A DNA stretch of 64,000 nt from Bacteriovorax sp. BAL6_X (GCF_000443995.1 NZ_AUMC01000010.1:682001-746000); one strand, 5' to 3'; counted from the first letter of the stretch, positions 1 through 64,000 are shown. Program-made: numbers and translations. Notes: generated from the letters alone by a model not told the origin.

Positions 1-2
1 TT

Positions 3-626
3 TTAGCAAGACATACAACAACTAGTACTTATGGACATTATTTTTCAACTCTTCATCTTCAACCTGATGTGGGAGATGATTCATATTATCGTGGGGTCGC
101 AATTGGTCTTTCTGCTGGGGTACAACTTTCTGAAAATGGTGAGCGATTAGTGGTTAACGGAACGGCAGCAAAACCAGGTGGTGGTTCTTGGGCGACATAT
201 TCTGATGCGCGCTTAAAAGATATTACTGGCAAATTTGATTATGGCCTAGATGCTATTATGGCCATCGATACAATTAAGTATCGTTATAAAGACAATAACG
301 CTCTTGGTATTCTCAATGAAAGAGAACACTCTGGTTTTATCGCTCAAGATATTCAAAAAGTTATTCCAGAAGCGGTTAGAAAGACGACTGATGATTATTT
401 AACTGTTGATAATGACCCAATATTCTTGGCCTTAATTAATGCGACAAAAGAGCAGCAATCTCAGCTTGATGAAAATAGGCGTATGCTAAATCTCATGCAA
501 GAAGGGATTTCTCGTCGTGTGGCCTCTTTGGAAGAGCAAGTTGAGACTCTAAAAGAAGAGAATGAGGTTCTTAAGGCCTACTTATGTCAGAAAGATCCTG
601 ATATGCCACTTTGCCCGAAAATTTAG
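3..626 (+). CDS. Tail-fibre-like protein with C-terminal S74 chaperone domain (5' end outside window)
   Basis: The reading frame is open to the left edge, so only the last 207 codons are present. The segment SDARLKDITGKFDYGL followed by HSGFIAQDIQKVIPEAV is the signature of the peptidase S74 intramolecular chaperone domain, which trimerises fibre proteins and then cuts itself off at the Ser of the SDARLK motif. After it comes a short coiled coil (LEEQVETLKEENEVLKAYL) and a two-cysteine tail ending CPKI. Such proteins occur in phage tails and also as chromosomal surface proteins. No phage gene is visible next to it, so I favour a surface or secreted fibre. An internal GTG at 69 is not a credible start because the coding frame continues upstream. 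Confidence 0.85.
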   Translation, partial: LARHTTTSTYGHYFSTLHLQPDVGDDSYYRGVAIGLSAGVQLSENGERLVVNGTAAKPGGGSWATYSDARLKDITGKFDYGLDAIMAIDTIKYRYKDNNALGILNEREHSGFIAQDIQKVIPEAVRKTTDDYLTVDNDPIFLALINATKEQQSQLDENRRMLNLMQEGISRRVASLEEQVETLKEENEVLKAYLCQKDPDMPLCPKI

Positions 627-770
627 TCAATATTAATACTAAGTTGTCTCATGACCTTTCGTAATTTCAGACATTTATAAACTTATCTTCTTAATTATTA
701 AAGACGTCGTACAATATGAATTATTGACTGTCTTGCTAGTTTGTTAGTTGTACGTTGGTCAGGAGAAAGT

Positions 771-1187
771 ATGGTCTTTATAAAATTCGCAATTCTTTAT
801 TTTGCACTAATATATTCATCAATTGGTTTCGCCCAAGATTCACAACTGGATAGCTTGCTACGTTGTAGCGAAGTTGCACAAGTTCGCTGTCTTGAGGTTC
901 AAGAGTATGGACAAGACTTTGTTGGACCGCTGCAGGATGAGACCGTTATTCAGGCCAAAGTAAGCGAGGTCGTTTCACCTAGTATAAGGGAGCTTATTTG
1001 CTGTGAGGATGATGAAAACCTTAGAAAGTCTATTGTTGGTCATATCTTCAACCAGATGAAGCCTGATGATATGATCGTGGCATTGATTGCACACAAGAGT
1101 GTCGATGAGGTTCGTGGCCCATCAAGTGTGGATATGGTCTATAACGACGATCGTTTTGTTGGCCCAAAGCTACCAAATAAGAAGTAA
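771..1187 (+). CDS. Small secreted protein of unknown function
   Basis: 138 residues. The ATG at 771 follows AGGAG at 761-765 with good spacing. A longer frame from TTG 741 has no ribosome-binding site and would bury the signal peptide, so I reject it. Residues 1-22 (MVFIKFAILYFALIYSSIGFAQ) form a typical Sec signal peptide with a cut after FAQ. The mature part is acidic and contains a Cys-Cys pair (ICCEDDE) plus two earlier cysteines, which fits disulfide bonding outside the cytoplasm. I do not recognise a family. A terminator follows at 1218, so it is probably transcribed alone. Confidence 0.7.
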   Translation: MVFIKFAILYFALIYSSIGFAQDSQLDSLLRCSEVAQVRCLEVQEYGQDFVGPLQDETVIQAKVSEVVSPSIRELICCEDDENLRKSIVGHIFNQMKPDDMIVALIAHKSVDEVRGPSSVDMVYNDDRFVGPKLPNKK

Positions 1188-1217
1188 ATTACTAGCTATC
1201 AATTAATTTAGATACTT

Positions 1218-1244
1218 AAGGCCCTCAAGAGAGGGTCTTTGTCA
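1218..1244 (+). terminator. Intrinsic terminator after the 771-1187 gene
   Basis: The stem GCCCTC (1221-1226) pairs with GAGGGT (1231-1236, one G-T pair) around an AAGA loop. Flanking A and T residues extend it, and it is followed by a T-rich tract. It isolates the copper operon from upstream transcription. Confidence 0.75.
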
Positions 1245-1271
1245 TTTCTATGTCAATTAACCAATCTTTAG

Positions 1272-1300
1272 TTGCTTTATTTCCTTCGTGGACTTATTAT
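1272..1300 (+). promoter_or_regulatory. Promoter of the copper operon
   Basis: A -35 element TTGCTT (1272-1277) and a -10 element TATTAT (1295-1300) are separated by exactly 17 bp. The start of transcription would fall near 1307, inside the palindromic operator that follows directly. Both hexamers are close to sigma-70 consensus. Confidence 0.7.
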
Positions 1301-1303
1301 TTC

Positions 1304-1324
1304 ATATACCCTATGGGGGTATAT
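1304..1324 (+). promoter_or_regulatory. CsoR-type copper operator
   Basis: A 21-bp dyad: ATATACCC (1304-1311), spacer TATGG, GGGTATAT (1317-1324), with perfect 8-bp arms. The A/T-flanked CCC...GGG core is the known type of operator for CsoR-family repressors upstream of copZ/copA genes in other bacteria. It lies just downstream of the -10 box across the predicted transcription start, where a bound repressor would block initiation. The csoR gene is the third gene of the operon, so this predicts copper-relieved autoregulation. Confidence 0.85.
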
Positions 1325-1348
1325 GGTTTAGTTAGTGATGAGGTTAAT

Positions 1349-1573
1349 GTGAAAAAAGTTAAATTTGCTGTTAGTGGAATTAAATGTGGAGGATGCGTAG
1401 GTAAAGTTGTGAATCAGCTAAAAGATCTTTCAGGAGTGGTAAATATAAATGTAGATATCGAAAAACAAGAAGTTCTTGTAAGTGGTGAACACGGTTTTTC
1501 AAATATGCTAATCAAGTCAATGCTTGGGGAAATAGGATTTACTGTTACAAGTATGAAAAAGCTTGAGGCTTAG
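1349..1573 (+). CDS. copZ: CopZ-like copper chaperone (HMA domain)
   Basis: 74 residues forming one heavy-metal-associated domain. The metal-binding motif GIKCGGC carries the two cysteines (CxxC), and the length is right for free cytosolic CopZ. I chose GTG 1349 as start because GATGAGG lies just upstream. An in-frame ATG at 1250 would put the promoter and operator inside the gene. The protein is expected to carry Cu(I) to the CopA ATPase encoded 8 nt downstream and to the CsoR sensor. A CopZ name is an inference from size, motif and operon position. Confidence 0.8.
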   Translation: MKKVKFAVSGIKCGGCVGKVVNQLKDLSGVVNINVDIEKQEVLVSGEHGFSNMLIKSMLGEIGFTVTSMKKLEA

Positions 1574-1581
1574 GAGACTAG

Positions 1582-3780
1582 GTGGAAACACAAAATAGTG
1601 TAAACTTAAAAATTTCAGGTATGAGTTGTGCAAGTTGTGCAGCTTCAATCGAAAGTGAAGTTTCAAAAATTGATGGTGTTAAGCTTTCAAGTGTAAATTA
1701 CGCAATTGAAAGTGGTCACTTTGAGTATGATAATAAAGACGTTTTAGATAATATTGAAAATAAAATCGTTGAACTTGGTTATTCAATTCAATCTGAAGAA
1801 GAAATAGTAAATGCTGTAGCGCCAGAAAAATCAATCGAAAAAGATAATTTCCATAAATTTGTTATCGGAATGAGTCTTGCGATTGCGGTCTTTATGTTTG
1901 AAATGGGGCCACTCAAAGGGTGGCCATCAAAGAAGGCCAATTGGTATATTCAGTTAGTTTTAACGACACCTATTTGGGCATGGATTGGCCTAAAGTTCCA
2001 ACGCTCACTTCTACAATTTCTAAAAAGTGGCCGCTCCAATATGAATACTCTTATTGGGCTTGGGACGACGGCAGCATTCCTATACAGTGTTTTTATTACT
2101 CTTTTTACTGAGCTTAGTCGTGATCTTGGATTAACTACGAGAGTGTATTTTGAAGCTGTTGGCTTCATTACATCTTTTGTCTTCTTAGGGCAGTACTTTG
2201 AAGAAAGGGCCAAGAAGAAAACAAAAGAGGCTCTAAATGATCTCTTTAAGTTATCTGCAAAGAAGGCAACAATTCAAAGAGATGACTCTTTTATCGAAGT
2301 CGCTATTAGTGAAGTCGTCGTTGGCGATACGATAAGAGTTCGCCCAGGTGAGAAATTTGCAGTTGATGGAAAGATTATCAAAGGTAGTAGTGCTATTGAT
2401 GAATCAATGATCTCTGGTGAGCCTCTTCCTGTTACCAAAGGTGAAGGAGAACAAGTCTTTGCTGGAACAATTAATGGGGATCATGTTATTGACTATAAGG
2501 CAACGAAAGTTGGTAGTGATACATTCCTTTCTCAAATTATTAAATTCGTTGAAGAGGCCCAGTCCTCTAAACCAAATATCCAAAAATATGCAGATAAAAT
2601 AAGTGGAGTTTTTACTCCTGTTGTTATTGTAATTGCAATTGCTACTTTCTTTGCTTGGTACTTCTATGGAGGAGAGCCGAGGTGGGGAAGTTCTATTTCT
2701 AATTTTATTGCAGTACTTGTTATTGCTTGTCCATGTGCACTAGGTCTTGCTACTCCTACGGCCGTCGTGGTCTCTACTGGAAGAGCATCTTTAAAAGGTC
2801 TACTTATCGGCGGTGGAGAAGTTATTGAAAAAGCGGTTGAAATTGACACCGTAATTTTTGATAAGACTGGAACAATTTCTTTTGGACGACCAAGTGTCAT
2901 CGACGCTCTTTATAAAGAGGGTGAAGATTCAAAACAAACTCTTGCACATCTTGCTTCGATTGAGCAATTTTCTGAGCACCCACTTGCTAAGGCGGTTCTA
3001 AAGTTTGCGAAAGAACAAGGAATTCAGTTAAATGAGCCTGATAGCTTCGAAGTTATCAAGGGAAAGGGAATTATCGCTGAGATTGATGATCTTGAATATC
3101 ATATCGGAAATGAATCCTTATTAGATGATCTACGAATCAAAAGAGATATTGATTTAGAGTCTGATAAAGTTGGAAGCTATATCTTTGTTGCTCGAAATAA
3201 AGAACATATGGCAACTCTTATCGTTGGTGATGAAATTAAACCTAGTGCAAAAGAGGCAGTCGATCACTTTAAATCTCTTGGAATTGAGACTTGGATGATT
3301 ACAGGTGACAATGAAGTTGTCGCTAAAAGTGTAAGTGAAGAAGTTGGCGTCGACCACTTTATCGCGAGAGCACTTCCTCTTGGAAAAGCAGCACAAATTG
3401 AGCGCTTACAAAAAGATGGGAGAAAAGTAGCAATGATTGGTGATGGAATAAACGATGCTCCAGCACTTGCTAAGGCGGACTTATCGATGGCCATGGGAAC
3501 AGGAACAGACGTTGCAATTAGTACTTCAGATGTGACGATTGTAAAAGGGGATATCGCTAAGGCCGTTGAGTTTATTGAACTTGCTAAGGGAACAATGAAG
3601 ATCATTAAGCAGAACCTCTTTTTATCAATGATTTATAACACCCTACTTATACCTGTTGCGGCCGGTGTCCTTGTTATTTTTGGTGGTCCAACAATGCCTC
3701 CAGTTCTTGCAAGTGTGGCCATGGGACTAAGTAGTATTTCAGTTGTTTCAAATAGTTTAAGAATAAGGAAGTTAATATGA
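1582..3780 (+). CDS. copA: Copper-exporting P1B-type ATPase
   Basis: 732 residues, starting at GTG 1582 behind AGGAG (1572-1576). In order: one N-terminal HMA domain (GMSCASC, C16/C19), membrane helices, the actuator motif SGEP (278-281), the intramembrane CPC motif (383-385) that binds Cu(I), the phosphorylated Asp in DKTGT (D427), the HP motif of P1B pumps (SEHPLAKA, H466), and GDGIND (620-625). CPC plus HP and an HMA domain define the Cu(I)/Ag(I) exporter subgroup. It pumps copper from cytosol to periplasm, where the RND system encoded downstream can take it out of the cell. The last four bases overlap csoR (ATGA). Confidence 0.97.
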   Translation: METQNSVNLKISGMSCASCAASIESEVSKIDGVKLSSVNYAIESGHFEYDNKDVLDNIENKIVELGYSIQSEEEIVNAVAPEKSIEKDNFHKFVIGMSLAIAVFMFEMGPLKGWPSKKANWYIQLVLTTPIWAWIGLKFQRSLLQFLKSGRSNMNTLIGLGTTAAFLYSVFITLFTELSRDLGLTTRVYFEAVGFITSFVFLGQYFEERAKKKTKEALNDLFKLSAKKATIQRDDSFIEVAISEVVVGDTIRVRPGEKFAVDGKIIKGSSAIDESMISGEPLPVTKGEGEQVFAGTINGDHVIDYKATKVGSDTFLSQIIKFVEEAQSSKPNIQKYADKISGVFTPVVIVIAIATFFAWYFYGGEPRWGSSISNFIAVLVIACPCALGLATPTAVVVSTGRASLKGLLIGGGEVIEKAVEIDTVIFDKTGTISFGRPSVIDALYKEGEDSKQTLAHLASIEQFSEHPLAKAVLKFAKEQGIQLNEPDSFEVIKGKGIIAEIDDLEYHIGNESLLDDLRIKRDIDLESDKVGSYIFVARNKEHMATLIVGDEIKPSAKEAVDHFKSLGIETWMITGDNEVVAKSVSEEVGVDHFIARALPLGKAAQIERLQKDGRKVAMIGDGINDAPALAKADLSMAMGTGTDVAISTSDVTIVKGDIAKAVEFIELAKGTMKIIKQNLFLSMIYNTLLIPVAAGVLVIFGGPTMPPVLASVAMGLSSISVVSNSLRIRKLI

Positions 3781-4058
3781 GTAAACACCCAGATCACAAA
3801 GCAACACTAACAAGAGTCAACCGTATTGAAGGGCAAGTACGTGGTATCAAAAATATGATCGAAGATGGCAAGTACTGTGTGGATATTCTCACTCAGATTA
3901 AGTCGATTAGAAGCGCTTTAAAAGGACTAGAACACGTGATTTTAGAGTCGCATTTAAATAGTTGTGTAATGAAGGCAATAAAGTCTGGATCAGAAAAGGA
4001 TTCAGAAGAAAAAATCAGTGAGATTATGGAATTATTAAAGAAGTCTGCAAAGTCATAG
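3777..4058 (+). CDS. csoR: CsoR-family copper-sensing repressor
   Basis: 93 residues, an all-helical DUF156-type repressor. The copper ligands of CsoR are all present in register: C34 (GKYCVD), then H59 and C63 (ESHLNSC). This Cys-His-Cys set separates Cu sensors from the RcnR (Ni/Co) and FrmR (formaldehyde) members. Its start codon overlaps the copA stop by 4 nt, so the two are translationally coupled. It most likely binds the dyad at 1304-1324 and lets go when loaded with Cu(I), which makes the whole seven-gene operon autoregulated. Confidence 0.93.
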   Translation: MSKHPDHKATLTRVNRIEGQVRGIKNMIEDGKYCVDILTQIKSIRSALKGLEHVILESHLNSCVMKAIKSGSEKDSEEKISEIMELLKKSAKS

Positions 4059-4066
4059 GTACTATT

Positions 4067-5275
4067 ATGCTTAAGTCATTTTTAATTATTTGTATTTCAA
4101 CAAGCTCGATGGCATTTAGTTTTAAACAGGCCGTTAGTGAATTATCTAAACACAATAGTGTTGAGGCAATTAAGGGAAGTGCAAAATCGCTTGTTGAATC
4201 TTCAAAACAGAAAAGTTCTTGGGGCGACCCAATGTTTAAAATTGCCGCAAAAAATTTTCCAGTTGAAACATTAGATTATAATCAAACTCCAATGACGGGG
4301 TTAGAGCTTGGAATTTCTCAAAAAATTGCTCTTTCAAATAAGTATGGGAAAGCAAAGGAAAGTGTGAATGCTCAAGCAAGAGCGATGAATTATTCTGCAC
4401 TAGATTATGAGCAGGCTTTGATTAAGGCTCTGTGGGGAAATGTCATTGGAAATCGAAGAATTGAAAATGAACTCTTTATCCTAAAAGAAAACCTTGCTTG
4501 GATTAATAATATTCTAAAAGTTAGTAAAAAACTTTACTCAAATGGAAGAATCACTCAACAAGCACTGCTTGATATTCAAATTAGAAAGTCCGAAATTGAA
4601 AGTGAATTTAGTAATAAAAAATTTGAGCTAAAACAGAATAAGGCCCAGCTTGTCTACTTACTAGGTGATCAAGCTGCAAAACTCGACTATAAAAGTGTTC
4701 CTTGGCATATATTGGATAAATTAAAAAATGAAGAAGTGATTAAGGATAATCGTCTAAAGTCTCTTGAAGAAGGTAAAATCGCTGGAGAGTTTGCTGTCGA
4801 GCAAGCTAGTCTTGCATATATTCCAGATATCACTGTTTCTCTAGGTTATACATTTCGCTCCGATGAAATCGACAATAATGGTGACTATATCGGTGCTCAA
4901 ATTACGTTTCCGATCCCTGTCTCAGATGACAAGAGAGGTGCTAAGGGTTCTGCCGTGGCCAATCGCTACGCTGCAATTAAAAAGCTTGAAGATTATAAAC
5001 TTAAAAAGAATCGCGATTTAAATATCATTCAAGATAATATCGAAAAATTAAAATCTGAATTAGAAATCATTACAAAGAAATCTGTGAACTTTGCACAAAA
5101 CTCACGATCAATTACATCCAAGTCTTACGGCCGTGGAAATAGTTCTTACATTGAACTCTTACAAAGTGAATTAAGACTACAAACAATATTATTAAAGAAA
5201 GTAATGTTAGAAGCTCAGTTAGCAACTTCTAAGGTTGATTATAAATATACTCTTGGAGAGTCTCTCTATGAATAA
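4067..5275 (+). CDS. TolC-family outer-membrane efflux protein (CusC-like)
   Basis: 402 residues with an N-terminal signal peptide (MLKSFLIICISTSSMAFS). The body is built from long alpha-helical heptad stretches (around 105-200 and 315-395) typical of the trans-periplasmic TolC barrel, with a conserved central turn region. There is no lipobox, unlike E. coli CusC. Its position directly before cusB and cusA, with an 8-nt overlap into cusB, makes it the outer-membrane duct of the copper/silver efflux complex. Confidence 0.88.
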   Translation: MLKSFLIICISTSSMAFSFKQAVSELSKHNSVEAIKGSAKSLVESSKQKSSWGDPMFKIAAKNFPVETLDYNQTPMTGLELGISQKIALSNKYGKAKESVNAQARAMNYSALDYEQALIKALWGNVIGNRRIENELFILKENLAWINNILKVSKKLYSNGRITQQALLDIQIRKSEIESEFSNKKFELKQNKAQLVYLLGDQAAKLDYKSVPWHILDKLKNEEVIKDNRLKSLEEGKIAGEFAVEQASLAYIPDITVSLGYTFRSDEIDNNGDYIGAQITFPIPVSDDKRGAKGSAVANRYAAIKKLEDYKLKKNRDLNIIQDNIEKLKSELEIITKKSVNFAQNSRSITSKSYGRGNSSYIELLQSELRLQTILLKKVMLEAQLATSKVDYKYTLGESLYE

Positions 5276-6617
5276 GTTACTTAAAATTATTTCATTCTCA
5301 ACACTTCTTGGGTTTGTTGCATGCTCACCAAAGGAAGATGTGAGTACACAGAGTGAATCTAAGGTAAAAACATATTATACATGTTCAATGCACCCTCAAA
5401 TCAAAGAAGATAAGCCTGGGAAATGTCCGATCTGTCATATGAACCTGACAAAAGTTGAAGTCGAGGATGATCACGACCATTCAACGATGACACAAGCAGA
5501 GCCAGAGAAGGAACTTTGGCGTTGTGCAGATTTTCCAGACGTAACAAGTGAAATAGAAGACGTTTGTCCAATGGATGGAACTCCAATGGTTAGAGTTAAT
5601 ACACGAAAAGAAAGTGCGGCGAAGGTTGTTGCCAGTGTAAAGCTTAGAAAGTCTCAGTTAAAACATTTTTCACCTTCATACTTTCCTGTTACGACGATGA
5701 AGATGACAAAGAAAATTAGGCTTCTTGGCCAAGTTCTTCAGTCTGAAGAGAAGGAGAGTAATATTCCTGCACGGATCGATGGACGTGTAGAGAAGGTTTA
5801 TGTGAAGTCTACAGGGAGTTTTGTGAAAACTGGTGATCCTGTAGTTGATATTTATAGTCCAAAGTTAATTACTGCTGGTGAGGAATATATTCTTGCTCGT
5901 AAGACTTACCTTAAGAATAAAGGCCGTGAATTTCGTGATCTTTACATTCAAAGTCAGGAAAGGCTAGAGCTTTGGGGAATCAAGAAAGAGCAATATGAAG
6001 CTTGGTCAAAAAAAGGAAGTGTTCCAAATAAGATCACAATCTATTCACCTGCAACTGGTATTGTGCAAAAGAGAAGTGCCACTGTTGGTACATATTTTAA
6101 AGAAGGGCAAAACTTCTTTGAACTCTCAAATTTAAGTGATGTTTGGATCGAGTTAGATGTTTATGAGCAAGACTCTGCTCTAGTACAGCTTGGACAAAAA
6201 GTTGAGCTTGAATTTATTGCAATACCTGGGAAAACAACAAGTGGTGAGATTGATTTTGTTAGTCCTGTTCTGGATCAGCAGTCACGTACATTAAAGGTAC
6301 GTGCTACGATCAAAAATGAAGAAGGGAAGCTTAAGCCTGGAATGGTTGCCAATGCTCAGATTACATTTGAGTTAGAAGGTATGCCGCTTGTTATTCCCCG
6401 CTCTGCTGTGATCGATACAGGTAAGAGAAAGGTTGCCTGGGTTAAAGTGAGTGACAAAGAATTTAAATCTGTCGTTATTAAGACTGGTCACGAGTCAGAA
6501 GGTTATGTTGAAGTAGAGGCCGGGCTTAGAGATGGTGATCAAGTTGTAATTGAAGGTAACTTCCTACTTGATGCCCAAGCACAACTCTTTGGTGGATATG
6601 AGGATATGAATGATTAA
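5268..6617 (+). CDS. cusB: CusB-like periplasmic adaptor lipoprotein with metal-binding domain
   Basis: 449 residues from ATG 5268, which overlaps the preceding stop codon by 8 nt and has a GGAG-type site upstream. It begins with a lipoprotein signal (LLGFVAC, lipid on C19). A heavy-metal-binding domain follows: YTCSMHPQ, then GKCPICHM (C39, C53, C56, H57). A second Cys/Met segment comes next (WRCADFP...VCPMDGTPMV). From about residue 110 the HlyD/RND adaptor fold follows, with lipoyl halves (ARIDGRVEKVYV and IYSPATGIVQKRS), a helical hairpin, a beta-barrel and a membrane-proximal domain. It links the CusA pump to the outer-membrane duct and hands over Cu(I). Confidence 0.92.
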   Translation: MNKLLKIISFSTLLGFVACSPKEDVSTQSESKVKTYYTCSMHPQIKEDKPGKCPICHMNLTKVEVEDDHDHSTMTQAEPEKELWRCADFPDVTSEIEDVCPMDGTPMVRVNTRKESAAKVVASVKLRKSQLKHFSPSYFPVTTMKMTKKIRLLGQVLQSEEKESNIPARIDGRVEKVYVKSTGSFVKTGDPVVDIYSPKLITAGEEYILARKTYLKNKGREFRDLYIQSQERLELWGIKKEQYEAWSKKGSVPNKITIYSPATGIVQKRSATVGTYFKEGQNFFELSNLSDVWIELDVYEQDSALVQLGQKVELEFIAIPGKTTSGEIDFVSPVLDQQSRTLKVRATIKNEEGKLKPGMVANAQITFELEGMPLVIPRSAVIDTGKRKVAWVKVSDKEFKSVVIKTGHESEGYVEVEAGLRDGDQVVIEGNFLLDAQAQLFGGYEDMND

Positions 6618-9600
6618 GAATCTTATTGAATTATCTATTCGAAACCGCGTAACTGTCGTTCTTCTATTTATCTTAATAGCACTACTTTCTGTTTTTAGTT
6701 TATCAACTGCTCGAATTGATGCGATCCCTGATATTGGTGAAAATCAGCAAATCGTTTTTACTAATTGGGCAGGTCGTTCTCCAAAAGATATTGAAGAGCA
6801 AATTACCTATCCACTAAGTGTCATGCTACAGGGGATTCCCGGAGTTAAGAATATTCGCGGAACGTCTGCTTTCGGTTTTTCTACAATATATGTAATCTTC
6901 AATGATGAAGTTGATTTCTATTGGTCAAGATCACGTGTTTTAGAAAAATTAACTAGTGCTAAAAATGAACTTCCTGACGGTGTTAATCCTGCAATGGGGC
7001 CTGATGCAACAGGGCTTGGACAAGTTTACATGTATACTCTTGATAATGCCGCTGATAGTGATAAGCCTTTATCACTAGAAGAGCTAAGAACTCTGCAGGA
7101 CTTTTATGTTCGCTACCTTCTGCAAAGTGTTGAGGGTGTTAGTGAAGTTGCAAGTATTGGCGGTTTCGTAAAAGAATATCAAATCGATGTAGATCCTAAT
7201 AAATTGATAGCATATGATATTCATTTGACCGCAATTATTAATGCTATCCAAGATAGTAATATCGACGTTGGGGCCGAAGTTATTGAAGATGGAGACCGCG
7301 AGTTTATTGTACGTGGGAAAGGATTCTTTAAGTCACTTGCTGATATTGAAAATGTTGTTGTTGCCGTTAAGAATAAGACTCCAATTCGTATCAAAGATAT
7401 GGCAAGTGTTGGGACAGGGCCAGCATTTCGTCGTGGCGCACTTGATAAGGATGGTACTGAGGCCGTAGGTGGTATTGTTACCATGCGATTTGGAGAAAAC
7501 CCTAAAGAAGTTATTGATAATGTAAAAGAGAAAATTGCTATCATTAAGGCAGGCTTACCAAAAGGGGTTGTGTTTAGTCCTTTCTATGACCGAACTGAAG
7601 TTATTGAAAGAACGATAGGAACAGTTTATTCGGCCCTTGCGCAAGAGATCTTTATCACTGTTATTGTGATCCTTCTTTTCTTATTACACTTTAAGTCTTC
7701 GATTCTTGTTTCGTTAACTCTACCGTTTGGAGTTGGAATAAGCTTTATACTTATGAAGTTCATTGGTATTGACTCTAATGTTATGAGTTTATCAGGCCTT
7801 GTCATTGCCATTGGTTCAATGGTTGATATGGGAATTATCATGACTGAGAATATATACTCCAGTCTTGCTAATGAAGATCGTGACCTATCAAAATCTGAGC
7901 GTGTTGAAATTGTAATAAAGGCGGCCCGTGAGGTTGGACCTGCCATTCTAACGGCGGTTGCAACGACAATTGTTACATTCCTTCCTGTATTTGGACTTGA
8001 GGGGAGTGAAGGGAAACTTTTTGGACCACTTGCCTGGGCAAAAACACTTGCAATGTTTGGTTCTGTCGTCGTAGCAATTATTCTTGTACCGGCATTAAGT
8101 GTTTTCTTTTTAAAAGGAAAGCTTAAGCCAATCGAAAAGAATCCGGTTAGTTTAAAAATTGTTAATACATATCAACCTGTTCTTAGGTGGATGCTCGATA
8201 ATCGAAAAATCTTTGCAATCTTTCCAACACTAATATTTATACTTGGTGGTATTGCGTACTCCCAACTTGGTAAAGAGTTTATGCCTTCTCTTAATGAGGG
8301 AGAGATCCTCTATATGCCTGTCACAACTGCTGATGTCGGGATGACAAAGGCACGTGAACTCCTAGCATATACAGATAAGGAGCTAGTTAAGCATCCACTC
8401 GTAGCAAGTGCTATTGGTAAACTAGGTCGAGCAGAAACGGCATTAGATCCTGCACCAGTTGCTATGTTTGAGACTGTCATTAAACTTATTCCACAAGATC
8501 AGTGGCCTAGTGGCACTTCAATTTACGATATTATGGCCGAACTTGATGAGCAGCTTCAAGTTCCAGGTCTAGTAAATGCATGGCTATTTCCAATAGAGAA
8601 TCGAATCGCCATGATCTCGACTGGGATCAAGACACAAATTGGTGTTAAGGTGTTTGGTGATAATCTTGAAAAATTAGAAAAGATAGGGCAAGAGATCGGT
8701 CAAGTTCTTGAAGGTATAAAAGGTGCAAGTGGTGTCTATGCTCAACAGATTACAGGTAAACCTTATATTGAATTTGATATTGATCGTGTAGCAGCAAGCC
8801 GTTACGGTATTAACACTGGTACAATTAATAAAATACTTCAAACTGCGGTTGGGGGTATGACTATTGGTCAATTCTACGATGGAAGACAGCGTTTTCCTAT
8901 TCGAGTTCGCTACAAGAAAGAGCTGAGAGACCGTGTTGATGAGCTTAAAAAGGTTCTTGTTCCAAGCCCTCTAGGACAACATATTCCATTAGAACAACTT
9001 GCTAAAATCGAAGTTGTGACAGGACCAGCAATGATTCAGTCAGAAGACGGAATGCTGCGCTCTCTTGTTCTTTTAAATGTACAAGATCGTGACCTAATTG
9101 GATTTGTTGAGGAAGCTAAGAAGGCCGTCGAAGAAAAGGTTGAGTTGCCTAAGGGATACTCTCTCGTTTGGGCCGGACAATATGAAAATCAGGTTCGCTC
9201 AAATAATCGCCTGATGCTTCTTGTGCCATTAGCGCTCGTTATTAACTTAATCATTATCTACTTTGGAATTAAAAACCTTCGTAGTGCTGCCATTGTTTTT
9301 AGTGCTGTTCCAATTGCATTTGCAGGAGGGCTCATTCTTTTATGGATTGGAGGATTTAATACTTCAGTTGCTGTTTGGGTTGGCTTTATCGCTTTGTTTG
9401 GGATTGCTGTAGATGACGGGGTTGTAATGATGACGTATCTACAGGAAGAGTTTAAATCCATCAAACCTAATAATTGGCAGGAACTTAAGGAAGTCATTGT
9501 AAATGCTGGATCTAGACGAATTAGACCTCTTGTTATGACAACGACTACAACTGTTGTGGCCTTAGTTCCAATTATGTGGTCGACGAGTACTGGAAGTGAA

Positions 9601-9726
9601 GTCATGAAACCGATGGCCATTCCAACACTTGGGGGAATGCTAGTTGAGTTAATTACACTATTTGTTGTGCCTATTACATATTCATATTTTGAACAAAAGA
9701 ACTTTAAAGGAGAAACACATGAATAA
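6610..9726 (+). CDS. cusA: CusA-type Cu(I)/Ag(I) RND efflux pump
   Basis: 1038 residues, the usual size of heavy-metal RND pumps. The protein has the first helix plus large periplasmic loop, helix block, second loop and second helix block. The three methionines that bind Cu/Ag in E. coli CusA (573, 623, 672) are present as M569 (LLNEG...LYMP context), M619 (VAMFETV) and M668 (RIAMISTGIK), all with the same offset of four. This supports copper/silver rather than Zn/Co/Ni specificity. The start overlaps the cusB stop by 8 nt, and the end overlaps the next gene by 8 nt. Confidence 0.96.
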   Translation: MIKNLIELSIRNRVTVVLLFILIALLSVFSLSTARIDAIPDIGENQQIVFTNWAGRSPKDIEEQITYPLSVMLQGIPGVKNIRGTSAFGFSTIYVIFNDEVDFYWSRSRVLEKLTSAKNELPDGVNPAMGPDATGLGQVYMYTLDNAADSDKPLSLEELRTLQDFYVRYLLQSVEGVSEVASIGGFVKEYQIDVDPNKLIAYDIHLTAIINAIQDSNIDVGAEVIEDGDREFIVRGKGFFKSLADIENVVVAVKNKTPIRIKDMASVGTGPAFRRGALDKDGTEAVGGIVTMRFGENPKEVIDNVKEKIAIIKAGLPKGVVFSPFYDRTEVIERTIGTVYSALAQEIFITVIVILLFLLHFKSSILVSLTLPFGVGISFILMKFIGIDSNVMSLSGLVIAIGSMVDMGIIMTENIYSSLANEDRDLSKSERVEIVIKAAREVGPAILTAVATTIVTFLPVFGLEGSEGKLFGPLAWAKTLAMFGSVVVAIILVPALSVFFLKGKLKPIEKNPVSLKIVNTYQPVLRWMLDNRKIFAIFPTLIFILGGIAYSQLGKEFMPSLNEGEILYMPVTTADVGMTKARELLAYTDKELVKHPLVASAIGKLGRAETALDPAPVAMFETVIKLIPQDQWPSGTSIYDIMAELDEQLQVPGLVNAWLFPIENRIAMISTGIKTQIGVKVFGDNLEKLEKIGQEIGQVLEGIKGASGVYAQQITGKPYIEFDIDRVAASRYGINTGTINKILQTAVGGMTIGQFYDGRQRFPIRVRYKKELRDRVDELKKVLVPSPLGQHIPLEQLAKIEVVTGPAMIQSEDGMLRSLVLLNVQDRDLIGFVEEAKKAVEEKVELPKGYSLVWAGQYENQVRSNNRLMLLVPLALVINLIIIYFGIKNLRSAAIVFSAVPIAFAGGLILLWIGGFNTSVAVWVGFIALFGIAVDDGVVMMTYLQEEFKSIKPNNWQELKEVIVNAGSRRIRPLVMTTTTTVVALVPIMWSTSTGSEVMKPMAIPTLGGMLVELITLFVVPITYSYFEQKNFKGETHE

Positions 9727-10195
9727 ATTTATTATTGTAAGCTTGATTGCTTTTAACTTATTTGCTGCTAGTCGTATTGAGATGGCCAAAGATACAAAGG
9801 AACAAGTTGTAAAAGTTCTTGAGCTAAATGAGGCACTCCATGCAAGCTTCTTTGACTATGATGGTGCAAAGGTTGAGAAAGGTGCAAAAGCTCTTTCCAA
9901 TGCAATTGATAAAATTAGCGATGAAAAAATCAAGAAGCTTTTAACTTTCTCAAAAACTAAGCTTTCTGAAATTGAAGCATCAAAGTCAACTGCTGATAAT
10001 AACCAGAACTACCACCTCGTTTCAATGGCGCTTATTCATATCATTAATACGTATGATGTTGGGGAAAAGTACAATGCTTACTCATGCCCGATGGTAAAGA
10101 AGAAGTGGGTACAAAACTCATCGAAGCAGGACAAGGTTCATAACCCATATGCTTCAAATATGCCTCACTGTGGACAAAAAGATACTAAGTTTTAA
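9719..10195 (+). CDS. DUF3347 periplasmic protein of the copper operon
   Basis: 158 residues from ATG 9719, behind AAAGGAG; the start overlaps the cusA stop by 8 nt. A signal peptide covers about residues 1-17 (ending FAASR). The body resembles DUF3347 proteins, which are found beside CusB-type adaptors: a four-helix-like segment, then a C-terminal motif YSCPMVKKKWVQNS...NPYASNMPHCG that carries Cys, Met and His, as expected for a copper site. Its likely role is a periplasmic copper-binding accessory of the efflux system. The stop codon directly abuts the stop of the convergent gene. Confidence 0.75.
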   Translation: MNKFIIVSLIAFNLFAASRIEMAKDTKEQVVKVLELNEALHASFFDYDGAKVEKGAKALSNAIDKISDEKIKKLLTFSKTKLSEIEASKSTADNNQNYHLVSMALIHIINTYDVGEKYNAYSCPMVKKKWVQNSSKQDKVHNPYASNMPHCGQKDTKF

Positions 10196-10708
10196 TTACT
10201 TCAAATAGTCTGTGATGGCCGCTCCAAAGATGCTTGGAAATGCAATAATTACTGTGCGTTTAAAAGCAAGTACTGGGTCGGTCATGACAGGGAATTTATC
10301 AATCAAAAATAGAATGAAAACAACACTCGAAGTTGTGATTAAGTAAATTGCAATAATCCTCTTAATAAACTCAGCGACATTTCCCTTTAGTTTAAAACGA
10401 TAGAAGTTGAAATAAACAAAGCACATCACAATTATAATTGAAGATGCTAGTAAGTAGTAGATATTGTTAAATTTAAGAGAAACACTTAGATTCCATACTT
10501 CTTCTGTAAAGCATAGTGGTGAAGCGACAAGAAAGGCCCCTACAAATATTTGCGAAACATCACGTAATCGTAGTTCAACCATAAGAGGGTTGATAACATG
10601 ACCAATTGGCTTTCCAGTGTCATCTAGGAAGGTAACAACCTCTTTTAGGTAGCCATTAATACGCTTGATCTCTGTATGTGTATTCTTTAAGCCTTTAAAT
10701 ATTTCCAT
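10196..10708 (-). CDS. DUF2391-like integral membrane protein
   Basis: 170 residues. A short soluble N-terminus is followed by four to five hydrophobic helices (around 51-70, 78-98, 115-135, 150-168). The stretch RDVSQIFVGAFLVASPLCFTEEVW resembles the first helix and charged exit of DUF2391/TIGR02587 membrane proteins, whose function is unknown. The match is from memory of the family pattern, so the family call is moderate. It converges on the copper operon with no base between the two stop codons (TAA|TTA at 10193-10198), so neither has room for its own terminator. Confidence 0.6.
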   Translation of the reverse strand: MEIFKGLKNTHTEIKRINGYLKEVVTFLDDTGKPIGHVINPLMVELRLRDVSQIFVGAFLVASPLCFTEEVWNLSVSLKFNNIYYLLASSIIIVMCFVYFNFYRFKLKGNVAEFIKRIIAIYLITTSSVVFILFLIDKFPVMTDPVLAFKRTVIIAFPSIFGAAITDYLK

Positions 10709-10741
10709 ACTAAAATTATAGAGAGATTTTGAAATTAAGGC

Positions 10742-10768
10742 AAAAAAAAAGGCCCGGAGAACCGGGCC
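10742..10768 (-). terminator. Strong intrinsic terminator of the barrel gene
   Basis: On the minus strand GGCCCGG pairs perfectly with CCGGGCC around a four-base loop (10751-10768) and is followed by nine T (10742-10750). It ends transcription of the beta-barrel gene at 10789-11682. Confidence 0.9.
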
Positions 10769-10788
10769 TAATTATAAACTTTAATTTA

Positions 10789-11682
10789 TTAAAGAATATT
10801 AATGTCTGCAGAGATTGCAAAGTTTGTCTTGTCTGAATCAAGGTCATCAGCAAGGAACTGTACGTTTGGATAAACGTAGATATCTCTTGTTACAGAAATA
10901 CCAACACCAACTGATTGGTATTCATATGCTCTTAAGAAGTTTGAATCTTCACCTCTAGACTTTTGGTAGTTAAAGTAACCGAATACAGTTCTAAATGAGA
11001 ATGTATCGTTAAATCTATACTCAAGTTGTGGGTATAGGCCAATCTCTAGTTCTGTAAGTTGATCTTTTGGGAATACAGTTTCTGGCTCATTTCCATAGAA
11101 GTATGCACCAAAAGAAAAAGATGCACCGATTGTTAGGTTTGTACCTTCAAAGTTTTTCATCATATTGTGTGAAACACTTACAACTTGACCTAGGTCAACA
11201 TTCTTAAAGGACTCTGATGTCCCAAATGTGATACTGGCTGAAGTTGAAGTTTGAAAGTCACCAATTTTATAAATTCTTGAGTAACCAACGTATGGATTAT
11301 CAACGTTACCTTCTGAGTGTCCCCATGGGTTTAGTACAGAAAAACCTGCACCAACTGTCATACTGTCATTCTTGTTGAAACGGTAACGACCTGAGAAAGA
11401 ACCACCAAAAGATGTACTTCTTTCTGTTTCTGGATCACCATAGATATCTGGTCTCTCTTCACCAAAAATATCATCAAGTGTACCACCATTGTAACCTAGT
11501 GAAAGACTTAAGCTGTAGTCAGATTTTGAACCAGACTGTGCTCTTAGTCTTGCGTTTGTAATTTCACTGTCGATGTCTCCATCTTTTTTACTTTTTGCTT
11601 CTTCTTGAGCATGAGTTTGAACCGTCATTGCAGCTGCTAGAATTAGCATAAGTAACTTTGAACTTTTAACAATTGTTCTCAT
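10789..11682 (-). CDS. Outer-membrane beta-barrel protein, paralogue of 21130-22065
   Basis: 297 residues. I chose the ATG at 11682 because GGAG sits 5 nt upstream; an earlier GTG (11688) overlaps that site. The signal peptide ends at THAQ. The mature protein is made of alternating amphipathic strands and ends on a hydrophobic residue (ISADINIL), as barrels do. It shares a pattern with the protein at 21130: GY/KYNGG(A)L-D, ERP-I, a KYRLSKTD/RYRFNKND-like strand, an RDI-P strand and a closing -DR/DKTN- strand. The partner gene sits in the siderophore operon, so this family may matter in iron acquisition, but no ligand can be named. Confidence 0.75.
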   Translation of the reverse strand: MRTIVKSSKLLMLILAAAMTVQTHAQEEAKSKKDGDIDSEITNARLRAQSGSKSDYSLSLSLGYNGGTLDDIFGEERPDIYGDPETERSTSFGGSFSGRYRFNKNDSMTVGAGFSVLNPWGHSEGNVDNPYVGYSRIYKIGDFQTSTSASITFGTSESFKNVDLGQVVSVSHNMMKNFEGTNLTIGASFSFGAYFYGNEPETVFPKDQLTELEIGLYPQLEYRFNDTFSFRTVFGYFNYQKSRGEDSNFLRAYEYQSVGVGISVTRDIYVYPNVQFLADDLDSDKTNFAISADINIL

Positions 11683-11921
11683 AATCACTCCATGTGTATG
11701 TTTTTTTATAGACTAATATTGTCTAAAGACTGATGTAAAAGATCAATGGATTTCTTAATAAAATCTTAATAAACAATAGGAAATATTTTTGCGTGCAGCG
11801 CTATTTTGCTTAAATCAACAAATAATACCCAAATAACAATTAAGAGCGTTAATTAAATTTATCCTATCTTCACTTTATAGAGGCGATAGCTTCTTCGTAG
11901 AATGATCTACTAGGAGAGGTT

Positions 11922-12383
11922 ATGTCTAAAATTTTTGATTGGGCCCAAAATGGTGATGTTGGTGAGTTAAGTATTTTCTTATTAACAAATGAAGAATGTA
12001 ATTTGGAGGTTACTAATGAGAAAGGATATACCCCTCTTCTGGAAGCTACCCAAAATGGACATTTTGAGTTTTGTCACTCTTTATTGAGTGCCGGGGCCAG
12101 TCCTAAGGCAACAGATGGCCTTGGTAATAATGCTCTTATGCTAGCTTGCTTAAAGGGTAATTTAAAAATTGTTAAATTACTTATTCAATATGGTGCAAAG
12201 CTTGGCGAATTAAATGATTCTGGCATGAGTGCTCATGACTGGGCCATGGCATTTAATCGTAAACAAGTTGCTTCTTTTATTAGTGAAAAACATAAATTTC
12301 AAAACAATCGATTTAAAAGCTATCTAGGCCTAGTGAAAAATGGGATGAAATCAATTTCATGGCCTAATAGGAAATCTCTATGA
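11922..12383 (+). CDS. Ankyrin-repeat protein
   Basis: 153 residues with no signal peptide, so probably cytoplasmic. Three to four ankyrin repeats are visible: residues around 5-32 (degenerate), 33-65 (GYTPLLEATQNGHFEFCHSL), 66-98 (GNNALMLACLKGNLKIVKLL) and 99-125 (GMSAHDWAMAFNRKQVASFI). The C-terminal 25 residues are basic. The start has a strong AGGAGAGG site. The domain binds a protein partner; which one cannot be told from here. The 240-bp gap to the divergent barrel gene holds the promoters of both. Confidence 0.85.
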   Translation: MSKIFDWAQNGDVGELSIFLLTNEECNLEVTNEKGYTPLLEATQNGHFEFCHSLLSAGASPKATDGLGNNALMLACLKGNLKIVKLLIQYGAKLGELNDSGMSAHDWAMAFNRKQVASFISEKHKFQNNRFKSYLGLVKNGMKSISWPNRKSL

Positions 12384-12467
12384 TGTCATAAGGACTCGAT
12401 ATTTTAATTCAATCCTTTTTCTTGCGATGATGAGTTAACAGAAAATCAATCATCAAAGGAGATAGAT

Positions 12468-12698
12468 ATGAAAGTTCACACATTATTTACCACGCTAATA
12501 ATTGGTGCGAGTATAATGAGTTCTTCAGCATCAGCAGAGTCCCTTTGTGAAGATAAGCATAATTCACAAGAGGTGAGCTCACAACAAAACATAAAGAATG
12601 AGTTGGTTGACTCTACTTATTCCCTCGAGTCAAAGTATAAGAAATCTGGTGAACCACGCATTCTTAGTAAGATCGAAGGGCGCGACCCAATACGTTAA
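12468..12698 (+). CDS. Small secreted protein, unknown
   Basis: 76 residues. A Sec signal peptide (residues 1-24, ending SASA) is followed by a 50-residue polar, charged mature part with a single cysteine (ESLCEDK). An AAAGGAG site lies just before the ATG. There is no recognisable domain. It is followed by a strong terminator, so it is a monocistronic gene or the last of a unit with the ankyrin gene 84 nt upstream. Confidence 0.65.
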   Translation: MKVHTLFTTLIIGASIMSSSASAESLCEDKHNSQEVSSQQNIKNELVDSTYSLESKYKKSGEPRILSKIEGRDPIR

Positions 12699-12706
12699 AC
12701 CTTGTT

Positions 12707-12742
12707 TAGGCCCTATCTAATCTCCAAATAGGGCCTATTTTC
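12707..12742 (+). terminator. Intrinsic terminator
   Basis: TAGGCCCTAT (12707-12716) and ATAGGGCCTA (12728-12737) are perfectly complementary over 10 bp around an 11-nt loop and are followed by TTTTC. It terminates the small secreted protein gene. Confidence 0.88.
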
Positions 12743-12811
12743 TAAAAATTTCATATATTTATTATAGAGTCTGTCTCTTCTAACAATCAATTGTTTAAAT
12801 GATTAGATAAT

Positions 12812-12843
12812 AGTTTGACATATCAAACTTGCTCAGATATTTA
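12812..12843 (+). promoter_or_regulatory. Promoter with overlapping dyad ahead of the iron locus
   Basis: A perfect -35 box TTGACA (12815-12820) lies 17 bp before a weaker -10, TATTTA (12838-12843). A dyad AGTTTGA-CATA-TCAAACT (12812-12829) covers the -35 box, so a dimeric regulator bound there would block the polymerase. It does not look like a standard Fur box. The regulator is unknown; iron control is a guess from the downstream genes. Confidence 0.5.
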
Positions 12844-12871
12844 TTCTTCATAAACATAAAGGAGAATAAAC

Positions 12872-13390
12872 ATGATGAAAAAATCACTTATAGCTTTATT
12901 ATCACTACTATCAGTTTCAGCTATCGCAAATTCAGACCTAGTTCTTGAAGGGGAGAGATGGGTTGCAAAGCATAAAGGTTATGTATGTGCAGCATTTACT
13001 GACTACACTAATGCACCTGCTACTCATAACAACATGAATGTTAAATTTGAAAAGCTTTCTACTGATTACACTCTTGATAATATTCTAATTAAAGCAACTT
13101 TCGAAAATGTTGATGGTGTTGAGTGTTCTTACTCTTCTATCTTATTTGCTGATAATGCAGCTTCAACAATTGAGCTTGTTGATTCTAGAGCTTTCTCTAA
13201 AGTAGATGCTTCGGCAGACTGCTCTGAAGGAAAAGCAATTCTTGATGATCAACTTGCAGACAATGACTACCTTTACTGGGGGCACCCTCACCACGCAACA
13301 ATCATGGTTCCTGCAAGTGGTGCTGCTGATGTTTGTGGTGCTGAGGCAACACATATTGGTATCGATTTTATGGTTTATAAGAAACTGTAA
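12872..13390 (+). CDS. Secreted Cys/His-containing protein upstream of the siderophore genes
   Basis: 172 residues with a signal peptide (residues 1-19, ending AIANS). The mature part has about five cysteines (YVCAAF, VECSYS, ADCSEG, DVCGAE), and a histidine cluster YWGHPHHAT, which could bind a metal or be structural. I do not recognise a family. GGAG lies 7 nt before the first ATG. A terminator-like hairpin sits between it and the PepSY gene, so the two could be one transcript with reduced read-through, or the siderophore genes could have their own start. Confidence 0.65.
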   Translation: MMKKSLIALLSLLSVSAIANSDLVLEGERWVAKHKGYVCAAFTDYTNAPATHNNMNVKFEKLSTDYTLDNILIKATFENVDGVECSYSSILFADNAASTIELVDSRAFSKVDASADCSEGKAILDDQLADNDYLYWGHPHHATIMVPASGAADVCGAEATHIGIDFMVYKKL

Positions 13391-13407
13391 AAAATCCTTG
13401 ATATTAA

Positions 13408-13437
13408 GCAGGGGAGTTTATACTTCCCTGCTTTTTT
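13408..13437 (+). terminator. Intrinsic terminator 8 nt before the PepSY gene
   Basis: GCAGGGGAG (13408-13416) pairs with CTTCCCTGC (13423-13431) with one G-T pair and a six-base loop, followed by six T (13432-13437). It ends the 12872 gene. Because the next ATG is at 13445, the downstream operon must rely on read-through or on a start inside this stretch (TTGATA 13398-13403, TATACT 13419-13424, 15-bp spacing, a weak candidate). Confidence 0.85.
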
Positions 13438-13444
13438 AGTTTTT

Positions 13445-14728
13445 ATGAGTATATTAGTAAGAAAATTATTAAAAATTCATCGCATTCTAGGTCTTGTCCT
13501 AGCGATCAACTTTCTTGTCCTTGGACTAACTGGAGTTGTTCTCGTTTGGCGCCACGAACTTTCTCCTGTCCAATCAGTTGAGCAAAAGAGTGTCTTTATT
13601 TCAGAGGAATCGTCACTTTCAAAAATCGAAAATTACTTATCTGAAAATGAAAGTTACAAAGATAAAAAAGTACTTTCAATTTTTAAAGGTGATGACGGAG
13701 ATATCCAAGCACGTGTTACAGAACCAGGTATTGAAAAGTTCAAAGGTGCAATGAGGTTAAAATTTGACCTTGCTGGAAATGTACTTTCTTCAAATCAAAT
13801 CAAGCCTACTGCCTTGATTGATTTTATCTTAAAACTTCATAGGGAGTTACTCTTAGGAGGAAAAGGGAAGATTCTAATTGGCCTAATGGGCCTATTCTTT
13901 CTTATTGCTCTATTTAGTGGTGCTCTTATTGCCAATAAATTCTATCGTAATGTGAAGACGATGAATTCTCGTATCCTATTAGGTCGCTTTCATAAGATTA
14001 TTGGAGTCAAGACCCTAGCGTGGCTTATTATCGTCACTTTCACGGGAGCAATCCTTGCATTTAATAGCACTTTAATTGGTCTCTTTCTAAGAGATAATGT
14101 TAGAGCACATCAAGCAAATGCTATCGTTATAGAAAATGCTAAGTATGTCTCTGTTACGACAGTTCTAAAAGAACTTGAAGTAAAGCTTCCACATTTAGAA
14201 TACGACTTTATTTCTTTTCCTGATAATGAATTCTCTGTTCCCAATCAATTTGTTGTTCTAATGGAGAGTGAAGAACATCATCATGAAATAGCTTATGTTG
14301 ATGGAATAACGGGCAAGCTAAATCGTATAGTATCACTTCCATGGTACTTAGAGCTTCTTATTCTTTCAGAGCCACTACACTTTGGTGACTATGGTGGTGT
14401 TGTCTTAAAAATTATTTGGAGTGTTCTGGGGCTAATTTCTTCTTTTATTCCAATCAGTGGGATCTATATCTTTTTATTTAGAAGAAAATATCTTGCTGTG
14501 AAACCAGGTGTATATGATGGGCACCTTTTAAACGATACGAATGTTTCAACTCTAGAAGTTTTACTACCAACGATGTTTGTTTTTGTGATCTTCTTTATTA
14601 CATCTGACTTTAAATGGATCTTAAGTACACTCTTTCTTATCTATTTAATTTTTTCTTGGCGTGATCTTCTTATCTATCTCATGACTTTTAGAAAAAAGGT
14701 GAAGAGATCTCAGGGGAGAGTCTCTTGA
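13445..14728 (+). CDS. PepSY-domain membrane protein (iron-siderophore associated)
   Basis: 427 residues. It has the typical PepSY-associated TM architecture: a basic start (KLLKIHRILGLVLAINFL) leading into helix 1, a periplasmic PepSY segment, paired helices around 140-165 and 190-215, another periplasmic domain with EEHHHEIAYVDG, and C-terminal helices around 315-345 and 370-415. Members of this family near siderophore genes are thought to act as inner-membrane ferric-siderophore reductases or uptake helpers (PiuB-like). No Shine-Dalgarno sequence is visible. It overlaps the MFS gene by 4 nt (TTGA), so it leads the siderophore operon. Confidence 0.8.
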   Translation: MSILVRKLLKIHRILGLVLAINFLVLGLTGVVLVWRHELSPVQSVEQKSVFISEESSLSKIENYLSENESYKDKKVLSIFKGDDGDIQARVTEPGIEKFKGAMRLKFDLAGNVLSSNQIKPTALIDFILKLHRELLLGGKGKILIGLMGLFFLIALFSGALIANKFYRNVKTMNSRILLGRFHKIIGVKTLAWLIIVTFTGAILAFNSTLIGLFLRDNVRAHQANAIVIENAKYVSVTTVLKELEVKLPHLEYDFISFPDNEFSVPNQFVVLMESEEHHHEIAYVDGITGKLNRIVSLPWYLELLILSEPLHFGDYGGVVLKIIWSVLGLISSFIPISGIYIFLFRRKYLAVKPGVYDGHLLNDTNVSTLEVLLPTMFVFVIFFITSDFKWILSTLFLIYLIFSWRDLLIYLMTFRKKVKRSQGRVS

Positions 14729-15915
14729 ACTCTCAATTAGAAATTAATCGCTTTACTAAGGCCATCTCATGCCTTTGTTTTATTTTTGGTGCGGCTCAAA
14801 CAATTCTTCTTGGTCTAATACCGAAAATTGCCATGGTAACAAATCTGGATATCACTTCAGTTCTTATTATTTATGGATTTTCAATCTTCTTCTTTCTTTT
14901 TATGACAAAAGAGTGGGCCGCACTTTTTTCTAGAATTAAACCAATGCATATATACCGCATTGGCCAATACGGACTTCTTTTATCAACACTTTCTCTTCTT
15001 GCAACGTTTACAAGTGGCGATGTTAAGTTATCATTAGTCTTCTTTATTATATCTCGAGTTATCTATGCGATGACTGCAAGCTCCATTATTCCATTTTCTC
15101 AAGTAATTAAAATAGCTCGATTTGAAGATGCTCAAAAAGGTGTCTTAGAAACTACTGTTTTTTTAAATACTGGAAGACTTGTTGGATTAATTCTAGGCGG
15201 TCTTTTAGCGTTTAACTTAAATATGGGACTCTTGGTTCTTGTTGGGCTAATCGTTCTCTCAATTTTACTTGGCCTTGAAAGAGGGCAAAGTGAAATCGGG
15301 ATGATCTCAGCAAAGCAAGATCAGAACTTAAGACAAATAATTCTACCACTACTTCTAATCCCACTGGCCTATACATTTATGACATCCTTTTTTCATATGA
15401 GTATGACAAAAATTGCCAGTGATCTTTTTGTCGGACAAATTAAACAGTCTGCGACTATTTACTGGGCCCTAACTGTTGCATCTCTCGTTATTCTACTGAC
15501 ACAATTGATTCTAAGAAAATTTAATCTTATCACTTCTAAAATAGTCACTCTATTTTCAATCTTTGCTTTGATTTCTAGTTTCTATTCTTTTTATCGAATC
15601 GACGATTTAATAACATTATATGTTTTTATCATTCTGTTCTCATTTGGAGCTGCAATTATTCCAGTTCTTTATATGGGGCAGATTTACAAGTTAAATTCTG
15701 CTATTTCTAAGCAGATCGTGGCCAGTGAGATCAGCTTCTATCAAACACTAGGGAATGCTATCGGTGCACTATCATCTGGATTAATAATTAAATTACAACT
15801 TACTAGTTATATACTTTTTCTCTTTGTTGCTCTAGTGATAGTGGCATCTTTAATAAGCTTTAAATATAACACTTACTATACTAAAGAGAATTTTGGTGGA
15901 GTGACCAATGGTTAG
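14725..15915 (+). CDS. MFS transporter, probable siderophore exporter
   Basis: 396 residues with twelve predicted hydrophobic helices and little else. The TTG start overlaps the preceding stop and follows AGGGGAG (14712-14718). Single MFS proteins encoded inside NIS siderophore operons usually export the finished siderophore across the inner membrane (as AlcS or PvsC do). The location between the PepSY gene and the synthetase, with an 8-nt overlap into the latter, supports that role. Import of the ferric complex cannot be excluded. Confidence 0.75.
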   Translation: MNSQLEINRFTKAISCLCFIFGAAQTILLGLIPKIAMVTNLDITSVLIIYGFSIFFFLFMTKEWAALFSRIKPMHIYRIGQYGLLLSTLSLLATFTSGDVKLSLVFFIISRVIYAMTASSIIPFSQVIKIARFEDAQKGVLETTVFLNTGRLVGLILGGLLAFNLNMGLLVLVGLIVLSILLGLERGQSEIGMISAKQDQNLRQIILPLLLIPLAYTFMTSFFHMSMTKIASDLFVGQIKQSATIYWALTVASLVILLTQLILRKFNLITSKIVTLFSIFALISSFYSFYRIDDLITLYVFIILFSFGAAIIPVLYMGQIYKLNSAISKQIVASEISFYQTLGNAIGALSSGLIIKLQLTSYILFLFVALVIVASLISFKYNTYYTKENFGGVTNG

Positions 15916-18106
15916 TGAAAGTAATAGAGAACTTGCAAATAAGTATAGTATTCGATCTCTGATTAACTCGATGGTTAGAGATTACTCACAAGATAATCAA
16001 GTTCAAATTGATCTTGATAGGGATTTTGTAAAAATTGGTAACCTCTTATTTGAGATAAGTTCATTCTCACCGCTTGGTGGCCATCGCTATACGGGCAAGA
16101 TTTATTTAAATGGTAGTCTTATTGATTTTGATCAAATGCTTCCTGAGTTAGTTAGTGTTTTTCCTGAAGTTGATCCAACATTTATCGATAATATAATTAA
16201 TTCGCGAGATAATATTGAACTTATCCTAGAACATAATTCAGAAGTTAAAATTGATAACTATCTTGCTAGCGAACAAAAGATGCTTTTAGGACATCCGTTT
16301 CACCCTTATCCAAAATGTAAGAAAGGAATGAATGAAACAGATATTAAATTATATTCTCCTGAGTTTTCTAATGGCTTTAAGTTAACATGGTTAAAGTGTG
16401 AAAAGGATTCGATTCATACAAATGCTAATTATGTTGATGTAGCAAAGGCAATGAATCAATTAGCAAAATTTGATTTATTAAACATTGATGAATCCTTCAT
16501 TTATATTCCAATGCACCCATGGCAGTGGAGTCGATTAAGAGAAAAAGGTCTTGGTGATGAGGTTCTTGATGTGGTGGATGGACAAAATGATTGGTTCGCT
16601 CTTTCATCTCTTAGGTCATTATACACTCAAGGGGCACCTTACTTAGTAAAGTTTTCAATGGATGTAAAACTTACGAACTCTATTCGACACCTTCAGCCTG
16701 AAGAGGCCGTTCGAGGAATGCAGATAGAGACAGTATTTAAAAATGAAGCTGTTGCTGAGTTTAGTGATAAATTAAAAATACTCCATGAGCCATTCTATGT
16801 TGCACTAAAAGCAAAAGATGGTAGTGCCATTGTTGAGTCAACTGTTCAACTTCGTGAAAGCTTTGATGCCTGTGACTCTCTCTTGCTCGGTACTCTCGCA
16901 GAGGAGAATCCTTATACAGAAAAATCGCATTTAATAACTCTTGTGGAGGCCAATGCTAAAAAAGCCTGTGGAAATATCTTTCTAGCTAGGAAGTATTGGT
17001 TTGATGCCTTTTTAGAGAATATTATAAGTGAGTTTATCAGACTCTCTGAAGATCATGGAATTCTTCTTGGTGCACATATGCAAAATATTATCTTGAAGAT
17101 GAAAAATGGACTACCTGTGGGTGCTATTTATCGCGATTGCCAAGGGACTGGATTTACGACTAAAAGTGTTGAACGATTTGGGAGTAAGTACGACTTTATA
17201 GGGAAGACTAAGGGTAATATTTTAAATCCTAATGATGTTAATAAAGTTTATACATACTATTTAGTTATCAATTCTGTATTTAATACGATTATTTCATTGG
17301 CCAATGGAAATGAGAAAGCTGAGTTATTTCACCTAACTCAATTTAGAAATCATATATACAAGAAGCACAAAAAATCTTCATTTTTAAATTACCTCGTTAA
17401 TAGCGACTTTCTGTATCAGAAAGGGAACTTTAGGTGTTGTGTAACAAATCAAAATGAGAACACAATAAAAAATCCATGGGATATTTACAATAAGATTAAA
17501 AACCCAATTAGCTCAATTTTAAGAGTACCTCGTGCCTATGAAGGCGTGTTATACCGTACAACTTCTAAACATGGCCATGAGATCGTCCTGCGTGCCTTTG
17601 ATATGAATGAAGATCTTGTAAAGTTTCATGAATGGCATAATAAGAAATATGTTTATGAGTTCTGGGAAATGAATAAACCTCTAGAGGATTTAAGAGAGTA
17701 TATTCAAGGACTAAAGGATTCTCCATATCAGCTTCCTATAATTGTTGATATTGACGGCCAACAGGCAGGATACTTTGAAGTCTATTGGGCATTTGATGAC
17801 AGGATTGCTCCTTATTGTGATGCCGCTTTATTTGATCGTGGAATCCATATTCTAATAGGTGAGGAAAAGTTTCTTGGAACACGTGCTGTTTATGATTCTA
17901 TTTTTCATTTAACAAAATTTCTTTTTGAAGATGATATTAGGACCCAAAAGGTATGGGGAGAGCCTCGAGTGGATAATAGAAAGGTATTAACTCTCGCAAG
18001 ACTTCTTCCAGGCTGGGAGCACCGAGGAGTTTTTAGCTTTCCACATAAAACTTCGAATCTTTTAGAGGCCGATCGTACTAGATTTCTAGCAGAGGTGAGG
18101 TCATGA
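15908..18106 (+). CDS. Fused NIS siderophore synthetase (IucA/IucC) and N-acetyltransferase (IucB-like)
   Basis: 732 residues. Residues 1 to about 545 form an IucA/IucC synthetase: GHPFHPYPKCKKG, the HPWQW motif (H203), KFSMDVKLTNSIRHL, and the active-site run HGILLGAHMQNIIL...YRDCQG. Residues about 553-725 are a GNAT domain of the siderophore N-acyltransferase group (EIVLRAFDMNEDL, FEVYWAFDDRIAPY, GVFSFPHKT near the end), the partner that acetylates N6-hydroxylysine in aerobactin-type pathways. The fusion would couple acetylation and citrate condensation. In E. coli these are separate IucB and IucA proteins. Start and stop overlap both neighbours. Confidence 0.9.
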   Translation: MVSESNRELANKYSIRSLINSMVRDYSQDNQVQIDLDRDFVKIGNLLFEISSFSPLGGHRYTGKIYLNGSLIDFDQMLPELVSVFPEVDPTFIDNIINSRDNIELILEHNSEVKIDNYLASEQKMLLGHPFHPYPKCKKGMNETDIKLYSPEFSNGFKLTWLKCEKDSIHTNANYVDVAKAMNQLAKFDLLNIDESFIYIPMHPWQWSRLREKGLGDEVLDVVDGQNDWFALSSLRSLYTQGAPYLVKFSMDVKLTNSIRHLQPEEAVRGMQIETVFKNEAVAEFSDKLKILHEPFYVALKAKDGSAIVESTVQLRESFDACDSLLLGTLAEENPYTEKSHLITLVEANAKKACGNIFLARKYWFDAFLENIISEFIRLSEDHGILLGAHMQNIILKMKNGLPVGAIYRDCQGTGFTTKSVERFGSKYDFIGKTKGNILNPNDVNKVYTYYLVINSVFNTIISLANGNEKAELFHLTQFRNHIYKKHKKSSFLNYLVNSDFLYQKGNFRCCVTNQNENTIKNPWDIYNKIKNPISSILRVPRAYEGVLYRTTSKHGHEIVLRAFDMNEDLVKFHEWHNKKYVYEFWEMNKPLEDLREYIQGLKDSPYQLPIIVDIDGQQAGYFEVYWAFDDRIAPYCDAALFDRGIHILIGEEKFLGTRAVYDSIFHLTKFLFEDDIRTQKVWGEPRVDNRKVLTLARLLPGWEHRGVFSFPHKTSNLLEADRTRFLAEVRS

Positions 18107-19827
18107 TGAATACTAAAGAGTTTTATGTGTTACATAAGAATCTCATCATTAAATCAATTGAAGAGCTTCAATTCGAAGAACTCTTTGATGTGGAGTATTG
18201 CCATGATCGCTTCTACTTTAGAATTACTGATGACATCTATTATAGCTTTCAAGGACGAATTAGTGTTTGGGGAAATTTACAAATAGAAAGAGATAGCTTT
18301 AAGAAGTTTAGTGCTGGAAAAGTCGTTGATGAATATACTCTCTCAGACTTCTTCTTTGAGGTTAAAGATATTTGTAAGATGAGTGATGAAACACTAGCTC
18401 AGTTTATAGAAGAAGGTAATCAGACAATTTATGGTGATATTATTCAAGCTAATTCATTAGAGAATATAGGGATTGAAGAGATATCGAAGTTTAACTTTAA
18501 AAAAATTGACCAAATTCTTTCTGGGCATCCCAAGATTATTATGAATAAGGGGCGTATTGGCTGGGGTAGTGATGAGCTTTTACTATATGCACCAGAGTCT
18601 AGAAATAGTTATAAGCTTCATTGGTGTGCCATCAAAAGAGATTGCCTTGAATGGGGAATGAATCTAGAGCAACTTAAAGTTGAGGATCTATATTCAGACT
18701 CTCTTTCTGAAGTCGAGATTAATTTTGCGAGAAGTAAAGTTTTAGAGGTTTCAGAGAATTTTGATGACTATTTCCTTATTCCTATTCATCCATGGCAGTG
18801 GAGTAAGTATATAAGCGTACAATTTAATCATCTGATATTTCAAGGAAGTATAATTTCTCTTGGAAGGCTCGGCAATGATTATACGCCTCAAGTATCGATT
18901 AGAACTTTATCCTCTAACTCTGGCACAAGTAAATATGATGTAAAAGTGGCCATCTCTATCTTAAACACTTCATGTGTAAGAGGAATCCCTCAGAAATATA
19001 TTAAGAAGGGTTATCTCTTATCTGAAAAAATTGAAAAAATTATTGATTCAGATAGTTTTCTTAAGAATAAGGTGGATGTCCTTAAGGAAGTTGCAGCTGT
19101 AAGTTGTCCTTTAGTAGAGTTTAATCGTATCGAAGGGTGCTCATATCGATATAAAGAATTGCTGGGCTGTGTTTGGCGTGAAAGTGTAGAGAATAAAATT
19201 TCTAAAAATGAAATTGCCATTCCAACAGCAGCTCTTCTTTTTACTAAAGGTCATAATGCACTTGTTGCTGAGTATATTAAGTTATCAGGTTTAAGTGTTT
19301 CGGAATGGATTAAAGAATACTTCAAAGTTGTCGTCACACCTCTTTATCATCTACAAGTAGAGCACGGGCTAGGTCTAGTCGCTCATGGCCAAAATACTAT
19401 CCTTGTTTTGAAAGAGGGGAGGCCACAAAGGTTAATTATCAAAGACTTTCACGGTGATTTTAGAATGGCCTCAAATTCAAAGCATATCGGCGCTGACTTT
19501 GGAGTTGAACTTGATCAATTACCAGCAGAGTACTTGATTCATGACCTTATCACAGGTCACTTTATTACAGTGTTACGCTATTTCTCAAGAGTAGTTGAAG
19601 AGTCTCTCGGTTTTAAAGAAAAGGACTTCTATCACTTACTGGGTGAAGTAATCGAAAATTATCAAGGTGATATTGAAATTGTTGAAAAAGTAAATTTACT
19701 TAGAAATGAGTTTGAAAAAGTATTGGTTAATACTGTTCGTTTTGTTGCCGGCTATAGCGAAACAGGCGAGCGGCTTAAGCCAATATTAGGAAGTAATATT
19801 AAAAATCCACTTGTTAGAAATAATTAG
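18103..19827 (+). CDS. Second NIS siderophore synthetase (IucC-like)
   Basis: 574 residues, an IucA/IucC-family enzyme without an added domain. Motifs: GHPKIIMNKGRIGWG, IPIHPWQW (H229), the segment PQVSIRTL...VKVAISILNTSCVRG, and HGLGLVAHGQNTILVL...IIKDFHG, which bind ATP and the carboxylate. With the fused synthetase upstream it would perform the second condensation on citrate. Two synthetases, one hydroxylase and one acetyltransferase with no decarboxylase in the operon fit the aerobactin scheme. Its ATG overlaps the upstream stop by 4 nt. The 20-nt gap to the hydroxylase holds a GAGGAAG site. Confidence 0.9.
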   Translation: MMNTKEFYVLHKNLIIKSIEELQFEELFDVEYCHDRFYFRITDDIYYSFQGRISVWGNLQIERDSFKKFSAGKVVDEYTLSDFFFEVKDICKMSDETLAQFIEEGNQTIYGDIIQANSLENIGIEEISKFNFKKIDQILSGHPKIIMNKGRIGWGSDELLLYAPESRNSYKLHWCAIKRDCLEWGMNLEQLKVEDLYSDSLSEVEINFARSKVLEVSENFDDYFLIPIHPWQWSKYISVQFNHLIFQGSIISLGRLGNDYTPQVSIRTLSSNSGTSKYDVKVAISILNTSCVRGIPQKYIKKGYLLSEKIEKIIDSDSFLKNKVDVLKEVAAVSCPLVEFNRIEGCSYRYKELLGCVWRESVENKISKNEIAIPTAALLFTKGHNALVAEYIKLSGLSVSEWIKEYFKVVVTPLYHLQVEHGLGLVAHGQNTILVLKEGRPQRLIIKDFHGDFRMASNSKHIGADFGVELDQLPAEYLIHDLITGHFITVLRYFSRVVEESLGFKEKDFYHLLGEVIENYQGDIEIVEKVNLLRNEFEKVLVNTVRFVAGYSETGERLKPILGSNIKNPLVRNN

Positions 19828-19847
19828 AGTTGGATTGAGGAAGTTAT

Positions 19848-21119
19848 ATGCAGAATATTTATGACATTGTTGGAATTGGCCTTGGGCCATTTAATCTAAG
19901 CTTAGCGGCACTCTTGAATCCACTAAGCAATATTAATGCTAAGTTCTTAGATAATAAGTCGGAGTTCAGTTGGCATCCTGAGCTGATGTTTGGAGACGCC
20001 ATGATGCAAACATCTTTTCTGAAAGATCTTGTGACTCCTGTTGACCCTAAGAGCGCATTTAGTTTCTTGAACTATCTTGTTGAAAACGGACAATTCTATC
20101 ACTTTTTAAATACAGATAGAAAGTCAATCAATCGTTATGAATTTGAAGACTATTGTAAATGGACATCAAAACAACTTTCTAATGATATTGATTTTGAATC
20201 TAATGTCATTGACATCAAACACGATGGTGAGAGATTTGAAGTCATTAAAGAGAGTGGCAGTTACTTCACAAAAAATATTTGTGTTGCGTCTGGGCCAACT
20301 AAAAATATTCCTGAATGTGCAAGGCCTTTCCTTTCAGATACGTTATTTCATGCAAAATCTAAGCAAATGAAGACTCTCGATTTAAAAGGTAAGAAAGTTG
20401 TTATTGTCGGCGGAGGGCAAACAGGTGTTGAAACATTTAGAAGTGCTCTCAATGGTATGTGGGGGAGAGTTGAAAAGGTAACTCTTTTAAGTGGTAGAAG
20501 TAATTTACAGCCCCTTGATGAAGCACCGTTTACTAATGAAATATTTACTCCTGAATTCGTTTTGAATTTCCACTCTTTATCTCAAGAGCAAAAAGATTCA
20601 TATACACAAGGCCAACTGCTAGCTAGTGATGGTAATACTCCCCAGTACTTACAAGAAATGTATAACGAGCTATATCTTGATCGTTTCTACTTGAAGAAAC
20701 TTCCCGATTATACGATTTCACCTATGCGTTGGCTTAATGAAATTGGAAAGGAAGGTCAGTCGTATAAGCTTAAGGTTGATAATCTTCTTAATCAAAATAA
20801 AGAGGTGGTAGAAGCTGATATTGTTATTTTAGCAACTGGATTCAAAAGTGTTCTACCAAACTTCTTAGAAGGGCTGTCAGATAAAATCGCCAAGGACACT
20901 CAAGGACGTGTAATTGTAGGCCAAGACTATAGTATTCAAACAACGATTGAAAATGGAAAAATTTATTCGATGAACTTTAGTCGTCATGGCCATGGGGTTG
21001 CTGATCCTCAAACTAGTTTGATGTCCTGGCGATCTGCGATGATCGCAAATGATCTCGTAGGTGAGACTAAATATAAAACAACAAATAATAGTGAAAGCTT
21101 TTTGAGCTTTTTTAGTTAA
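19848..21119 (+). CDS. iucD: L-lysine N6-monooxygenase (siderophore hydroxylase)
   Basis: 423 residues, of the flavin N-hydroxylase family. FAD-binding motif VGIGLGPFNLS (8-18), the substrate/flavin segment FSWHPELMFGDAMMQTSFLKDL, NADPH-binding IVGGGQTGVE around 185, and the ATGFK motif near 330. It hydroxylates the side-chain amine of lysine (or a related diamine) with NADPH and oxygen, the first step of hydroxamate siderophores. Because no lysine decarboxylase gene is present here, free lysine is the likelier substrate, which points to an aerobactin-like product. The symbol iucD rests on family and context. Confidence 0.9.
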   Translation: MQNIYDIVGIGLGPFNLSLAALLNPLSNINAKFLDNKSEFSWHPELMFGDAMMQTSFLKDLVTPVDPKSAFSFLNYLVENGQFYHFLNTDRKSINRYEFEDYCKWTSKQLSNDIDFESNVIDIKHDGERFEVIKESGSYFTKNICVASGPTKNIPECARPFLSDTLFHAKSKQMKTLDLKGKKVVIVGGGQTGVETFRSALNGMWGRVEKVTLLSGRSNLQPLDEAPFTNEIFTPEFVLNFHSLSQEQKDSYTQGQLLASDGNTPQYLQEMYNELYLDRFYLKKLPDYTISPMRWLNEIGKEGQSYKLKVDNLLNQNKEVVEADIVILATGFKSVLPNFLEGLSDKIAKDTQGRVIVGQDYSIQTTIENGKIYSMNFSRHGHGVADPQTSLMSWRSAMIANDLVGETKYKTTNNSESFLSFFS

Positions 21120-21129
21120 TGGAGAGAAA

Positions 21130-22065
21130 ATGAAGTTATTAATAATTATGCTAATTTCAACTTTAACCTTTGCTGCGCCTGCTGCTAAGTCTAAAGAGGA
21201 GGCTAAAACAAAGAGCTTCAATACGAAGGAAGAGGTATTAGATAACCCGACATTGAAGACATTATCAGGATCACTAAAGAGATGGTCTTTTTATTCTTCA
21301 TTTAAATATAATGCTGGTGCTCTTGATAACCTCAATGATGCTGAAAGGCCTAATATTAGAAATGCTGGGAATACAACTTCTCTAACAAATTTTACAGGGA
21401 ACTTAGGTGTAAAGTATCGTCTTTCAAAAACAGATAACCTATCTCTTCAGGTAGGAATCGAGAAGAAGGCGCCTTTTCATGGAAGTGTTGATTCAGAAAA
21501 TCCAATGGTTCAGTATGAGCTTGATACATACGGTGATAGCTTAAATATTGATAATCCTGTTCTAAGTTACTTTAAAACTTACTACCTTTTTGGGATTCAA
21601 AATGTAACTTTCCTACAATACCAGTATGCTACTTGGGACTACTATAAGGACCTTGGTATAAATTCTGTTTTTAACGTTAGCCACTCTTTGGCCTATAAAG
21701 TATGGAAAGCCGCTTATATTGCTCTTTCTGGGAATGCGACACAGTATTTCTATGATAAGAGCACAATCTCATTTAATGGGATGGAAATTGCAGGTAAAGA
21801 TAGACAAGTAAATCGTTCTTTCTCATTAAGCCTTGCTGGTGAGCTTTACTTTTCTCGCTCTCTTTCTCTAAGGTTAATCACTGACCTTTACTCGGCCGAT
21901 CATTTTAGGAGTGAGCGTATTAACGAAAAAGTTCTTCAACAAACGATAGCGATGACTTATTTCTTTACTCGTGATATTTCGATTTCACCAAATATGCGCT
22001 TTATTGCGGAAGATATTAGAGCTGATAGAACAAATGTTGGCCTAACTATGAATGTAAATTTATAA
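21130..22065 (+). CDS. Outer-membrane beta-barrel protein in the siderophore operon
   Basis: 311 residues with a short signal peptide (MKLLIIMLISTLTFAAPA), a charged linker (KSKEEAKTKSF), and then a barrel of alternating strands closing in VGLTMNVNL. It is a clear relative of the protein at 10789-11682. The GGAG site and the 10-nt gap to the hydroxylase place it in the same operon. It is far too short for a TonB-dependent receptor (usually above 650 residues) and has no plug domain, so it is not a standard ferric-siderophore receptor. A role in siderophore export or passive uptake is conjecture. Confidence 0.75.
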   Translation: MKLLIIMLISTLTFAAPAAKSKEEAKTKSFNTKEEVLDNPTLKTLSGSLKRWSFYSSFKYNAGALDNLNDAERPNIRNAGNTTSLTNFTGNLGVKYRLSKTDNLSLQVGIEKKAPFHGSVDSENPMVQYELDTYGDSLNIDNPVLSYFKTYYLFGIQNVTFLQYQYATWDYYKDLGINSVFNVSHSLAYKVWKAAYIALSGNATQYFYDKSTISFNGMEIAGKDRQVNRSFSLSLAGELYFSRSLSLRLITDLYSADHFRSERINEKVLQQTIAMTYFFTRDISISPNMRFIAEDIRADRTNVGLTMNVNL

Positions 22066-22096
22066 AAAAGAGGGGGATGAAAATCCCCCTTTCTTA
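22063..22096. terminator. Bidirectional terminator between convergent units
   Basis: AGGGGGAT (22071-22078) and ATCCCCCT (22083-22090) form a perfect 8-bp stem with a GAAA loop. An A-run lies on its left and a T-rich run on its right, so it can stop the siderophore operon (+) and the deacylase gene transcript (-). Confidence 0.88.
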
Positions 22097-22099
22097 TTC

Positions 22100-23125
22100 T
22101 TATTTTTCAGATATTTCAAAATCATCATGACCTGGAATTTCTTCAGGAAGTGCTTCCTTAAGATCAACTCCTAAGTGCAGAATTCTTTGTCCTGCTTCAC
22201 AGTTAGGTCTTACGTTCTTACCAATAACAACACCTGAGCGATCTGCACAGATAACTTCTTTTACTTGTCCAAAGACATCATAAACTTTTGCAATTACTTC
22301 GCCTTTCTTTACTCGATGTGTAAGCTTTGGAAGTACATCGACAATTCCACCTTTTGTCGAGTAGATCCAATAAGAGTGATCACAGATTGTGGCATCTGTA
22401 ATCATGTCTTGAACCTCTCCTTCGATCATTGAGAAGTAGCGAAGTGTGTTCTTTATACCGTCTAGCGTTTCATCAATTAGAGCGTGTTGAAAAGCATTTG
22501 GGTTACCAATTTCAACAGTAATTGCATGAATTCCTTGTTCATTGGCCCATGCTCTTAGTGTTCCTTCTTCATCATATTTTTGAACAATAATTTGTGGGTT
22601 TTGTAAGAAGGCGAGGGTTCTTGTTTCTTCATTCTCTAAATCAGCTCTTAAGTATAGGCTGTTTACACGGCCATGACTTGCTGTATGTAGATCAAGAAGG
22701 TAGTTGAATTTAGAAACGATCTTTTGAGTGAAGTAATGTGCGTAGAGGTTACTTGGATTTCCAGTTAGTTTTCCAGGCATAATTCTATTTAAATCTATAT
22801 TATCAATAAATCGACGCTGATTTGTTAGATAGCCCGGAACATTGCTAATTGGAACCATAACAATTGTTCCCTTTAGCTTTTTTGGATCGACCTCTTCAAT
22901 CAATTTAAAAATAGTTGAGATTCCATTCAGTTCATTCCCATGTACTGCTGCAGTAATACCTAGTACAGGTCCTTCTTCAACCCCTTTCATAATGATAATT
23001 GGTACACGCCAAGGCACACCTAGAGCATTATCTGAGAGGTGTATTTGTAGGCGGTGAATTTCACCATGCGCAAATGAATTTAAATCGATTTCTTCAGTTG
23101 TCTTAATGACTTGGATTGCTCCCAT
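22100..23125 (-). CDS. Succinylglutamate desuccinylase/aspartoacylase-family deacylase
   Basis: 341 residues of the zinc carboxypeptidase-like AstE/AspA family. Zinc ligands: H62 and E65 in AAVHGNELNG, H147 in LLDLHTAS. Substrate-binding DLNR (111-114) and the catalytic Glu in VEIGN (E205) are also there. A C-terminal beta-domain follows from about 255. Members hydrolyse the amide of N-acyl amino acids. It lies 13 nt downstream of the ATP-grasp-like gene, with an AGGAAG site, so both are made together. The pair suggests making and breaking of an amide, but the substrate is unknown; the general arginine/NAA roles of relatives should not be assumed. Confidence 0.85.
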   Translation of the reverse strand: MGAIQVIKTTEEIDLNSFAHGEIHRLQIHLSDNALGVPWRVPIIIMKGVEEGPVLGITAAVHGNELNGISTIFKLIEEVDPKKLKGTIVMVPISNVPGYLTNQRRFIDNIDLNRIMPGKLTGNPSNLYAHYFTQKIVSKFNYLLDLHTASHGRVNSLYLRADLENEETRTLAFLQNPQIIVQKYDEEGTLRAWANEQGIHAITVEIGNPNAFQHALIDETLDGIKNTLRYFSMIEGEVQDMITDATICDHSYWIYSTKGGIVDVLPKLTHRVKKGEVIAKVYDVFGQVKEVICADRSGVVIGKNVRPNCEAGQRILHLGVDLKEALPEEIPGHDDFEISEK

Positions 23126-23138
23126 AATACTTCCTATG

Positions 23139-24575
23139 CTATGAGATCATAATCTCGTTAAAGAGTGACTTGTCGTTATCTAAACTTCTAAAGAGTTTCG
23201 TTCTGAAAGTCCCTTTCTTACTAATAAGTTGTTCTGCCATTTTATCAATCGCAACAACCGTCAGAATTGTTTGAATATAAGCTTCGATTAGATCATCAGT
23301 ACCAATACCAAGGGAGTTAAAATCTTTTTGGTCCATGAGCATCAGCCTTGATGTGTCAGAATCCCACTGGTTTTCACCTGTTTTCACTGATAGGTTGGTT
23401 CCTAGTACTTCCCAGCTATCTTCTGGGTAGCTCGCCTCAAGAGGCTTTCGCGCACGACGTGCATAAACAGCGCATGGCATGAAACCTTTTGGTGATGAGT
23501 AGACCATAAGTCTTAAGTCAGCAATATAAATATTTCCTTTCTTGTTTGGTACTGTTCCGATGTGAAAGAATTTACCATGCTCACTTGTGGAACTCCACTC
23601 ATAGTGACCAATTAAGCTTTGGACAATGAATTGATCATATGGGTAGTCCATTTGCATAAAGGCATCAAGCTCATCTTGATTCGTAATTGTAAAAACACCT
23701 TGCCCTGCATTTGAGTAAGGAATTTTAATAACGGCCTTTCCGCCAAACTTTTGAACCCAAAGAGGAATTTCTAGTTTATTAACGTCTTTAATTGTCTCTG
23801 GCATATTGATCTTTAGGCCAGATTCAGCGATCTCTGAGTTATAGAGCTCGTAGGCCTTATTTGCTAAAAGCTTATTGCGTCCACCAGAAAGGCAAACGAG
23901 AGTTGAGTTAAAGATAAATGTTTTTGAAGTTGTTGGAATGCGATTCCATGGCTTTTGTGTAACATAACGAAATGCCGCTCTAATAGGAATTCTTTCTCCT
24001 GTCTCAAGAGTGATATGTAGAACACCATTTTCAAAATCCGCCATTTGTTCTTCACCATTAAAATGTGGAACTAGGTAAACATCTTCTCCAGTTAGATCTG
24101 CTAATGTTGAAGCATATCCAGATGTCTCCATGTAATTCTTATCATAGATTACGGCCAGTGCACCTGCTGGAAGCCTCTTCTTTCTCTTTTTAAGGGCCGG
24201 AAGAAAAGAGTTTTCAATTAAGTATTTAAATCCTCTATGTTCATCCGCATCGGTTCTTGGCGGCATTGATTTTTGGCCAGATGGACATGAATTTGTTTCA
24301 AGAACAACCATGCGTCTATTTCCTGCCTGTGTTGTAACATAGAATAAGTCTGATCCCCCCCAGAAGAAGTGCTTACACTCATATGAGAGAATCTCACGTA
24401 AAGTGTCTGTACAGATCTGCGGATTAAGATGGCTATATCTTTTAATAATTCTTTCGTGATCCAGATTAAAAAAGTGGCTCACAAGAGGGTGTAGTTGTGA
24501 ATTTAGGGCCTTCGGATAAAAGTGATTTTCTTGTTCAAAATTATCAGGCTTAATAACTTCAATTCTTCTTTTCAA
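23139..24575 (-). CDS. ATP-grasp-like protein, partner of the deacylase
   Basis: 478 residues, soluble. The start is a TTG (24575) behind GGAGAG; no ATG fits. The stretch GGKAVIKIPYSNAGQGVFTI (about 281-300) resembles the nucleotide-binding beta-strand and glycine-rich loop of ATP-grasp ligases, and FIVQSLIGHYEWS followed by IADLRLMVYSSP looks like the central and metal-binding parts. An upstream segment contains ETNSCPSGQKSMPPR. The call is from pattern only. ATP-grasp enzymes join a carboxylate to an amine. With the deacylase downstream, a ligase/hydrolase pair acting on an amino-acid amide is plausible. Confidence 0.6.
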   Translation of the reverse strand: MKRRIEVIKPDNFEQENHFYPKALNSQLHPLVSHFFNLDHERIIKRYSHLNPQICTDTLREILSYECKHFFWGGSDLFYVTTQAGNRRMVVLETNSCPSGQKSMPPRTDADEHRGFKYLIENSFLPALKKRKKRLPAGALAVIYDKNYMETSGYASTLADLTGEDVYLVPHFNGEEQMADFENGVLHITLETGERIPIRAAFRYVTQKPWNRIPTTSKTFIFNSTLVCLSGGRNKLLANKAYELYNSEIAESGLKINMPETIKDVNKLEIPLWVQKFGGKAVIKIPYSNAGQGVFTITNQDELDAFMQMDYPYDQFIVQSLIGHYEWSSTSEHGKFFHIGTVPNKKGNIYIADLRLMVYSSPKGFMPCAVYARRARKPLEASYPEDSWEVLGTNLSVKTGENQWDSDTSRLMLMDQKDFNSLGIGTDDLIEAYIQTILTVVAIDKMAEQLISKKGTFRTKLFRSLDNDKSLFNEIMIS

Positions 24576-24612
24576 GTTCTCTCCAAATTGTATTTTTTAA
24601 AGCATCAGTTAA

Positions 24613-24648
24613 TGGAAATATTATAATCTCAAACCCTTCTCATGTAGC
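24613..24648 (-). promoter_or_regulatory. Candidate promoter of the ATP-grasp/deacylase pair
   Basis: On the minus strand a perfect TATAAT lies at 24625-24620, preceded at 17 bp by GCTACA (24648-24643), which matches only the ACA half of the -35 consensus. The transcript would start near 24613, about 38 nt before the TTG start. The rest of the 245-bp divergent gap, which must also hold the proB promoter, shows no further clear signal. Confidence 0.4.
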
Positions 24649-24820
24649 GAATATTTTGTGATTTTTATTAAAATTTTAAGGCCTGAAAGCATTTTTTCAC
24701 CATATGTTGATCATTTCATTCAGGAATTGTGTCGTTCGGCAATGCCTAATTTGTGAACGTCTGCCTTTTGGTTTTTTGGAATTTATGACATGTTGTTTTC
24801 TAACAAGTTAAGGGGAAAGG

Positions 24821-25966
24821 ATGAAACTTCGTAAAGAACTACAGGGAGTAAAGCGCCTTGTTGTAAAGGTTGGAAGTAATGTTATTACAAAAGGAAATGG
24901 TAAGTTAGACACTAGGAAGGTGCGCAAAATTGTAGAGGATATCTGTGAACTGATTGATGCGGGGATTGAAGTTGTCCTTGTTAGCTCTGGTGCAGTAAGT
25001 GTTGGGAAGTCATTTCTTAAAGAACATTTACCAAGAAGAGGTCAGTTAGATCTTCAGCATTCAGCTAGTGCTGTTGGACAGCCAAAACTTTTAAACACAT
25101 ACTCTCGACTATTTGAAGAGAATCAAAAGATTTGTTCGCAAATTCTTCTAACACATGATGACTTTAGAAATAGAAAACGAAATCTACATGCTAAACAAAG
25201 CATTAATGTTCTCCTAAAGAATAATATTACACCGATCTTAAACGAGAATGACACAATCTCTTTTACTGAGATTGCACTAGGTGACAATGATCATTTGGCC
25301 GCACAGACAGCGCAAATGATTAATGCCGATGCTCTTCTTATGATTACTTCAACCAATGGCCTCTACGACAAGGATCCTGCTTATGATGATGCTAAGAGAA
25401 TTGAGACAGTTCCTTTTGGAAGTGATGTATTGGAAGATGTGAATTATCAGGGAAAGACAGCAGTTGGTAAAGGTGGAATGGAGTCTAAGGTTCATGCCAT
25501 TACTAAAATTACTCCTATTGGCATAAAGGCCATTATTAGTTCAATGGATAACGAGCGACTTATTTTAGATCCATTAACAAAGGAGCTCGGTACTTATTTT
25601 GCTCCTAAGAATGCTTATGATCCTGAAGAAAGAAAAGCATGGCTACTTTCGATGAAGAAGCCAAATTGTTATATCGAAGTTGATAGAGGTGCATTTGATG
25701 CCCTAAATGAGAGTAAATCGCTTCTTCCAAAAGGCATCGTTGATGTTTATGGCCAGTTCTATAAAGGCGACTGTGTTGATATTATTTGCGATGGTGAAGT
25801 TTTTGCTTCTGGTGTTTGTGAATATGGACATTGTGAAGTTGAACAAATCATGGGTCGTCACAGTGATGAAATTGAGGATCTAATTGGATTTAGAACATCA
25901 ATTGAAGTGGTTCATACAATTAACTTAATTTTAGAAAAGGAAATAATCGATGAAAAAATTAGCTAG
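24821..25966 (+). CDS. proB: Glutamate 5-kinase
   Basis: 381 residues. The N-terminal amino-acid kinase domain (to about 260) carries VKVGSNVI, VSSGAVSVG, NENDTIS, GDNDHLAAQTA and the GKGGMESK motif of ProB. The C-terminal part (about 280-370) is a PUA domain, as in the E. coli enzyme. It phosphorylates glutamate, the first and usually proline-inhibited step of proline synthesis. It begins with ATG behind AGGGGAAAGG and overlaps proA by 17 nt, so the three pro genes form one unit. Confidence 0.97.
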   Translation: MKLRKELQGVKRLVVKVGSNVITKGNGKLDTRKVRKIVEDICELIDAGIEVVLVSSGAVSVGKSFLKEHLPRRGQLDLQHSASAVGQPKLLNTYSRLFEENQKICSQILLTHDDFRNRKRNLHAKQSINVLLKNNITPILNENDTISFTEIALGDNDHLAAQTAQMINADALLMITSTNGLYDKDPAYDDAKRIETVPFGSDVLEDVNYQGKTAVGKGGMESKVHAITKITPIGIKAIISSMDNERLILDPLTKELGTYFAPKNAYDPEERKAWLLSMKKPNCYIEVDRGAFDALNESKSLLPKGIVDVYGQFYKGDCVDIICDGEVFASGVCEYGHCEVEQIMGRHSDEIEDLIGFRTSIEVVHTINLILEKEIIDEKIS

Positions 25967-27188
25967 AACAGTAAGAAAAGCTTCAAAAGAACTTTTAAAA
26001 TTAAATAAAGAAACTAAGGATCTAATCTTTGATGATTTAGTAAAGGCCTTAGACAAAAATCGTGAGCTTATCTTAGAAAAGAATCAACTTGATTTAGATG
26101 CTGCATTTAAAAATGATCTTTCGAAAGCAATGGTAGATCGTTTAAAGCTTAGTAACGATAGAATTGATGATATTATTTCAGGAGTTAAGACGATTAGGGA
26201 TCAACCTGAAATTGTAGGCTCTTTCTATAATGAGTTTACAAATGATCTAGGTTTAAAGATCAAGCGCCAACGAGTCCCGTTAGGGGTTATTCTTATGATT
26301 TTTGAGAGTCGCCCTAATGTTGTTGTTGACTGTGCTGCACTTGCTCTAAAGTCTTCCAATGCCATTATTTTAAAAGGTGGAAAAGAAGCCAAACACTCAA
26401 ATGAAGTACTTGGAAAAATCATTCAAGATGCAATCTCTAAATATGTGAATAAGAGTGTTGTTGAAGTGCTTGCATCAGACAACCGTGAAGTATTAAATGA
26501 CCTACTAGATCTTAAGGATGATATCGATGTTGTTATCCCTCGTGGTGGTCACGGATTAATCAATCATGTTTTTGAAAATGCAAAAATGCCTGTGATTGCT
26601 CACTATCAAGGGCTTTGTCATATGTATATCGATAGTGAAGCGGATGTTGAAAAGGCCGTAACACTAGTTGAGAATGCAAAAACTCAAAGAACTGGGGTTT
26701 GTAACGCCATTGAAACGCTACTTATTCATAAGGATATTTTACCAAAGGTAAATGAAAAAATTTCTAAAAGGCTCCTCGCTAAAGGTTGTGAATTAAGAGT
26801 TGATGAAGAATTTGCAATGCAAACAAAGGGGACTTTTGTTAAGGCTACGCCAGAGGATTGGTCAACAGAATACCTAGATAATATTCTTTCAATTAAAACA
26901 GTTTCTTCCCTTGAGGAGGCCATTAACCATATTGATGAATACGGTAGTAATCACTCGGAGTGTATTATTTCAAATAATGAAGAGAATTGTCAGAAGTTCC
27001 TACAAAGTGTTGATGCAAGTTGTGTCATGGTGAATGCTTCTACTCGATTTAATGATGGTGGACAATTGGGACTTGGGGCTGAACTTGGAATTTCAACAAC
27101 AAAGCTTCATGCCTACGGCCCAATGGGGGTTGAGCAAATGACGACTTCACGCTACGTCGTTGTTGGCGATGGGCAGATTAGATCTTAG
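25950..27188 (+). CDS. proA: Gamma-glutamyl phosphate reductase
   Basis: 412 residues, the usual length. ProA landmarks: RQRVPLGVILMIFESRPNVV, LKGGKEAKHSN, PRGGHGLI, the catalytic cysteine in KTQRTGVCNAIETLL, and the C-terminal FNDGGQLGLGAELGIST with DNA-typical ending YVVVGDGQIR. It reduces glutamyl phosphate to the semialdehyde with NADPH, taking the labile product directly from ProB. Its ATG lies inside the last codons of proB with AAAGGAA upstream, so translation is coupled. Confidence 0.97.
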   Translation: MKKLARTVRKASKELLKLNKETKDLIFDDLVKALDKNRELILEKNQLDLDAAFKNDLSKAMVDRLKLSNDRIDDIISGVKTIRDQPEIVGSFYNEFTNDLGLKIKRQRVPLGVILMIFESRPNVVVDCAALALKSSNAIILKGGKEAKHSNEVLGKIIQDAISKYVNKSVVEVLASDNREVLNDLLDLKDDIDVVIPRGGHGLINHVFENAKMPVIAHYQGLCHMYIDSEADVEKAVTLVENAKTQRTGVCNAIETLLIHKDILPKVNEKISKRLLAKGCELRVDEEFAMQTKGTFVKATPEDWSTEYLDNILSIKTVSSLEEAINHIDEYGSNHSECIISNNEENCQKFLQSVDASCVMVNASTRFNDGGQLGLGAELGISTTKLHAYGPMGVEQMTTSRYVVVGDGQIRS

Positions 27189-27210
27189 TTAATACGATAG
27201 GAGAGTTATC

Positions 27211-28014
27211 ATGAAGAAAATTGCCGTTATTGGTTGTGGAAATATGGCCGGTGCAGTTGTTCGTTCAATGTATAAGGGCCAAAAAATTAAAAACAAATAC
27301 CTCACATATACCCCAAGTCGTACACGAGCAATTGAGCTTGCTAAAGAGGTAGAAGGTGAGGCCATTGTTGAGCTAAAAGAAGCAGTCGATGCAGACTACT
27401 TTTTAATTGGCTGTAAGCCACAACAATTTGAAGAACTTTCTAAAATGTTTAAGGATATTGACCTCTCAAATAAAGTTGTTATTTCGATCATGGCCGGAAT
27501 CGACCAAGAAAGAATTAGCAATTTATTAGGCACCTCAAAAGTAATTAGGCTAATGCCTAGTCTGCCAATGGAGCACGGAGAAGGAATTTGCTTGTTAAGC
27601 ACAACAGAGCAGGTTGAAGAAAGTGATATTGAGTTTTTAAAAGAGCACCTTAATGATAGCTCGATGATCTTAAATATGAAAACTGAAGAACTCTTTGACC
27701 AAGTGACTGTTGTTTCTGCTTCTGGGCCCGCATTTATTTATTATTTTATGAATGCACTAGAAGATTCACTTAAAGAGTGGGGCCTAGGAGCAATTGAATC
27801 ACGAGCAATAACGAGTCAACTATTTAGAGGTAGCGCAAAGAGTGCTCTAATTAATTGTGAGACAGAACTTGATGAATTAATAGCTAAGGTCACATCTAAA
27901 AAAGGTGTCACAATTGAGGCCATAGATAGTTTTCGTCAAAATGGAATTGATGCTTTTGTAAAAATGGGAGTCGATAAAGCGATCGATCGCTCAAGTCAAT
28001 TACGAAAGGGTTAG
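27211..28014 (+). CDS. proC: Pyrroline-5-carboxylate reductase
   Basis: 267 residues. N-terminal Rossmann motif AVIGCGNMAGAVV, then the ProC features GCKPQQ, SIMAGI, RLMPSLPM and the signature SGPAFIYYFMNALEDS near 168-185, with a C-terminal KVTSKKGVTIEAIDSF dimer segment. It makes the last step to proline. It follows proA by 22 nt with a GGAGAG site, so the full glutamate-to-proline route is encoded in order B-A-C. Confidence 0.96.
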   Translation: MKKIAVIGCGNMAGAVVRSMYKGQKIKNKYLTYTPSRTRAIELAKEVEGEAIVELKEAVDADYFLIGCKPQQFEELSKMFKDIDLSNKVVISIMAGIDQERISNLLGTSKVIRLMPSLPMEHGEGICLLSTTEQVEESDIEFLKEHLNDSSMILNMKTEELFDQVTVVSASGPAFIYYFMNALEDSLKEWGLGAIESRAITSQLFRGSAKSALINCETELDELIAKVTSKKGVTIEAIDSFRQNGIDAFVKMGVDKAIDRSSQLRKG

Positions 28015-28076
28015 GGATAACCTAATTAGTAAATTAATCAATTCTTAATGAATATATAGAATGTTAAGGTAGTTAA

Positions 28077-28271
28077 ATGAACAATAAGAAATCTGAAAAG
28101 TTAGTACAGTTAGTAAGTTATAGCGTCGTTGATAAGAAGCAGTCCCGCACATCTAAGGTACAAGAAAAGACTTCTATTTGTGAAGAGGGGCACGGTAAGG
28201 CGTTAAGAGAGTCATCTTTCCTTCGTCGAAGCCTAATTGAAGATGAAGAGAATTGCCTCTCTGTACTCTAA
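28077..28271 (+). CDS. Small hypothetical protein
   Basis: 64 residues, charged, with two cysteines (TSICEEG, EENCLSVL) and no signal peptide or membrane segment. An AAGGT site precedes the ATG, and a TATAGAAT-like -10 lies about 20 nt upstream. I recognise no family. It could be a real small gene between the pro operon and the transporter or a chance frame. Confidence 0.4.
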   Translation: MNNKKSEKLVQLVSYSVVDKKQSRTSKVQEKTSICEEGHGKALRESSFLRRSLIEDEENCLSVL

Positions 28272-28358
28272 ATAATAAGTTTTTAAATTAGTATTTTATT
28301 AATTAGCAAGAGCTATCTTGTTCGCAACCGCTTTGTGTTTTTTAGTGGAGGGATAGCT

Positions 28359-28379
28359 ATGCCAAAAAAGGATTGTTAA
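28359..28379 (+). CDS. Six-codon leader ORF ahead of the SSS transporter
   Basis: ATG at 28359 follows GGAGGG with good spacing, a better ribosome-binding site than the one of the transporter itself. It encodes MPKKDC and stops at TAA 28377-28379. The transporter ATG is the very next codon, in the same frame. Ribosomes ending here could restart directly on the transporter. It could be a coupling leader peptide or the relic of a longer N-terminus cut by a nonsense change. Confidence 0.45.
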   Translation: MPKKDC

Positions 28380-29855
28380 ATGATTGTTTACAGCTTCCTC
28401 TTTTTTTTGCTCCTCTTTGTATTGATTGGAGTTTCTTCGAGTTTAAAAAGTAAGAAAAATAATTCTGATTACCTGCTTGCAGGTCATAGTACTCCGCCTT
28501 GGTTAGCAGCTCTGTCTGCTGTTGCAACCAATAATAGTGGGTATATGTTCATCGGACTCATTGGATATACTTATATGAGTGGACTTCAATCATCATGGGT
28601 TATGATTGGTTGGATTGTTGGTGATATTGTCATGAGCTTCTTTGTTCATAAAAAGTTAAGACAAGTTACGGAAAAGGAAAGCCTTCTGAGTTTTGGAGGT
28701 GTTCTCTCGAGATGGCAAAGGGGTACAAGCTTTAAAAAGCTAAGACTTCTTGTTGGAGTTATTACAATTTTATTCTTAGGTGTTTATGCCGCTGCCCAGT
28801 TTAAGGCCGGCTCTAAGGCATTACACGTTTTATTTGGATGGGACTATAGTACTGGTGCAATCATTGGTGCTGTTATTGTATTTGCTTACTGCTTATCAGG
28901 TGGAATTAGAGCATCAATTTGGACCGACGCTGCCCAGTCATTTGTTATGATTATTGCAATGGGGATTTTGTTCTTTGTTGGGATTAATGAAGTTGGTGGT
29001 TATGATGCCTATGTAAGTAAACTAAGTGCTGTATCACCTGGTTTTCTAAGCTTTACTCCAACTGGACTAAGTGTTCCTGGAGGAACTGGGGTTTCTCTAT
29101 TTATTCTTGGTTGGGTCTTTGCCGGACTTGGTGTCGTAGGTCAGCCTCATATTATGATCCGTTTTATGACAATTGATGATACTAAGAATATGAATAAAAC
29201 TAGAATATATTACTATGCTTGGTTCATTGCATTCACAATTATGACTATTGGAGTAGGACTAACGGCAAGACTACTACTGCCAAACTCTGCAAACTTTGAT
29301 GCCGAGCTAGCGCTACCACTAATGAGTCAAAAACTTCTTCCAGAGGTTCTAATTGGTGTTGTATTAGCGGGGATTTTTGCCGCAACAATGTCAACGGCCG
29401 ACTCTCAAGTTCTAAGTTGTTCAGCAGCTTTTACAAGAGATATCTTGCCGAAAAAATCAGATAATATTTATCTAACAAAGCTTGCGACTGCTGGAACTAC
29501 TATTATTGCTTTGGTTGTAGCCTTATACGGAAGTAAGAATGTGTTTGAGCTCGTCTTACTGTCGTGGTCAATACTAGCAGCTTGCTTCGGTCCATTAATT
29601 TTTATCTATGCAATTGGTAAGAAGGTATCTGAAATTACGGCCATGTCGATGGTTCTCATTGGTGGAATTGTTACTGTTGTTTGGATGAATCTTGGCTATG
29701 GCTCAACAATTTATGAGGTTGCACCTGGAATCTTGGCCGGATTAATTACATATTTCGTTCTATCACATACGCCATTAAACGATATCGTTCCTGGTAACAA
29801 GGTTGTAGACAATAGAATGAAGAACTCAAAGCTAATAAATGATGCCAATAACTAA
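28380..29855 (+). CDS. Sodium:solute symporter (SSS family), possibly for proline
   Basis: 491 residues with about thirteen hydrophobic helices. The protein starts with one helix, SDYLLAGHSTPPW in the first loop, then AALSAVATNNSGYMFIG, and the conserved sodium-site helix ATMSTADSQVLSCSAAFTRDIL at around 335-355, all typical of PutP-type transporters. Proximity to proBAC hints at proline or a related osmolyte as substrate, but the pro genes are 360 nt away and separated by a small ORF. It overlaps the MscS gene by 17 nt; an import system for osmolytes next to an osmotic release channel makes sense. Confidence 0.88.
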   Translation: MIVYSFLFFLLLFVLIGVSSSLKSKKNNSDYLLAGHSTPPWLAALSAVATNNSGYMFIGLIGYTYMSGLQSSWVMIGWIVGDIVMSFFVHKKLRQVTEKESLLSFGGVLSRWQRGTSFKKLRLLVGVITILFLGVYAAAQFKAGSKALHVLFGWDYSTGAIIGAVIVFAYCLSGGIRASIWTDAAQSFVMIIAMGILFFVGINEVGGYDAYVSKLSAVSPGFLSFTPTGLSVPGGTGVSLFILGWVFAGLGVVGQPHIMIRFMTIDDTKNMNKTRIYYYAWFIAFTIMTIGVGLTARLLLPNSANFDAELALPLMSQKLLPEVLIGVVLAGIFAATMSTADSQVLSCSAAFTRDILPKKSDNIYLTKLATAGTTIIALVVALYGSKNVFELVLLSWSILAACFGPLIFIYAIGKKVSEITAMSMVLIGGIVTVVWMNLGYGSTIYEVAPGILAGLITYFVLSHTPLNDIVPGNKVVDNRMKNSKLINDANN

Positions 29856-30711
29856 CTCCTTGGTAAGCTATTTATACCCGATTACCATTACCCTCCTATT
29901 TTTAGGGGGGTATTTTCTTGCACTTTTAAATATTAGAAGAGTGCAAAAGAGAAAGCTAAAGAATATTCGTAAGAGAGATATTAGTGATGCTGTTGAAACA
30001 GACTCACCAGTTGACGATCAAGAAAAAGAATTAAAGTCACATGGTGTTGAGGGGATTGAGGGCCGCTTCTCTTTTATGATGAGAGCTCTTCCTGTTCTCT
30101 TCTTTATTCTGTGGTCGCTCTTTGTGTCGATTCCTTATCTTGGAAAGATTCCAACAGTCTATGTTTCAATAATTGCAGCTATTGTTTCTGTTATTGCTGG
30201 TTTCTCCCTAAGGCCATTCTTAGAAAATCTCTTTGCGGGTGTGATCATCTCTTTCTTTAAATCAATTAAGATTGGAGACACTGTCACAATTGATGGCCAC
30301 TACGGTCTTATTGAAGAGATTGGACTGACTTATTCAGTAATAAAGAAGTGGAATTGGGTAAGGCTCGTTATTCCAAACTCAAAGTTACTCCAAAAAGAAA
30401 TACAAAATTTTACAATGAATGATCACTTTGTATGGACTCATATTGAGTTCTTTGTTGCGCCAGACTCTGATCTTAAGTTGGTTCGTGAAATTGCACATCG
30501 AGTAGCAAAGAAGTCTGACTATTTTTGTGATGTTGAAGAGCCAACAATGTGGGTTATGAAGCTGGATAAGGACGCCATTGAATGTTGGCTGGCGGCGTGG
30601 GCAGAAAACCCTAGTGATGCATGGGAGCTAAGAAATGATATGCGAACGCAACTCTATATTGAGTTACAAAGTGCACAGGTTGAATTTCATAAGCTCAATA
30701 TTAAAAGTTAA
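29839..30711 (+). CDS. MscS-family mechanosensitive channel
   Basis: 290 residues (or one less from the second ATG). Helix 1 is at 7-29, helix 2 around 76-96, and the pore-lining third helix has the small-residue pattern SVIAGFSLRPFLENLFAGVII. The beta-domain then reads IGDTVTIDGHYGLIEEIGLTYSVIKKW...VIPNSKLL, the standard MscS signature. A basic loop with a KKRK-type stretch lies after helix 1. It would open on hypo-osmotic shock. It shares a transcript with the transporter before it. Confidence 0.9.
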   Translation: MMPITNSLVSYLYPITITLLFLGGYFLALLNIRRVQKRKLKNIRKRDISDAVETDSPVDDQEKELKSHGVEGIEGRFSFMMRALPVLFFILWSLFVSIPYLGKIPTVYVSIIAAIVSVIAGFSLRPFLENLFAGVIISFFKSIKIGDTVTIDGHYGLIEEIGLTYSVIKKWNWVRLVIPNSKLLQKEIQNFTMNDHFVWTHIEFFVAPDSDLKLVREIAHRVAKKSDYFCDVEEPTMWVMKLDKDAIECWLAAWAENPSDAWELRNDMRTQLYIELQSAQVEFHKLNIKS

Positions 30712-30729
30712 ATACGACAAGAGGTTGAT

Positions 30730-30822
30730 ATGATGAATTTAATAAATAAATTTTTTGAACAAGTTATAAAAATGATCCTTTTCATTTTAAATCAGTTTTT
30801 TCCACTTTCTTCCGAGTCTTAA
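30730..30822 (+). CDS. Putative 30-residue hydrophobic small protein
   Basis: ATGATG at 30730 follows GAGG with 5-nt spacing. The peptide MMNLINKFFEQVIKMILFIL plus NQFFPLSSES has an amphipathic first half and a hydrophobic core, so it should sit at the inner membrane. It lies 18 nt behind the MscS gene and could be its small partner. Support is only the ribosome site, the position and the composition. Confidence 0.4.
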   Translation: MMNLINKFFEQVIKMILFILNQFFPLSSES

Positions 30823-30897
30823 GTACTTATAAGCCTTTAGGGCCGTTCGGTTTTTGCTAATTGGTGATTGACTTGTTAAGGTAAGGAGCAAAGTTAA

Positions 30898-31875
30898 ATG
30901 AATCAAGGAATATACTTGGAAAAACTAAAAGATATCAATTGGAATCATCTCTATTGTTTTTATGAAGTGGCCAAAGTTCAATCTCTTAAAAAAGGTGCTG
31001 AAATCATCGGTACTTCTTCACCAACTCTTAGTGAACAACTTAAACGCCTTGAAAACAAATTCAATATGAAGCTTTTTAATCGTAGCTCTAAAGGGTTAAG
31101 CTTAACACCTGAGGGACTACAGCTATTTGAGAGAACAAAGGGAATCTTTGAAGAGGGTAGTAAACTACTTGAGCACTTCTCTGAAGATGTTGTCGGTGGC
31201 TACCCAGTCTCAATAGGGATTGAAGAGACGATCTCCTATGACCTTGCAACTGAGTTTGCTTCACAATATTGGGATCTTTATACAAAGTATGGAACAGTTA
31301 ACACCATTCGGCAGGGCGATCACGACGTACTTGTGGATAATATACTTCACGGTAATATCGATTGGGGTATCTCTCTTAAGAAACCTAAGAGAAAGAGTTT
31401 GAATGTGGCGGAAATTGGCTCCTTTGAAATTGTCTTTTGCTGTTCTACGGAATTATATGACAAGTTTAGAGATGAGAAGGATTTGCTTGTGAATATTCCT
31501 TTTGCCGAAAGTAATTGGGATAAGAACCTTAATCGCATTATCTATCAACACCTCAGAAAGAATGGAGTGATTCCTAAAGAGAAGGTATATAGCGATCATA
31601 TCGACTTTGTTCACAAACTCTGCTTACGTGGACGTTGTGTAATGTTCTTACCAAGGAACCCTCTTGAGGAGTATTTGGGTTTAAAAACTTTCCATTTGGG
31701 TGAACCAATTCGTATGTCTCTCTACGCAATTTGGAAAAAGTCTGATGAAGGACTAATCTCTATACGTAAGCTGCAAGAACTCTTTCAGTCAAAGCTGTCA
31801 AATGTGCCGGATCGTTACGAAGATGTGGATTTACAGATTGAAGTTTCTGATGTTTCCGATGACTTACTCAATTAG
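30898..31875 (+). CDS. LysR-type regulator, NhaR-like
   Basis: 325 residues. The N-terminal winged helix-turn-helix spans residues about 14-75 (INWNHLYCFYEVAK, GAEIIGTSSPTLSEQLKRLE, LFNRSSKGLSLTPEG). The substrate-binding domain follows (from about 98). INWNHLYCF resembles the start of the Na+-sensing NhaR subgroup. An acidic tail of about 15 residues (DVDLQIEVSDVSDDLLN) ends the protein. Its target genes are not evident; the osmolyte transporter/channel operon upstream (same strand) and the transglycosylase downstream are the neighbours. Confidence 0.85.
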   Translation: MNQGIYLEKLKDINWNHLYCFYEVAKVQSLKKGAEIIGTSSPTLSEQLKRLENKFNMKLFNRSSKGLSLTPEGLQLFERTKGIFEEGSKLLEHFSEDVVGGYPVSIGIEETISYDLATEFASQYWDLYTKYGTVNTIRQGDHDVLVDNILHGNIDWGISLKKPKRKSLNVAEIGSFEIVFCCSTELYDKFRDEKDLLVNIPFAESNWDKNLNRIIYQHLRKNGVIPKEKVYSDHIDFVHKLCLRGRCVMFLPRNPLEEYLGLKTFHLGEPIRMSLYAIWKKSDEGLISIRKLQELFQSKLSNVPDRYEDVDLQIEVSDVSDDLLN

Positions 31876-31906
31876 ATTCGGAAAATGCTAATTTAACTTA
31901 GAGTGT

Positions 31907-31935
31907 GTTTAAAATCATACAATTTCCCGTAGAAT
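31907..31935 (+). promoter_or_regulatory. Promoter predicting a leaderless mltD-like mRNA
   Basis: TAGAAT (31930-31935) lies 6 nt before the ATG at 31942, and a weak -35 (GTTTAA, 31907-31912) sits 17 bp upstream. No Shine-Dalgarno sequence exists. Transcription would start at or next to the A of the start codon. Confidence 0.5.
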
Positions 31936-31941
31936 TTTCGT

Positions 31942-33366
31942 ATGAAAAAAATTAACTCTCTAAATTCAATTAAGTACTTATCAGTTATAACACTTTCAAT
32001 AACACTTCTCTCATGTGCTTCACCTGAGAAGGAGAGCGTTGGTCAGGCTCCTGCTGGTAGCAACACCATTTCATATCAAGATGAAGACAGTATTAAGCAT
32101 GAAATGGAACTCTATCAAAATGAGCGAGTTCAAAAATGGATTAATTACTTTGCTGTAAAAGACCGTGTTCGTTTTGAGCAATTCATTAAAAAAGGAATGT
32201 ATTACAAAGAGGTAATACAAACAGTTCTTGAAGAGGAAGAACTCCCTTATCAACTTTATTATCTTCCGTTAATTGAAAGTGGTTATAATAAAACCGCCCT
32301 TTCACACGCTGGTGCTGTAGGTCCTTGGCAATTTATTAAGGCGACAGGAAAGCGTTATGGCCTAGCTGTTAATCGAGTCGTCGATGAAAGACGAGATCCT
32401 GTCCATAGTACCGAAGCCGCAACAAAGTATTTGAAAGATCTCTATACAGTTTTTAACTCGTGGGAGCTTGCTATTGCTGCCTATAATTGTGGTGAGCTTA
32501 GAGTTTTACGTGCCATTATGAAGGGGAGAACGCGTGACTTCTGGGAGCTTGCCGATCGTAAACTACTACCTAGAGAGACAAGAAATTATGTTCCTAAGTT
32601 CTTGGCAGCGGCCTATGTCGGAGAAAACTTAGCAAAGTTTGGCTTTGATGAAGCGGTTATTGCGGAGTCTCCAACCTATCCTGATTTAAAGTTAGTGGAA
32701 GTGCCTGGTGGAGTTCATATTAAGGATGTTGCAAAATATTTTAATATTGAGAGAGATGAAATTGAAAAAATTAATCCTGCTCTAAAGTATAAACGAACAC
32801 CAAATTGGATTAAGCAGTATGCTATTTGGCTTCCACGAAAAGATTATCAAAATATTGAAGAGATACAAAATAAGCTAGCTAGTAATCGTCAGTGGGGAAA
32901 ACTCAATTCATTTCCAAATCACTACCGTGTGAGGAGAGGAGATTCATTAACAAAAATTTCTCGTCGCTACAAAGTTTCACTTAATCGTCTAAAGCGTATT
33001 AATAATTTAAAAAGTAGTCGTATTTATCCAGGTCAAAGACTGGCCTTGAGAGCTAATGAGTACAAAAGTGTTATTGGAAAGAAGTTCTACTTTGTTAAAA
33101 AGAATGATTTCCTTGGACGAGTTGCAAGACGCTATGGCCTAAGTGTTTCTTACTTACGAAGGCTAAATGGAATACATGGTAATAATATATACATTGGTCA
33201 AAAGCTTGATGTAACTAAGGGAGTGAGAGTTTTTCACTATCGTGTTAAGAAAGGGGATAACCTAACACGCATCGCCAAACTCTATAATACAACGACTATT
33301 CAAATTAGAAAGCGAAACTCATTAAGATCTAGTAATCTCTATATTGGACAGATGTTAAGTATCTAA
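31942..33366 (+). CDS. mltD: MltD-like membrane-bound lytic transglycosylase with three LysM repeats
   Basis: 474 residues. A lipoprotein signal (LLSCASPEKE, lipid on the Cys near 28) anchors it. The transglycosylase SLT domain spans about 95-220; the catalytic Glu is E112 in LPLIESGYN, with GAVGPWQFIKATGKRYGL and NCGELRVLRA as other motifs. Three LysM domains follow at about 329-372, 382-423 and 431-474 (YRVRRGDSLTKISRRY, YFVKKNDFLGRVARRY, YRVKKGDNLTRIAKLY), which bind peptidoglycan. It cuts the glycan strands. The name mltD rests on architecture. In a predatory host such enzymes may act on its own or the prey wall. Confidence 0.92.
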   Translation: MKKINSLNSIKYLSVITLSITLLSCASPEKESVGQAPAGSNTISYQDEDSIKHEMELYQNERVQKWINYFAVKDRVRFEQFIKKGMYYKEVIQTVLEEEELPYQLYYLPLIESGYNKTALSHAGAVGPWQFIKATGKRYGLAVNRVVDERRDPVHSTEAATKYLKDLYTVFNSWELAIAAYNCGELRVLRAIMKGRTRDFWELADRKLLPRETRNYVPKFLAAAYVGENLAKFGFDEAVIAESPTYPDLKLVEVPGGVHIKDVAKYFNIERDEIEKINPALKYKRTPNWIKQYAIWLPRKDYQNIEEIQNKLASNRQWGKLNSFPNHYRVRRGDSLTKISRRYKVSLNRLKRINNLKSSRIYPGQRLALRANEYKSVIGKKFYFVKKNDFLGRVARRYGLSVSYLRRLNGIHGNNIYIGQKLDVTKGVRVFHYRVKKGDNLTRIAKLYNTTTIQIRKRNSLRSSNLYIGQMLSI

Positions 33367-33388
33367 ATAGATTGTTTTATTAAAAAAA

Positions 33389-33421
33389 AACAAGACATTT
33401 TTTAATTAGTCTTGTTAGTAT
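33389..33421 (+). promoter_or_regulatory. Inverted repeat overlapping a leaderless promoter of the zinc operon
   Basis: AACAAGAC (33389-33396) and GTCTTGTT (33409-33416) are perfect 8-bp arms 12 bp apart. They overlap a -35 (AAGACA, 33392-33397) and touch the -10 TAGTAT (33416-33421), which lies 7 nt before the ATG of the first gene. This placement fits an operator for a zinc-responsive repressor. A run of nine A on its left would also make it a terminator on the minus strand, though no minus gene needs one. Confidence 0.45.
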
Positions 33422-33428
33422 TGATCTA

Positions 33429-33719
33429 ATGCAGAGATTCTTTAGATTTATATTTGCGGTAACTTTTCTTGTAAGCTTCCTTACAGTAAGTCTGCATTTT
33501 CATGAAAATGAGCATGAGTCAAATAAGCTCGATCAAGTATGTCATATCTGCATTAAAGTTTCTCAGTTCAAATACGATTCTGCTAACTCTGACTTATCAC
33601 ATGGCCTTGAAGCGAGCTTTCTCTTTCTAATAACAGAAAGCTATCAGACATCACTTGGTCACACTTATAAATCATTATATATACAAGCTGCTCCTCGTGG
33701 GCCTCCAGCTCATTGTTAA
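33429..33719 (+). CDS. Small secreted Cys/His protein resembling zinc-uptake chaperones
   Basis: 96 residues. The first 20 or so form a signal/anchor segment (FIFAVTFLVSFLTVSL), then HFHENEHESNK and VCHIC bring a His and Cys cluster able to bind zinc. The C-terminal AAPRGPPAHC is like that of proteins named zinc-uptake chaperones next to zinc ABC transporters. No Shine-Dalgarno sequence is present, and the -10 box lies 7 nt before the ATG, so it is probably leaderless. It opens the zinc operon. Confidence 0.65.
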   Translation: MQRFFRFIFAVTFLVSFLTVSLHFHENEHESNKLDQVCHICIKVSQFKYDSANSDLSHGLEASFLFLITESYQTSLGHTYKSLYIQAAPRGPPAHC

Positions 33720-33780
33720 TCTAATTATATTCACTTTTTATTCTTTAAATTTAATTAATTAATTTTCAATGAGGTTTATT

Positions 33781-34836
33781 TTGAAAAACTTATTTTATAT
33801 TTCTGCTTTATTATTAAGCTCTAATACTTTTGCACAATCCCTATCTGATAACTCTAGAGGAAATGGCTTTAACCCAGCAATTGGCCTAAACGCTCTGACA
33901 ATTTATAAGAACTCTTCTCGTGATAATGATCACGATGGTTTTTCTCTACAGGAGGCGGAGCTGCAATTTAGCGCAGATGTAGATGCCTATTTTAGAGCGG
34001 AAGCTACATTTGCAGTACATAAGGAGCACCATGAAGAGGGTGGAGAGGAAGAGCACGGTTATGCATTTGAGCCGGAGGAAGTATTTGCTGAAACAATCTC
34101 AATCCCTGATGTTACAGTAAAGCTTGGGAAGTTCTACGCTCAGTTTGGTAAGTACAATATGGTGCATACACATGCTCAACCATTTATCTATCGTAGTCTC
34201 GTTCAAGAATATATGTTTGGTGAAGAGGGACTAAATGAAGTTGGTATTGGCGTTTCGTACTTAGCACCTCTACCTTGGTATTCAGATTTAACCGTTCAAT
34301 TCCTTCAGCCAACAAATGAAGAATTATTTGTTGAGGACCCACACTCAATTGCAACAGTGGCGAATTTAAAGAACCTTTGGGACTTATCTGAATCACTAAC
34401 TCTTGAATGGGGACTCTCTGGTCTATATTTTAAACAACAGGCCGAAAAGTCGACAGTATTAGGAACTGACTTAACTCTAAAGTGGCGCCCAGTTAAAAAG
34501 GGTAAGTATTCATCATTTGTTTGGTCTACTGAGTTTATTCATAAAGATGTTCAGGGAACGAATGAAGTGAAAAACGGTGGTTACTCGACATTCTTACGTT
34601 ATCAATTTGCACCACGATGGTTTACTCAAGCACAATATGAATTTCTTGGTGTGGCAAAAGACGAATCAATTGCTGATCAAAACGCGTATACAGCACTTTT
34701 AGCATTTGTACCAACTGAGTTTTCCGCTGTTAGAATGCAGTATGATGAAATTCACGATGGTGAAGATCGTCCTGAGAAAAGACTAAGTCTTCAACTGAGC
34801 TTTAGTATTGGTGCTCATCCAGCACACCAGTACTAG
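33781..34836 (+). CDS. Porin-like outer-membrane protein with His/Glu-rich loop (zinc operon)
   Basis: 351 residues. I chose TTG 33781, which has GAGG six bases upstream and yields a clean signal peptide (KNLFYISALLLSSNTFAQ). An ATG at 33769 overlaps that site and has none of its own. The mature protein is beta-barrel in character; a strand-to-strand loop at about residues 81-102 is rich in His and Glu (HKEHHEEGGEEEHGY), well suited to bind zinc at the cell surface. Its place directly before the zinc-binding protein gene suggests a zinc-specific porin. TonB features are absent. Confidence 0.78.
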   Translation: MKNLFYISALLLSSNTFAQSLSDNSRGNGFNPAIGLNALTIYKNSSRDNDHDGFSLQEAELQFSADVDAYFRAEATFAVHKEHHEEGGEEEHGYAFEPEEVFAETISIPDVTVKLGKFYAQFGKYNMVHTHAQPFIYRSLVQEYMFGEEGLNEVGIGVSYLAPLPWYSDLTVQFLQPTNEELFVEDPHSIATVANLKNLWDLSESLTLEWGLSGLYFKQQAEKSTVLGTDLTLKWRPVKKGKYSSFVWSTEFIHKDVQGTNEVKNGGYSTFLRYQFAPRWFTQAQYEFLGVAKDESIADQNAYTALLAFVPTEFSAVRMQYDEIHDGEDRPEKRLSLQLSFSIGAHPAHQY

Positions 34837-34845
34837 GTCGCTGAA

Positions 34846-35730
34846 ATGAAGACATTTCTAATAGGGTTGTTATTTGTTCTAAGTATGAGCTCCTATGCTC
34901 AATTGAATATTGTAACAACGACGACAAACCTTGCCGATATCGCAAAGAAAATTGGTGGAGAGAGTGTTAATGTACACTCTCTCGCTAAAGGTACTCAAGA
35001 CCCGCACTTTCTTGAGGCCAAGCCTAGCTATACATTTAAAGTTGCACGTGCTGATCTATTAATTAGTATTGGAGCAGGCCTTGAAGTTGGCTGGCTGCCT
35101 CTTGTTGTAAGAGGAAGTCGTAATCCAAAGCTTAGAGCTGGAAAAGATGGAAGACTGGAGGCCTATACACTTGTATCACTTACTGATGAAGTTAAAGGTA
35201 AGCTTACTCGTGCACACGGTGATGTTCACCCCGAAGGGAATCCGCACTTTATGCTCTCTCCAAGTAAGGCCCTTAAAGTTGCTCAGGGCGTGCGCGATCG
35301 ACTAATTAAGCTTGATAGTAAGAATAAACAAAACTATGAGTCTAATTACAAAGCGTATGAAAAACGTACTCAAGAGGTGATTAAAGAGCTAAGAGCAAGA
35401 ATAAAGAAAGGTGTTAAGATTATTACTTATCATCGTACACTTACTTATTTCTTAGATGAGTTTGATATTCATGTACAAAATGTTCTCGAGCCTAAGCCTG
35501 GAATACCTCCTACGGCGTCTCATATAATCAGTGTTATTAAAGAGATGAAGAAGGAAGGGATTCGTCACATCTTGGTGGAAAATTACTTTGATGATGTAGT
35601 GGCAAAAAGAATTCGTACAACGATCAAAGATGTAAAGATTAGAAATGTTCCTGTTGCTGTCGATGGAAGTGCTGAGGCACGAGACATATTCTCTCTTTAT
35701 AATATTCTCGCAAAAGCACTGGAGGATTAG
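34846..35730 (+). CDS. znuA: Zinc/metal ABC transporter substrate-binding protein (ZnuA-like)
   Basis: 294 residues with a signal peptide (ending SSYAQ). Metal ligands of the cluster A-I family are in place: H54 (DPHFLEAKP), H134 (NPHFMLSP), H196 (TYHRTL) and an acidic residue near 285 (AEARDIF). The central acidic/His loop of many ZnuA proteins is missing. Zinc is favoured over manganese because of the His-rich neighbours, but the sequence alone does not settle it. The stop codon overlaps the permease start by 1 nt. Confidence 0.85.
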   Translation: MKTFLIGLLFVLSMSSYAQLNIVTTTTNLADIAKKIGGESVNVHSLAKGTQDPHFLEAKPSYTFKVARADLLISIGAGLEVGWLPLVVRGSRNPKLRAGKDGRLEAYTLVSLTDEVKGKLTRAHGDVHPEGNPHFMLSPSKALKVAQGVRDRLIKLDSKNKQNYESNYKAYEKRTQEVIKELRARIKKGVKIITYHRTLTYFLDEFDIHVQNVLEPKPGIPPTASHIISVIKEMKKEGIRHILVENYFDDVVAKRIRTTIKDVKIRNVPVAVDGSAEARDIFSLYNILAKALED

Positions 35731-36539
35731 TGGAAGTAATTTCTTTTTTAGCTGCACCATTTGTCATGTGTTTAATTTTAGTTGGGATTCACTGCTATTT
35801 AGGCCTTCATGTTCTTAGAAGAGGGGTGATCTTTGTCGATCTCTCTCTCGCTCAAGTTGCAAGCCTTGGCTCAACTGTGGCATTACTCCTTCACCTTGAT
35901 CATCATAGTGGGCCAAGCTATTTTATTTCACTAGGGTTCACTTTTGTTGCCGCAGCGTACTTTGCTTGGGCCAAGAAGTTTGAAAAGTATATTTCTCAGG
36001 AAGTCCTAATAGCCTTAGTTTATGCTTTCGCTTCTTCTGCTGTCATACTTGTCGTAAATATGATGGCACATGGTGCAGAACATATTAAAGAAATACTTAT
36101 TGGAAAAATACTATGGGTAACTTGGGCAGATGTTGTTAAAACCGGTGTTATCTATAGTATTGTTGCTACAATTCACTATGTATTCAGAAAACAGATTCTT
36201 AGGTCGACGATCGATAAAAATAATCAGTCTGCTTTTTGGGACTTTATTTTCTTTTCTCTATTTGGTGTTGTTATTACATCATCTGTTGGTATAGCAGGAA
36301 TATTACTCGTATTTTCATTCTTAGTCGTACCGGCCCTGATTAGTACTTTACTCTCTCAGAGCATTAGGTCTCAACTCTTTATTGGTTGGGGAATTGGGGT
36401 AGTTTTAAGTTTGTTGGGAATGGCATTGAGTTATTTCTACGATCTTCCTGCTGGTGCAATTATTGTGGTAGTCTTTACGATTGTCCCAATAATATTACTA
36501 CCAGTCTTAGTCAGAATAAAAATGGGTCGCTCTTCGTAA
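35730..36539 (+). CDS. znuB: Zinc/metal ABC transporter permease (ZnuB-like)
   Basis: 269 residues with about eight hydrophobic helices. The family motifs are visible: GVIFVDLSLAQVASLGS in the first third and the second permease part GIAGILLVFSFLVVPALIS. GTG 35730 follows GGAGG and overlaps the znuA stop. No ATP-binding gene (ZnuC) follows; transcription ends in a terminator. The ATPase must come from elsewhere in the genome or the operon may have lost it. Confidence 0.87.
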   Translation: MEVISFLAAPFVMCLILVGIHCYLGLHVLRRGVIFVDLSLAQVASLGSTVALLLHLDHHSGPSYFISLGFTFVAAAYFAWAKKFEKYISQEVLIALVYAFASSAVILVVNMMAHGAEHIKEILIGKILWVTWADVVKTGVIYSIVATIHYVFRKQILRSTIDKNNQSAFWDFIFFSLFGVVITSSVGIAGILLVFSFLVVPALISTLLSQSIRSQLFIGWGIGVVLSLLGMALSYFYDLPAGAIIVVVFTIVPIILLPVLVRIKMGRSS

Positions 36540-36554
36540 AGTGCGGCCTTTTTT
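36526..36554 (+). terminator. Intrinsic terminator of the zinc operon
   Basis: GGTCGC (36526-36531) pairs with GCGGCC (36543-36548, one G-T pair), followed by six T. The left arm lies within the last codons of the permease gene. Confidence 0.75.
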
Positions 36555-36740
36555 GATTCGCTTAGTTTAGGATAAGCTAATTCCTAATATAATAAAAAAG
36601 TGGAATAAGATGTTTAAATATCAATTTTAAAATCTTTACTTATTTTAAATTCTCAAATCTCGTTGTATTGGCGATAACTTTCCTATTGTTAATTTAGTTC
36701 CCGGCAACTGATTGTCGGATTTGGAAAAATAGGGAAGAAT

Positions 36741-36947
36741 ATGAATACAGAGCAAACAGGTAAAGTTAAATTTTTTAATGAAACAAAAGGTTTTGGGTTT
36801 ATTAAACCAGATAGTGGAGAAGGTGATTTATTTGTCCATATATCTGCTATCGAAAGTGGCAATAAGTTAAATAATAACGATAAAGTAACTTATATGCTTG
36901 GGGAAGGTAAGCGTGGGCCTTGTGCAACTCAAGTTAAAAAAGCTTAA
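36741..36947 (+). CDS. Cold-shock-domain protein (CspA family)
   Basis: 68 residues, one cold-shock domain. RNA-binding motifs KGFGFIKPD (RNP1) and [10 protein letters not shown] (RNP2) are intact. It should bind single-stranded RNA and melt structures. The 186 nt between the zinc-operon terminator and the ATG hold no gene; as in other csp genes this probably is a long 5' leader that controls translation with temperature, but I cannot name a structure beyond short GC stretches (CCCGGCAACTGATTGTCGG area at 36701-36720). Confidence 0.95.
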
Positions 36948-36953
36948 TTTTTG

Positions 36954-36976
36954 AGAGGGACATTTATTGTCCCTCT
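36954..36976. terminator. Hairpin shared by convergent genes
   Basis: AGAGGGACA (36954-36962) and TGTCCCTCT (36968-36976) form a perfect 9-bp stem with a TTTAT loop. It lies right behind the csp stop codon, and its right arm overlaps the last codons of the minus-strand gene. T-runs are short on both sides, so terminator function is likely but not certain. Confidence 0.5.
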
Positions 36977-37368
36977 ACTACCTTACATGACCAATCAAAA
37001 GAATGAACTCCGTATTGTGGAATTCTAACGAATGCCCAAATATTTCCACCAATTCCACCAACGACATGATCAAGTCTGATCCTAAAACTTCCGGTGGTGA
37101 ATGATTCAACTTTCGCATCGTATTTTGGAATATAGTTAACTTTCTTACGGAAAGAAAACTCTTTGTTTTGGTTTATATCTTCTACAAATACCTCAATTTC
37201 ATGAAAGAGTGGGCCACGTCCATATTGGGATTGATGAATAATAGCATCTGTTACAATAGAGCTCTCATCGTAGTTTACACAGTGATATAGTGGTTGTGAC
37301 TTTACTCCGAACTTTGCAAATGATGCAGTTGAAATAAGCATTAAAATAAATAGCTTAGCACTTCTCAT
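36964..37368 (-). CDS. Small secreted protein, unknown
   Basis: 134 residues. The ATG at 37368 follows AAAGGAG; a longer frame from 37386 would include that site. The signal peptide is MRSAKLFILMLISTASFA. The mature part is about 115 residues with two cysteines (LYHCVNYDE, DWSCKVVEG), likely disulfide bonded, and mainly beta in character. No family recognised. It is divergent from the small membrane protein/DsbB pair. Confidence 0.65.
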   Translation of the reverse strand: MRSAKLFILMLISTASFAKFGVKSQPLYHCVNYDESSIVTDAIIHQSQYGRGPLFHEIEVFVEDINQNKEFSFRKKVNYIPKYDAKVESFTTGSFRIRLDHVVGGIGGNIWAFVRIPQYGVHSFDWSCKVVEGQ

Positions 37369-37476
37369 TACTACTCCTTTAGTCATTACTTTATTTTACT
37401 TCATAGCTAAATTTAAGGGAATTTAACTTAGCTAAGTTTTTGTTAATTCCGAATCGTACTGATAGAAGGAGTCTTC

Positions 37477-37644
37477 ATGGAGTTTCTAGAAATTGTACTG
37501 TTAATAATTGCCGGTTTCCTCGTTTGGAAAAGGCCGCAAAACCAGAAACAAGCAGAAAAGTTTCTCTATAGCGCTACTTTTTTAATGTTTTTTATTTGGT
37601 TTGTTGCCACTAAATCGATGTTACTCCCACCGGGGAATTACTGA
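37477..37644 (+). CDS. Small membrane protein upstream of the DsbB-like gene
   Basis: 55 residues with two hydrophobic helices (3-17, 30-45), a basic link between them (WKRPQNQKQAEK) and a Pro/Gly tail. AAGGAG lies just before the ATG. Its stop codon is one base from the ATG of the DsbB-like gene, so both are translated together. It may be a subunit of that protein. Confidence 0.6.
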   Translation: MEFLEIVLLIIAGFLVWKRPQNQKQAEKFLYSATFLMFFIWFVATKSMLLPPGNY

Positions 37645-37645
37645 G

Positions 37646-39103
37646 ATGCCTATGACTGATAAATCAGAGCGTTTTTACAATGTCGTTGCCTTAGCATCAA
37701 TGACTTTAATCATCTTACCAGTTGGGATTGCCTGTGTAATCTTAGGATTTGGTTTCGGTGATAACCCTTGTATTCTATGCTGGCAGGAGAGGGCCGCACT
37801 TATGTTTGTTACATTAACGACTCTCTTTATCATGCGTTATGGGCTCAGACCAAAGTATCTAGGCCTATTAATTTTTTATTCGACTATTGGCATTTTTATG
37901 GCCCTTAGGCATACGGGAGGTCATTTCTTACGGGATATAGGACAAGGCTTTGCTCTTGAGATCTTTGGATTACATACCTATACGTGGGGAGTTATTATTT
38001 TTTGGTCAATTCTTCTCATCCTCTCTATCGTTCTTTTTTTTCTTGGAAGTAATCTTATCGATAATGAAGACGGCGAAGTTCGCTATCTTAGTAAGTTTCA
38101 ATCGCTGGCCTTTGTCTCTTTCTTTGTGATTTTATTTTTTAATTCTATTCAAGCATTTACTCAGGTCGGGCCACCTCCTTTTATTGGACATAGTGACCCT
38201 GTGAGGTTTTCTTGGACGCCAAAGGGGTGGAATTGGTCGACTAAGAATTGGTCTGGCCTTCTTAAACCTTTCAGTCTCAGAGGAAATTACTCAATCGAAA
38301 AGCCTTATTTTAAACATGATGTGAGAAGAAAAATTGCTATGTTTCAAAGTGGGGATACTTTAGTAAAGGTTAAGGATATCACACTTCCTAGTCGTATTAG
38401 GGGGGAGGTTAGAGATATCGATTATCATACTGAATCTAAGATATTTGCCCTTGTGACGGATCAGTACTACCTTTATCTATTAGATGAGAAATTAGAGAGT
38501 ATTCTCTATTACGTGAGAATTGATCCACTTTATAGTATTGATATTAAATCTCTTGTGGGTGTTAGCTTTATCAGTCCAAGAAGAATAATGGTCATAGGTT
38601 TTAATAAATCTTTTGTCATTATTCGAATAAATGACAGGGCAAAGATTGTCGATCAGTATGCGGGATTTTTAGAAGGTAGTAATGGCATTGAGGAAAAGAT
38701 TCGAGGTAATTTATCGAGTGTTCGTTCAAAGTATGCTTATATTAGATGTCTTGCCTATGATAAAAAAACTCAAGAGTTAGTAATCCTCTCAATTCCAAAT
38801 GAGAAAAATAATCGAGTTATTGCCACTAGATTTTCAACAACCGATTTTCTTTTAAATAGTGAGAGAGAGATCTTTATTGATGATAATGACTTAGGTCCAG
38901 TAATCTCAAGTCTTAAGCTTATCGATTCTATTTTATTCGGATTAGAACCCAATAGTAATGAAATACTAATTCTTGATAATGAGTCTGCAGCTTTTTCTGG
39001 TGCAATAAAATTACCAAAAGGAAACTTTCAGGCACTTGCCGTTTATAAAAAAGATCAATTCGTTCTAGTTGAAGGAAGGATAGCAACCTTCTTTTCAAAA
39101 TAG
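37646..39103 (+). CDS. DsbB-like membrane protein fused to a large C-terminal domain
   Basis: 485 residues. The first about 150 residues are a four-helix DsbB fold with the quinone-proximal motif NPCILCWQERA (C42, C45). The second periplasmic Cys pair needed to oxidise DsbA is missing: the loop HTGGHFLRDIGQGFALEI has none. A fifth helix (about 155-172) then leads into some 300 residues outside the membrane with strand-like repeats (KIFALVTDQYYLYLLDE, RIMVIGFNKSFVIIRI, LVILSIPNEKN), resembling a beta-propeller. The usual family length is about 175, so this is a fusion. ATG 37646 is chosen as it couples to the preceding stop. Confidence 0.75.
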   Translation: MPMTDKSERFYNVVALASMTLIILPVGIACVILGFGFGDNPCILCWQERAALMFVTLTTLFIMRYGLRPKYLGLLIFYSTIGIFMALRHTGGHFLRDIGQGFALEIFGLHTYTWGVIIFWSILLILSIVLFFLGSNLIDNEDGEVRYLSKFQSLAFVSFFVILFFNSIQAFTQVGPPPFIGHSDPVRFSWTPKGWNWSTKNWSGLLKPFSLRGNYSIEKPYFKHDVRRKIAMFQSGDTLVKVKDITLPSRIRGEVRDIDYHTESKIFALVTDQYYLYLLDEKLESILYYVRIDPLYSIDIKSLVGVSFISPRRIMVIGFNKSFVIIRINDRAKIVDQYAGFLEGSNGIEEKIRGNLSSVRSKYAYIRCLAYDKKTQELVILSIPNEKNNRVIATRFSTTDFLLNSEREIFIDDNDLGPVISSLKLIDSILFGLEPNSNEILILDNESAAFSGAIKLPKGNFQALAVYKKDQFVLVEGRIATFFSK

Positions 39104-39169
39104 TCCTTATTGATTGCTTTTGATTCTTTGGCATGGACTATGTGTGTTAATTCTTATATTGTTAGGCCT

Positions 39170-40204
39170 GTGAAACAGTCTTTTTTTCAACTTACATTCA
39201 ATGATCTACAGCAGTTGCTGGAACAAAACAGTCTTAATGCCTCGGCCGCGAATCTTCTTTATAATTGGTATTATAAAAGAAAAAATAAATATAGTAATTC
39301 CATTACTGATATTGCCAAGGGAACTCTATCTTTTATCGATGAGGTTTTTAGTTTTGATTTACCTGAGGCCGTAAAAATTCAGCAGGCCGAAGATAAAACT
39401 GTAAAGTTTCTATTTAAATTATCAGATGGTTCTAAAGTTGAAAGTGTTTTAATTCCATTTAATAAGAAATATTCAATCTGCCTTTCTTCACAAGTGGGCT
39501 GTGCTATGAAGTGCTCTTTTTGCTTTACTGGAACACAGGGGCTTAAAAGAAATCTTTCAGCATCAGAGATTATTGGGCAGTTCTTAAGTGCCTGGCATTG
39601 GCTAAGAGAGAATCGTCCGGGCGAAGAGAGGATTCTTAATATTGTTTTTATGGGACAAGGTGAGCCACTTCATAATTTTGACGAAGTTAAGAAGGCCTGT
39701 GAGATTTTTACATCTCAATATGGAACCTCTATAGGCCATCAAAAAATTACGATATCGACAAGTGGCTATATTCCAGGATTGAAAAGATGGAAGGATGAAA
39801 TTCCTGGTGTTAATCTTGCCTTATCTCTGCATTCTCCATTTGATGAAACTCGAAATGAGTTAATACCAATCAATAGAAAGTACCCATTAGAAGAAGTTCT
39901 CGACTATATCGATGGGATACCTCTTCGTAATAAACAATTTGTGACTTACGAATACCTGATTATTAAGGACTTAAATGATCGCCAAGAAGATGCTCTGGCC
40001 CTTGGGCAACTTCTTAAGGATCGACGAGCATTAATTAACCTTATACCATTTAATGAATTCCCCGGAACACAGTATAAGAGGCCAGATTTAGAAAGGGTCA
40101 ATCAATTCAAGCTCCTTTTAGAAGAGTATAAGATACCAACAATGGTGCGTACTACTAAGGGTGACGATGTTCTTGCTGCCTGTGGCCAGCTTAATACGAA
40201 ATGA
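39170..40204 (+). CDS. rlmN: Dual-specificity 23S rRNA/tRNA methyltransferase RlmN
   Basis: 344 residues from GTG 39170, which gives the usual RlmN N-terminus (KQSFFQLTFNDLQQLL). In-frame ATG 39140 and TTG 39110 lack good sites, so the exact start is open. The radical-SAM cluster motif is C111-C115-C118 (CAMKCSFC), followed by FMGQGEPL, and the second catalytic Cys is C338 in AACGQL, with the other methyl-carrier features of the family (SLHSPFDETRNELIPIN). It places a methyl on C2 of an adenine in 23S rRNA and some tRNAs. It lies close behind the DsbB-like gene. Confidence 0.93.
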   Translation: MKQSFFQLTFNDLQQLLEQNSLNASAANLLYNWYYKRKNKYSNSITDIAKGTLSFIDEVFSFDLPEAVKIQQAEDKTVKFLFKLSDGSKVESVLIPFNKKYSICLSSQVGCAMKCSFCFTGTQGLKRNLSASEIIGQFLSAWHWLRENRPGEERILNIVFMGQGEPLHNFDEVKKACEIFTSQYGTSIGHQKITISTSGYIPGLKRWKDEIPGVNLALSLHSPFDETRNELIPINRKYPLEEVLDYIDGIPLRNKQFVTYEYLIIKDLNDRQEDALALGQLLKDRRALINLIPFNEFPGTQYKRPDLERVNQFKLLLEEYKIPTMVRTTKGDDVLAACGQLNTK

Positions 40205-40299
40205 TCTATAAGTAGTACATCTCGATCAGGTAAATGGTCTTTTAATCGATCCGTTTGTTCGCTATTCTGTTTCTATATTAATCAAACAAAGGTTTAATT

Positions 40300-41232
40300 A
40301 TGGGACGTTTAGTCGATGGAAAGTGGATTAATTCTTCAGTCATTACTAGTGACGAAAGTGGAGCCTATGATCGTGTGCCTCGATCATTTAGAGAGATAGT
40401 AAGTAACAACCATCCAAAGTACCAACCTGAAAGTGGACGCTACCACCTCTATGTCAGCTATGCGTGCCCGTGGGCACACCGCACGCTTATCTACCGTAAG
40501 TTAAAGTCACTTGAATCTCATATTGGAGTCAGCGTTGTCTCTCCTGACATGCTAGAGATGGGTTGGAGTTTTGATAAGTCTTTTGAGGGGGCAACTGGTG
40601 ATGAGTTATATGGCCTAAGTTATTTACAAGAACTCTATTTAAAGGCCGACCCTAAAGTGAATACAACTGTAACAGTACCTGTACTGTGGGATAAGAAAAC
40701 CCAAACGATTGTTAATAATGAGTCGTCTGAAATAATTCGAATATTTAACTCTGAATTTAATAAGCTAACGGGAAATGAGGAGGACTTTTATCCCGATGAA
40801 TTAGCGGCCAAGATCGACGAATTAAACGACTTTATTTATCCCTCTATCAATAATGGTGTTTACCGAAGTGGTTTTGCGAAAACTCAAGAAGCTTATGAAA
40901 AAGCAGTCATAAAATTATTTTCATCTCTTGATCATCTCGAGCAAATACTTGAAGGTCAAAAATACTTATTAGGGGACAAGTTAACAGAGGCCGACTTAAG
41001 ACTTATTCCTACTTTACTAAGATTTGATTGTGTCTATGTAACACATTTTAAATGCAATCTTAGACGAATTAAAGACTACAAAAACCTATCTCGCTATGTA
41101 AGAGATATGTACTCAATTGATGCAATTAAAGAGACGACAAATATTGATCATATCAAAAGACACTACTTCTATAGCCATGGTGATTTGAATCCATGTCGTA
41201 TTGTTGCCTTAGGGCCGAGTGAAATCTTTTAA
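40300..41232 (+). CDS. Glutathionyl-hydroquinone reductase (YqjG/Xi-class GST)
   Basis: 310 residues. The Xi-class signature YACPWAHRTLIYRKLK carries the catalytic C56 in CPWA. The N-terminal thioredoxin-like half is followed by an all-helical GST C-domain (LTEADLRLIPTLLRFD). It reduces glutathionyl-hydroquinones back to hydroquinones. With pirin and a drug exporter downstream it heads what looks like a quinone stress operon. The start has AAAGG at moderate distance. About 95 nt separate it from rlmN and hold only its promoter. Confidence 0.93.
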   Translation: MGRLVDGKWINSSVITSDESGAYDRVPRSFREIVSNNHPKYQPESGRYHLYVSYACPWAHRTLIYRKLKSLESHIGVSVVSPDMLEMGWSFDKSFEGATGDELYGLSYLQELYLKADPKVNTTVTVPVLWDKKTQTIVNNESSEIIRIFNSEFNKLTGNEEDFYPDELAAKIDELNDFIYPSINNGVYRSGFAKTQEAYEKAVIKLFSSLDHLEQILEGQKYLLGDKLTEADLRLIPTLLRFDCVYVTHFKCNLRRIKDYKNLSRYVRDMYSIDAIKETTNIDHIKRHYFYSHGDLNPCRIVALGPSEIF

Positions 41233-41242
41233 GGATAATTAT

Positions 41243-42109
41243 ATGAAACAAAAAGTAATCAAATATATTTTAAACCCACCGCAAAAGCATTGGGTTGGAA
41301 ACGGCTTTCATGTGCATACGATGTTTCATCCTGGTTATGATATCTATTATTATACGACTCCATTTCTCATGATGGATTTTGCAGCTCCGAAGAAATTTTC
41401 TTCAACACGCTCAAAGAGAGGGGTGGGAGAGCATCCTCATCGCGGCTTTGAGACAGTCACTTTTGCCTTTGAAGGTGAAATTGAGCATCGAGACTCAGCT
41501 GGTGGAGGTGGGATAATAGGAAGTGGTGATGTGCAATGGATGACGGCCGCAAGTGGTGTTGTTCATGAGGAGTTTCATTCTCCAAAATTTGCTCAGATAG
41601 GTGGTGTATTTGAAATGGTGCAAATATGGGTTAACCTTCCACAGAAAGACAAGATGACTGCTCCTCGTTATCAAGGCATTAAAAATGAAAAGTTTCCAAT
41701 TATTAATCCAAATAAAGATGTTGAGCTAAAATTAGTTTCAGGAAAATATGATGGAAAAATAGGGCCTTGTCAGAGCTTCACGCCAATAAATATTATTCAA
41801 ACAAAAATGCAAAAGAATTCTAACTTCTTACTTTCATTAGATGATAAAACAAACTTACTTGTTCTTATTCGTAAAGGAAGTGTTGCAGTAAATGGTAATC
41901 AAGTTAACGAACATCAATTAGTGATCTTTGAAAGGGATGGCCAAGAGGTTGAGTTATCAAGTAATGTAGGCGCAGAGCTTTTGATCTTAAATGGTGAGCC
42001 TATTGATGAGCCAGTCTTTTCACATGGGCCTTTTGTGATGAATACAAGAGAAGAGATCGTAGAAGCTTTTGAAGATTATCAATCAGGAAAAATGGGACAT
42101 TTAAAGTAG
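41243..42109 (+). CDS. Pirin-family cupin protein
   Basis: 288 residues from ATG 41243, behind AAGGA; an upstream GTG (41219) has no site and would overlap the preceding gene. The N-terminal cupin has the metal-binding pattern GEHPHRGFETVTFAFEGEIEHRD (two His, then His and Glu) of pirins. A second cupin half without ligands follows (about 180-265). Some bacterial pirins act as quercetin 2,3-dioxygenases or respond to redox state of their iron. Placement after a hydroquinone reductase fits phenol or quinone metabolism. Confidence 0.9.
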   Translation: MKQKVIKYILNPPQKHWVGNGFHVHTMFHPGYDIYYYTTPFLMMDFAAPKKFSSTRSKRGVGEHPHRGFETVTFAFEGEIEHRDSAGGGGIIGSGDVQWMTAASGVVHEEFHSPKFAQIGGVFEMVQIWVNLPQKDKMTAPRYQGIKNEKFPIINPNKDVELKLVSGKYDGKIGPCQSFTPINIIQTKMQKNSNFLLSLDDKTNLLVLIRKGSVAVNGNQVNEHQLVIFERDGQEVELSSNVGAELLILNGEPIDEPVFSHGPFVMNTREEIVEAFEDYQSGKMGHLK

Positions 42110-43311
42110 TGGATTTATCAGTAGAAGAAGTTGAAAAGAAAATAGGACGTCGTGAATTTATAACTCTAATGGCGGCCCTCATGTCATTTGCTGCATTATC
42201 CATTGATGCAATGTTGCCGGCACTTAACCTTATCGGTCAAAGCCTAGGTGTGCAAAATCCTAACGATAACCAAATGATTATCTCCTTCATTTTCCTCGGA
42301 ATGGGAGTTGGACAACTTTTCTTTGGTCCAATCTCTGATGCTATTGGAAGAAAGCCTGCCATGTATATTGGTATTGCTATTTTCTTTATTGGTGGACTCA
42401 TTTCTTTAAACGCACATTCTTTTTCTATGATGTTAGTTGGCCGATTCACACAGGGGCTTGGTGCCGCATCGGCAAAAATTATTTCGACAGCAATGGTTAG
42501 AGATCGTTTTAGTGGAAAACTTATGGCCAAGACCATGTCTTTGATTATGATCATCTTTGTCCTTGTGCCAGCTCTTGCTCCAACTATTGGCCAAGTTATT
42601 CTAAGTTTTGGGGGATGGCGTGATATCTTTCTTATTATGCTTGTCATTGCTGTGGTTTGCCTTACTTGGTTTACGCTAAGACAAGAAGAGACACTACATG
42701 AAGAATATCGTAGACCCCTGTCGTATAAGAAAATTAAGGATGCTGCCTTTGAAACTTTAAGTCATCCTATTACAATTAGTTACACTCTTGCTTCCGGATT
42801 AGTCTTTGGGGCATTCATTGGTTACTTAAATACTTCTCAGCAAATTCTACAAATTAAGTATGGATTAGGAGAAGACTTTCCTCTTGCCTTTGGTGTTCTT
42901 GCTTCATTTATTGGATTGTCATCATTTTTAAACTCTAGACTCGTTGAAGAGTTTGGTATGAAGAAGCTATGTCGATTGGCGTTGACGACAATTTCATTAA
43001 TCGCAATTACATTCAATATCATTTTAATCTTCACTGGAGGACTTCCTCCTTTCTTTCTATTTTATGGCTTCTTACTTTTAAGTCTTTTTAGCTTTGGCCT
43101 TCTCTTTGGAAACTTTATTGCACTCGCATTAGAGCCAATGGGCCATATTGCTGGAACCGCTAACTCTGTTGTTAGCTCAGTTCAGATTATTATTTCTGCG
43201 ACGATTGGTGGACTAATTGGCCAAATGTACAGTGGAGATGTGACACCAATTGCGTTGGGCTTTTTAATTTGTAGTACTCTTTCTTTATTTATCGTCCTTA
43301 AAGTAAAATAA
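42109..43311 (+). CDS. Bcr/CflA-family MFS multidrug efflux pump
   Basis: 400 residues, twelve helices. The Bcr/CflA pattern is clear: SIDAMLPALNLIGQSLG in helix 1, GMGVGQLFFGPISDAIGRKP as motif A, and RFTQGLGAASAKIISTAMVRD as helix 4/5. The GTG start overlaps the last base of pirin's TAG. It likely exports toxic compounds that the two preceding enzymes handle. The operon seems to end here, though no strong terminator is visible. Confidence 0.9.
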   Translation: MDLSVEEVEKKIGRREFITLMAALMSFAALSIDAMLPALNLIGQSLGVQNPNDNQMIISFIFLGMGVGQLFFGPISDAIGRKPAMYIGIAIFFIGGLISLNAHSFSMMLVGRFTQGLGAASAKIISTAMVRDRFSGKLMAKTMSLIMIIFVLVPALAPTIGQVILSFGGWRDIFLIMLVIAVVCLTWFTLRQEETLHEEYRRPLSYKKIKDAAFETLSHPITISYTLASGLVFGAFIGYLNTSQQILQIKYGLGEDFPLAFGVLASFIGLSSFLNSRLVEEFGMKKLCRLALTTISLIAITFNIILIFTGGLPPFFLFYGFLLLSLFSFGLLFGNFIALALEPMGHIAGTANSVVSSVQIIISATIGGLIGQMYSGDVTPIALGFLICSTLSLFIVLKVK

Positions 43312-43347
43312 ATAGACGAATTCGGTAAATTTTGTTTTCATTAATAG

Positions 43348-44121
43348 ATGTTAAAAGCATTTATTATATCTCTATTTTTTACACTAAATACACTGGCTTA
43401 TGTTGCTCCTTCCGAACATGTGAGAAAGTCTAAATGGGATATTTCTCCTATTCAAATTCAATTTATTTCAACTTTTTTTGCAATTGAGCTTCTTACTTAC
43501 TCTATTTTTTCACCTTCCTTTGTAAAGACAGACTTTGAGGGTGGGGATTATGATTATAATGAAGATGACCTCTCTGTTCCAAAGTGGTTATACGAATTTG
43601 GGAATCATGGCCCTGAGTTACTAACTGCGGGAATGTACGGATATTATTTATTTGGTAGCGATGAATTTGCTCTTGAAAAGGCTTTTGTTTTTACTGAGTC
43701 TATGCTTATTGCTCAAGGGATAACTTTTGGTATTAAGTATACTGCAAATAAGGAGAGGCCAGATAGCTCAAATTACCTTTCTTTCCCTAGCGGGCATACG
43801 ACACATGCATTTGCGGTAGGGATGTGGATGAGCAAGGATATTTTTAATAGTAGAAGATTTCATCGAAACTACTTTGTCGCCTCTCTTCCGCTTTTTTATG
43901 CTACTTATATTGGGTGGAGTCGAATTGATGCAAAGAAGCACAGCTTTCGTGATGTTTCTATGGGTGCCCTGATAGGAGGTCTTACTAGCTATTTTATGTA
44001 CGATTTCCACTTTGATGAAAATGGTCATTATCGCTTTAATGTTAAGAATAAGATCGTTATTTCACCTTCAGTTGATATTATTAATGAGCGATTTGCTCTA
44101 AGCTTTGGGATGATGTTATGA
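43348..44121 (+). CDS. PAP2-superfamily phosphatase (membrane/secreted)
   Basis: 257 residues with a signal or anchor helix (residues 1-18). The three phosphatase motifs are present: KYTANKERP, SFPSGHTTHAF (catalytic His) and SRIDAKKHSFRDV (second catalytic His). Helices lie between them. Members remove phosphate from lipid pyrophosphates or phosphatidic acid on the periplasmic face. It overlaps the next gene by 4 nt, so with the barrel and the lipoprotein it forms a three-gene cell-envelope operon. Confidence 0.88.
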   Translation: MLKAFIISLFFTLNTLAYVAPSEHVRKSKWDISPIQIQFISTFFAIELLTYSIFSPSFVKTDFEGGDYDYNEDDLSVPKWLYEFGNHGPELLTAGMYGYYLFGSDEFALEKAFVFTESMLIAQGITFGIKYTANKERPDSSNYLSFPSGHTTHAFAVGMWMSKDIFNSRRFHRNYFVASLPLFYATYIGWSRIDAKKHSFRDVSMGALIGGLTSYFMYDFHFDENGHYRFNVKNKIVISPSVDIINERFALSFGMML

Positions 44122-45044
44122 AGTATTTCTTAGTCTATTTTATAACGTTCTCAGTCTTTGCTGTTAACCGCTTAGACTATTTGTATCGTTTTCCAGATAA
44201 GGCCGAAAGTGTTTTAGCCTATTCACTCTATTGGTCAATAGATGAAATGGAATTTGATAATAGAAGTACTGGACTTGAAGAGTTCTTTGAGGTGGATCGT
44301 TCAGTTTTAGTTGCTGGCCTTGAGTATCGCTATGCCTTTACTGATAAGTTTTTAGCGGCATTTAGTACACATGCTGAAATTTTTGACTTTGAGACTCATC
44401 TAGAGAATGAACTTGATGAAGAAACGCCAGAGGAGAGTCCTTTTGCAATTTATGATCCGGCAATCGAATTAAGATACCGTGTAATTGATAAAGATGAAGT
44501 TTTCTTTGATGTTAATACTAAAGTTGTATGGGGAGCAACGAATTCGGGGAAGACTCCTCTTAGTAGAACCGTTAGTCCATTTGATGGACAAGAATTTTAT
44601 CAGATTAGTGCAATAGCTGGAATTGATTTTAATACTTTCTATCTAATGGCCCATGTTGGAGCAATTTTTTACAACGGTGGAGTTAATCAATTTGAATTTG
44701 GAAATGAAAACTTGAAGGCAGAGGATAGCCATCAGGTTGATATCGGATTTCAAGGTCAAATTGATCTTTCTAAACTCTTTAAAGCAAGCTTAGGAATGTC
44801 ATTCTTATCTGCTGATACTTTCTCGCTTACTGGAGAGTCTCAAAGAGTTAACGTTGAGAAATCAACTCAACAAAACTATTTTCTAAAGTTTGATTATCTA
44901 AAATATGAAGAAAGAATTGGAATACTTACTTTTAAAGTTAACCAAAGAATTGATCGGTATGATCTACAAGTTGATAATAGTGATCTCTATGTTGCGGATA
45001 ATTCTTATTTAGACTTTATTATTCAGGTGGAGAAATGGTTTTAA
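44118..45044 (+). CDS. Outer-membrane beta-barrel protein, unknown
   Basis: 308 residues with a signal peptide (ending SVFAV). Alternating strands run through the whole mature protein, which ends on Trp-Phe (IIQVEKWF), a C-terminus recognised by the BAM machinery. No family recognised. Start and stop are coupled to its neighbours (ATGA overlap upstream, next ATG immediately behind the stop). Confidence 0.75.
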   Translation: MKYFLVYFITFSVFAVNRLDYLYRFPDKAESVLAYSLYWSIDEMEFDNRSTGLEEFFEVDRSVLVAGLEYRYAFTDKFLAAFSTHAEIFDFETHLENELDEETPEESPFAIYDPAIELRYRVIDKDEVFFDVNTKVVWGATNSGKTPLSRTVSPFDGQEFYQISAIAGIDFNTFYLMAHVGAIFYNGGVNQFEFGNENLKAEDSHQVDIGFQGQIDLSKLFKASLGMSFLSADTFSLTGESQRVNVEKSTQQNYFLKFDYLKYEERIGILTFKVNQRIDRYDLQVDNSDLYVADNSYLDFIIQVEKWF

Positions 45045-45905
45045 ATGAAGTATCTGTTGTGTTTTCTATTCATTTTTACAAGTTGTAGTTATCGTGACGT
45101 TATACTTAAGAAAGCACCGGATTTCTTAAGTGAAAAGATTGACGATTATCTCTCCCTTGATGACGAACAAGAAAAAGAGTTGCGTATTAAAGTTACAAAC
45201 GCCTTTTTTGAGCATCATAAGGAAGTCCTTAAGCTGAAGAAGCTCATTGAAAATTATCAGGTTGAAAAGGACTCTCTTAAAGAAGTCGTCGTTAGAGGAT
45301 ACCCTCCTTATGAACGTATTATGAAGAAGGTTAATAAAATATCAATTGAGGTTTTATCAAACCTTAGCTTTGAACAAAGACAGAAGCTTGTAAAGAAGCG
45401 TATTGATGATCGGAAGGATTATGATGAAAGCTATGAGAAAAGAGGTGTAAGGCGTCTTGAAAATATATTTGGGAAGCTTTCTGTTGGACAAGTAAAGCTA
45501 GTTGACGACTTTGCAAAGGATTATAAAAGTACTCGAGTAAAAGGTAATAGTTGGCATCATGACTTTCTTAAGGCCTTGAATTTAAAAGATCAAAAAGCAT
45601 ATCAAACCTATTTGAAAAAGAACTTTCAAGACATTGTTTCTTTAAATGAAGTCTTAAGGCAAAATAAGTCTTTTTTCAAATTCTTTGATAAATTCTCGAA
45701 GTCTTTGAGTAAGGAACAAATTGATCAGTTTAATAGAAAGAGAAAGGACTTGCTAAATTGGATTGACCTTTATCTAAAAATTTATCAAACACCTATAGTT
45801 CGTAGCGCACCCTGGCCACTAGAGAGTTATTCCCAAAGTTTAATTCCCCACCAACTTCAGCATCAAATACATCTGATGTTTCTTCCATATCGACCTTTAA
45901 CTTAA
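45045..45905 (+). CDS. DUF6279-family lipoprotein
   Basis: 286 residues. The lipobox IFTSCS places the lipid on Cys14. The helix-rich body starts with YDYLSLDDEQEKEL-like motif (KIDDYLSLDDEQEKEL) and FFEHHKEVLKL, the usual DUF6279 beginning. The function of the family is unknown. The reading frame runs 113 nt into the end of the convergent barrel gene at 45793-46602. The last 38 residues (from PIVRSAPWPLES on) are therefore encoded opposite the barrel's last strands and may be a late extension. Confidence 0.8.
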   Translation: MKYLLCFLFIFTSCSYRDVILKKAPDFLSEKIDDYLSLDDEQEKELRIKVTNAFFEHHKEVLKLKKLIENYQVEKDSLKEVVVRGYPPYERIMKKVNKISIEVLSNLSFEQRQKLVKKRIDDRKDYDESYEKRGVRRLENIFGKLSVGQVKLVDDFAKDYKSTRVKGNSWHHDFLKALNLKDQKAYQTYLKKNFQDIVSLNEVLRQNKSFFKFFDKFSKSLSKEQIDQFNRKRKDLLNWIDLYLKIYQTPIVRSAPWPLESYSQSLIPHQLQHQIHLMFLPYRPLT

Positions 45906-46602
45906 AAGCCTCAAGGCCAAGGCCGACAGAAAAACTCTTATAGAAAAGATAGTCGATAAATAAGTTTGTTGCGATAATGCTTCCTGTATAATCTCCAATT
46001 TGTATATAGAAGATATTGAATTCATTTGAAAGTGTCCATTTTGGTGTTATCTTAACTTCTGATTTAAGTTGGAATGTTGGTAGTGGCGCGATGAAGTCAC
46101 TTTGAGTCTTTGTTTTTCCCGTTTCTCCAATTGCAAACTCTAAAGGCATTATATAGAAACCAGCACCGGCCGATATATTGACTCTTTCATCTAGGAAGAA
46201 TGAGTAAGAGTAGGCCAGACGAATTATATCAAAGTTTAAGAGTGTATCAACAGAGGTACCAGCTCTTATAATGACTTCATTATTATCTTTGTCTACATAT
46301 TTTATATCTTGAGCGAGAACTCTTCGTGCATTACGATGTTGTCTATACCACCCCGTTGTAAGGCCATGTTTTTTGTTTTTAGTGAAGCGCCATTCATATT
46401 GTAAACGAAGAGATGCTTGGGTATCATCTAGACCTAAAGTATCTTCTGTACTTAAAATAAATGCACCTAAAGACTTCTTTCCAACTTGGATCGTTGTGTC
46501 CAGATAAGTGTAGCCAAGGCCTATTGAAAAACGATGAGTACTCCATTCTCCGTAGGAAAGTAGTGGGATGAATAAGAGTATAATTAATAAGGTTTTATAC
46601 AT
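45793..46602 (-). CDS. Outer-membrane beta-barrel protein with hairpin-locked start
   Basis: 269 residues with a signal peptide (ending LLSYGE). The mature part alternates polar and hydrophobic residues in strands and closes on SLVARVRYEL. No family recognised. The GGAG site before its ATG is the right arm of a 15-bp hairpin (see 46608-46645), so translation is probably regulated or depends on read-through from upstream. Its last 113 nt overlap the end of the convergent DUF6279 gene. Confidence 0.75.
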   Translation of the reverse strand: MYKTLLIILLFIPLLSYGEWSTHRFSIGLGYTYLDTTIQVGKKSLGAFILSTEDTLGLDDTQASLRLQYEWRFTKNKKHGLTTGWYRQHRNARRVLAQDIKYVDKDNNEVIIRAGTSVDTLLNFDIIRLAYSYSFFLDERVNISAGAGFYIMPLEFAIGETGKTKTQSDFIAPLPTFQLKSEVKITPKWTLSNEFNIFYIQIGDYTGSIIATNLFIDYLFYKSFSVGLGLEAFKLKVDMEETSDVFDAEVGGELNFGNNSLVARVRYEL

Positions 46603-46607
46603 GAAAA

Positions 46608-46645
46608 CTCCTAAACTTTATCATCTCAAGATAAAAGTTTAGGAG
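46608..46645 (-). promoter_or_regulatory. Hairpin that sequesters the ribosome-binding site of the barrel gene
   Basis: In plus-strand coordinates CTCCTAAACTTTATC (46608-46622) pairs with GATAAAAGTTTAGGAG (46630-46645) over 15 bp with one bulged A and a seven-base loop. In the mRNA of the barrel gene the downstream arm ends with the GGAG that should bind the ribosome, followed by TTTTC and ATG. It can act as terminator for the preceding gene (stem plus four T), as an RNA switch or thermometer, or both. Confidence 0.7.
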
Positions 46646-46655
46646 AAAGTTAATT

Positions 46656-48179
46656 TTAGTCTATTCTGTATAGGATTTCGCTAATTTGTTTTTGATCCTC
46701 TTCTTTCGTCGGAGCATTATTTAAAATTGTTTTTGCTTCTTGAATTTGCTCCGCTGTTGCATTAGGGTTCTGTAGCGTTTTTCGAGCATTATCCTCTCTT
46801 TCAAGTCTAAGAAGGCGCTCTTCTTTGAAGTCGATAATTTTCTTTCCTTCTGATAGGACTTCATCATATGAGATTCCGCCATTTGGCCTCTGAGAAGGTG
46901 TTTGTGGCAAGAAAATATAGTCCGTTCTTTTAAGCTTTAGTCTTTTACTTTGATAAACCATTGCCTTAGCAAAGGACTCAAATGCTTTTCTTGGAACATA
47001 GTGTTCTGTATCTCTTTTTAAGATATAGCGTAGTTGAGAGAGAGTCGAAGCATTAATTCCATCCTTTGGAGCTTTTGAACTCATTGGTATGTATGTTTGA
47101 TAGTCAAAGATATTGCTAATTGCAAACTCATGAGCTCCTTTTATACCAATTGTTCTCATCGTATCATTTGATGTTGTTGTACAATTGTAGAATGGAGTAA
47201 TCTCAAGTCCTTCTTCGGTGCGAACTCGATGAAGCTGTTCTTCAAAAATATCTCTAACTTTAAGCATATCTTCTTTAGAGCGAGCATAACCAATTAAAGT
47301 ATAAGTTGGCCTATAGTTAACTTGCCCTTGTATAAGGTGGCCGTAGTAGCTAATTAAGTCTGTATTGCTTGCTAGAACTTCTTTTTCTCCCTTAAAGTAA
47401 AAATTAAAAGTTTCTCCTTTAATGGAAAGATCATTTTGGACTTCTCCCATTCCAATAGCAAAGTGCCCAGCAGCAGCACCTGGCTCATCACCTTGGCGTC
47501 CACTTAGTGTTACGATAAAGACATGGTCTCCTGGAGTTGCCTCGTAATTATCACGATGTCTAATCGTTCCTCTAAAGGGTTCTGTCGATTGTGAGTTCTT
47601 ATTCTTTGGCATTTCTTTTAAGATGTACCTAAGTGGGTTTTTATTAAATTTCTCATTTGCTGGGTATGGATTTTTGCCAGCACTAAAAAGATCTGCTGGT
47701 ATGATAGCGTTGATGATAAAGGTTTCATCTTGCATATGTCCCTGTGTATGAACTTTCTTATTTTCAAAGTAGTGACGAGAGATATAGTCGAATTCGCTTC
47801 CATAGATTTTTTTTGAGCGGCCAAATTCAACAAGTTGGTCGTCGATATAGTAACGTCCATCCTTTGCTCTTGTGAGTGTTCCAATTCGGTCCTCAAGGTC
47901 GGCCACAACTCTAGGCATCTTGTTGATTTCGAGTTGATCTCCTGAGATTTCTCCGTCGAATTCAAAGACGTAGGTCGGTGAGTTTTTTAGAACCTTGTCC
48001 ATATACTTGTGATAGCGTTGATCAATTTTAAGAGATAAGTCTTGCTCTTGTCCATCTACCTTAACAATAGCTCTTGCCTGTCCATCTTTATCATAGATCT
48101 TTCCGCGAAAGCTCTCGGCCTTAACGTTAGCGCTTATAATTAGAGTGGCAAGAAGTCCCAAGCAGTAGACGTTTTTCAT
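46656..48179 (-). CDS. Secreted protein with a candidate His...Asn-Cys (permuted papain-like) active site
   Basis: 507 residues with a signal peptide (ending NVKAES). The N-terminal 120 residues are beta-rich. A central region has AAAGHFAIGMGEV (H239), GYARSKEDM and then TPFYNCTTTSN (N332, C333), in the His-before-Asn-Cys order seen in circularly permuted NlpC/P60-type enzymes, to which DUF4105 also belongs. The C-terminus is charged and helical. The resemblance is by motif only. With the DUF4105 protein upstream, this locus would carry two such enzymes. The start has an AGGAGAG site. Confidence 0.65.
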   Translation of the reverse strand: MKNVYCLGLLATLIISANVKAESFRGKIYDKDGQARAIVKVDGQEQDLSLKIDQRYHKYMDKVLKNSPTYVFEFDGEISGDQLEINKMPRVVADLEDRIGTLTRAKDGRYYIDDQLVEFGRSKKIYGSEFDYISRHYFENKKVHTQGHMQDETFIINAIIPADLFSAGKNPYPANEKFNKNPLRYILKEMPKNKNSQSTEPFRGTIRHRDNYEATPGDHVFIVTLSGRQGDEPGAAAGHFAIGMGEVQNDLSIKGETFNFYFKGEKEVLASNTDLISYYGHLIQGQVNYRPTYTLIGYARSKEDMLKVRDIFEEQLHRVRTEEGLEITPFYNCTTTSNDTMRTIGIKGAHEFAISNIFDYQTYIPMSSKAPKDGINASTLSQLRYILKRDTEHYVPRKAFESFAKAMVYQSKRLKLKRTDYIFLPQTPSQRPNGGISYDEVLSEGKKIIDFKEERLLRLEREDNARKTLQNPNATAEQIQEAKTILNNAPTKEEDQKQISEILYRID

Positions 48180-48284
48180 TTCTATCTCTCCTAATTTAGT
48201 TTTCTATATCTATTATTAAGAGCAATGATGGTGCCAATTAAACTATGTGATTTAAAGTCTTTAGAAGAGGGAAGTGTCTAGAAA

Positions 48285-48315
48285 TTAAACAATAGGCCCC
48301 TGAGCAGGGCCTATT
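48285..48315 (-). terminator. Intrinsic terminator of the DUF4105/paralogue operon
   Basis: AATAGGCCC (48291-48299) and GGGCCTATT (48307-48315) form a perfect 9-bp stem with a seven-base loop. On the minus strand a T-rich tract (TTGTTTAATTT) follows. It separates the three-gene operon upstream from the gene at 46656-48179. Confidence 0.75.
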
Positions 48316-48328
48316 ATTTAAACACGAA

Positions 48329-48916
48329 TTAAATTTGATTGTTGATATAGTTACGGATCTCAGACATTGACATCATATCATCCTCATCAACACAGAACTC
48401 ACCACGTGCATCAGCTACGCGGATTTCATCTGCAACTTGCTCTACGGAAACTTTATTATCTGTCGACCTTCTATCGTTTAGGTCTTCAGTAAATTCTGCA
48501 AGAGTTGTTCCTGTTACTTTTGGAGAAAGCTGCGCATCTTGGATTAGCTCAATTTGTCCTCTAAAATTTCTCTTGCTATCATCAATTACTCCTGTCGCTG
48601 CTAGTGTACTAGATGAGCCGTGGTAAACAGCATGAGTTGATGATGAAAGTCCATCTTCTATAATATCAAGAGCGATTAGATCAATAATGATATTGTCAGA
48701 GTCTTCAAGTAGAGCTGTTCCGGCAGCAATCGTTGTTGAAGCTAGCTCTATACCTCCATAAATTACTGCTACACCTGTTGTACTAAGTGCTGCACCTGTT
48801 GCGAGGGCCCTGTCCGAAGGTGCATTATTTCTTTCTTTGTAAAGTTCAAGACATGATGCTTGTGTTGAAGCAGCTAGTGAGCATAGTATCCCTAGCGTAA
48901 TTAATGATTTTTTCAT
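48329..48916 (-). CDS. Secreted protein A of a tandem paralogous pair
   Basis: 195 residues with a signal peptide (ending TQAS). The mature protein begins SCLELYKERNNAPSD and contains two hydrophobic glycine/alanine-rich segments (around 40-70), a VSVEQVADEIRVADARGEFCVD motif near the end, and an acidic helix tail. Two cysteines at the ends are shared with the neighbour, so a disulfide closing the domain is likely. No family recognised. GGAGAG precedes the start 11 nt behind the paralogue's stop. Confidence 0.75.
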   Translation of the reverse strand: MKKSLITLGILCSLAASTQASCLELYKERNNAPSDRALATGAALSTTGVAVIYGGIELASTTIAAGTALLEDSDNIIIDLIALDIIEDGLSSSTHAVYHGSSSTLAATGVIDDSKRNFRGQIELIQDAQLSPKVTGTTLAEFTEDLNDRRSTDNKVSVEQVADEIRVADARGEFCVDEDDMMSMSEIRNYINNQI

Positions 48917-48927
48917 TATTCTCTCCT

Positions 48928-49512
48928 TTATAGTTGTTCTTCGATATATTTTTGAATTTCATCTACAGTCATAAGATTTTCGCTATCAAGACAGAACTCC
49001 ATCCTTTCATTTGCGAGTTGAATTTCACCTGCCACTTGATTTACTGAAACTCTTTTATCTACTGGACGACTATCGTTGATCTTTCCTGTCATCTCGATGA
49101 TATCACCACTAATTATCTTAGGTGCCAACTCAGATGCTTGGATAAGCTTTAATTGTTCTCTATAGTCACGGTCTTTAATTATCCCCATTGCTGCAGATGT
49201 ACTAGAAGCACCGTAGTAAAGAGCGTCAACTGTTGATGTAGCACCACTCTTAATTGTTTTAGAGATAGTGAGCTCACTAAGTGCGCTATCTGGGTGAAGG
49301 ATTGCAACGGCACTTGTTGTTGATAGGCCTAGAGCAAATTCTCCTCCTGCCACAGTAACTCCTGCAATTGTTGAAGAGATACCGCTCATCGCTCCAATGT
49401 CTTGGTAGTCTGGTGCTCGATGATTTTCTTTATATACTTCTAGACATGATGCTTTAGCACTAACGCCCATTAGAATTGATACAAGACATGTTAATAGCAT
49501 AATCTTTTTCAT
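48928..49512 (-). CDS. Secreted protein B of a tandem paralogous pair
   Basis: 194 residues with a signal peptide (ending AKAS). It has the same layout as the protein just downstream: SCLEVYKENHRAPD at the start, glycine/alanine-rich hydrophobic segments (SGISSTIAGVTVAGG, LYYGASSTSAAMG), VSVNQVAGEIQLANERMEFCLD, and an acidic tail. Overall similarity is partial, so the duplication is not recent. It lies 15 nt behind the DUF4105 gene with AGGAG before its start. Confidence 0.75.
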   Translation of the reverse strand: MKKIMLLTCLVSILMGVSAKASCLEVYKENHRAPDYQDIGAMSGISSTIAGVTVAGGEFALGLSTTSAVAILHPDSALSELTISKTIKSGATSTVDALYYGASSTSAAMGIIKDRDYREQLKLIQASELAPKIISGDIIEMTGKINDSRPVDKRVSVNQVAGEIQLANERMEFCLDSENLMTVDEIQKYIEEQL

Positions 49513-49527
49513 GGTTTCTCCTATTTG

Positions 49528-51015
49528 CTACCATCTCGAATCGAGTAGGTAGAATCTCTTTTGATGATCTAATATTTTCTTATTAACTAATAAGCCTTTA
49601 TAAGGGCGAGTAATGACCTTTTTTCTTCTCTTTGTATTGTGGTCATGTCTCCACTTTGTGATGGCCTTAAGTGACTTCTCTTTATTGATTTCTCTAATCT
49701 TAGAAAAGGAATCTTTACCGTAAAAATCTTCAAGACCTTTAATGATATCTTGTTCGCATTTTGAATTATTACATATTTCATAAAGAGCATTCGGGGCCTT
49801 TGTAATTCCATGAAGTTCATCAAAGGAAACTGACTTTGTTTTTTGAATCTGAGATGCATAGTATTTAAAAGCATCAAGATCTAGAGTTGCAATTTCATTA
49901 AGTTTTCTAAACTCATTTAAGCTAAGTGCTTTTTGTAGCTTCTTAACTTGGTCTGTGTTGATATCGTATTGTAGATATGTTTCATCTTTTAGTTCGAGAA
50001 TACTTGCTGCTTTATCCTTAAGTTCTCTTAGAGAGTGGATCTTAATAATAGGGTATGGGTTTATAAGTGCTCTTTGGAGATAGTCTGGAAGTGCAAGAGG
50101 GATGCGCCCCTTAAATCCCATTTTTTTGTGATATGGATATCCAACTTGTTTTAAGAAGTTAACAAGTGCACCAGCACAATTATTAGAGAAGAATGTGTAA
50201 TCTCCTAACTCGCTACTTTCAGGTAACTCATATTTAACAGGAAAGACTTCTTCAACTGTTGTCTTAAAATTTGAAGTTAAATTATTTGGAACTGGAGTGA
50301 GTGCAAAAACCGATCCTGTTCCTGAACGCAGAGGTAGGATTCCGTAGTTACCTTCACCATACTTCTTTGTTGAAAATTGATTAAGTTCTTCTAGAGTATT
50401 TTGTAGGACTGACTTCTGCGTATCAACACGGTGTTTAGTTACTTCTTCCCACTGGTTTTTTAGTTCATTAATAATATTCTTTCTAATCTCTTCATTTGAA
50501 ATAATGATATAGCGATCAAGGTCACGTCTTTGTTTATTATTATATTCATCCATAAACATACGAAGACTTTTAACTTGAGGAAACACTGGATATCCACCAA
50601 ATATACCCTTGAAGTAATTGAGTTTTAAGGTGTCGACATTTGCAACAAAGCTTAAGACCACATCATCTGCTTGGGTTCCTACATTGTCTACAAAACGTAG
50701 CATAGTGTGGCCAAAGCCACTTTCAATATTTGACCAAGAACTTGAAGCGATCACAAGCTCCAGACCTATGATATTTCCATTCTCATAGCGCTCAAAAAGT
50801 CTTTTGAAAAAACGAGAATTCTCATTAAGAAGATCTTGGTAATTTGCACCCCAATTGATTTGGTTGGCCCTTTTCTCAAGTGCTTTTTGCTTTCTACGCT
50901 CTTCCATACGTTCACGCTGTCTTTTCTCAAAGTACGATTCGTCATGTCTGGCCTGAGCAGTCAGTGAGCTAAGAAGTGCCGTAAGCACTACTGAAAGTAG
51001 AGTAATCTTCTTCAT
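49528..51015 (-). CDS. DUF4105-like secreted enzyme candidate
   Basis: 495 residues with a signal peptide (ending TAQAR) and a strongly basic/charged stretch after it (residues 22-52). Central motifs are SGFGHTMLRF (H103) and FFSNNCAGALVNFL (N279, C280), in the order and spacing of DUF4105 proteins, thought to be permuted papain-like peptidases or acyltransferases of the periplasm. Between them lies YFKGIFGGYPVFP. The rest of the C-terminus is helical and lysine-rich. It is the first gene of the three-gene operon. Confidence 0.78.
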   Translation of the reverse strand: MKKITLLSVVLTALLSSLTAQARHDESYFEKRQRERMEERRKQKALEKRANQINWGANYQDLLNENSRFFKRLFERYENGNIIGLELVIASSSWSNIESGFGHTMLRFVDNVGTQADDVVLSFVANVDTLKLNYFKGIFGGYPVFPQVKSLRMFMDEYNNKQRRDLDRYIIISNEEIRKNIINELKNQWEEVTKHRVDTQKSVLQNTLEELNQFSTKKYGEGNYGILPLRSGTGSVFALTPVPNNLTSNFKTTVEEVFPVKYELPESSELGDYTFFSNNCAGALVNFLKQVGYPYHKKMGFKGRIPLALPDYLQRALINPYPIIKIHSLRELKDKAASILELKDETYLQYDINTDQVKKLQKALSLNEFRKLNEIATLDLDAFKYYASQIQKTKSVSFDELHGITKAPNALYEICNNSKCEQDIIKGLEDFYGKDSFSKIREINKEKSLKAITKWRHDHNTKRRKKVITRPYKGLLVNKKILDHQKRFYLLDSRW

Positions 51016-51111
51016 ATTTTCTCCAATTAATCTGTTTCAATATAAATTGATTACAGATTTCTCTCAGAGAAATTGAAAAAAAGAAGAGCGTGTAAAAACA
51101 GTGAACAGTTT

Positions 51112-51546
51112 CTATATAATTGAATTTACTGTATCGAGGTCAAGTCCCTGTTCTTTAAATTGCTCTTTTAGATAGAGCTTCTTAACTTGGACGCTACCTT
51201 TTTCGATTAGGCCAAAGATCTCGCCCTTAAGTTCAACAAAGGCAAAGTCACTTGAATTTGCTTCTGAAATTGTGATCCTCTTAGGTTTACTGCCGCCAAA
51301 GGCCGCTCCCATAAGAGAAGAGGCGACGGAAAGAGAGTCCTGTTGATTGGAATCTAAAATAGCTTGTGCTTTAGCAATTTTGTCGAGTGTTACTTCTTTG
51401 CTTTGGATACCATGTTTTTTTAAAGTAAAGCCGTACGGACAGTGAAGACAGGCCGTCTTACAACAAGAGCCGCGGTTTTTAAGGAATTGAGAGGTTTTCA
51501 CCTCTCGTCCTTGTTCATTTGTATATGTAAGTTTTGCTTTATCCAT
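51112..51546 (-). CDS. DUF5522-containing protein
   Basis: 144 residues, cytoplasmic. The N-terminal part KNRGSCCKTACLHCPYGF is the Cys-rich motif of DUF5522, with four cysteines (CC, C, C) that could bind a metal. The remaining 90 residues form an unrecognised domain with EIFGLIEKGSVQVKKLYL. Its ATG overlaps the TAA stop of yebC by one base, so the two are coupled. Function unknown. Confidence 0.75.
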   Translation of the reverse strand: MDKAKLTYTNEQGREVKTSQFLKNRGSCCKTACLHCPYGFTLKKHGIQSKEVTLDKIAKAQAILDSNQQDSLSVASSLMGAAFGGSKPKRITISEANSSDFAFVELKGEIFGLIEKGSVQVKKLYLKEQFKEQGLDLDTVNSII

Positions 51547-52277
51547 TATAAGTTTTCGAAACGCTCATCAAATTGAATATTGTGATAAACTTTTAGAACG
51601 TCTTCATCACTTTCAAGTCCATCTACCATCTTCATTATAGTTAAATATGTCTCATCATCAACTTCTTTAAAGGTTTGTGGAATTTGTTCAAGTGTTGCTT
51701 CTTCCGGTGTAATTCCCATTTCTTCTAATTTCTTAGAGATTGAGCCGAAGACTTCCATTGGCCCTGTGATTGAAAAGTAACCATCTTCCACTTCGATATC
51801 TTCTGCGCCAGCGTCAATCATCTCTAATGTGAACTCGTCTTCATCAAGATTTGCAACAGGAACTTCAAATAGGGCCTTTCTTGAAAATACGTACTGAAGA
51901 GTTCCAGTTGTTCCAACTGATCCACCGGCCTTTTTGAAATGAACTCTTACATTTGCAATAGTGCGAGTAGGGTTATTTGTCGAGGCCTCAACGAATACTG
52001 CAACACCATTTGGCCCATAGCCTTCATAGTTGATTTCTTCGTATCCATCATCCTCTCCACCAAGACCTTTCTTAATAGCGCGATCGATATTGTCTTTAGG
52101 AACGTTATTTGCCTTACACTTATCAAGAGCAATTTTAAGGATAAAATTTGAGCCTGGGTCGTCGCCACCTGATTTTACTGCTTTTGTTACTTCAAATAAT
52201 AACTTTGTATAAATCTGACTTTTTGCCTTATCAAGAGCGCCTTTCTTCTTGACGATATTGGCCCATTTTCTTCCCAT
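51546..52277 (-). CDS. yebC: YebC/PmpR-family protein
   Basis: 243 residues, the family length. It opens with GRKWANIVKKKGALDKAKSQIYTKL and has NVPKDNIDRAIKKGLG, YEEINYEGYGPNGVAVFVEA and NRTI-like ASTNNPTRTIANVR, all typical. Members bind DNA as regulators or aid translation at difficult stretches. A run of 66 nt without a gene separates it from the thioredoxin-like gene. Confidence 0.95.
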   Translation of the reverse strand: MGRKWANIVKKKGALDKAKSQIYTKLLFEVTKAVKSGGDDPGSNFILKIALDKCKANNVPKDNIDRAIKKGLGGEDDGYEEINYEGYGPNGVAVFVEASTNNPTRTIANVRVHFKKAGGSVGTTGTLQYVFSRKALFEVPVANLDEDEFTLEMIDAGAEDIEVEDGYFSITGPMEVFGSISKKLEEMGITPEEATLEQIPQTFKEVDDETYLTIMKMVDGLESDEDVLKVYHNIQFDERFENL

Positions 52278-52343
52278 AGAATCCTCGTTTAAATAATAAA
52301 GTATTGTTAATAGTAGCTAGAGGATGACTATTTGTCGAGAAAA

Positions 52344-52856
52344 CTACTTCTTAGCGAGGTATTGCTCTGCGCGCCAAATTCCGATGAAACTGAGACCTGA
52401 ACTCATGGAGTTTACATGAGGTCCTTCAAGGAGAACTGTTGTGGGAGTTGATTTAATATCTAGTGCTTTGACGGCGTAGGCCGAAGAGATAAAGCGAAAC
52501 TCATAAGGTGATTGGCCAATAAACCTTCTGATTGTTGACTCGCTCTCAAAAGAGTTTATGGCGTAGATCTGATGGGCCTTAAGTTTTCCCTCTTGTACTG
52601 ACTGGTGTAGGCGTTTCATTTCAACCTTACATGGGCCACACCAAGTCGCCCAAAAGATGGCAAGGCTTCTATTTTGTAAATTCTTACTTGGAAACTCGAG
52701 TTTCTTGTTTGTACGAAGATCCACATACTCTTTTGGGATAAGAGTACTTCCTTCTTTCTTAAAGTTATTGAGTACAGCAGGAGCCTGCTTGTAAATAATA
52801 AATCCAACAAGAAGGATGGAGATGAAATTTGTGGTGATATTCCACTTCTTTTTCAT
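52344..52856 (-). CDS. TlpA/ResA-like membrane-anchored thioredoxin
   Basis: 170 residues from ATG 52856. A longer frame from 52946 would place the divergent promoter region inside the gene. An N-terminal anchor helix (8-22) is followed by a thioredoxin fold with FWATWCGPCKVEM (C73, C76) and the cis-proline loop KSTPTTVLLEG. It reduces disulfides or haem-binding cysteines in the periplasm. Alone between yebC and slyX, with no target gene nearby. Confidence 0.87.
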   Translation of the reverse strand: MKKKWNITTNFISILLVGFIIYKQAPAVLNNFKKEGSTLIPKEYVDLRTNKKLEFPSKNLQNRSLAIFWATWCGPCKVEMKRLHQSVQEGKLKAHQIYAINSFESESTIRRFIGQSPYEFRFISSAYAVKALDIKSTPTTVLLEGPHVNSMSSGLSFIGIWRAEQYLAKK

Positions 52857-52992
52857 GGCAGTAATTGTACCACGTAAAGAAAGGGGCCATATTAATAAAA
52901 TCCTATTTTTTTGAAAACTGTAAGCTCCCAAAAGTACAGTATTCATCGACTAAGAAATAGACGCTAGTTAAGTAATGTAGTAGTTTATAGAC

Positions 52993-53214
52993 ATGAATAA
53001 CGAAGAACTTGAAAAGAAATTAATCGCATTAGAAGAAAAATTTTGTCACCAAGATCATTTACTGGGCCAACTAAACGAAGTTGTCACTAAACAAGAATTC
53101 ATCATTGATGAACTTGTCGTCCATATTAGAAACCTTCTTGCAAATCAAGGAGAGGCATCTGGTGAACAAATGACTCTTGAAAATCTTAAAGATTTCAAAC
53201 CACCGCATTACTAG
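52993..53214 (+). CDS. slyX: SlyX-family protein
   Basis: 73 residues. The coiled-coil body (EELEKKLIALEEK...HLLGQLNEVVTKQEFIIDELV) and the C-terminal KPPHY are the hallmarks of SlyX. Function unknown. No Shine-Dalgarno sequence is visible; a TAGTTT hexamer six bases before the ATG may be a weak -10 for a leaderless start. It lies 6 nt ahead of selO. Confidence 0.9.
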   Translation: MNNEELEKKLIALEEKFCHQDHLLGQLNEVVTKQEFIIDELVVHIRNLLANQGEASGEQMTLENLKDFKPPHY

Positions 53215-53220
53215 GTAATT

Positions 53221-54708
53221 ATGATTAAATTAGAAGTAGCATATAAGGGCCTGCGAGAATTTAAAGATCTTACAGGTCGTCCACAACAAACTCCTGGCGC
53301 ACACTTTAGTCGTGTCACTCCTGAAAAATCTCCCGCTCCTAAAGAGCTTTGCTGGTCAGAGGACCTTGCAAAGGCCATGGGAATTAGTCAGAATGACAAA
53401 CAGAGTTGGCTAAAGCTTCTAAGTGGTAATCAAGAAGAGTACCATACTGCTCCAGTGGCAACTCGCTATGGAGGACATCAATTTGGTCATTGGGCCGGAC
53501 AGTTAGGTGATGGCAGGGCCATGACTTTAGGTCTTCATAATGGACTTGAGGTTCAGCTAAAAGGCGCGGGCCTTACCCCTTATTCAAGAGGAGCAGATGG
53601 AAAGGCCGTTCTACGTTCGTCTTTAAGAGAGTATATTTGTTCAGAGGCCATGTTTAATCTTGGAGTACCTACGACAAGAGCGCTGTGTCTTGTTGAAACA
53701 GGTGAACAAGTATTACGTGATATGTTCTATGATGGAAATGCTGCTTATGAGAAAGGCGCTATCTGCACTCGCGTTGCTCCAAGTTTCTTGCGCTTTGGTC
53801 ACTATCAAATCCATGCTGTCAATCATGAACTAGAAGAGCTAACAGAACTTATTAATTTTACGATTGATAATTATTTTCCAGGCATGAGTATCGAGGAGAT
53901 GTTTAAAGAAGTTACTCGTCGAACTGCTTTTTTAATGAGCGAGTGGATGCGTGTGGGCTTTGTTCATGGCGTGATGAATACTGATAATCTTTCAATGCTT
54001 GGACTAACAATTGATTACGGCCCTTATGGTTGGCTTGATCGATTTGATCCAAATTGGACACCAAATACAACGGACTTTAGAGAAAGACGCTACCGTTTTA
54101 TCAATCAAGTAAGTATTGCTTATTGGAATCTTGGGCAACTTAAAGATGCTCTTCAGACTGTATGTCTTGAAAACTTAGATGAAATTCTTGATCAATTTCC
54201 AGAATACTTTCACGGCTTTTATCAGGAGAGTATGGCCAAGAAGCTAGGGCTTAAGACTTGTACACGTGAGTTTATTGATGAACTTTTTGATTTGAAATAT
54301 GAATTGCAGGCCGACATGACTCTTTTCTACCGTACCCTAATGAGTGTAATGGAAGGTGAGGAAGTTTCTTGGCAAGATGTTTTCTACAAAGACTTAAGTG
54401 ACTCAGATCTTTCTCGGATCAGTATATGGGTCACTAAGTGGAAACGTGAGCAAAAGCTTCAAAGAGTCGACCCAATGATTGCTTTTGGAGTTATGAACGA
54501 AACAAACCCAGTCTTTATTCCACGTAATTATATTGTTCAGATGGTTTTAGATGATTTAGAAAAAGGGGATGAGACATCTCTAAGAAATCTTGAAAAGGCC
54601 ATTGGTAATCCATATGAGTTAAATGAATTCACAAGACCTTTTCTTGTTAAGGCCCCTGATTGGTCAACATCAAGGCCTGGTTGCTCGACACTAAGTTGTT
54701 CGAGCTAG
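53221..54708 (+). CDS. selO: SelO (YdiU) protein AMPylase
   Basis: 495 residues. It carries the family motifs TPEKSPAPKELCWSE, ATRYGGHQFGHWAGQLGDGR, LKGAGLTPYSRGADGKAV, and HGVMNTDNLSMLGLTIDYGP of the pseudokinase fold. SelO transfers AMP to Ser, Thr or Tyr of target proteins in redox response. The C-terminus is SCSS with Cys493 in the position of selenocysteine in eukaryotic homologues, the usual bacterial form. The ribosome site is weak, consistent with coupling to slyX. Confidence 0.95.
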   Translation: MIKLEVAYKGLREFKDLTGRPQQTPGAHFSRVTPEKSPAPKELCWSEDLAKAMGISQNDKQSWLKLLSGNQEEYHTAPVATRYGGHQFGHWAGQLGDGRAMTLGLHNGLEVQLKGAGLTPYSRGADGKAVLRSSLREYICSEAMFNLGVPTTRALCLVETGEQVLRDMFYDGNAAYEKGAICTRVAPSFLRFGHYQIHAVNHELEELTELINFTIDNYFPGMSIEEMFKEVTRRTAFLMSEWMRVGFVHGVMNTDNLSMLGLTIDYGPYGWLDRFDPNWTPNTTDFRERRYRFINQVSIAYWNLGQLKDALQTVCLENLDEILDQFPEYFHGFYQESMAKKLGLKTCTREFIDELFDLKYELQADMTLFYRTLMSVMEGEEVSWQDVFYKDLSDSDLSRISIWVTKWKREQKLQRVDPMIAFGVMNETNPVFIPRNYIVQMVLDDLEKGDETSLRNLEKAIGNPYELNEFTRPFLVKAPDWSTSRPGCSTLSCSS

Positions 54709-54714
54709 GCGTAC

Positions 54715-55155
54715 CTAGTTACAAAATTGTGAAGGGGCGCGCTTCCAAGTTGGCTCGCATTGAGTAAGCCACTCGCCGCTGTCGTAGTGAGCATAGCCAA
54801 ACCACCACATAACATGGTCACCATTTCCTAGCGGAACTTCATCTGGATATACTTCCGGGCTTTTGCCATTTACTGAATAACACCAACCATGGGCATTCAT
54901 CTGAGAATCACTTAAGACCTCCATGGCATCAATTCCCGTAGGTGTATCAAAGATAGAATTGATTCCTCTTTGAGACCCTTTGTAGGCAATACCAAAATTA
55001 TTTAGAAGGTCGATCGTCGCGCTTCCAACAGTTAGGCCATTTTTTAGCTGCATCTCTGTTTTAAAGAGTGCACCTCTTTTACAAGGGCCTACAAACTCAA
55101 AAGTTGCGGCAAAGCTAAAAGTTGAAATAAGTGCTAAAAGTGCAAATTTGTACAT
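54715..55155 (-). CDS. DUF4430-like secreted protein
   Basis: 146 residues with a signal peptide (ending SFAAT). The core motif AHGWCYSVNGKSPEVYPDEVPLGNGDHVMWWFGY matches DUF4430 (the transcobalamin-like C-terminal fold). Three more cysteines (GPCKRG, TQCEPT, SQFCN) suggest disulfides. AGGAG precedes the start. The stop lies 6 nt from the selO stop on the other strand. Function unknown; cobalamin binding should not be assumed. Confidence 0.75.
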   Translation of the reverse strand: MYKFALLALISTFSFAATFEFVGPCKRGALFKTEMQLKNGLTVGSATIDLLNNFGIAYKGSQRGINSIFDTPTGIDAMEVLSDSQMNAHGWCYSVNGKSPEVYPDEVPLGNGDHVMWWFGYAHYDSGEWLTQCEPTWKRAPSQFCN

Positions 55156-55198
55156 AATCTCTCCTAAGTATAAGGCTTTCTAACACCCTAGGTTTTCA

Positions 55199-55228
55199 TT
55201 GCCATGGCACTGTGCGCAAGCATATGAT
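55199..55228 (+). promoter_or_regulatory. Strong promoter predicting a leaderless srkA mRNA
   Basis: TTGCCA (55199-55204), 18-bp spacer, TATGAT (55223-55228), both five of six to consensus. The A of the ATG at 55236 is eight bases after the -10 box, where transcription should begin. There is no ribosome-binding site before any of the three possible starts. Confidence 0.65.
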
Positions 55229-55235
55229 TTTTTAC

Positions 55236-56267
55236 ATGAGTGATTATGTATGGGGTAGTGAAGAGACCCAATATTTCTTCCAATTAAATCCAGAGGCCAT
55301 TTTAGATGCTATTGATGCAGTTGGTTTTAAGACGACAGGGCGCTGTCTTCCATTAAATAGTATCGAAAATCGCGTCTATGAGATCGAGGTGGATCGCCCT
55401 GAGGCCGAGATTAATTCACCAAGCGACCACTTCATTGTGGCCAAGTTCTATCGTCCAGGTCGCTGGACGAAGGAGCAGATCATCGATGAGCACAATTTCA
55501 TAAAGGATCTCGATGATGCGGAGATTCCTGTAATCGCTCCACTCGAAATTGATGGAACAACCCTTTTTGAGATGCCAAATCACAAGATCTTCTATTGCCT
55601 CTATGAAAAGAGAGGGGGGAGAAATCCTGAAGAGATGAATATCGAGCAGCTGGAAATAATGGGGCGTTCTCTGGCCCGTATTCACAGCGTTGGTGCCTTA
55701 AAGAGCGCTAATCATAGAATTAAGCTCACACCTGAAACTTATGGTGTCGCCAATTTAAAATTTCTTGCCTCCACAAATTATATACCTGTCGATATTCGCG
55801 AGCACTTTATTACAATTTGCGAGCAGATAATCAGCGAGTCTAAGTCACTTTTTGAAAATGTAACTTATCAAAGAGTCCACGGTGACTTTCACAAAGGAAA
55901 TATTATCTTAAGAGGTGATGACTCATTTTTTGTGGACTTTGATGATATGGTGATGGGGCCAGTGGTTCAAGATGTTTGGCCAATATGCCCAGGTGATGAT
56001 CAGCAGTCTGTTATCGATCGCAATATCTTTCTCGAGGCATATGATAGCATTCGCTCATTTCCGTATGAGCAACTTAAACTGATTCCTTCACTACGTGCTC
56101 TAAGACTAATTCACTTTAGTGCATGGATTGCTAAGAGATGGGATGATCCTTCATTCAAGTATACTTTTGGTTATTTTGAATCACCAAATTACTGGTATGG
56201 GCAAATGAATGATTTAAGGGCCTTATGGTCTAAAATATTAGAAGTTAAGAATCCTTACCAGTACTAG
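55236..56267 (+). CDS. srkA: Stress response kinase SrkA (YihE/RdoA)
   Basis: 343 residues from ATG 55236. Upstream in-frame GTG 55212 and ATG 55224 overlap the promoter. PLNSIENRVYEIEV, the lysine in FIVAKFYRPGRWTKEQIIDEH, YQRVHGDFHKGNIIL (catalytic loop) and FVDFDDMVMGPVVQDVW (metal site) are the SrkA features of this eukaryotic-like kinase fold. In E. coli SrkA counteracts toxin-type cell death under oxidative stress. It is divergent from the DUF4430 gene. Confidence 0.92.
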   Translation: MSDYVWGSEETQYFFQLNPEAILDAIDAVGFKTTGRCLPLNSIENRVYEIEVDRPEAEINSPSDHFIVAKFYRPGRWTKEQIIDEHNFIKDLDDAEIPVIAPLEIDGTTLFEMPNHKIFYCLYEKRGGRNPEEMNIEQLEIMGRSLARIHSVGALKSANHRIKLTPETYGVANLKFLASTNYIPVDIREHFITICEQIISESKSLFENVTYQRVHGDFHKGNIILRGDDSFFVDFDDMVMGPVVQDVWPICPGDDQQSVIDRNIFLEAYDSIRSFPYEQLKLIPSLRALRLIHFSAWIAKRWDDPSFKYTFGYFESPNYWYGQMNDLRALWSKILEVKNPYQY

Positions 56268-56330
56268 ACGTATCTTAAAAGTTGCGAGAAAATTTATCTC
56301 TGTTTAAAAAAGATAAGTGAGGTAATGAAT

Positions 56331-58226
56331 ATGGATATTCGTCTTAAAACTTTCGAAGAATATGAAGCTGCCTATGAGCAGGCCAAGAATAACCCGTCAG
56401 AGTATTGGGGAGCTATTGCTGAGAATTTTCAATTCTCAAAAAAGTGGGATGAAGTAACACTAGGAAATTTAAAAGACGGTGATATTCGTTGGTTTCATGG
56501 TGCGAAATTAAATATTACTGAAAATTGTCTTGATCGCCACCTTGCAACTCGTGGTGATAAGAAAGCGATGGTCTTCGTCGCTAACGATCCAAATGAAGCT
56601 AACCAAGAATTCACATATAAGGAACTACATGCTCAAGTTTGTAAAACAGCAAATATGCTGGAAGGGCTTGGAGTAAAAAAGGGAGATCGCGTTTGTATCT
56701 ATATGTCGATGGTTCCTGAACTTATGTTTACAGTTCTTGCCTGTGCAAGAATTGGTGCAATCCACTCTGTTGTTTTCGGTGGTTTCTCTGCTCAAGCTCT
56801 TGCTGGAAGAATCGAAGATGCTCAGTGTAGTGTGCTAGTAACTAATGATGGTGGCCTTCGTGGAACAAAAGTGACTGAGCTTAAGTCAATTGTTGATGAG
56901 GCTCTAGAAGATAATGCCTGTAAAAGCGTAAAGAACGTTATTGTTCACAAACGTGCAGGAAATGATGTCGCCATGAAAGAAGGACGTGATATTTGGTGGC
57001 ATGAGCTTTTTGATAAGGCATCTGACAAACACGTGGCCCCACAACATGACGCCGAAGATCCTCTATTTATTCTTTACACGTCTGGATCGACAGGAACACC
57101 TAAGGGAGTTCTTCATACACAAGCTGGTTACATGATTTGGGCAGCGTATACTTTTGCCAATGTCTTTCAAGTAGAAGAGCAGGATATGTATTGGTGTACG
57201 GCCGATATTGGTTGGATCACTGGTCATACTTATATTACTTATGGGCCACTTCTAAATGGTGCCACGACAATGATGTTTGAAGGTGTTCCAACATATCCAG
57301 ATGCTGGACGTTTTTGGGATATCGTTGAAAAGAATAAGGTGACACACTTTTATACAGCACCAACTGCAGTCCGTGCTCTTATGGCCGCAGGAGATGATGT
57401 TCCGGCCAAGTACGACCTTTCAAGCCTAAAGGTTCTTGGTTCAGTAGGTGAGCCAATCAATGCAGAAGCATGGCACTGGTATAATGAATTTATTGGAAAG
57501 AAGCAATGTCCAATTGTTGATACTTGGTGGCAGACAGAAACGGGTGGGATTTTAATCTCTCCACTTGCAGGACTTACAAAAACAAAACCTTGTAAGGCAA
57601 CTCTTCCGCTTCCTGGGATTGTTCCTGTTCTAGTCGATGATAATGGCCATGAAATTGGTGAAACGATGGCCGAAGGAAAACTTTGTATTAAGTATCCATG
57701 GCCAGGAATGCTACGTACAGTTTATAAAAATCACGAGCGTTTCATGAATGCTTATCTTAGAACGTATAAGGGTTATTACTTCTCTGGTGATGGTGCAAAA
57801 CGTGACGTTGAAGGCTACTTTAGAATCACTGGGCGTGTCGACGATGTTATCAATGTTTCTGGGCACCGTTTTGGAACAGCTGAAATTGAAAATGCCATTG
57901 GTAAGAATCAAGCCATTGCTGAAAGTGCGGTTGTTGGTTACCCTCACGACGTTAAGGGGGAGGGGATCTATGCTTACGTTGTGACTGACCTTACTGATGA
58001 AGCCGAAGTAACGAAGCTTATTAATGCAACAGTCGTAAAAGAAATCGGGGCAGTTGCTCGCCCTGATAAAGTTCAAATTGTTTCGGGACTTCCAAAGACA
58101 CGTTCTGGAAAAATCATGCGTCGAATTCTTAGAAAGATTGCGGCCCATGACTTCAATAATTTTGGAGACACTTCAACACTTCTTGACCCATCAGTGGTTG
58201 AAGAAATTAAGAATGGTGTGAAGTAG
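56331..58226 (+). CDS. acs: Acetyl-CoA synthetase (AMP-forming)
   Basis: 631 residues. ATG 56331 has GAGG at 8-nt spacing, while ATG 56325 is only two bases behind it, so I take the second. Motifs: FILYTSGSTGTPKGVLHTQ (nucleotide binding), WCTADIGWITGHTYITYGPL, WWQTETGG, the hinge GRVDDVINVSGHRFGTAEIE and the C-terminal catalytic Lys K594 in KTRSGKIMRRIL, the residue that is acetylated for control in other bacteria. It activates acetate to acetyl-CoA. Transcribed on its own. Confidence 0.97.
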   Translation: MDIRLKTFEEYEAAYEQAKNNPSEYWGAIAENFQFSKKWDEVTLGNLKDGDIRWFHGAKLNITENCLDRHLATRGDKKAMVFVANDPNEANQEFTYKELHAQVCKTANMLEGLGVKKGDRVCIYMSMVPELMFTVLACARIGAIHSVVFGGFSAQALAGRIEDAQCSVLVTNDGGLRGTKVTELKSIVDEALEDNACKSVKNVIVHKRAGNDVAMKEGRDIWWHELFDKASDKHVAPQHDAEDPLFILYTSGSTGTPKGVLHTQAGYMIWAAYTFANVFQVEEQDMYWCTADIGWITGHTYITYGPLLNGATTMMFEGVPTYPDAGRFWDIVEKNKVTHFYTAPTAVRALMAAGDDVPAKYDLSSLKVLGSVGEPINAEAWHWYNEFIGKKQCPIVDTWWQTETGGILISPLAGLTKTKPCKATLPLPGIVPVLVDDNGHEIGETMAEGKLCIKYPWPGMLRTVYKNHERFMNAYLRTYKGYYFSGDGAKRDVEGYFRITGRVDDVINVSGHRFGTAEIENAIGKNQAIAESAVVGYPHDVKGEGIYAYVVTDLTDEAEVTKLINATVVKEIGAVARPDKVQIVSGLPKTRSGKIMRRILRKIAAHDFNNFGDTSTLLDPSVVEEIKNGVK

Positions 58227-58267
58227 TTCTTAATTTAAGTTAAGATTCAAGTAGCTATATTATCGAT

Positions 58268-58305
58268 ACCTCTCTCTCATGCTAGAACAGTATGATGAGA
58301 GAGGT
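58268..58305. repeat. Inverted repeat across the desaturase start
   Basis: ACCTCTCTC (58268-58276) and GAGAGAGGT (58297-58305) are complementary over 9 bp, and TCAT/ATGA pairs extend this when two bases are bulged. The start codon ATGATG of the desaturase lies at the top of the stem. It may be the terminator of acs (without a T-run) or a structure controlling the desaturase start. Confidence 0.5.
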
Positions 58306-59329
58306 AATATCCAAAAGAGATGACATTCAACTAATGAAGGAGATTTTAAAAAATCACCACACCCTAAACAAGGGGAGAGTTTGGTTTGATCTACTTCTTA
58401 ATGCTCTCATTGGGTGGAGTGCTTTCTTCTACACTTGTTTCTATTTTAATATCTTCACTTTCATTATTGCGATTTTCTTTATTTACCGTGGAACTATCTT
58501 AGTTCATGAGGTGAGTCATATTGCGAGAAAGATTAAGGGGTATCGTACCGTTTTCAATATTCTTTTCGGTTGGCCAAACGCTTATCCTGTCTATCTAGGA
58601 GACGCTCACCTTTTTCACCATGGAAAGCAGACCTATGGGACCAAAAGAGATCCAGAGTATAAGTATATTTCAGAGTTTAGCTTTCTAACTTTATCAAGAC
58701 CTCTTATGGCATCAGTTGCACTGCCTATTGTGCAGGTCATTCGCTTTGGGGTGTTTCCCCTTGCTTACCCGCTTTTAAGTAGGGAACAAAAGGTCTGGAT
58801 TTATCAAAATATGTCCACCTTAGCATTCTCCATGGATTATCAGAGACCGATTCGAAACGAAGAAAAAGAGGTTGGCCGTATGGTAAGAAATGATCTTATG
58901 TGTGTTCTCTATAAGGCCATTGTCGGGGGCCTAATTTTTTTCAAACTACTCCCTATGAGCACGATCTGGATTTGGTTTGCTATTGTGGTGATCTCTTCAA
59001 CGCTAAATATGTACCGCGCTCTTTTTAATCATCTCTATACTAATGAGAAGCTAGGGCCCATGAGTTGGGAAGAGCAGCTCTTAGACACTATTACAATAGA
59101 GTCGGGATTTAGTTCATTTTTCGTCTTTGTTAATGGACTTAATTATCACGCTATTCACCATCTCTTTCCTGAGCTTCCCTATACGAATTTGGCCGTCGCT
59201 CACAGGCAATTGATGAAGAAGCTGCCACCGGATCATATTTATAAGAGCAATACTTACTCTAGTATTTTCCATGTTTTAGTGACGTCAATATCCATAAAGA
59301 GATTTAATAAAGAAATAATTAGGCCATAA
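58292..59329 (+). CDS. Fatty acid desaturase-family membrane enzyme
   Basis: 345 residues. Three histidine boxes that bind the di-iron centre are present: HEVSH (around 72), HLFHHGK (around 108) and NYHAIHHLFPELPY (around 290). Membrane helices lie at about 30-65, 130-160 and 208-245. It introduces a double bond or hydroxyl into acyl chains of lipids. No Shine-Dalgarno sequence is visible. A TAGAAC -10-like box at 58283-58288 would start a leaderless mRNA at the second ATG (58295). Confidence 0.88.
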   Translation: MMREVISKRDDIQLMKEILKNHHTLNKGRVWFDLLLNALIGWSAFFYTCFYFNIFTFIIAIFFIYRGTILVHEVSHIARKIKGYRTVFNILFGWPNAYPVYLGDAHLFHHGKQTYGTKRDPEYKYISEFSFLTLSRPLMASVALPIVQVIRFGVFPLAYPLLSREQKVWIYQNMSTLAFSMDYQRPIRNEEKEVGRMVRNDLMCVLYKAIVGGLIFFKLLPMSTIWIWFAIVVISSTLNMYRALFNHLYTNEKLGPMSWEEQLLDTITIESGFSSFFVFVNGLNYHAIHHLFPELPYTNLAVAHRQLMKKLPPDHIYKSNTYSSIFHVLVTSISIKRFNKEIIRP

Positions 59330-59343
59330 GTACAAGCAAAGTG

Positions 59344-59349
59344 TATAAT
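59344..59349 (+). promoter_or_regulatory. Perfect -10 box 6 nt before a start codon (leaderless)
   Basis: TATAAT at 59344-59349 places the predicted start of transcription on or next to the A of ATG 59356. The -35 region is weak (TTAGGC, 59319-59324, 19-bp spacing). No ribosome site precedes the gene. Confidence 0.55.
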
Positions 59350-59355
59350 GTGTGG

Positions 59356-59907
59356 ATGAAACGATTTCTAGTCCTATTAATTTTAATTTCTTCATTTATT
59401 AGTTGTTCTAAGTCAACTCCAGAGGAAACGGTTGAAAGTGTAATTCGTGAAACTTTCTCGGCCAATTTTGAAGAAACTTTCAATTACTATGACCCAGGCT
59501 TTGGGAATCAGCAGCAGATTGCTGATTATCGTGGCTTCGTCAAAGATGTCGTTGCTTGGGAAAAGAATATTAAAAAGACTAAAAAGGAAGTTCTCTCGGC
59601 CATTCAGGGCCTACTTTCATTTAAGGTTGTGGATGTTAAAAAAGAGGGAAGTCGCGCAACTGTTAGAACTATCATTATCGTGCCAGAATTTAACAATAAG
59701 TTTGATATGCAAATTGCCTTACTCAAGTTAACAAGGCCTCCTCTTGTTTCAAATCGTCCCGAAACAAATGCGACGATTATGAAGAATATTAATGATGGCC
59801 AATATACCCTAAAGCCTGTTGAGGTCGTATTTAGTTTAATGAAAAAAGATAAGTGGCGAATAACAGGTGTCACAAATATAAGAGGACTATGGCGCTTTGA
59901 AAATTAA
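59356..59907 (+). CDS. Lipoprotein, unknown
   Basis: 183 residues from ATG 59356; GTG 59341 would include the -10 box. The lipobox SSFISC puts the lipid on Cys17. The mature part reads like an NTF2-type alpha+beta fold (ETVESVIRETFSANFEETFNYYDP early, KVVDVKKEGSRATVRTI and KDKWRITGVTNI strands at the end). NTF2-like is inference. It overlaps the next frame by 11 nt. Confidence 0.78.
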   Translation: MKRFLVLLILISSFISCSKSTPEETVESVIRETFSANFEETFNYYDPGFGNQQQIADYRGFVKDVVAWEKNIKKTKKEVLSAIQGLLSFKVVDVKKEGSRATVRTIIIVPEFNNKFDMQIALLKLTRPPLVSNRPETNATIMKNINDGQYTLKPVEVVFSLMKKDKWRITGVTNIRGLWRFEN

Positions 59908-60220
59908 ACAAATACTTCTATTTATTTGGCTATTCTTTCTTAGTAGTTTTAGTAGTGTTTCTGCTGTTCATTTAAATGATGTAGAGCAATCTAATATATT
60001 CTGGGAATTAAACCAGGCCGTAACTGTCTCTGTTGAGGACCATTCGAGAACTCCGAAGGTATTATCTTTAGAAGACATACCAAGCGAATATATAAGTTTA
60101 AGTGATAATAATATTGGCCTTTCATTATCTTATATTGGCCAATGTAAAACGCTCTTTAGTCCTTATTTATCAAGGCCGTACTTAGGTACTCATTCAGGGC
60201 TAAGCCCTCCATTTTCTTAG
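59897..60220 (+). CDS. Small secreted protein, unknown
   Basis: 107 residues. A TTG start (59897) within the end of the lipoprotein gene gives a clean signal peptide (KIKQILLFIWLFFLSSFSSVSA). The mature protein is short and polar with one cysteine (IGQCKTLF) and ends RPYLGTHSGLSPPFS. The ribosome site is weak (GAGG, about 11 nt upstream), so the exact start is unsure. No family recognised. The small tail-anchored protein gene follows 45 nt downstream. Confidence 0.55.
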   Translation: MKIKQILLFIWLFFLSSFSSVSAVHLNDVEQSNIFWELNQAVTVSVEDHSRTPKVLSLEDIPSEYISLSDNNIGLSLSYIGQCKTLFSPYLSRPYLGTHSGLSPPFS

Positions 60221-60265
60221 TTTAAGAAAGAATTTAAATTTATTTAATTAAAAAATGGAGGATGT

Positions 60266-60436
60266 ATGGATAAGACATCAGTAGGCACATCTACACAAGT
60301 AAAGACGTATGATTATGAAGGAAAAGTCAAAGAATATAACCATGAAGAGAGCTCAACAAGTAATATTGGCCTCTATTTTTGTGTTATTTTGTTTTTGGCG
60401 GTCTTCTTTGGTGTTATCGTTGTTCAAATGAATTGA
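60266..60436 (+). CDS. Small tail-anchored membrane protein
   Basis: 56 residues. The start has an excellent site (GGAGG just before, at 60257-60261). Residues 1-34 are polar (KTSVGTSTQVKTYDYEGK, then KEYNHEESSTS); residues 35-53 form one hydrophobic helix (IGLYFCVILFLAVFFGVIVV) ending QMN. It should sit in the inner membrane with its N-terminus in the cytoplasm. A terminator follows. The function is unknown; expression seems high from the ribosome site. Confidence 0.65.
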   Translation: MDKTSVGTSTQVKTYDYEGKVKEYNHEESSTSNIGLYFCVILFLAVFFGVIVVQMN

Positions 60437-60456
60437 ATATGAATATTCAATAGCTT

Positions 60457-60480
60457 AAGGGGGCATTGCCCCCTTGTTTA
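60457..60480 (+). terminator. Intrinsic terminator
   Basis: AAGGGGGC (60457-60464) pairs with GCCCCCTT (60468-60475) around ATT and is followed by GTTTA. It ends the lipoprotein/small protein operon. Confidence 0.85.
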
Positions 60481-60569
60481 AAATCTAATCATCATAATAA
60501 TTATTACCGACTTTATACAATTACGAACCAATTACTGATAGATTCAAAAAAAATTTGATGAGGTTCAAT

Positions 60570-60974
60570 ATGAAAATTACACTAGTCGCATTACTTGCTC
60601 TTATTTCTCTTAATTCATCTGCTGCTAAGTTAGCGGGTAACTATGAAAGTTCAAGCGGGTGCACTGTCTCTATCGAATGTGATGAGGGATATTGTCATGC
60701 AACTGTTGATCGTGGAGATAAGTCACTTGTTTTAGAAGGTGAGCTAGAAACAGATAAATCTGATGAGTTTAGATTATACCGTCAGTATACTGGTGTTGAG
60801 AAGCGCTGGTTTCATGATGATGAATATACCGGATTTAATGATCTTGTTTTAGAGAAGCAAAGAAACGGAAAGTTTATGGTTGATTCTCTATCTTCAAAAT
60901 ACAATCTCTTTCCACATTTTCCAAAGAAAGAGAGAAATATTATCGTTTGTAAAAACCTAGTTAAAGTAGAATAA
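60570..60974 (+). CDS. Small secreted protein, unknown
   Basis: 134 residues. ATG 60570 has GAGG six bases upstream, which rules out the longer frame from TTG 60555. The signal peptide is MKITLVALLALISLNSSAA. The mature part of about 115 residues has four cysteines (SSGCTVSIECDEGYCHATV, then IIVCKNL), likely two disulfides, and a strand-rich lipocalin-like start (LAGNYESSSGC) without the GxW motif. No family recognised. It shares its terminator with the convergent gene. Confidence 0.7.
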   Translation: MKITLVALLALISLNSSAAKLAGNYESSSGCTVSIECDEGYCHATVDRGDKSLVLEGELETDKSDEFRLYRQYTGVEKRWFHDDEYTGFNDLVLEKQRNGKFMVDSLSSKYNLFPHFPKKERNIIVCKNLVKVE

Positions 60975-60976
60975 AA

Positions 60977-61004
60977 AAGGGCCAGAGTCTGGCCCTTCTT
61001 TTTT
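60977..61004. terminator. Bidirectional terminator
   Basis: AAGGGCCAGA (60977-60986) and TCTGGCCCTT (60988-60997) are perfect 10-bp arms around one base. An A-run lies on the left and a T-run on the right, so it serves both the secreted protein gene (+) and the FAS1-lipocalin gene (-). Confidence 0.92.
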
Positions 61005-62082
61005 AAAATATCACGTCGGCTTCAACTGGATCTGTAATGACAACGTCATCGTCATTACTATCTCCAACTGTAGTATCAGTTGTATCTGTTGGTTCAACTA
61101 CTTCATATACAGGAGTTCTATTGATGTACTCCGGTCTAAAACCTTGATCAACTGCAATTTGTACTAGCTCTTCATACTTTGATTCAGCAATTTCTCTTTC
61201 ACGAGTCAGAATAAAGAGTGTATTTCTATCTCTATCCGCTACGATTGCTTCAGTGTATTCTTCATCGAGGTGGATGATTTGGTAATCACCGCCTCCAACT
61301 CCAAAGTATCCAAGAAGTGGCACAAAGCTAACCTTAAGTTTTGCATTTGAAATCTCATCAACTACTTTTGCGTACGCTTTATCAACTTTTTCTTTACCGT
61401 TAACTAACTGACAAGAATTCTTTACTCTAATTCTATGGTGTTTGAGAGAATACTCTGCCTTTGTTCCCTGACATCTTAAGTTGAAGAATGCAGCGTATGC
61501 ACCCTGTTGGTACCAAGTCCCTAGGTAGCGAGAAAGGTCAACATACTCAACTGTTTGGAAGTTATTTGCAGGAAGCTCTTCTGATGGCATAAGGACTTCA
61601 TTGATTTCATGAACAATGATATTTCTATCGTGCTTCTTAATTGTTCCAAGACGTAATGTGCTTGAGTTTAGAATAAACTCTTCACTATCTTGATCCACTA
61701 GGATAACTCTTCCGTGAAATGTCTTAACTTCTTTCTTCTGTCTAAGATCTTTCTTAGTAAAGCGTCCGTATCCAATATGATATAGAAGTAGCTTTCTAAG
61801 CTCGAGTGGGTTTGCTAGAAGATACTCAACCGTCTCAGGAGGTAGTTTAGCAAATGCCTCATCGTTAGGAGCAAAGATTGTGATCGGGTGATCGATTGTT
61901 ACAATATCGTCAAGGCCTGCAATTCGGGCAGCGCTTAAGAAATTTCTAAAGCGTCTAGTATGCTTCATTGCACCTACTGTTTCTGTTGTTGATAGTTTTG
62001 CCTCTTTTGCACTTTTTCTATCTGCTAAGGCAGTGTTAAAGAAAAGTGGTAGCGCGGCAAAAAAGAATAATACTTTTTTCAT
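61003..62082 (-). CDS. Secreted fasciclin (FAS1)-lipocalin (Blc) fusion
   Basis: 359 residues. ATG 62082 follows GGGAGGA; an earlier frame from 62094 would contain that site. After the signal peptide (ending NTALA) comes a FAS1 domain (about 30-165: FLSAARIAGLDDIVTIDHP, TIFAPNDEAFAKLP, LLLYHIGYGRF, IIVHEINEVLMP). Then a lipocalin of the bacterial Blc type (about 180-315: RYLGTWYQQGAYAAFF, CQGTKAEYSL, FILTRER), with the GxW motif. The tail is acidic and Thr/Asp-rich (DTTDTTVGDSNDDD). FAS1 domains bind cells or matrices, lipocalins bind lipids. The combination is unusual. Confidence 0.88.
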   Translation of the reverse strand: MKKVLFFFAALPLFFNTALADRKSAKEAKLSTTETVGAMKHTRRFRNFLSAARIAGLDDIVTIDHPITIFAPNDEAFAKLPPETVEYLLANPLELRKLLLYHIGYGRFTKKDLRQKKEVKTFHGRVILVDQDSEEFILNSSTLRLGTIKKHDRNIIVHEINEVLMPSEELPANNFQTVEYVDLSRYLGTWYQQGAYAAFFNLRCQGTKAEYSLKHHRIRVKNSCQLVNGKEKVDKAYAKVVDEISNAKLKVSFVPLLGYFGVGGGDYQIIHLDEEYTEAIVADRDRNTLFILTREREIAESKYEELVQIAVDQGFRPEYINRTPVYEVVEPTDTTDTTVGDSNDDDVVITDPVEADVIF

Positions 62083-62169
62083 GAATCCTCCCATAAGTTA
62101 TGGAGGAGAATGTATCTTTATATTAACAATTTAGGAGTTTAAGTTTGGTTAAGAAAGGTTATGGCGAGT

Positions 62170-62197
62170 TAAAGAGAAGGGCCAATAACTTGGCCCC
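62170..62197 (-). terminator. Intrinsic terminator of the FKBP gene
   Basis: On the minus strand GGGCCAA and TTGGCCC (62196-62190 and 62185-62179) form a 7-bp stem with a four-base loop and are followed by TTCTCTTT. It lies right behind the FKBP stop codon. Confidence 0.82.
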
Positions 62198-62205
62198 CAT
62201 TAAAC

Positions 62206-62811
62206 TTATACGTTTGCTTTAATAAGTTGTACTTTAAAGATAAGAGTTGAGTGTGGAGGAATCTTAGCTCCTGCACCGTGCTCACCATAAGCAAGCTCAG
62301 AAGGGATTGTTAATTCCCAAGAGTCACCCTCTTTCATTAGTTGAAGAGCTTCTGTCCAACCTTTGATCACACCACCAACTGGGAATTGAATTGTTTGTCC
62401 TCTTTGGAATGAAGAGTCAAATACAGTTCCATCAATTAGTTTTCCTTCATAGTGAACTTCTACAGTAGACTCAGCAGTTGGAGTTGCACCAGTTCCTGCT
62501 TCTAGTACTTTATATTGAAGACCTGAAGCCGTTGTTGTAACACCTTCAGCTGCTTTATTTGTTTCAAGGTAGGCACGACCTTCTTCAGCTAGTTTATTAG
62601 CTGCTTCAGCAAGTTGTCTTGCCATATGCTCTTGGAACTCAGTCATTGTTTTTTGAGTTTCTTCAGCTGAAAGAGTGCTTTCTTCACCTTTCATTGCAGA
62701 TGCTACTGCATTTGCGAAAATTTCAGCATTGATTTCCATTCCTTGTGCAACAAAATCAGAACCAATTTGGCGACCGATAATGTAGCTTACTTTTTCCATA
62801 TGAGTTTCCAT
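62206..62811 (-). CDS. fklB: FKBP-type peptidyl-prolyl isomerase (FklB-like)
   Basis: 201 residues from ATG 62811, behind AAGGG; a longer frame from 62853 has no site and adds residues foreign to the family. The N-terminal helical dimer domain (VSYIIGRQIGSDFVAQG, up to about 90) is followed by the FKBP domain (GLQYKVLEAGTG, VEVHYEGKLIDGTVFDSS, FPVGGVIKGWTEAL, SELAYGEHGAGAKIPPHS, LIFKVQLIK). There is no signal peptide, so it is cytoplasmic like E. coli FklB. It speeds folding of proline bonds. Confidence 0.93.
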   Translation of the reverse strand: METHMEKVSYIIGRQIGSDFVAQGMEINAEIFANAVASAMKGEESTLSAEETQKTMTEFQEHMARQLAEAANKLAEEGRAYLETNKAAEGVTTTASGLQYKVLEAGTGATPTAESTVEVHYEGKLIDGTVFDSSFQRGQTIQFPVGGVIKGWTEALQLMKEGDSWELTIPSELAYGEHGAGAKIPPHSTLIFKVQLIKANV

Positions 62812-62871
62812 TAAATACCCTTTGTTTGATTGTATTTTACTAGTTGATGGCACCTTAACATCTAGTCATAC

Positions 62872-63092
62872 GGTACGTCGATACTTTTCGATATATCAGT
62901 TACTTATCACTTTCGTCCTTTCTAAGTCTGATAAATCTTGAGTTTGTTTTAAGCTAGACTAATATGTTTTACTTTTTCATATCAGTAATACTTACTTTCA
63001 TAAGAGTTTATGATGATTGAAGTTGATTAACAGCAATATCCTTGGCCAGTAACTTCGTAAGTTGTGGAATTGTCGAAAAGTATCGACGTACC
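62872..63092. repeat. 221-bp element bounded by a perfect 20-bp inverted repeat
   Basis: GGTACGTCGATACTTTTCGA (62872-62891) recurs as its exact reverse complement at 63073-63092. The 181 bp between are AT-rich and hold no gene. The right end stops 4 nt before the stop codon of the HEIGH protease gene, and the left end lies 61 nt upstream of the fklB start. Each arm contains CGATACTTTTCGAT-like self-complementarity. No clear target-site duplication flanks it. A MITE-like element or a two-site regulator target are both possible. Confidence 0.8.
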
Positions 63093-63096
63093 TCTA

Positions 63097-63864
63097 TCAG
63101 CGTAATGTTCCGTTTTTCTCACCAGTTGGATACCAACACTCAGGACGTTCTAGGTCTAAAACTCCATTGATCATTGTGTCAAAGCGGCATTGGGCCTCAG
63201 GATAGAATGATGGGTCAGTGTTAAGTTCTGTGGCCACATTTGAAGAAAATGTCTCAAAACTCACTTCATCACCAAGGCTTTTAAAGAAGGCCTGATCGGC
63301 TTCCATAGCAGTTAGAAGTCTAAGACAAGTAAAGTACTCGTGCTTGTCTTGCTTTGAGCATAGCTCCTTATAAATAGGTTTCTCTTTTACTTCACGAAGT
63401 TGCGGAAGATACTTAAAGACAATTGCTAAACAATCTTTCGTTGCAAAATAATCAGACTGTCCTTCCATTGAAGAGTGATAGCCCATATTCATTGGATCAT
63501 CTTTCTTAGGCGCACCACCAATTCCGTGGCCGATCTCATGACATGCCGTTAGAGCAAGACCGTCAGGAGTCATTCCCGCAAGTCGAGCAAAGCCACCCAT
63601 TAAGTAAATTCGGTGTTCAATTTGGGAGCTTTCATTTGTTGCCTGAACATATGAGGCATGAACCATATCAATATCCCACCAATATGAGGCAGGTAAACCT
63701 ACTATTGGTAAGTTAATTTGCAAAACTTCATTTTGTGATGGAGCAAGTTCGCTATAAGCTTGATAGAGAGCTTCTTTGACTTGCTCGTATTCGTCCTTGC
63801 TAACGGCCGCAAAGACTGACTTTGTTAATGTAAATAAACAAACTAAAAGGATTAATTTTTTCAT
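63097..63864 (-). CDS. Secreted zinc metalloprotease candidate (HEIGH motif)
   Basis: 255 residues with a signal peptide (ending VFAA). The zinc site HEIGHGIGG (H109, E110, H113) and a third ligand in SSMEGQSDYFA (E134) form a gluzincin-like HExxH...E pattern. Several cysteines follow (DCLAIVF, ELCSKQ, TCLRLL, AQCRFD, ECWYPTG), as expected for a secreted enzyme. It could act on its own envelope or on other cells. Neighbouring genes do not reveal a substrate. Confidence 0.82.
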   Translation of the reverse strand: MKKLILLVCLFTLTKSVFAAVSKDEYEQVKEALYQAYSELAPSQNEVLQINLPIVGLPASYWWDIDMVHASYVQATNESSQIEHRIYLMGGFARLAGMTPDGLALTACHEIGHGIGGAPKKDDPMNMGYHSSMEGQSDYFATKDCLAIVFKYLPQLREVKEKPIYKELCSKQDKHEYFTCLRLLTAMEADQAFFKSLGDEVSFETFSSNVATELNTDPSFYPEAQCRFDTMINGVLDLERPECWYPTGEKNGTLR

Positions 63865-63934
63865 GACAAGGTTCTACCTAGATTTCGAATATTGAACAAG
63901 ATATCGGGTAAAATTTCATTAAATAGGAGACTTT

Positions 63935-64000
63935 ATGTACCACGAAGTACTTGATTTTTGGTTTGATGAGCTTACCGACGAGCAAAAGTGGATAAAGGAT
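63935..64000 (+). CDS. DUF924-family protein, 5' part only
   Basis: The ATG at 63935 follows AGGAG. The 22 codons inside the window give MYHEVLDFWFDELTDEQKWI and run off the right edge. VLDFWFDEL is the typical start of DUF924 proteins, a helical family of unknown function. Short evidence, so moderate confidence. Confidence 0.65.
   Translation, partial: MYHEVLDFWFDELTDEQKWIKD

Follow-up and report, generated by a model that had tools for sequence, protein, structure and literature searches.

An exported DUF4105-family enzyme candidate and small two-cysteine proteins as a probable two-part module in Halobacteriovorax-type genomes

The lipoprotein N-acyltransferase of Bacteroides, Lnb, is reported to be a DUF4105 protein, and a sister clade of this family includes Tox-Act1, a phospholipase effector of Salmonella (PMC12994826). 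The immunity protein of Tox-Act1, Imm-Act1, contains two transmembrane helices (PMC12994826). In the permuted enzyme BcPPNE, residues His49, Glu64 and Cys154 occur in this order, the cysteine being last, and the YaeF/YiiX-like enzymes, including BcPPNE and YiiX, are known to accommodate a fatty acid in a hydrophobic pocket (PMC3142127). How bacterial predators alter the membranes of their prey, and their own, without harming themselves is poorly understood.

The window analyzed here is a stretch of 64,000 nucleotides from the 3.23-Mb genome of Bacteriovorax sp. BAL6_X (NZ_AUMC01000010.1, positions 682001 to 746000). A first-pass annotation had described five minus-strand genes in a row encoding exported proteins, and the five ORFs (A, B1, B2, C, and D) were all recovered at their coordinates, each starting with a signal-peptide-like segment. 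The features of the locus are as follows.

49528..51015, minus strand: gene A, 495 aa, exported Lnb_N/DUF4105 enzyme candidate with invariant H103, D118, Y273, and N279-C280.
48928..49512, minus strand: gene B1, 194 aa, small exported partner with C23 and C174, a Gly/Ala/Ser-rich middle, and a confidently modeled helical C-terminal part.
48329..48916, minus strand: gene B2, 195 aa, tandem paralogue of B1 with C22 and C175.
48285..48321, minus strand: hairpin of 16 pairs (-22.7 kcal/mol) directly 3' of B2, a terminator-like end of the A-B1-B2 unit.
46656..48179, minus strand: gene C, 507 aa, separate exported family with two OB-like parts followed by a permuted NlpC/P60-like part (H239, E256, N332-C333).
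46608..46645, minus strand: hairpin (-16.9 kcal/mol, z -3.6) between C and D, its 3' arm including the likely ribosome-binding site of D.
45793..46602, minus strand: gene D, 269 aa, exported orphan with a weak match to outer membrane protein (OMP) beta-barrels.

Genes A and B1 are separated by 15 bases and B1 and B2 by 11 bases. The hairpin 3' of B2 was more stable than all shuffled versions (200/200; z -5.6) and is followed by a short T-rich stretch. Since it was not among the listings of a simple terminator scan, we refer to it as terminator-like rather than proven. The short gaps within A-B1-B2, the terminator-like hairpin after B2, and the second hairpin between C and D suggest that A-B1-B2 form one predicted transcription unit and that C and D stand apart.

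The proposed identity of A as a DUF4105 protein with H103 and N279-C280 was borne out by a match to Pfam PF13387, Lnb_N (formerly DUF4105), with 67.5 bits for a cut-off of 22.2, and Lnb_N was likewise matched by 7/7 homologues of A. Residues H103, D110, D118, Y273, N279, and C280 are common to the seven homologues, which display 25 to 34% identity. The Pfam match spans residues 85 to 190 only, the assignment of C280 resting on the alignment of the homologues, and an insertion of ca. 90 residues lies between the cysteine and the Pfam-matched part. The named assemblies containing A homologues are those of Halobacteriovorax, Bacteriovoracaceae, and other Bdellovibrionota. The H103-D118-C280 series of A resembles H49-E64-C154 of BcPPNE, since an acidic residue follows the histidine by 15 positions in both proteins and the cysteine comes last, on a helix. 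Unlike the YaeF/YiiX-like enzymes, A and C had no match to any solved structure in sequence comparisons. Gene A is best read as encoding a permuted NlpC/P60 enzyme.

Lnb possesses a membrane part besides its periplasmic domain, as implied by the Pfam name. Protein A belongs to the same domain family and shares the permuted arrangement of conserved His and Cys; it differs from Lnb in lacking a membrane segment after the signal peptide (best 19-residue mean hydropathy of 0.83 after residue 22), in being accompanied by B genes, and in residing in a genome that has kept its own Lnt. The latter enzyme was detected in 128/129 genomes of the order, with an E value of 1.8e-65 in the genome of the window. 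The presence of Lnt indicates that A does not simply stand in for this enzyme, and a role as mere Lnt replacement was rejected. Lipid-directed thiol chemistry is the best inference for A, by analogy with Lnb and with the phospholipase Tox-Act1. If this is correct, the DUF4105/Lnb clade reaches beyond housekeeping lipoprotein acylation, because these genomes keep Lnt.

Three additional Lnb_N proteins, without adjoining B genes, are encoded by the same genome (G000:C10 at 155314, 167823, and 933845, in loci L003, L002, and L001, respectively; frames of 511 to 704 residues). A-like proteins of ca. 240 residues found elsewhere (L181:650-1375, L160:4904-5473, and L135:1258-1980) have lipoprotein-type signal sequences and no adjoining B gene; they are a separate, putatively lipid-anchored DUF4105 branch. 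In L206, a weak A1 match was attributed to chance.

The first-pass annotation had noticed two paralogues of about 195 residues sharing end cysteines. The products of B1 and B2 are about 37 to 39% identical and each contain two cysteines, the first shortly after the signal peptide, the second close to the C terminus. A profile built on six B proteins identified further members across the order, and both cysteines are kept in 46/46 proteins of this enlarged set. The middle of the B proteins is rich in Gly, Ala, and Ser. The best 19-residue hydropathy mean is 1.4 for B1 and B2 of the window, a borderline value that leaves their membrane insertion uncertain. In several homologues, one or two segments reach the hydrophobicity required of a membrane span (mean >1.9), and values above 2.0, which are clearly membrane-like, occur in some. 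In the B model, confidence is limited to the helix at the N terminus and the helices at the C terminus, the middle being of low confidence. No match to the B family was found in Pfam, PHROGs, NCBIfam, or PADLOC, and its fold had no convincing match among PDB or viral structures (best Z of 3.4). As judged from sequence, the B proteins are a previously undescribed family of small exported proteins; a new fold is not proven, as only the ends are well modeled. The B proteins were also considered as lipoproteins. This was rejected since most homologues, with D, N, S, E, T, or a similar residue ahead of the first invariant cysteine, lack a proper lipobox.

Genes A and B adjoin each other in 18 genomes belonging to seven family-level groups (f1, f4, f6, f7, f11, f16, and f19), in either gene order. 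A comes first in the window and in G027, G090, G014, G019, and G264, and B comes first in G123, G118, G113, G114, G119, G148, a second G014 locus, G209, G307, G220, G255, G055, and G234 (the last pair being assigned by eye). The two genes overlap by 4 bases in G113, G114, G118, and G119, and the genes flanking the pair vary among lineages. Linkage in seven families, with varied neighbors and in both orders, is hard to explain by the inheritance of a single locus alone. B was present in all 21 genomes containing a strong A (>100 bits) among the 129 genomes of the order set, versus 29 of the 108 others (Fisher p of 9e-11, a value inflated by relatedness). In one of the 21 (G149), A lies at the end of a contig, away from B. 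The occurrence of B wherever there is a strong A, and often of B on its own, fits a partner that would be needed wherever A is made. Thus, the small proteins hold up as dedicated partners of A, which they adjoin or accompany across genomes. B would be a new partner for a known kind of enzyme.

Both genes are also kept, apart from each other, in ca. 10 genomes (G007, G092 to G095, G088, G089, G012, G020, and G024; for example, L050 with L154 and L054 with L067), indicating that co-transcription is not required. In the contexts of the unlinked genomes that were read, B follows nrdR and nusB. In one lineage group (L151 to L156, L162, and L163; e.g., L155:4392-6320), B lies downstream of nrdR, nusB, and an ORF of 130 residues without known function, a housekeeping context that is constant in this group, with A elsewhere. 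In L141, a weak B match (E value of 4e-4) located beside a DUF4105 paralogue of 600 residues was discounted, as the matching sequence does not have the cysteine pattern. The B proteins have diverged more than A, and tandem B copies have arisen by at least four independent duplications, each beside a single A. Sets of two or three tandem B genes next to one A are found at L198:4313-8020, L200:1390-3814, and L178:3030-5550, and these are separate duplications in the B tree.

We consider it fairly probable that A-B1-B2 form an exported two-part module in which B controls or supports a lipid-directed thiol enzyme, A, in the periplasm. As inferred from its family, A would form an acyl-enzyme at C280 with the participation of H103, D118 being the likely third residue, and its substrate would be a lipid or a lipoprotein at the periplasmic face of the membrane. 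B would be exported and its ends stapled by a C23-C174 disulfide around the Gly/Ala/Ser-rich, partly membrane-like middle. The genetic data suggest that B may bind and control A, restraint or self-protection being slightly favored over a function as membrane adaptor. Should A prove to be a lipid enzyme under the control of a dedicated partner, these two genes would provide a concrete module in Halobacteriovorax-type genomes, and the unnamed B family, recognized by no library, would gain its first role. In a broader form, which we advance tentatively and would not bet on, the pair would be a Bdellovibrionota-wide envelope weapon or remodeler, used on prey or on the bacterium's own membranes, combining a DUF4105-clade lipid enzyme with a disulfide-stapled, membrane-associated inhibitor family expanding by tandem duplication.

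The strongest competing explanation, which is possible and falls somewhat short of an even chance, is an effector/immunity pair: A would attack the membranes of prey or competitors after its release into them, and B would neutralize it in the envelope of the producer. The sister-clade enzyme Tox-Act1 is a periplasm-acting phospholipase toxin with a two-transmembrane-helix immunity protein (PMC12994826), and the small partner encoded next to A may similarly have hydrophobic helices. Several traits of B recall inhibitor or immunity proteins: its constant company with strong A, its occurrence alone, its recurrent duplication beside one A, like immunity-gene arrays, and a divergence faster than that of A. 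However, unlike Tox-Act1, A carries a signal peptide of the Sec type and lacks a recognized secretion-system context, and neither a delivery domain nor secretion genes were recognized within 5 to 8 kb around most pairs, where neighbors were read by eye. B differs from Imm-Act1 in its two invariant cysteines and its C-terminal helical part, and searches of Pfam, PHROGs, and PADLOC assign it to no family. Unlinked A and B are stably retained in several genera, which is in keeping with a physiological role of the enzyme, aided by an adaptor or a regulator, and the constant nrdR-nusB context of B would be unusual for a mobile toxin pair.

A split membrane enzyme, in which B would be a membrane-seated adaptor giving soluble A access to its substrate and would thereby supply the Lnb membrane part in trans, is a slightly less probable alternative. 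It would account for the lack of a membrane segment in mature A and for the span-capable segments of several B homologues, but the B copies of the window are borderline in hydrophobicity and 29 genomes of the order contain B without a strong A. That B could be a substrate of A, acylated or otherwise modified by it, is improbable: the pairing is constant and an invariant cysteine directly follows the predicted signal peptidase site, but the residues preceding it do not form a proper lipobox in most homologues and the second invariant cysteine, near the C terminus, suggests a disulfide instead.

Apart from the module formed by A and B, gene C encodes a second His and Asn-Cys protein. Residues H239 and N332-C333, noticed in the first-pass annotation, are identical in 11/11 homologues, E256 is kept too, and C333 is the sole cysteine of mature C. 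The family differs from that of A, and C matches no Pfam family at its cut-off. The predicted structure (mean pLDDT of 78.5) comprises two OB-like parts followed by the His/Cys core, in which a strand (219-226) follows G217-D218, H239 opens a strand (239-247), and C333 opens a helix (333-342). Residues 215 to 429 of C matched best TseH (PDB 6V98), a type VI effector of Vibrio cholerae, with 154 aligned of 183 residues and a Z of 6.8, which is middling (<8); this match ranked first of all and was the only one covering this core among the matches listed. The first rank was obtained after VIA re-ranking, the top matches of Foldseek itself being OB-fold and other low-confidence matches. In contrast to TseH, to which it is about 10% identical, C has two OB-like parts before the core and no recognized type VI context. 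A permuted papain-like (NlpC/P60) core in C is supported by this model, not proven. The earlier proposal of two permuted papain-like enzymes is therefore backed by predicted structure for C and by membership in the DUF4105 family for A. In a profile comparison of A and C (hhalign), the two Asn-Cys sites did align, but the result was not significant (E value of 0.055, probability of 1%), and we do not claim that the two proteins are sequence relatives. They probably share a catalytic fold.

Homologues of C in eight other genomes have unrelated surroundings and were never found near A, B, or D. Judging from these contexts, C is an independent enzyme candidate located next to A-B1-B2 by happenstance. 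Genome G012 contains three separate copies of the C family, all unlinked (L059, L065, and L066). For D, the first-pass assignment as a beta-barrel is weak, since the match to Pfam OMP_b-brl (E value of 5e-5) is below the cut-off of that family. A single marginal match to D was obtained among the 128 other genomes of the order, and D is, on this distribution, an orphan with no apparent relation to the A-B module. A single envelope-modifying or prey-directed system comprising all five genes, as first put forward from gene order and export in a single genome and compatible with a probably common catalytic fold of A and C, is highly improbable and was rejected, since hairpins follow both B2 and C, C is scattered, D is an orphan, and the profiles of A and C are not detectably related by sequence. 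The comparison of neighborhoods in relatives, which had been suggested as a check with scattered genes as the refuting outcome, found C and D scattered but not A with B.

A few features at the edges of the locus complete its description. Owing to the position of the hairpin at 46608-46645, D could be attenuated in translation or transcription. D also overlaps tail to tail, by ca. 113 bases (45793-45905), with a plus-strand gene at 45045-45905. At the other end, a DUF5522 protein is encoded just upstream of A (51112-51546), downstream of a YebC-like gene; the DUF5522 gene is not conserved beside A in relatives.
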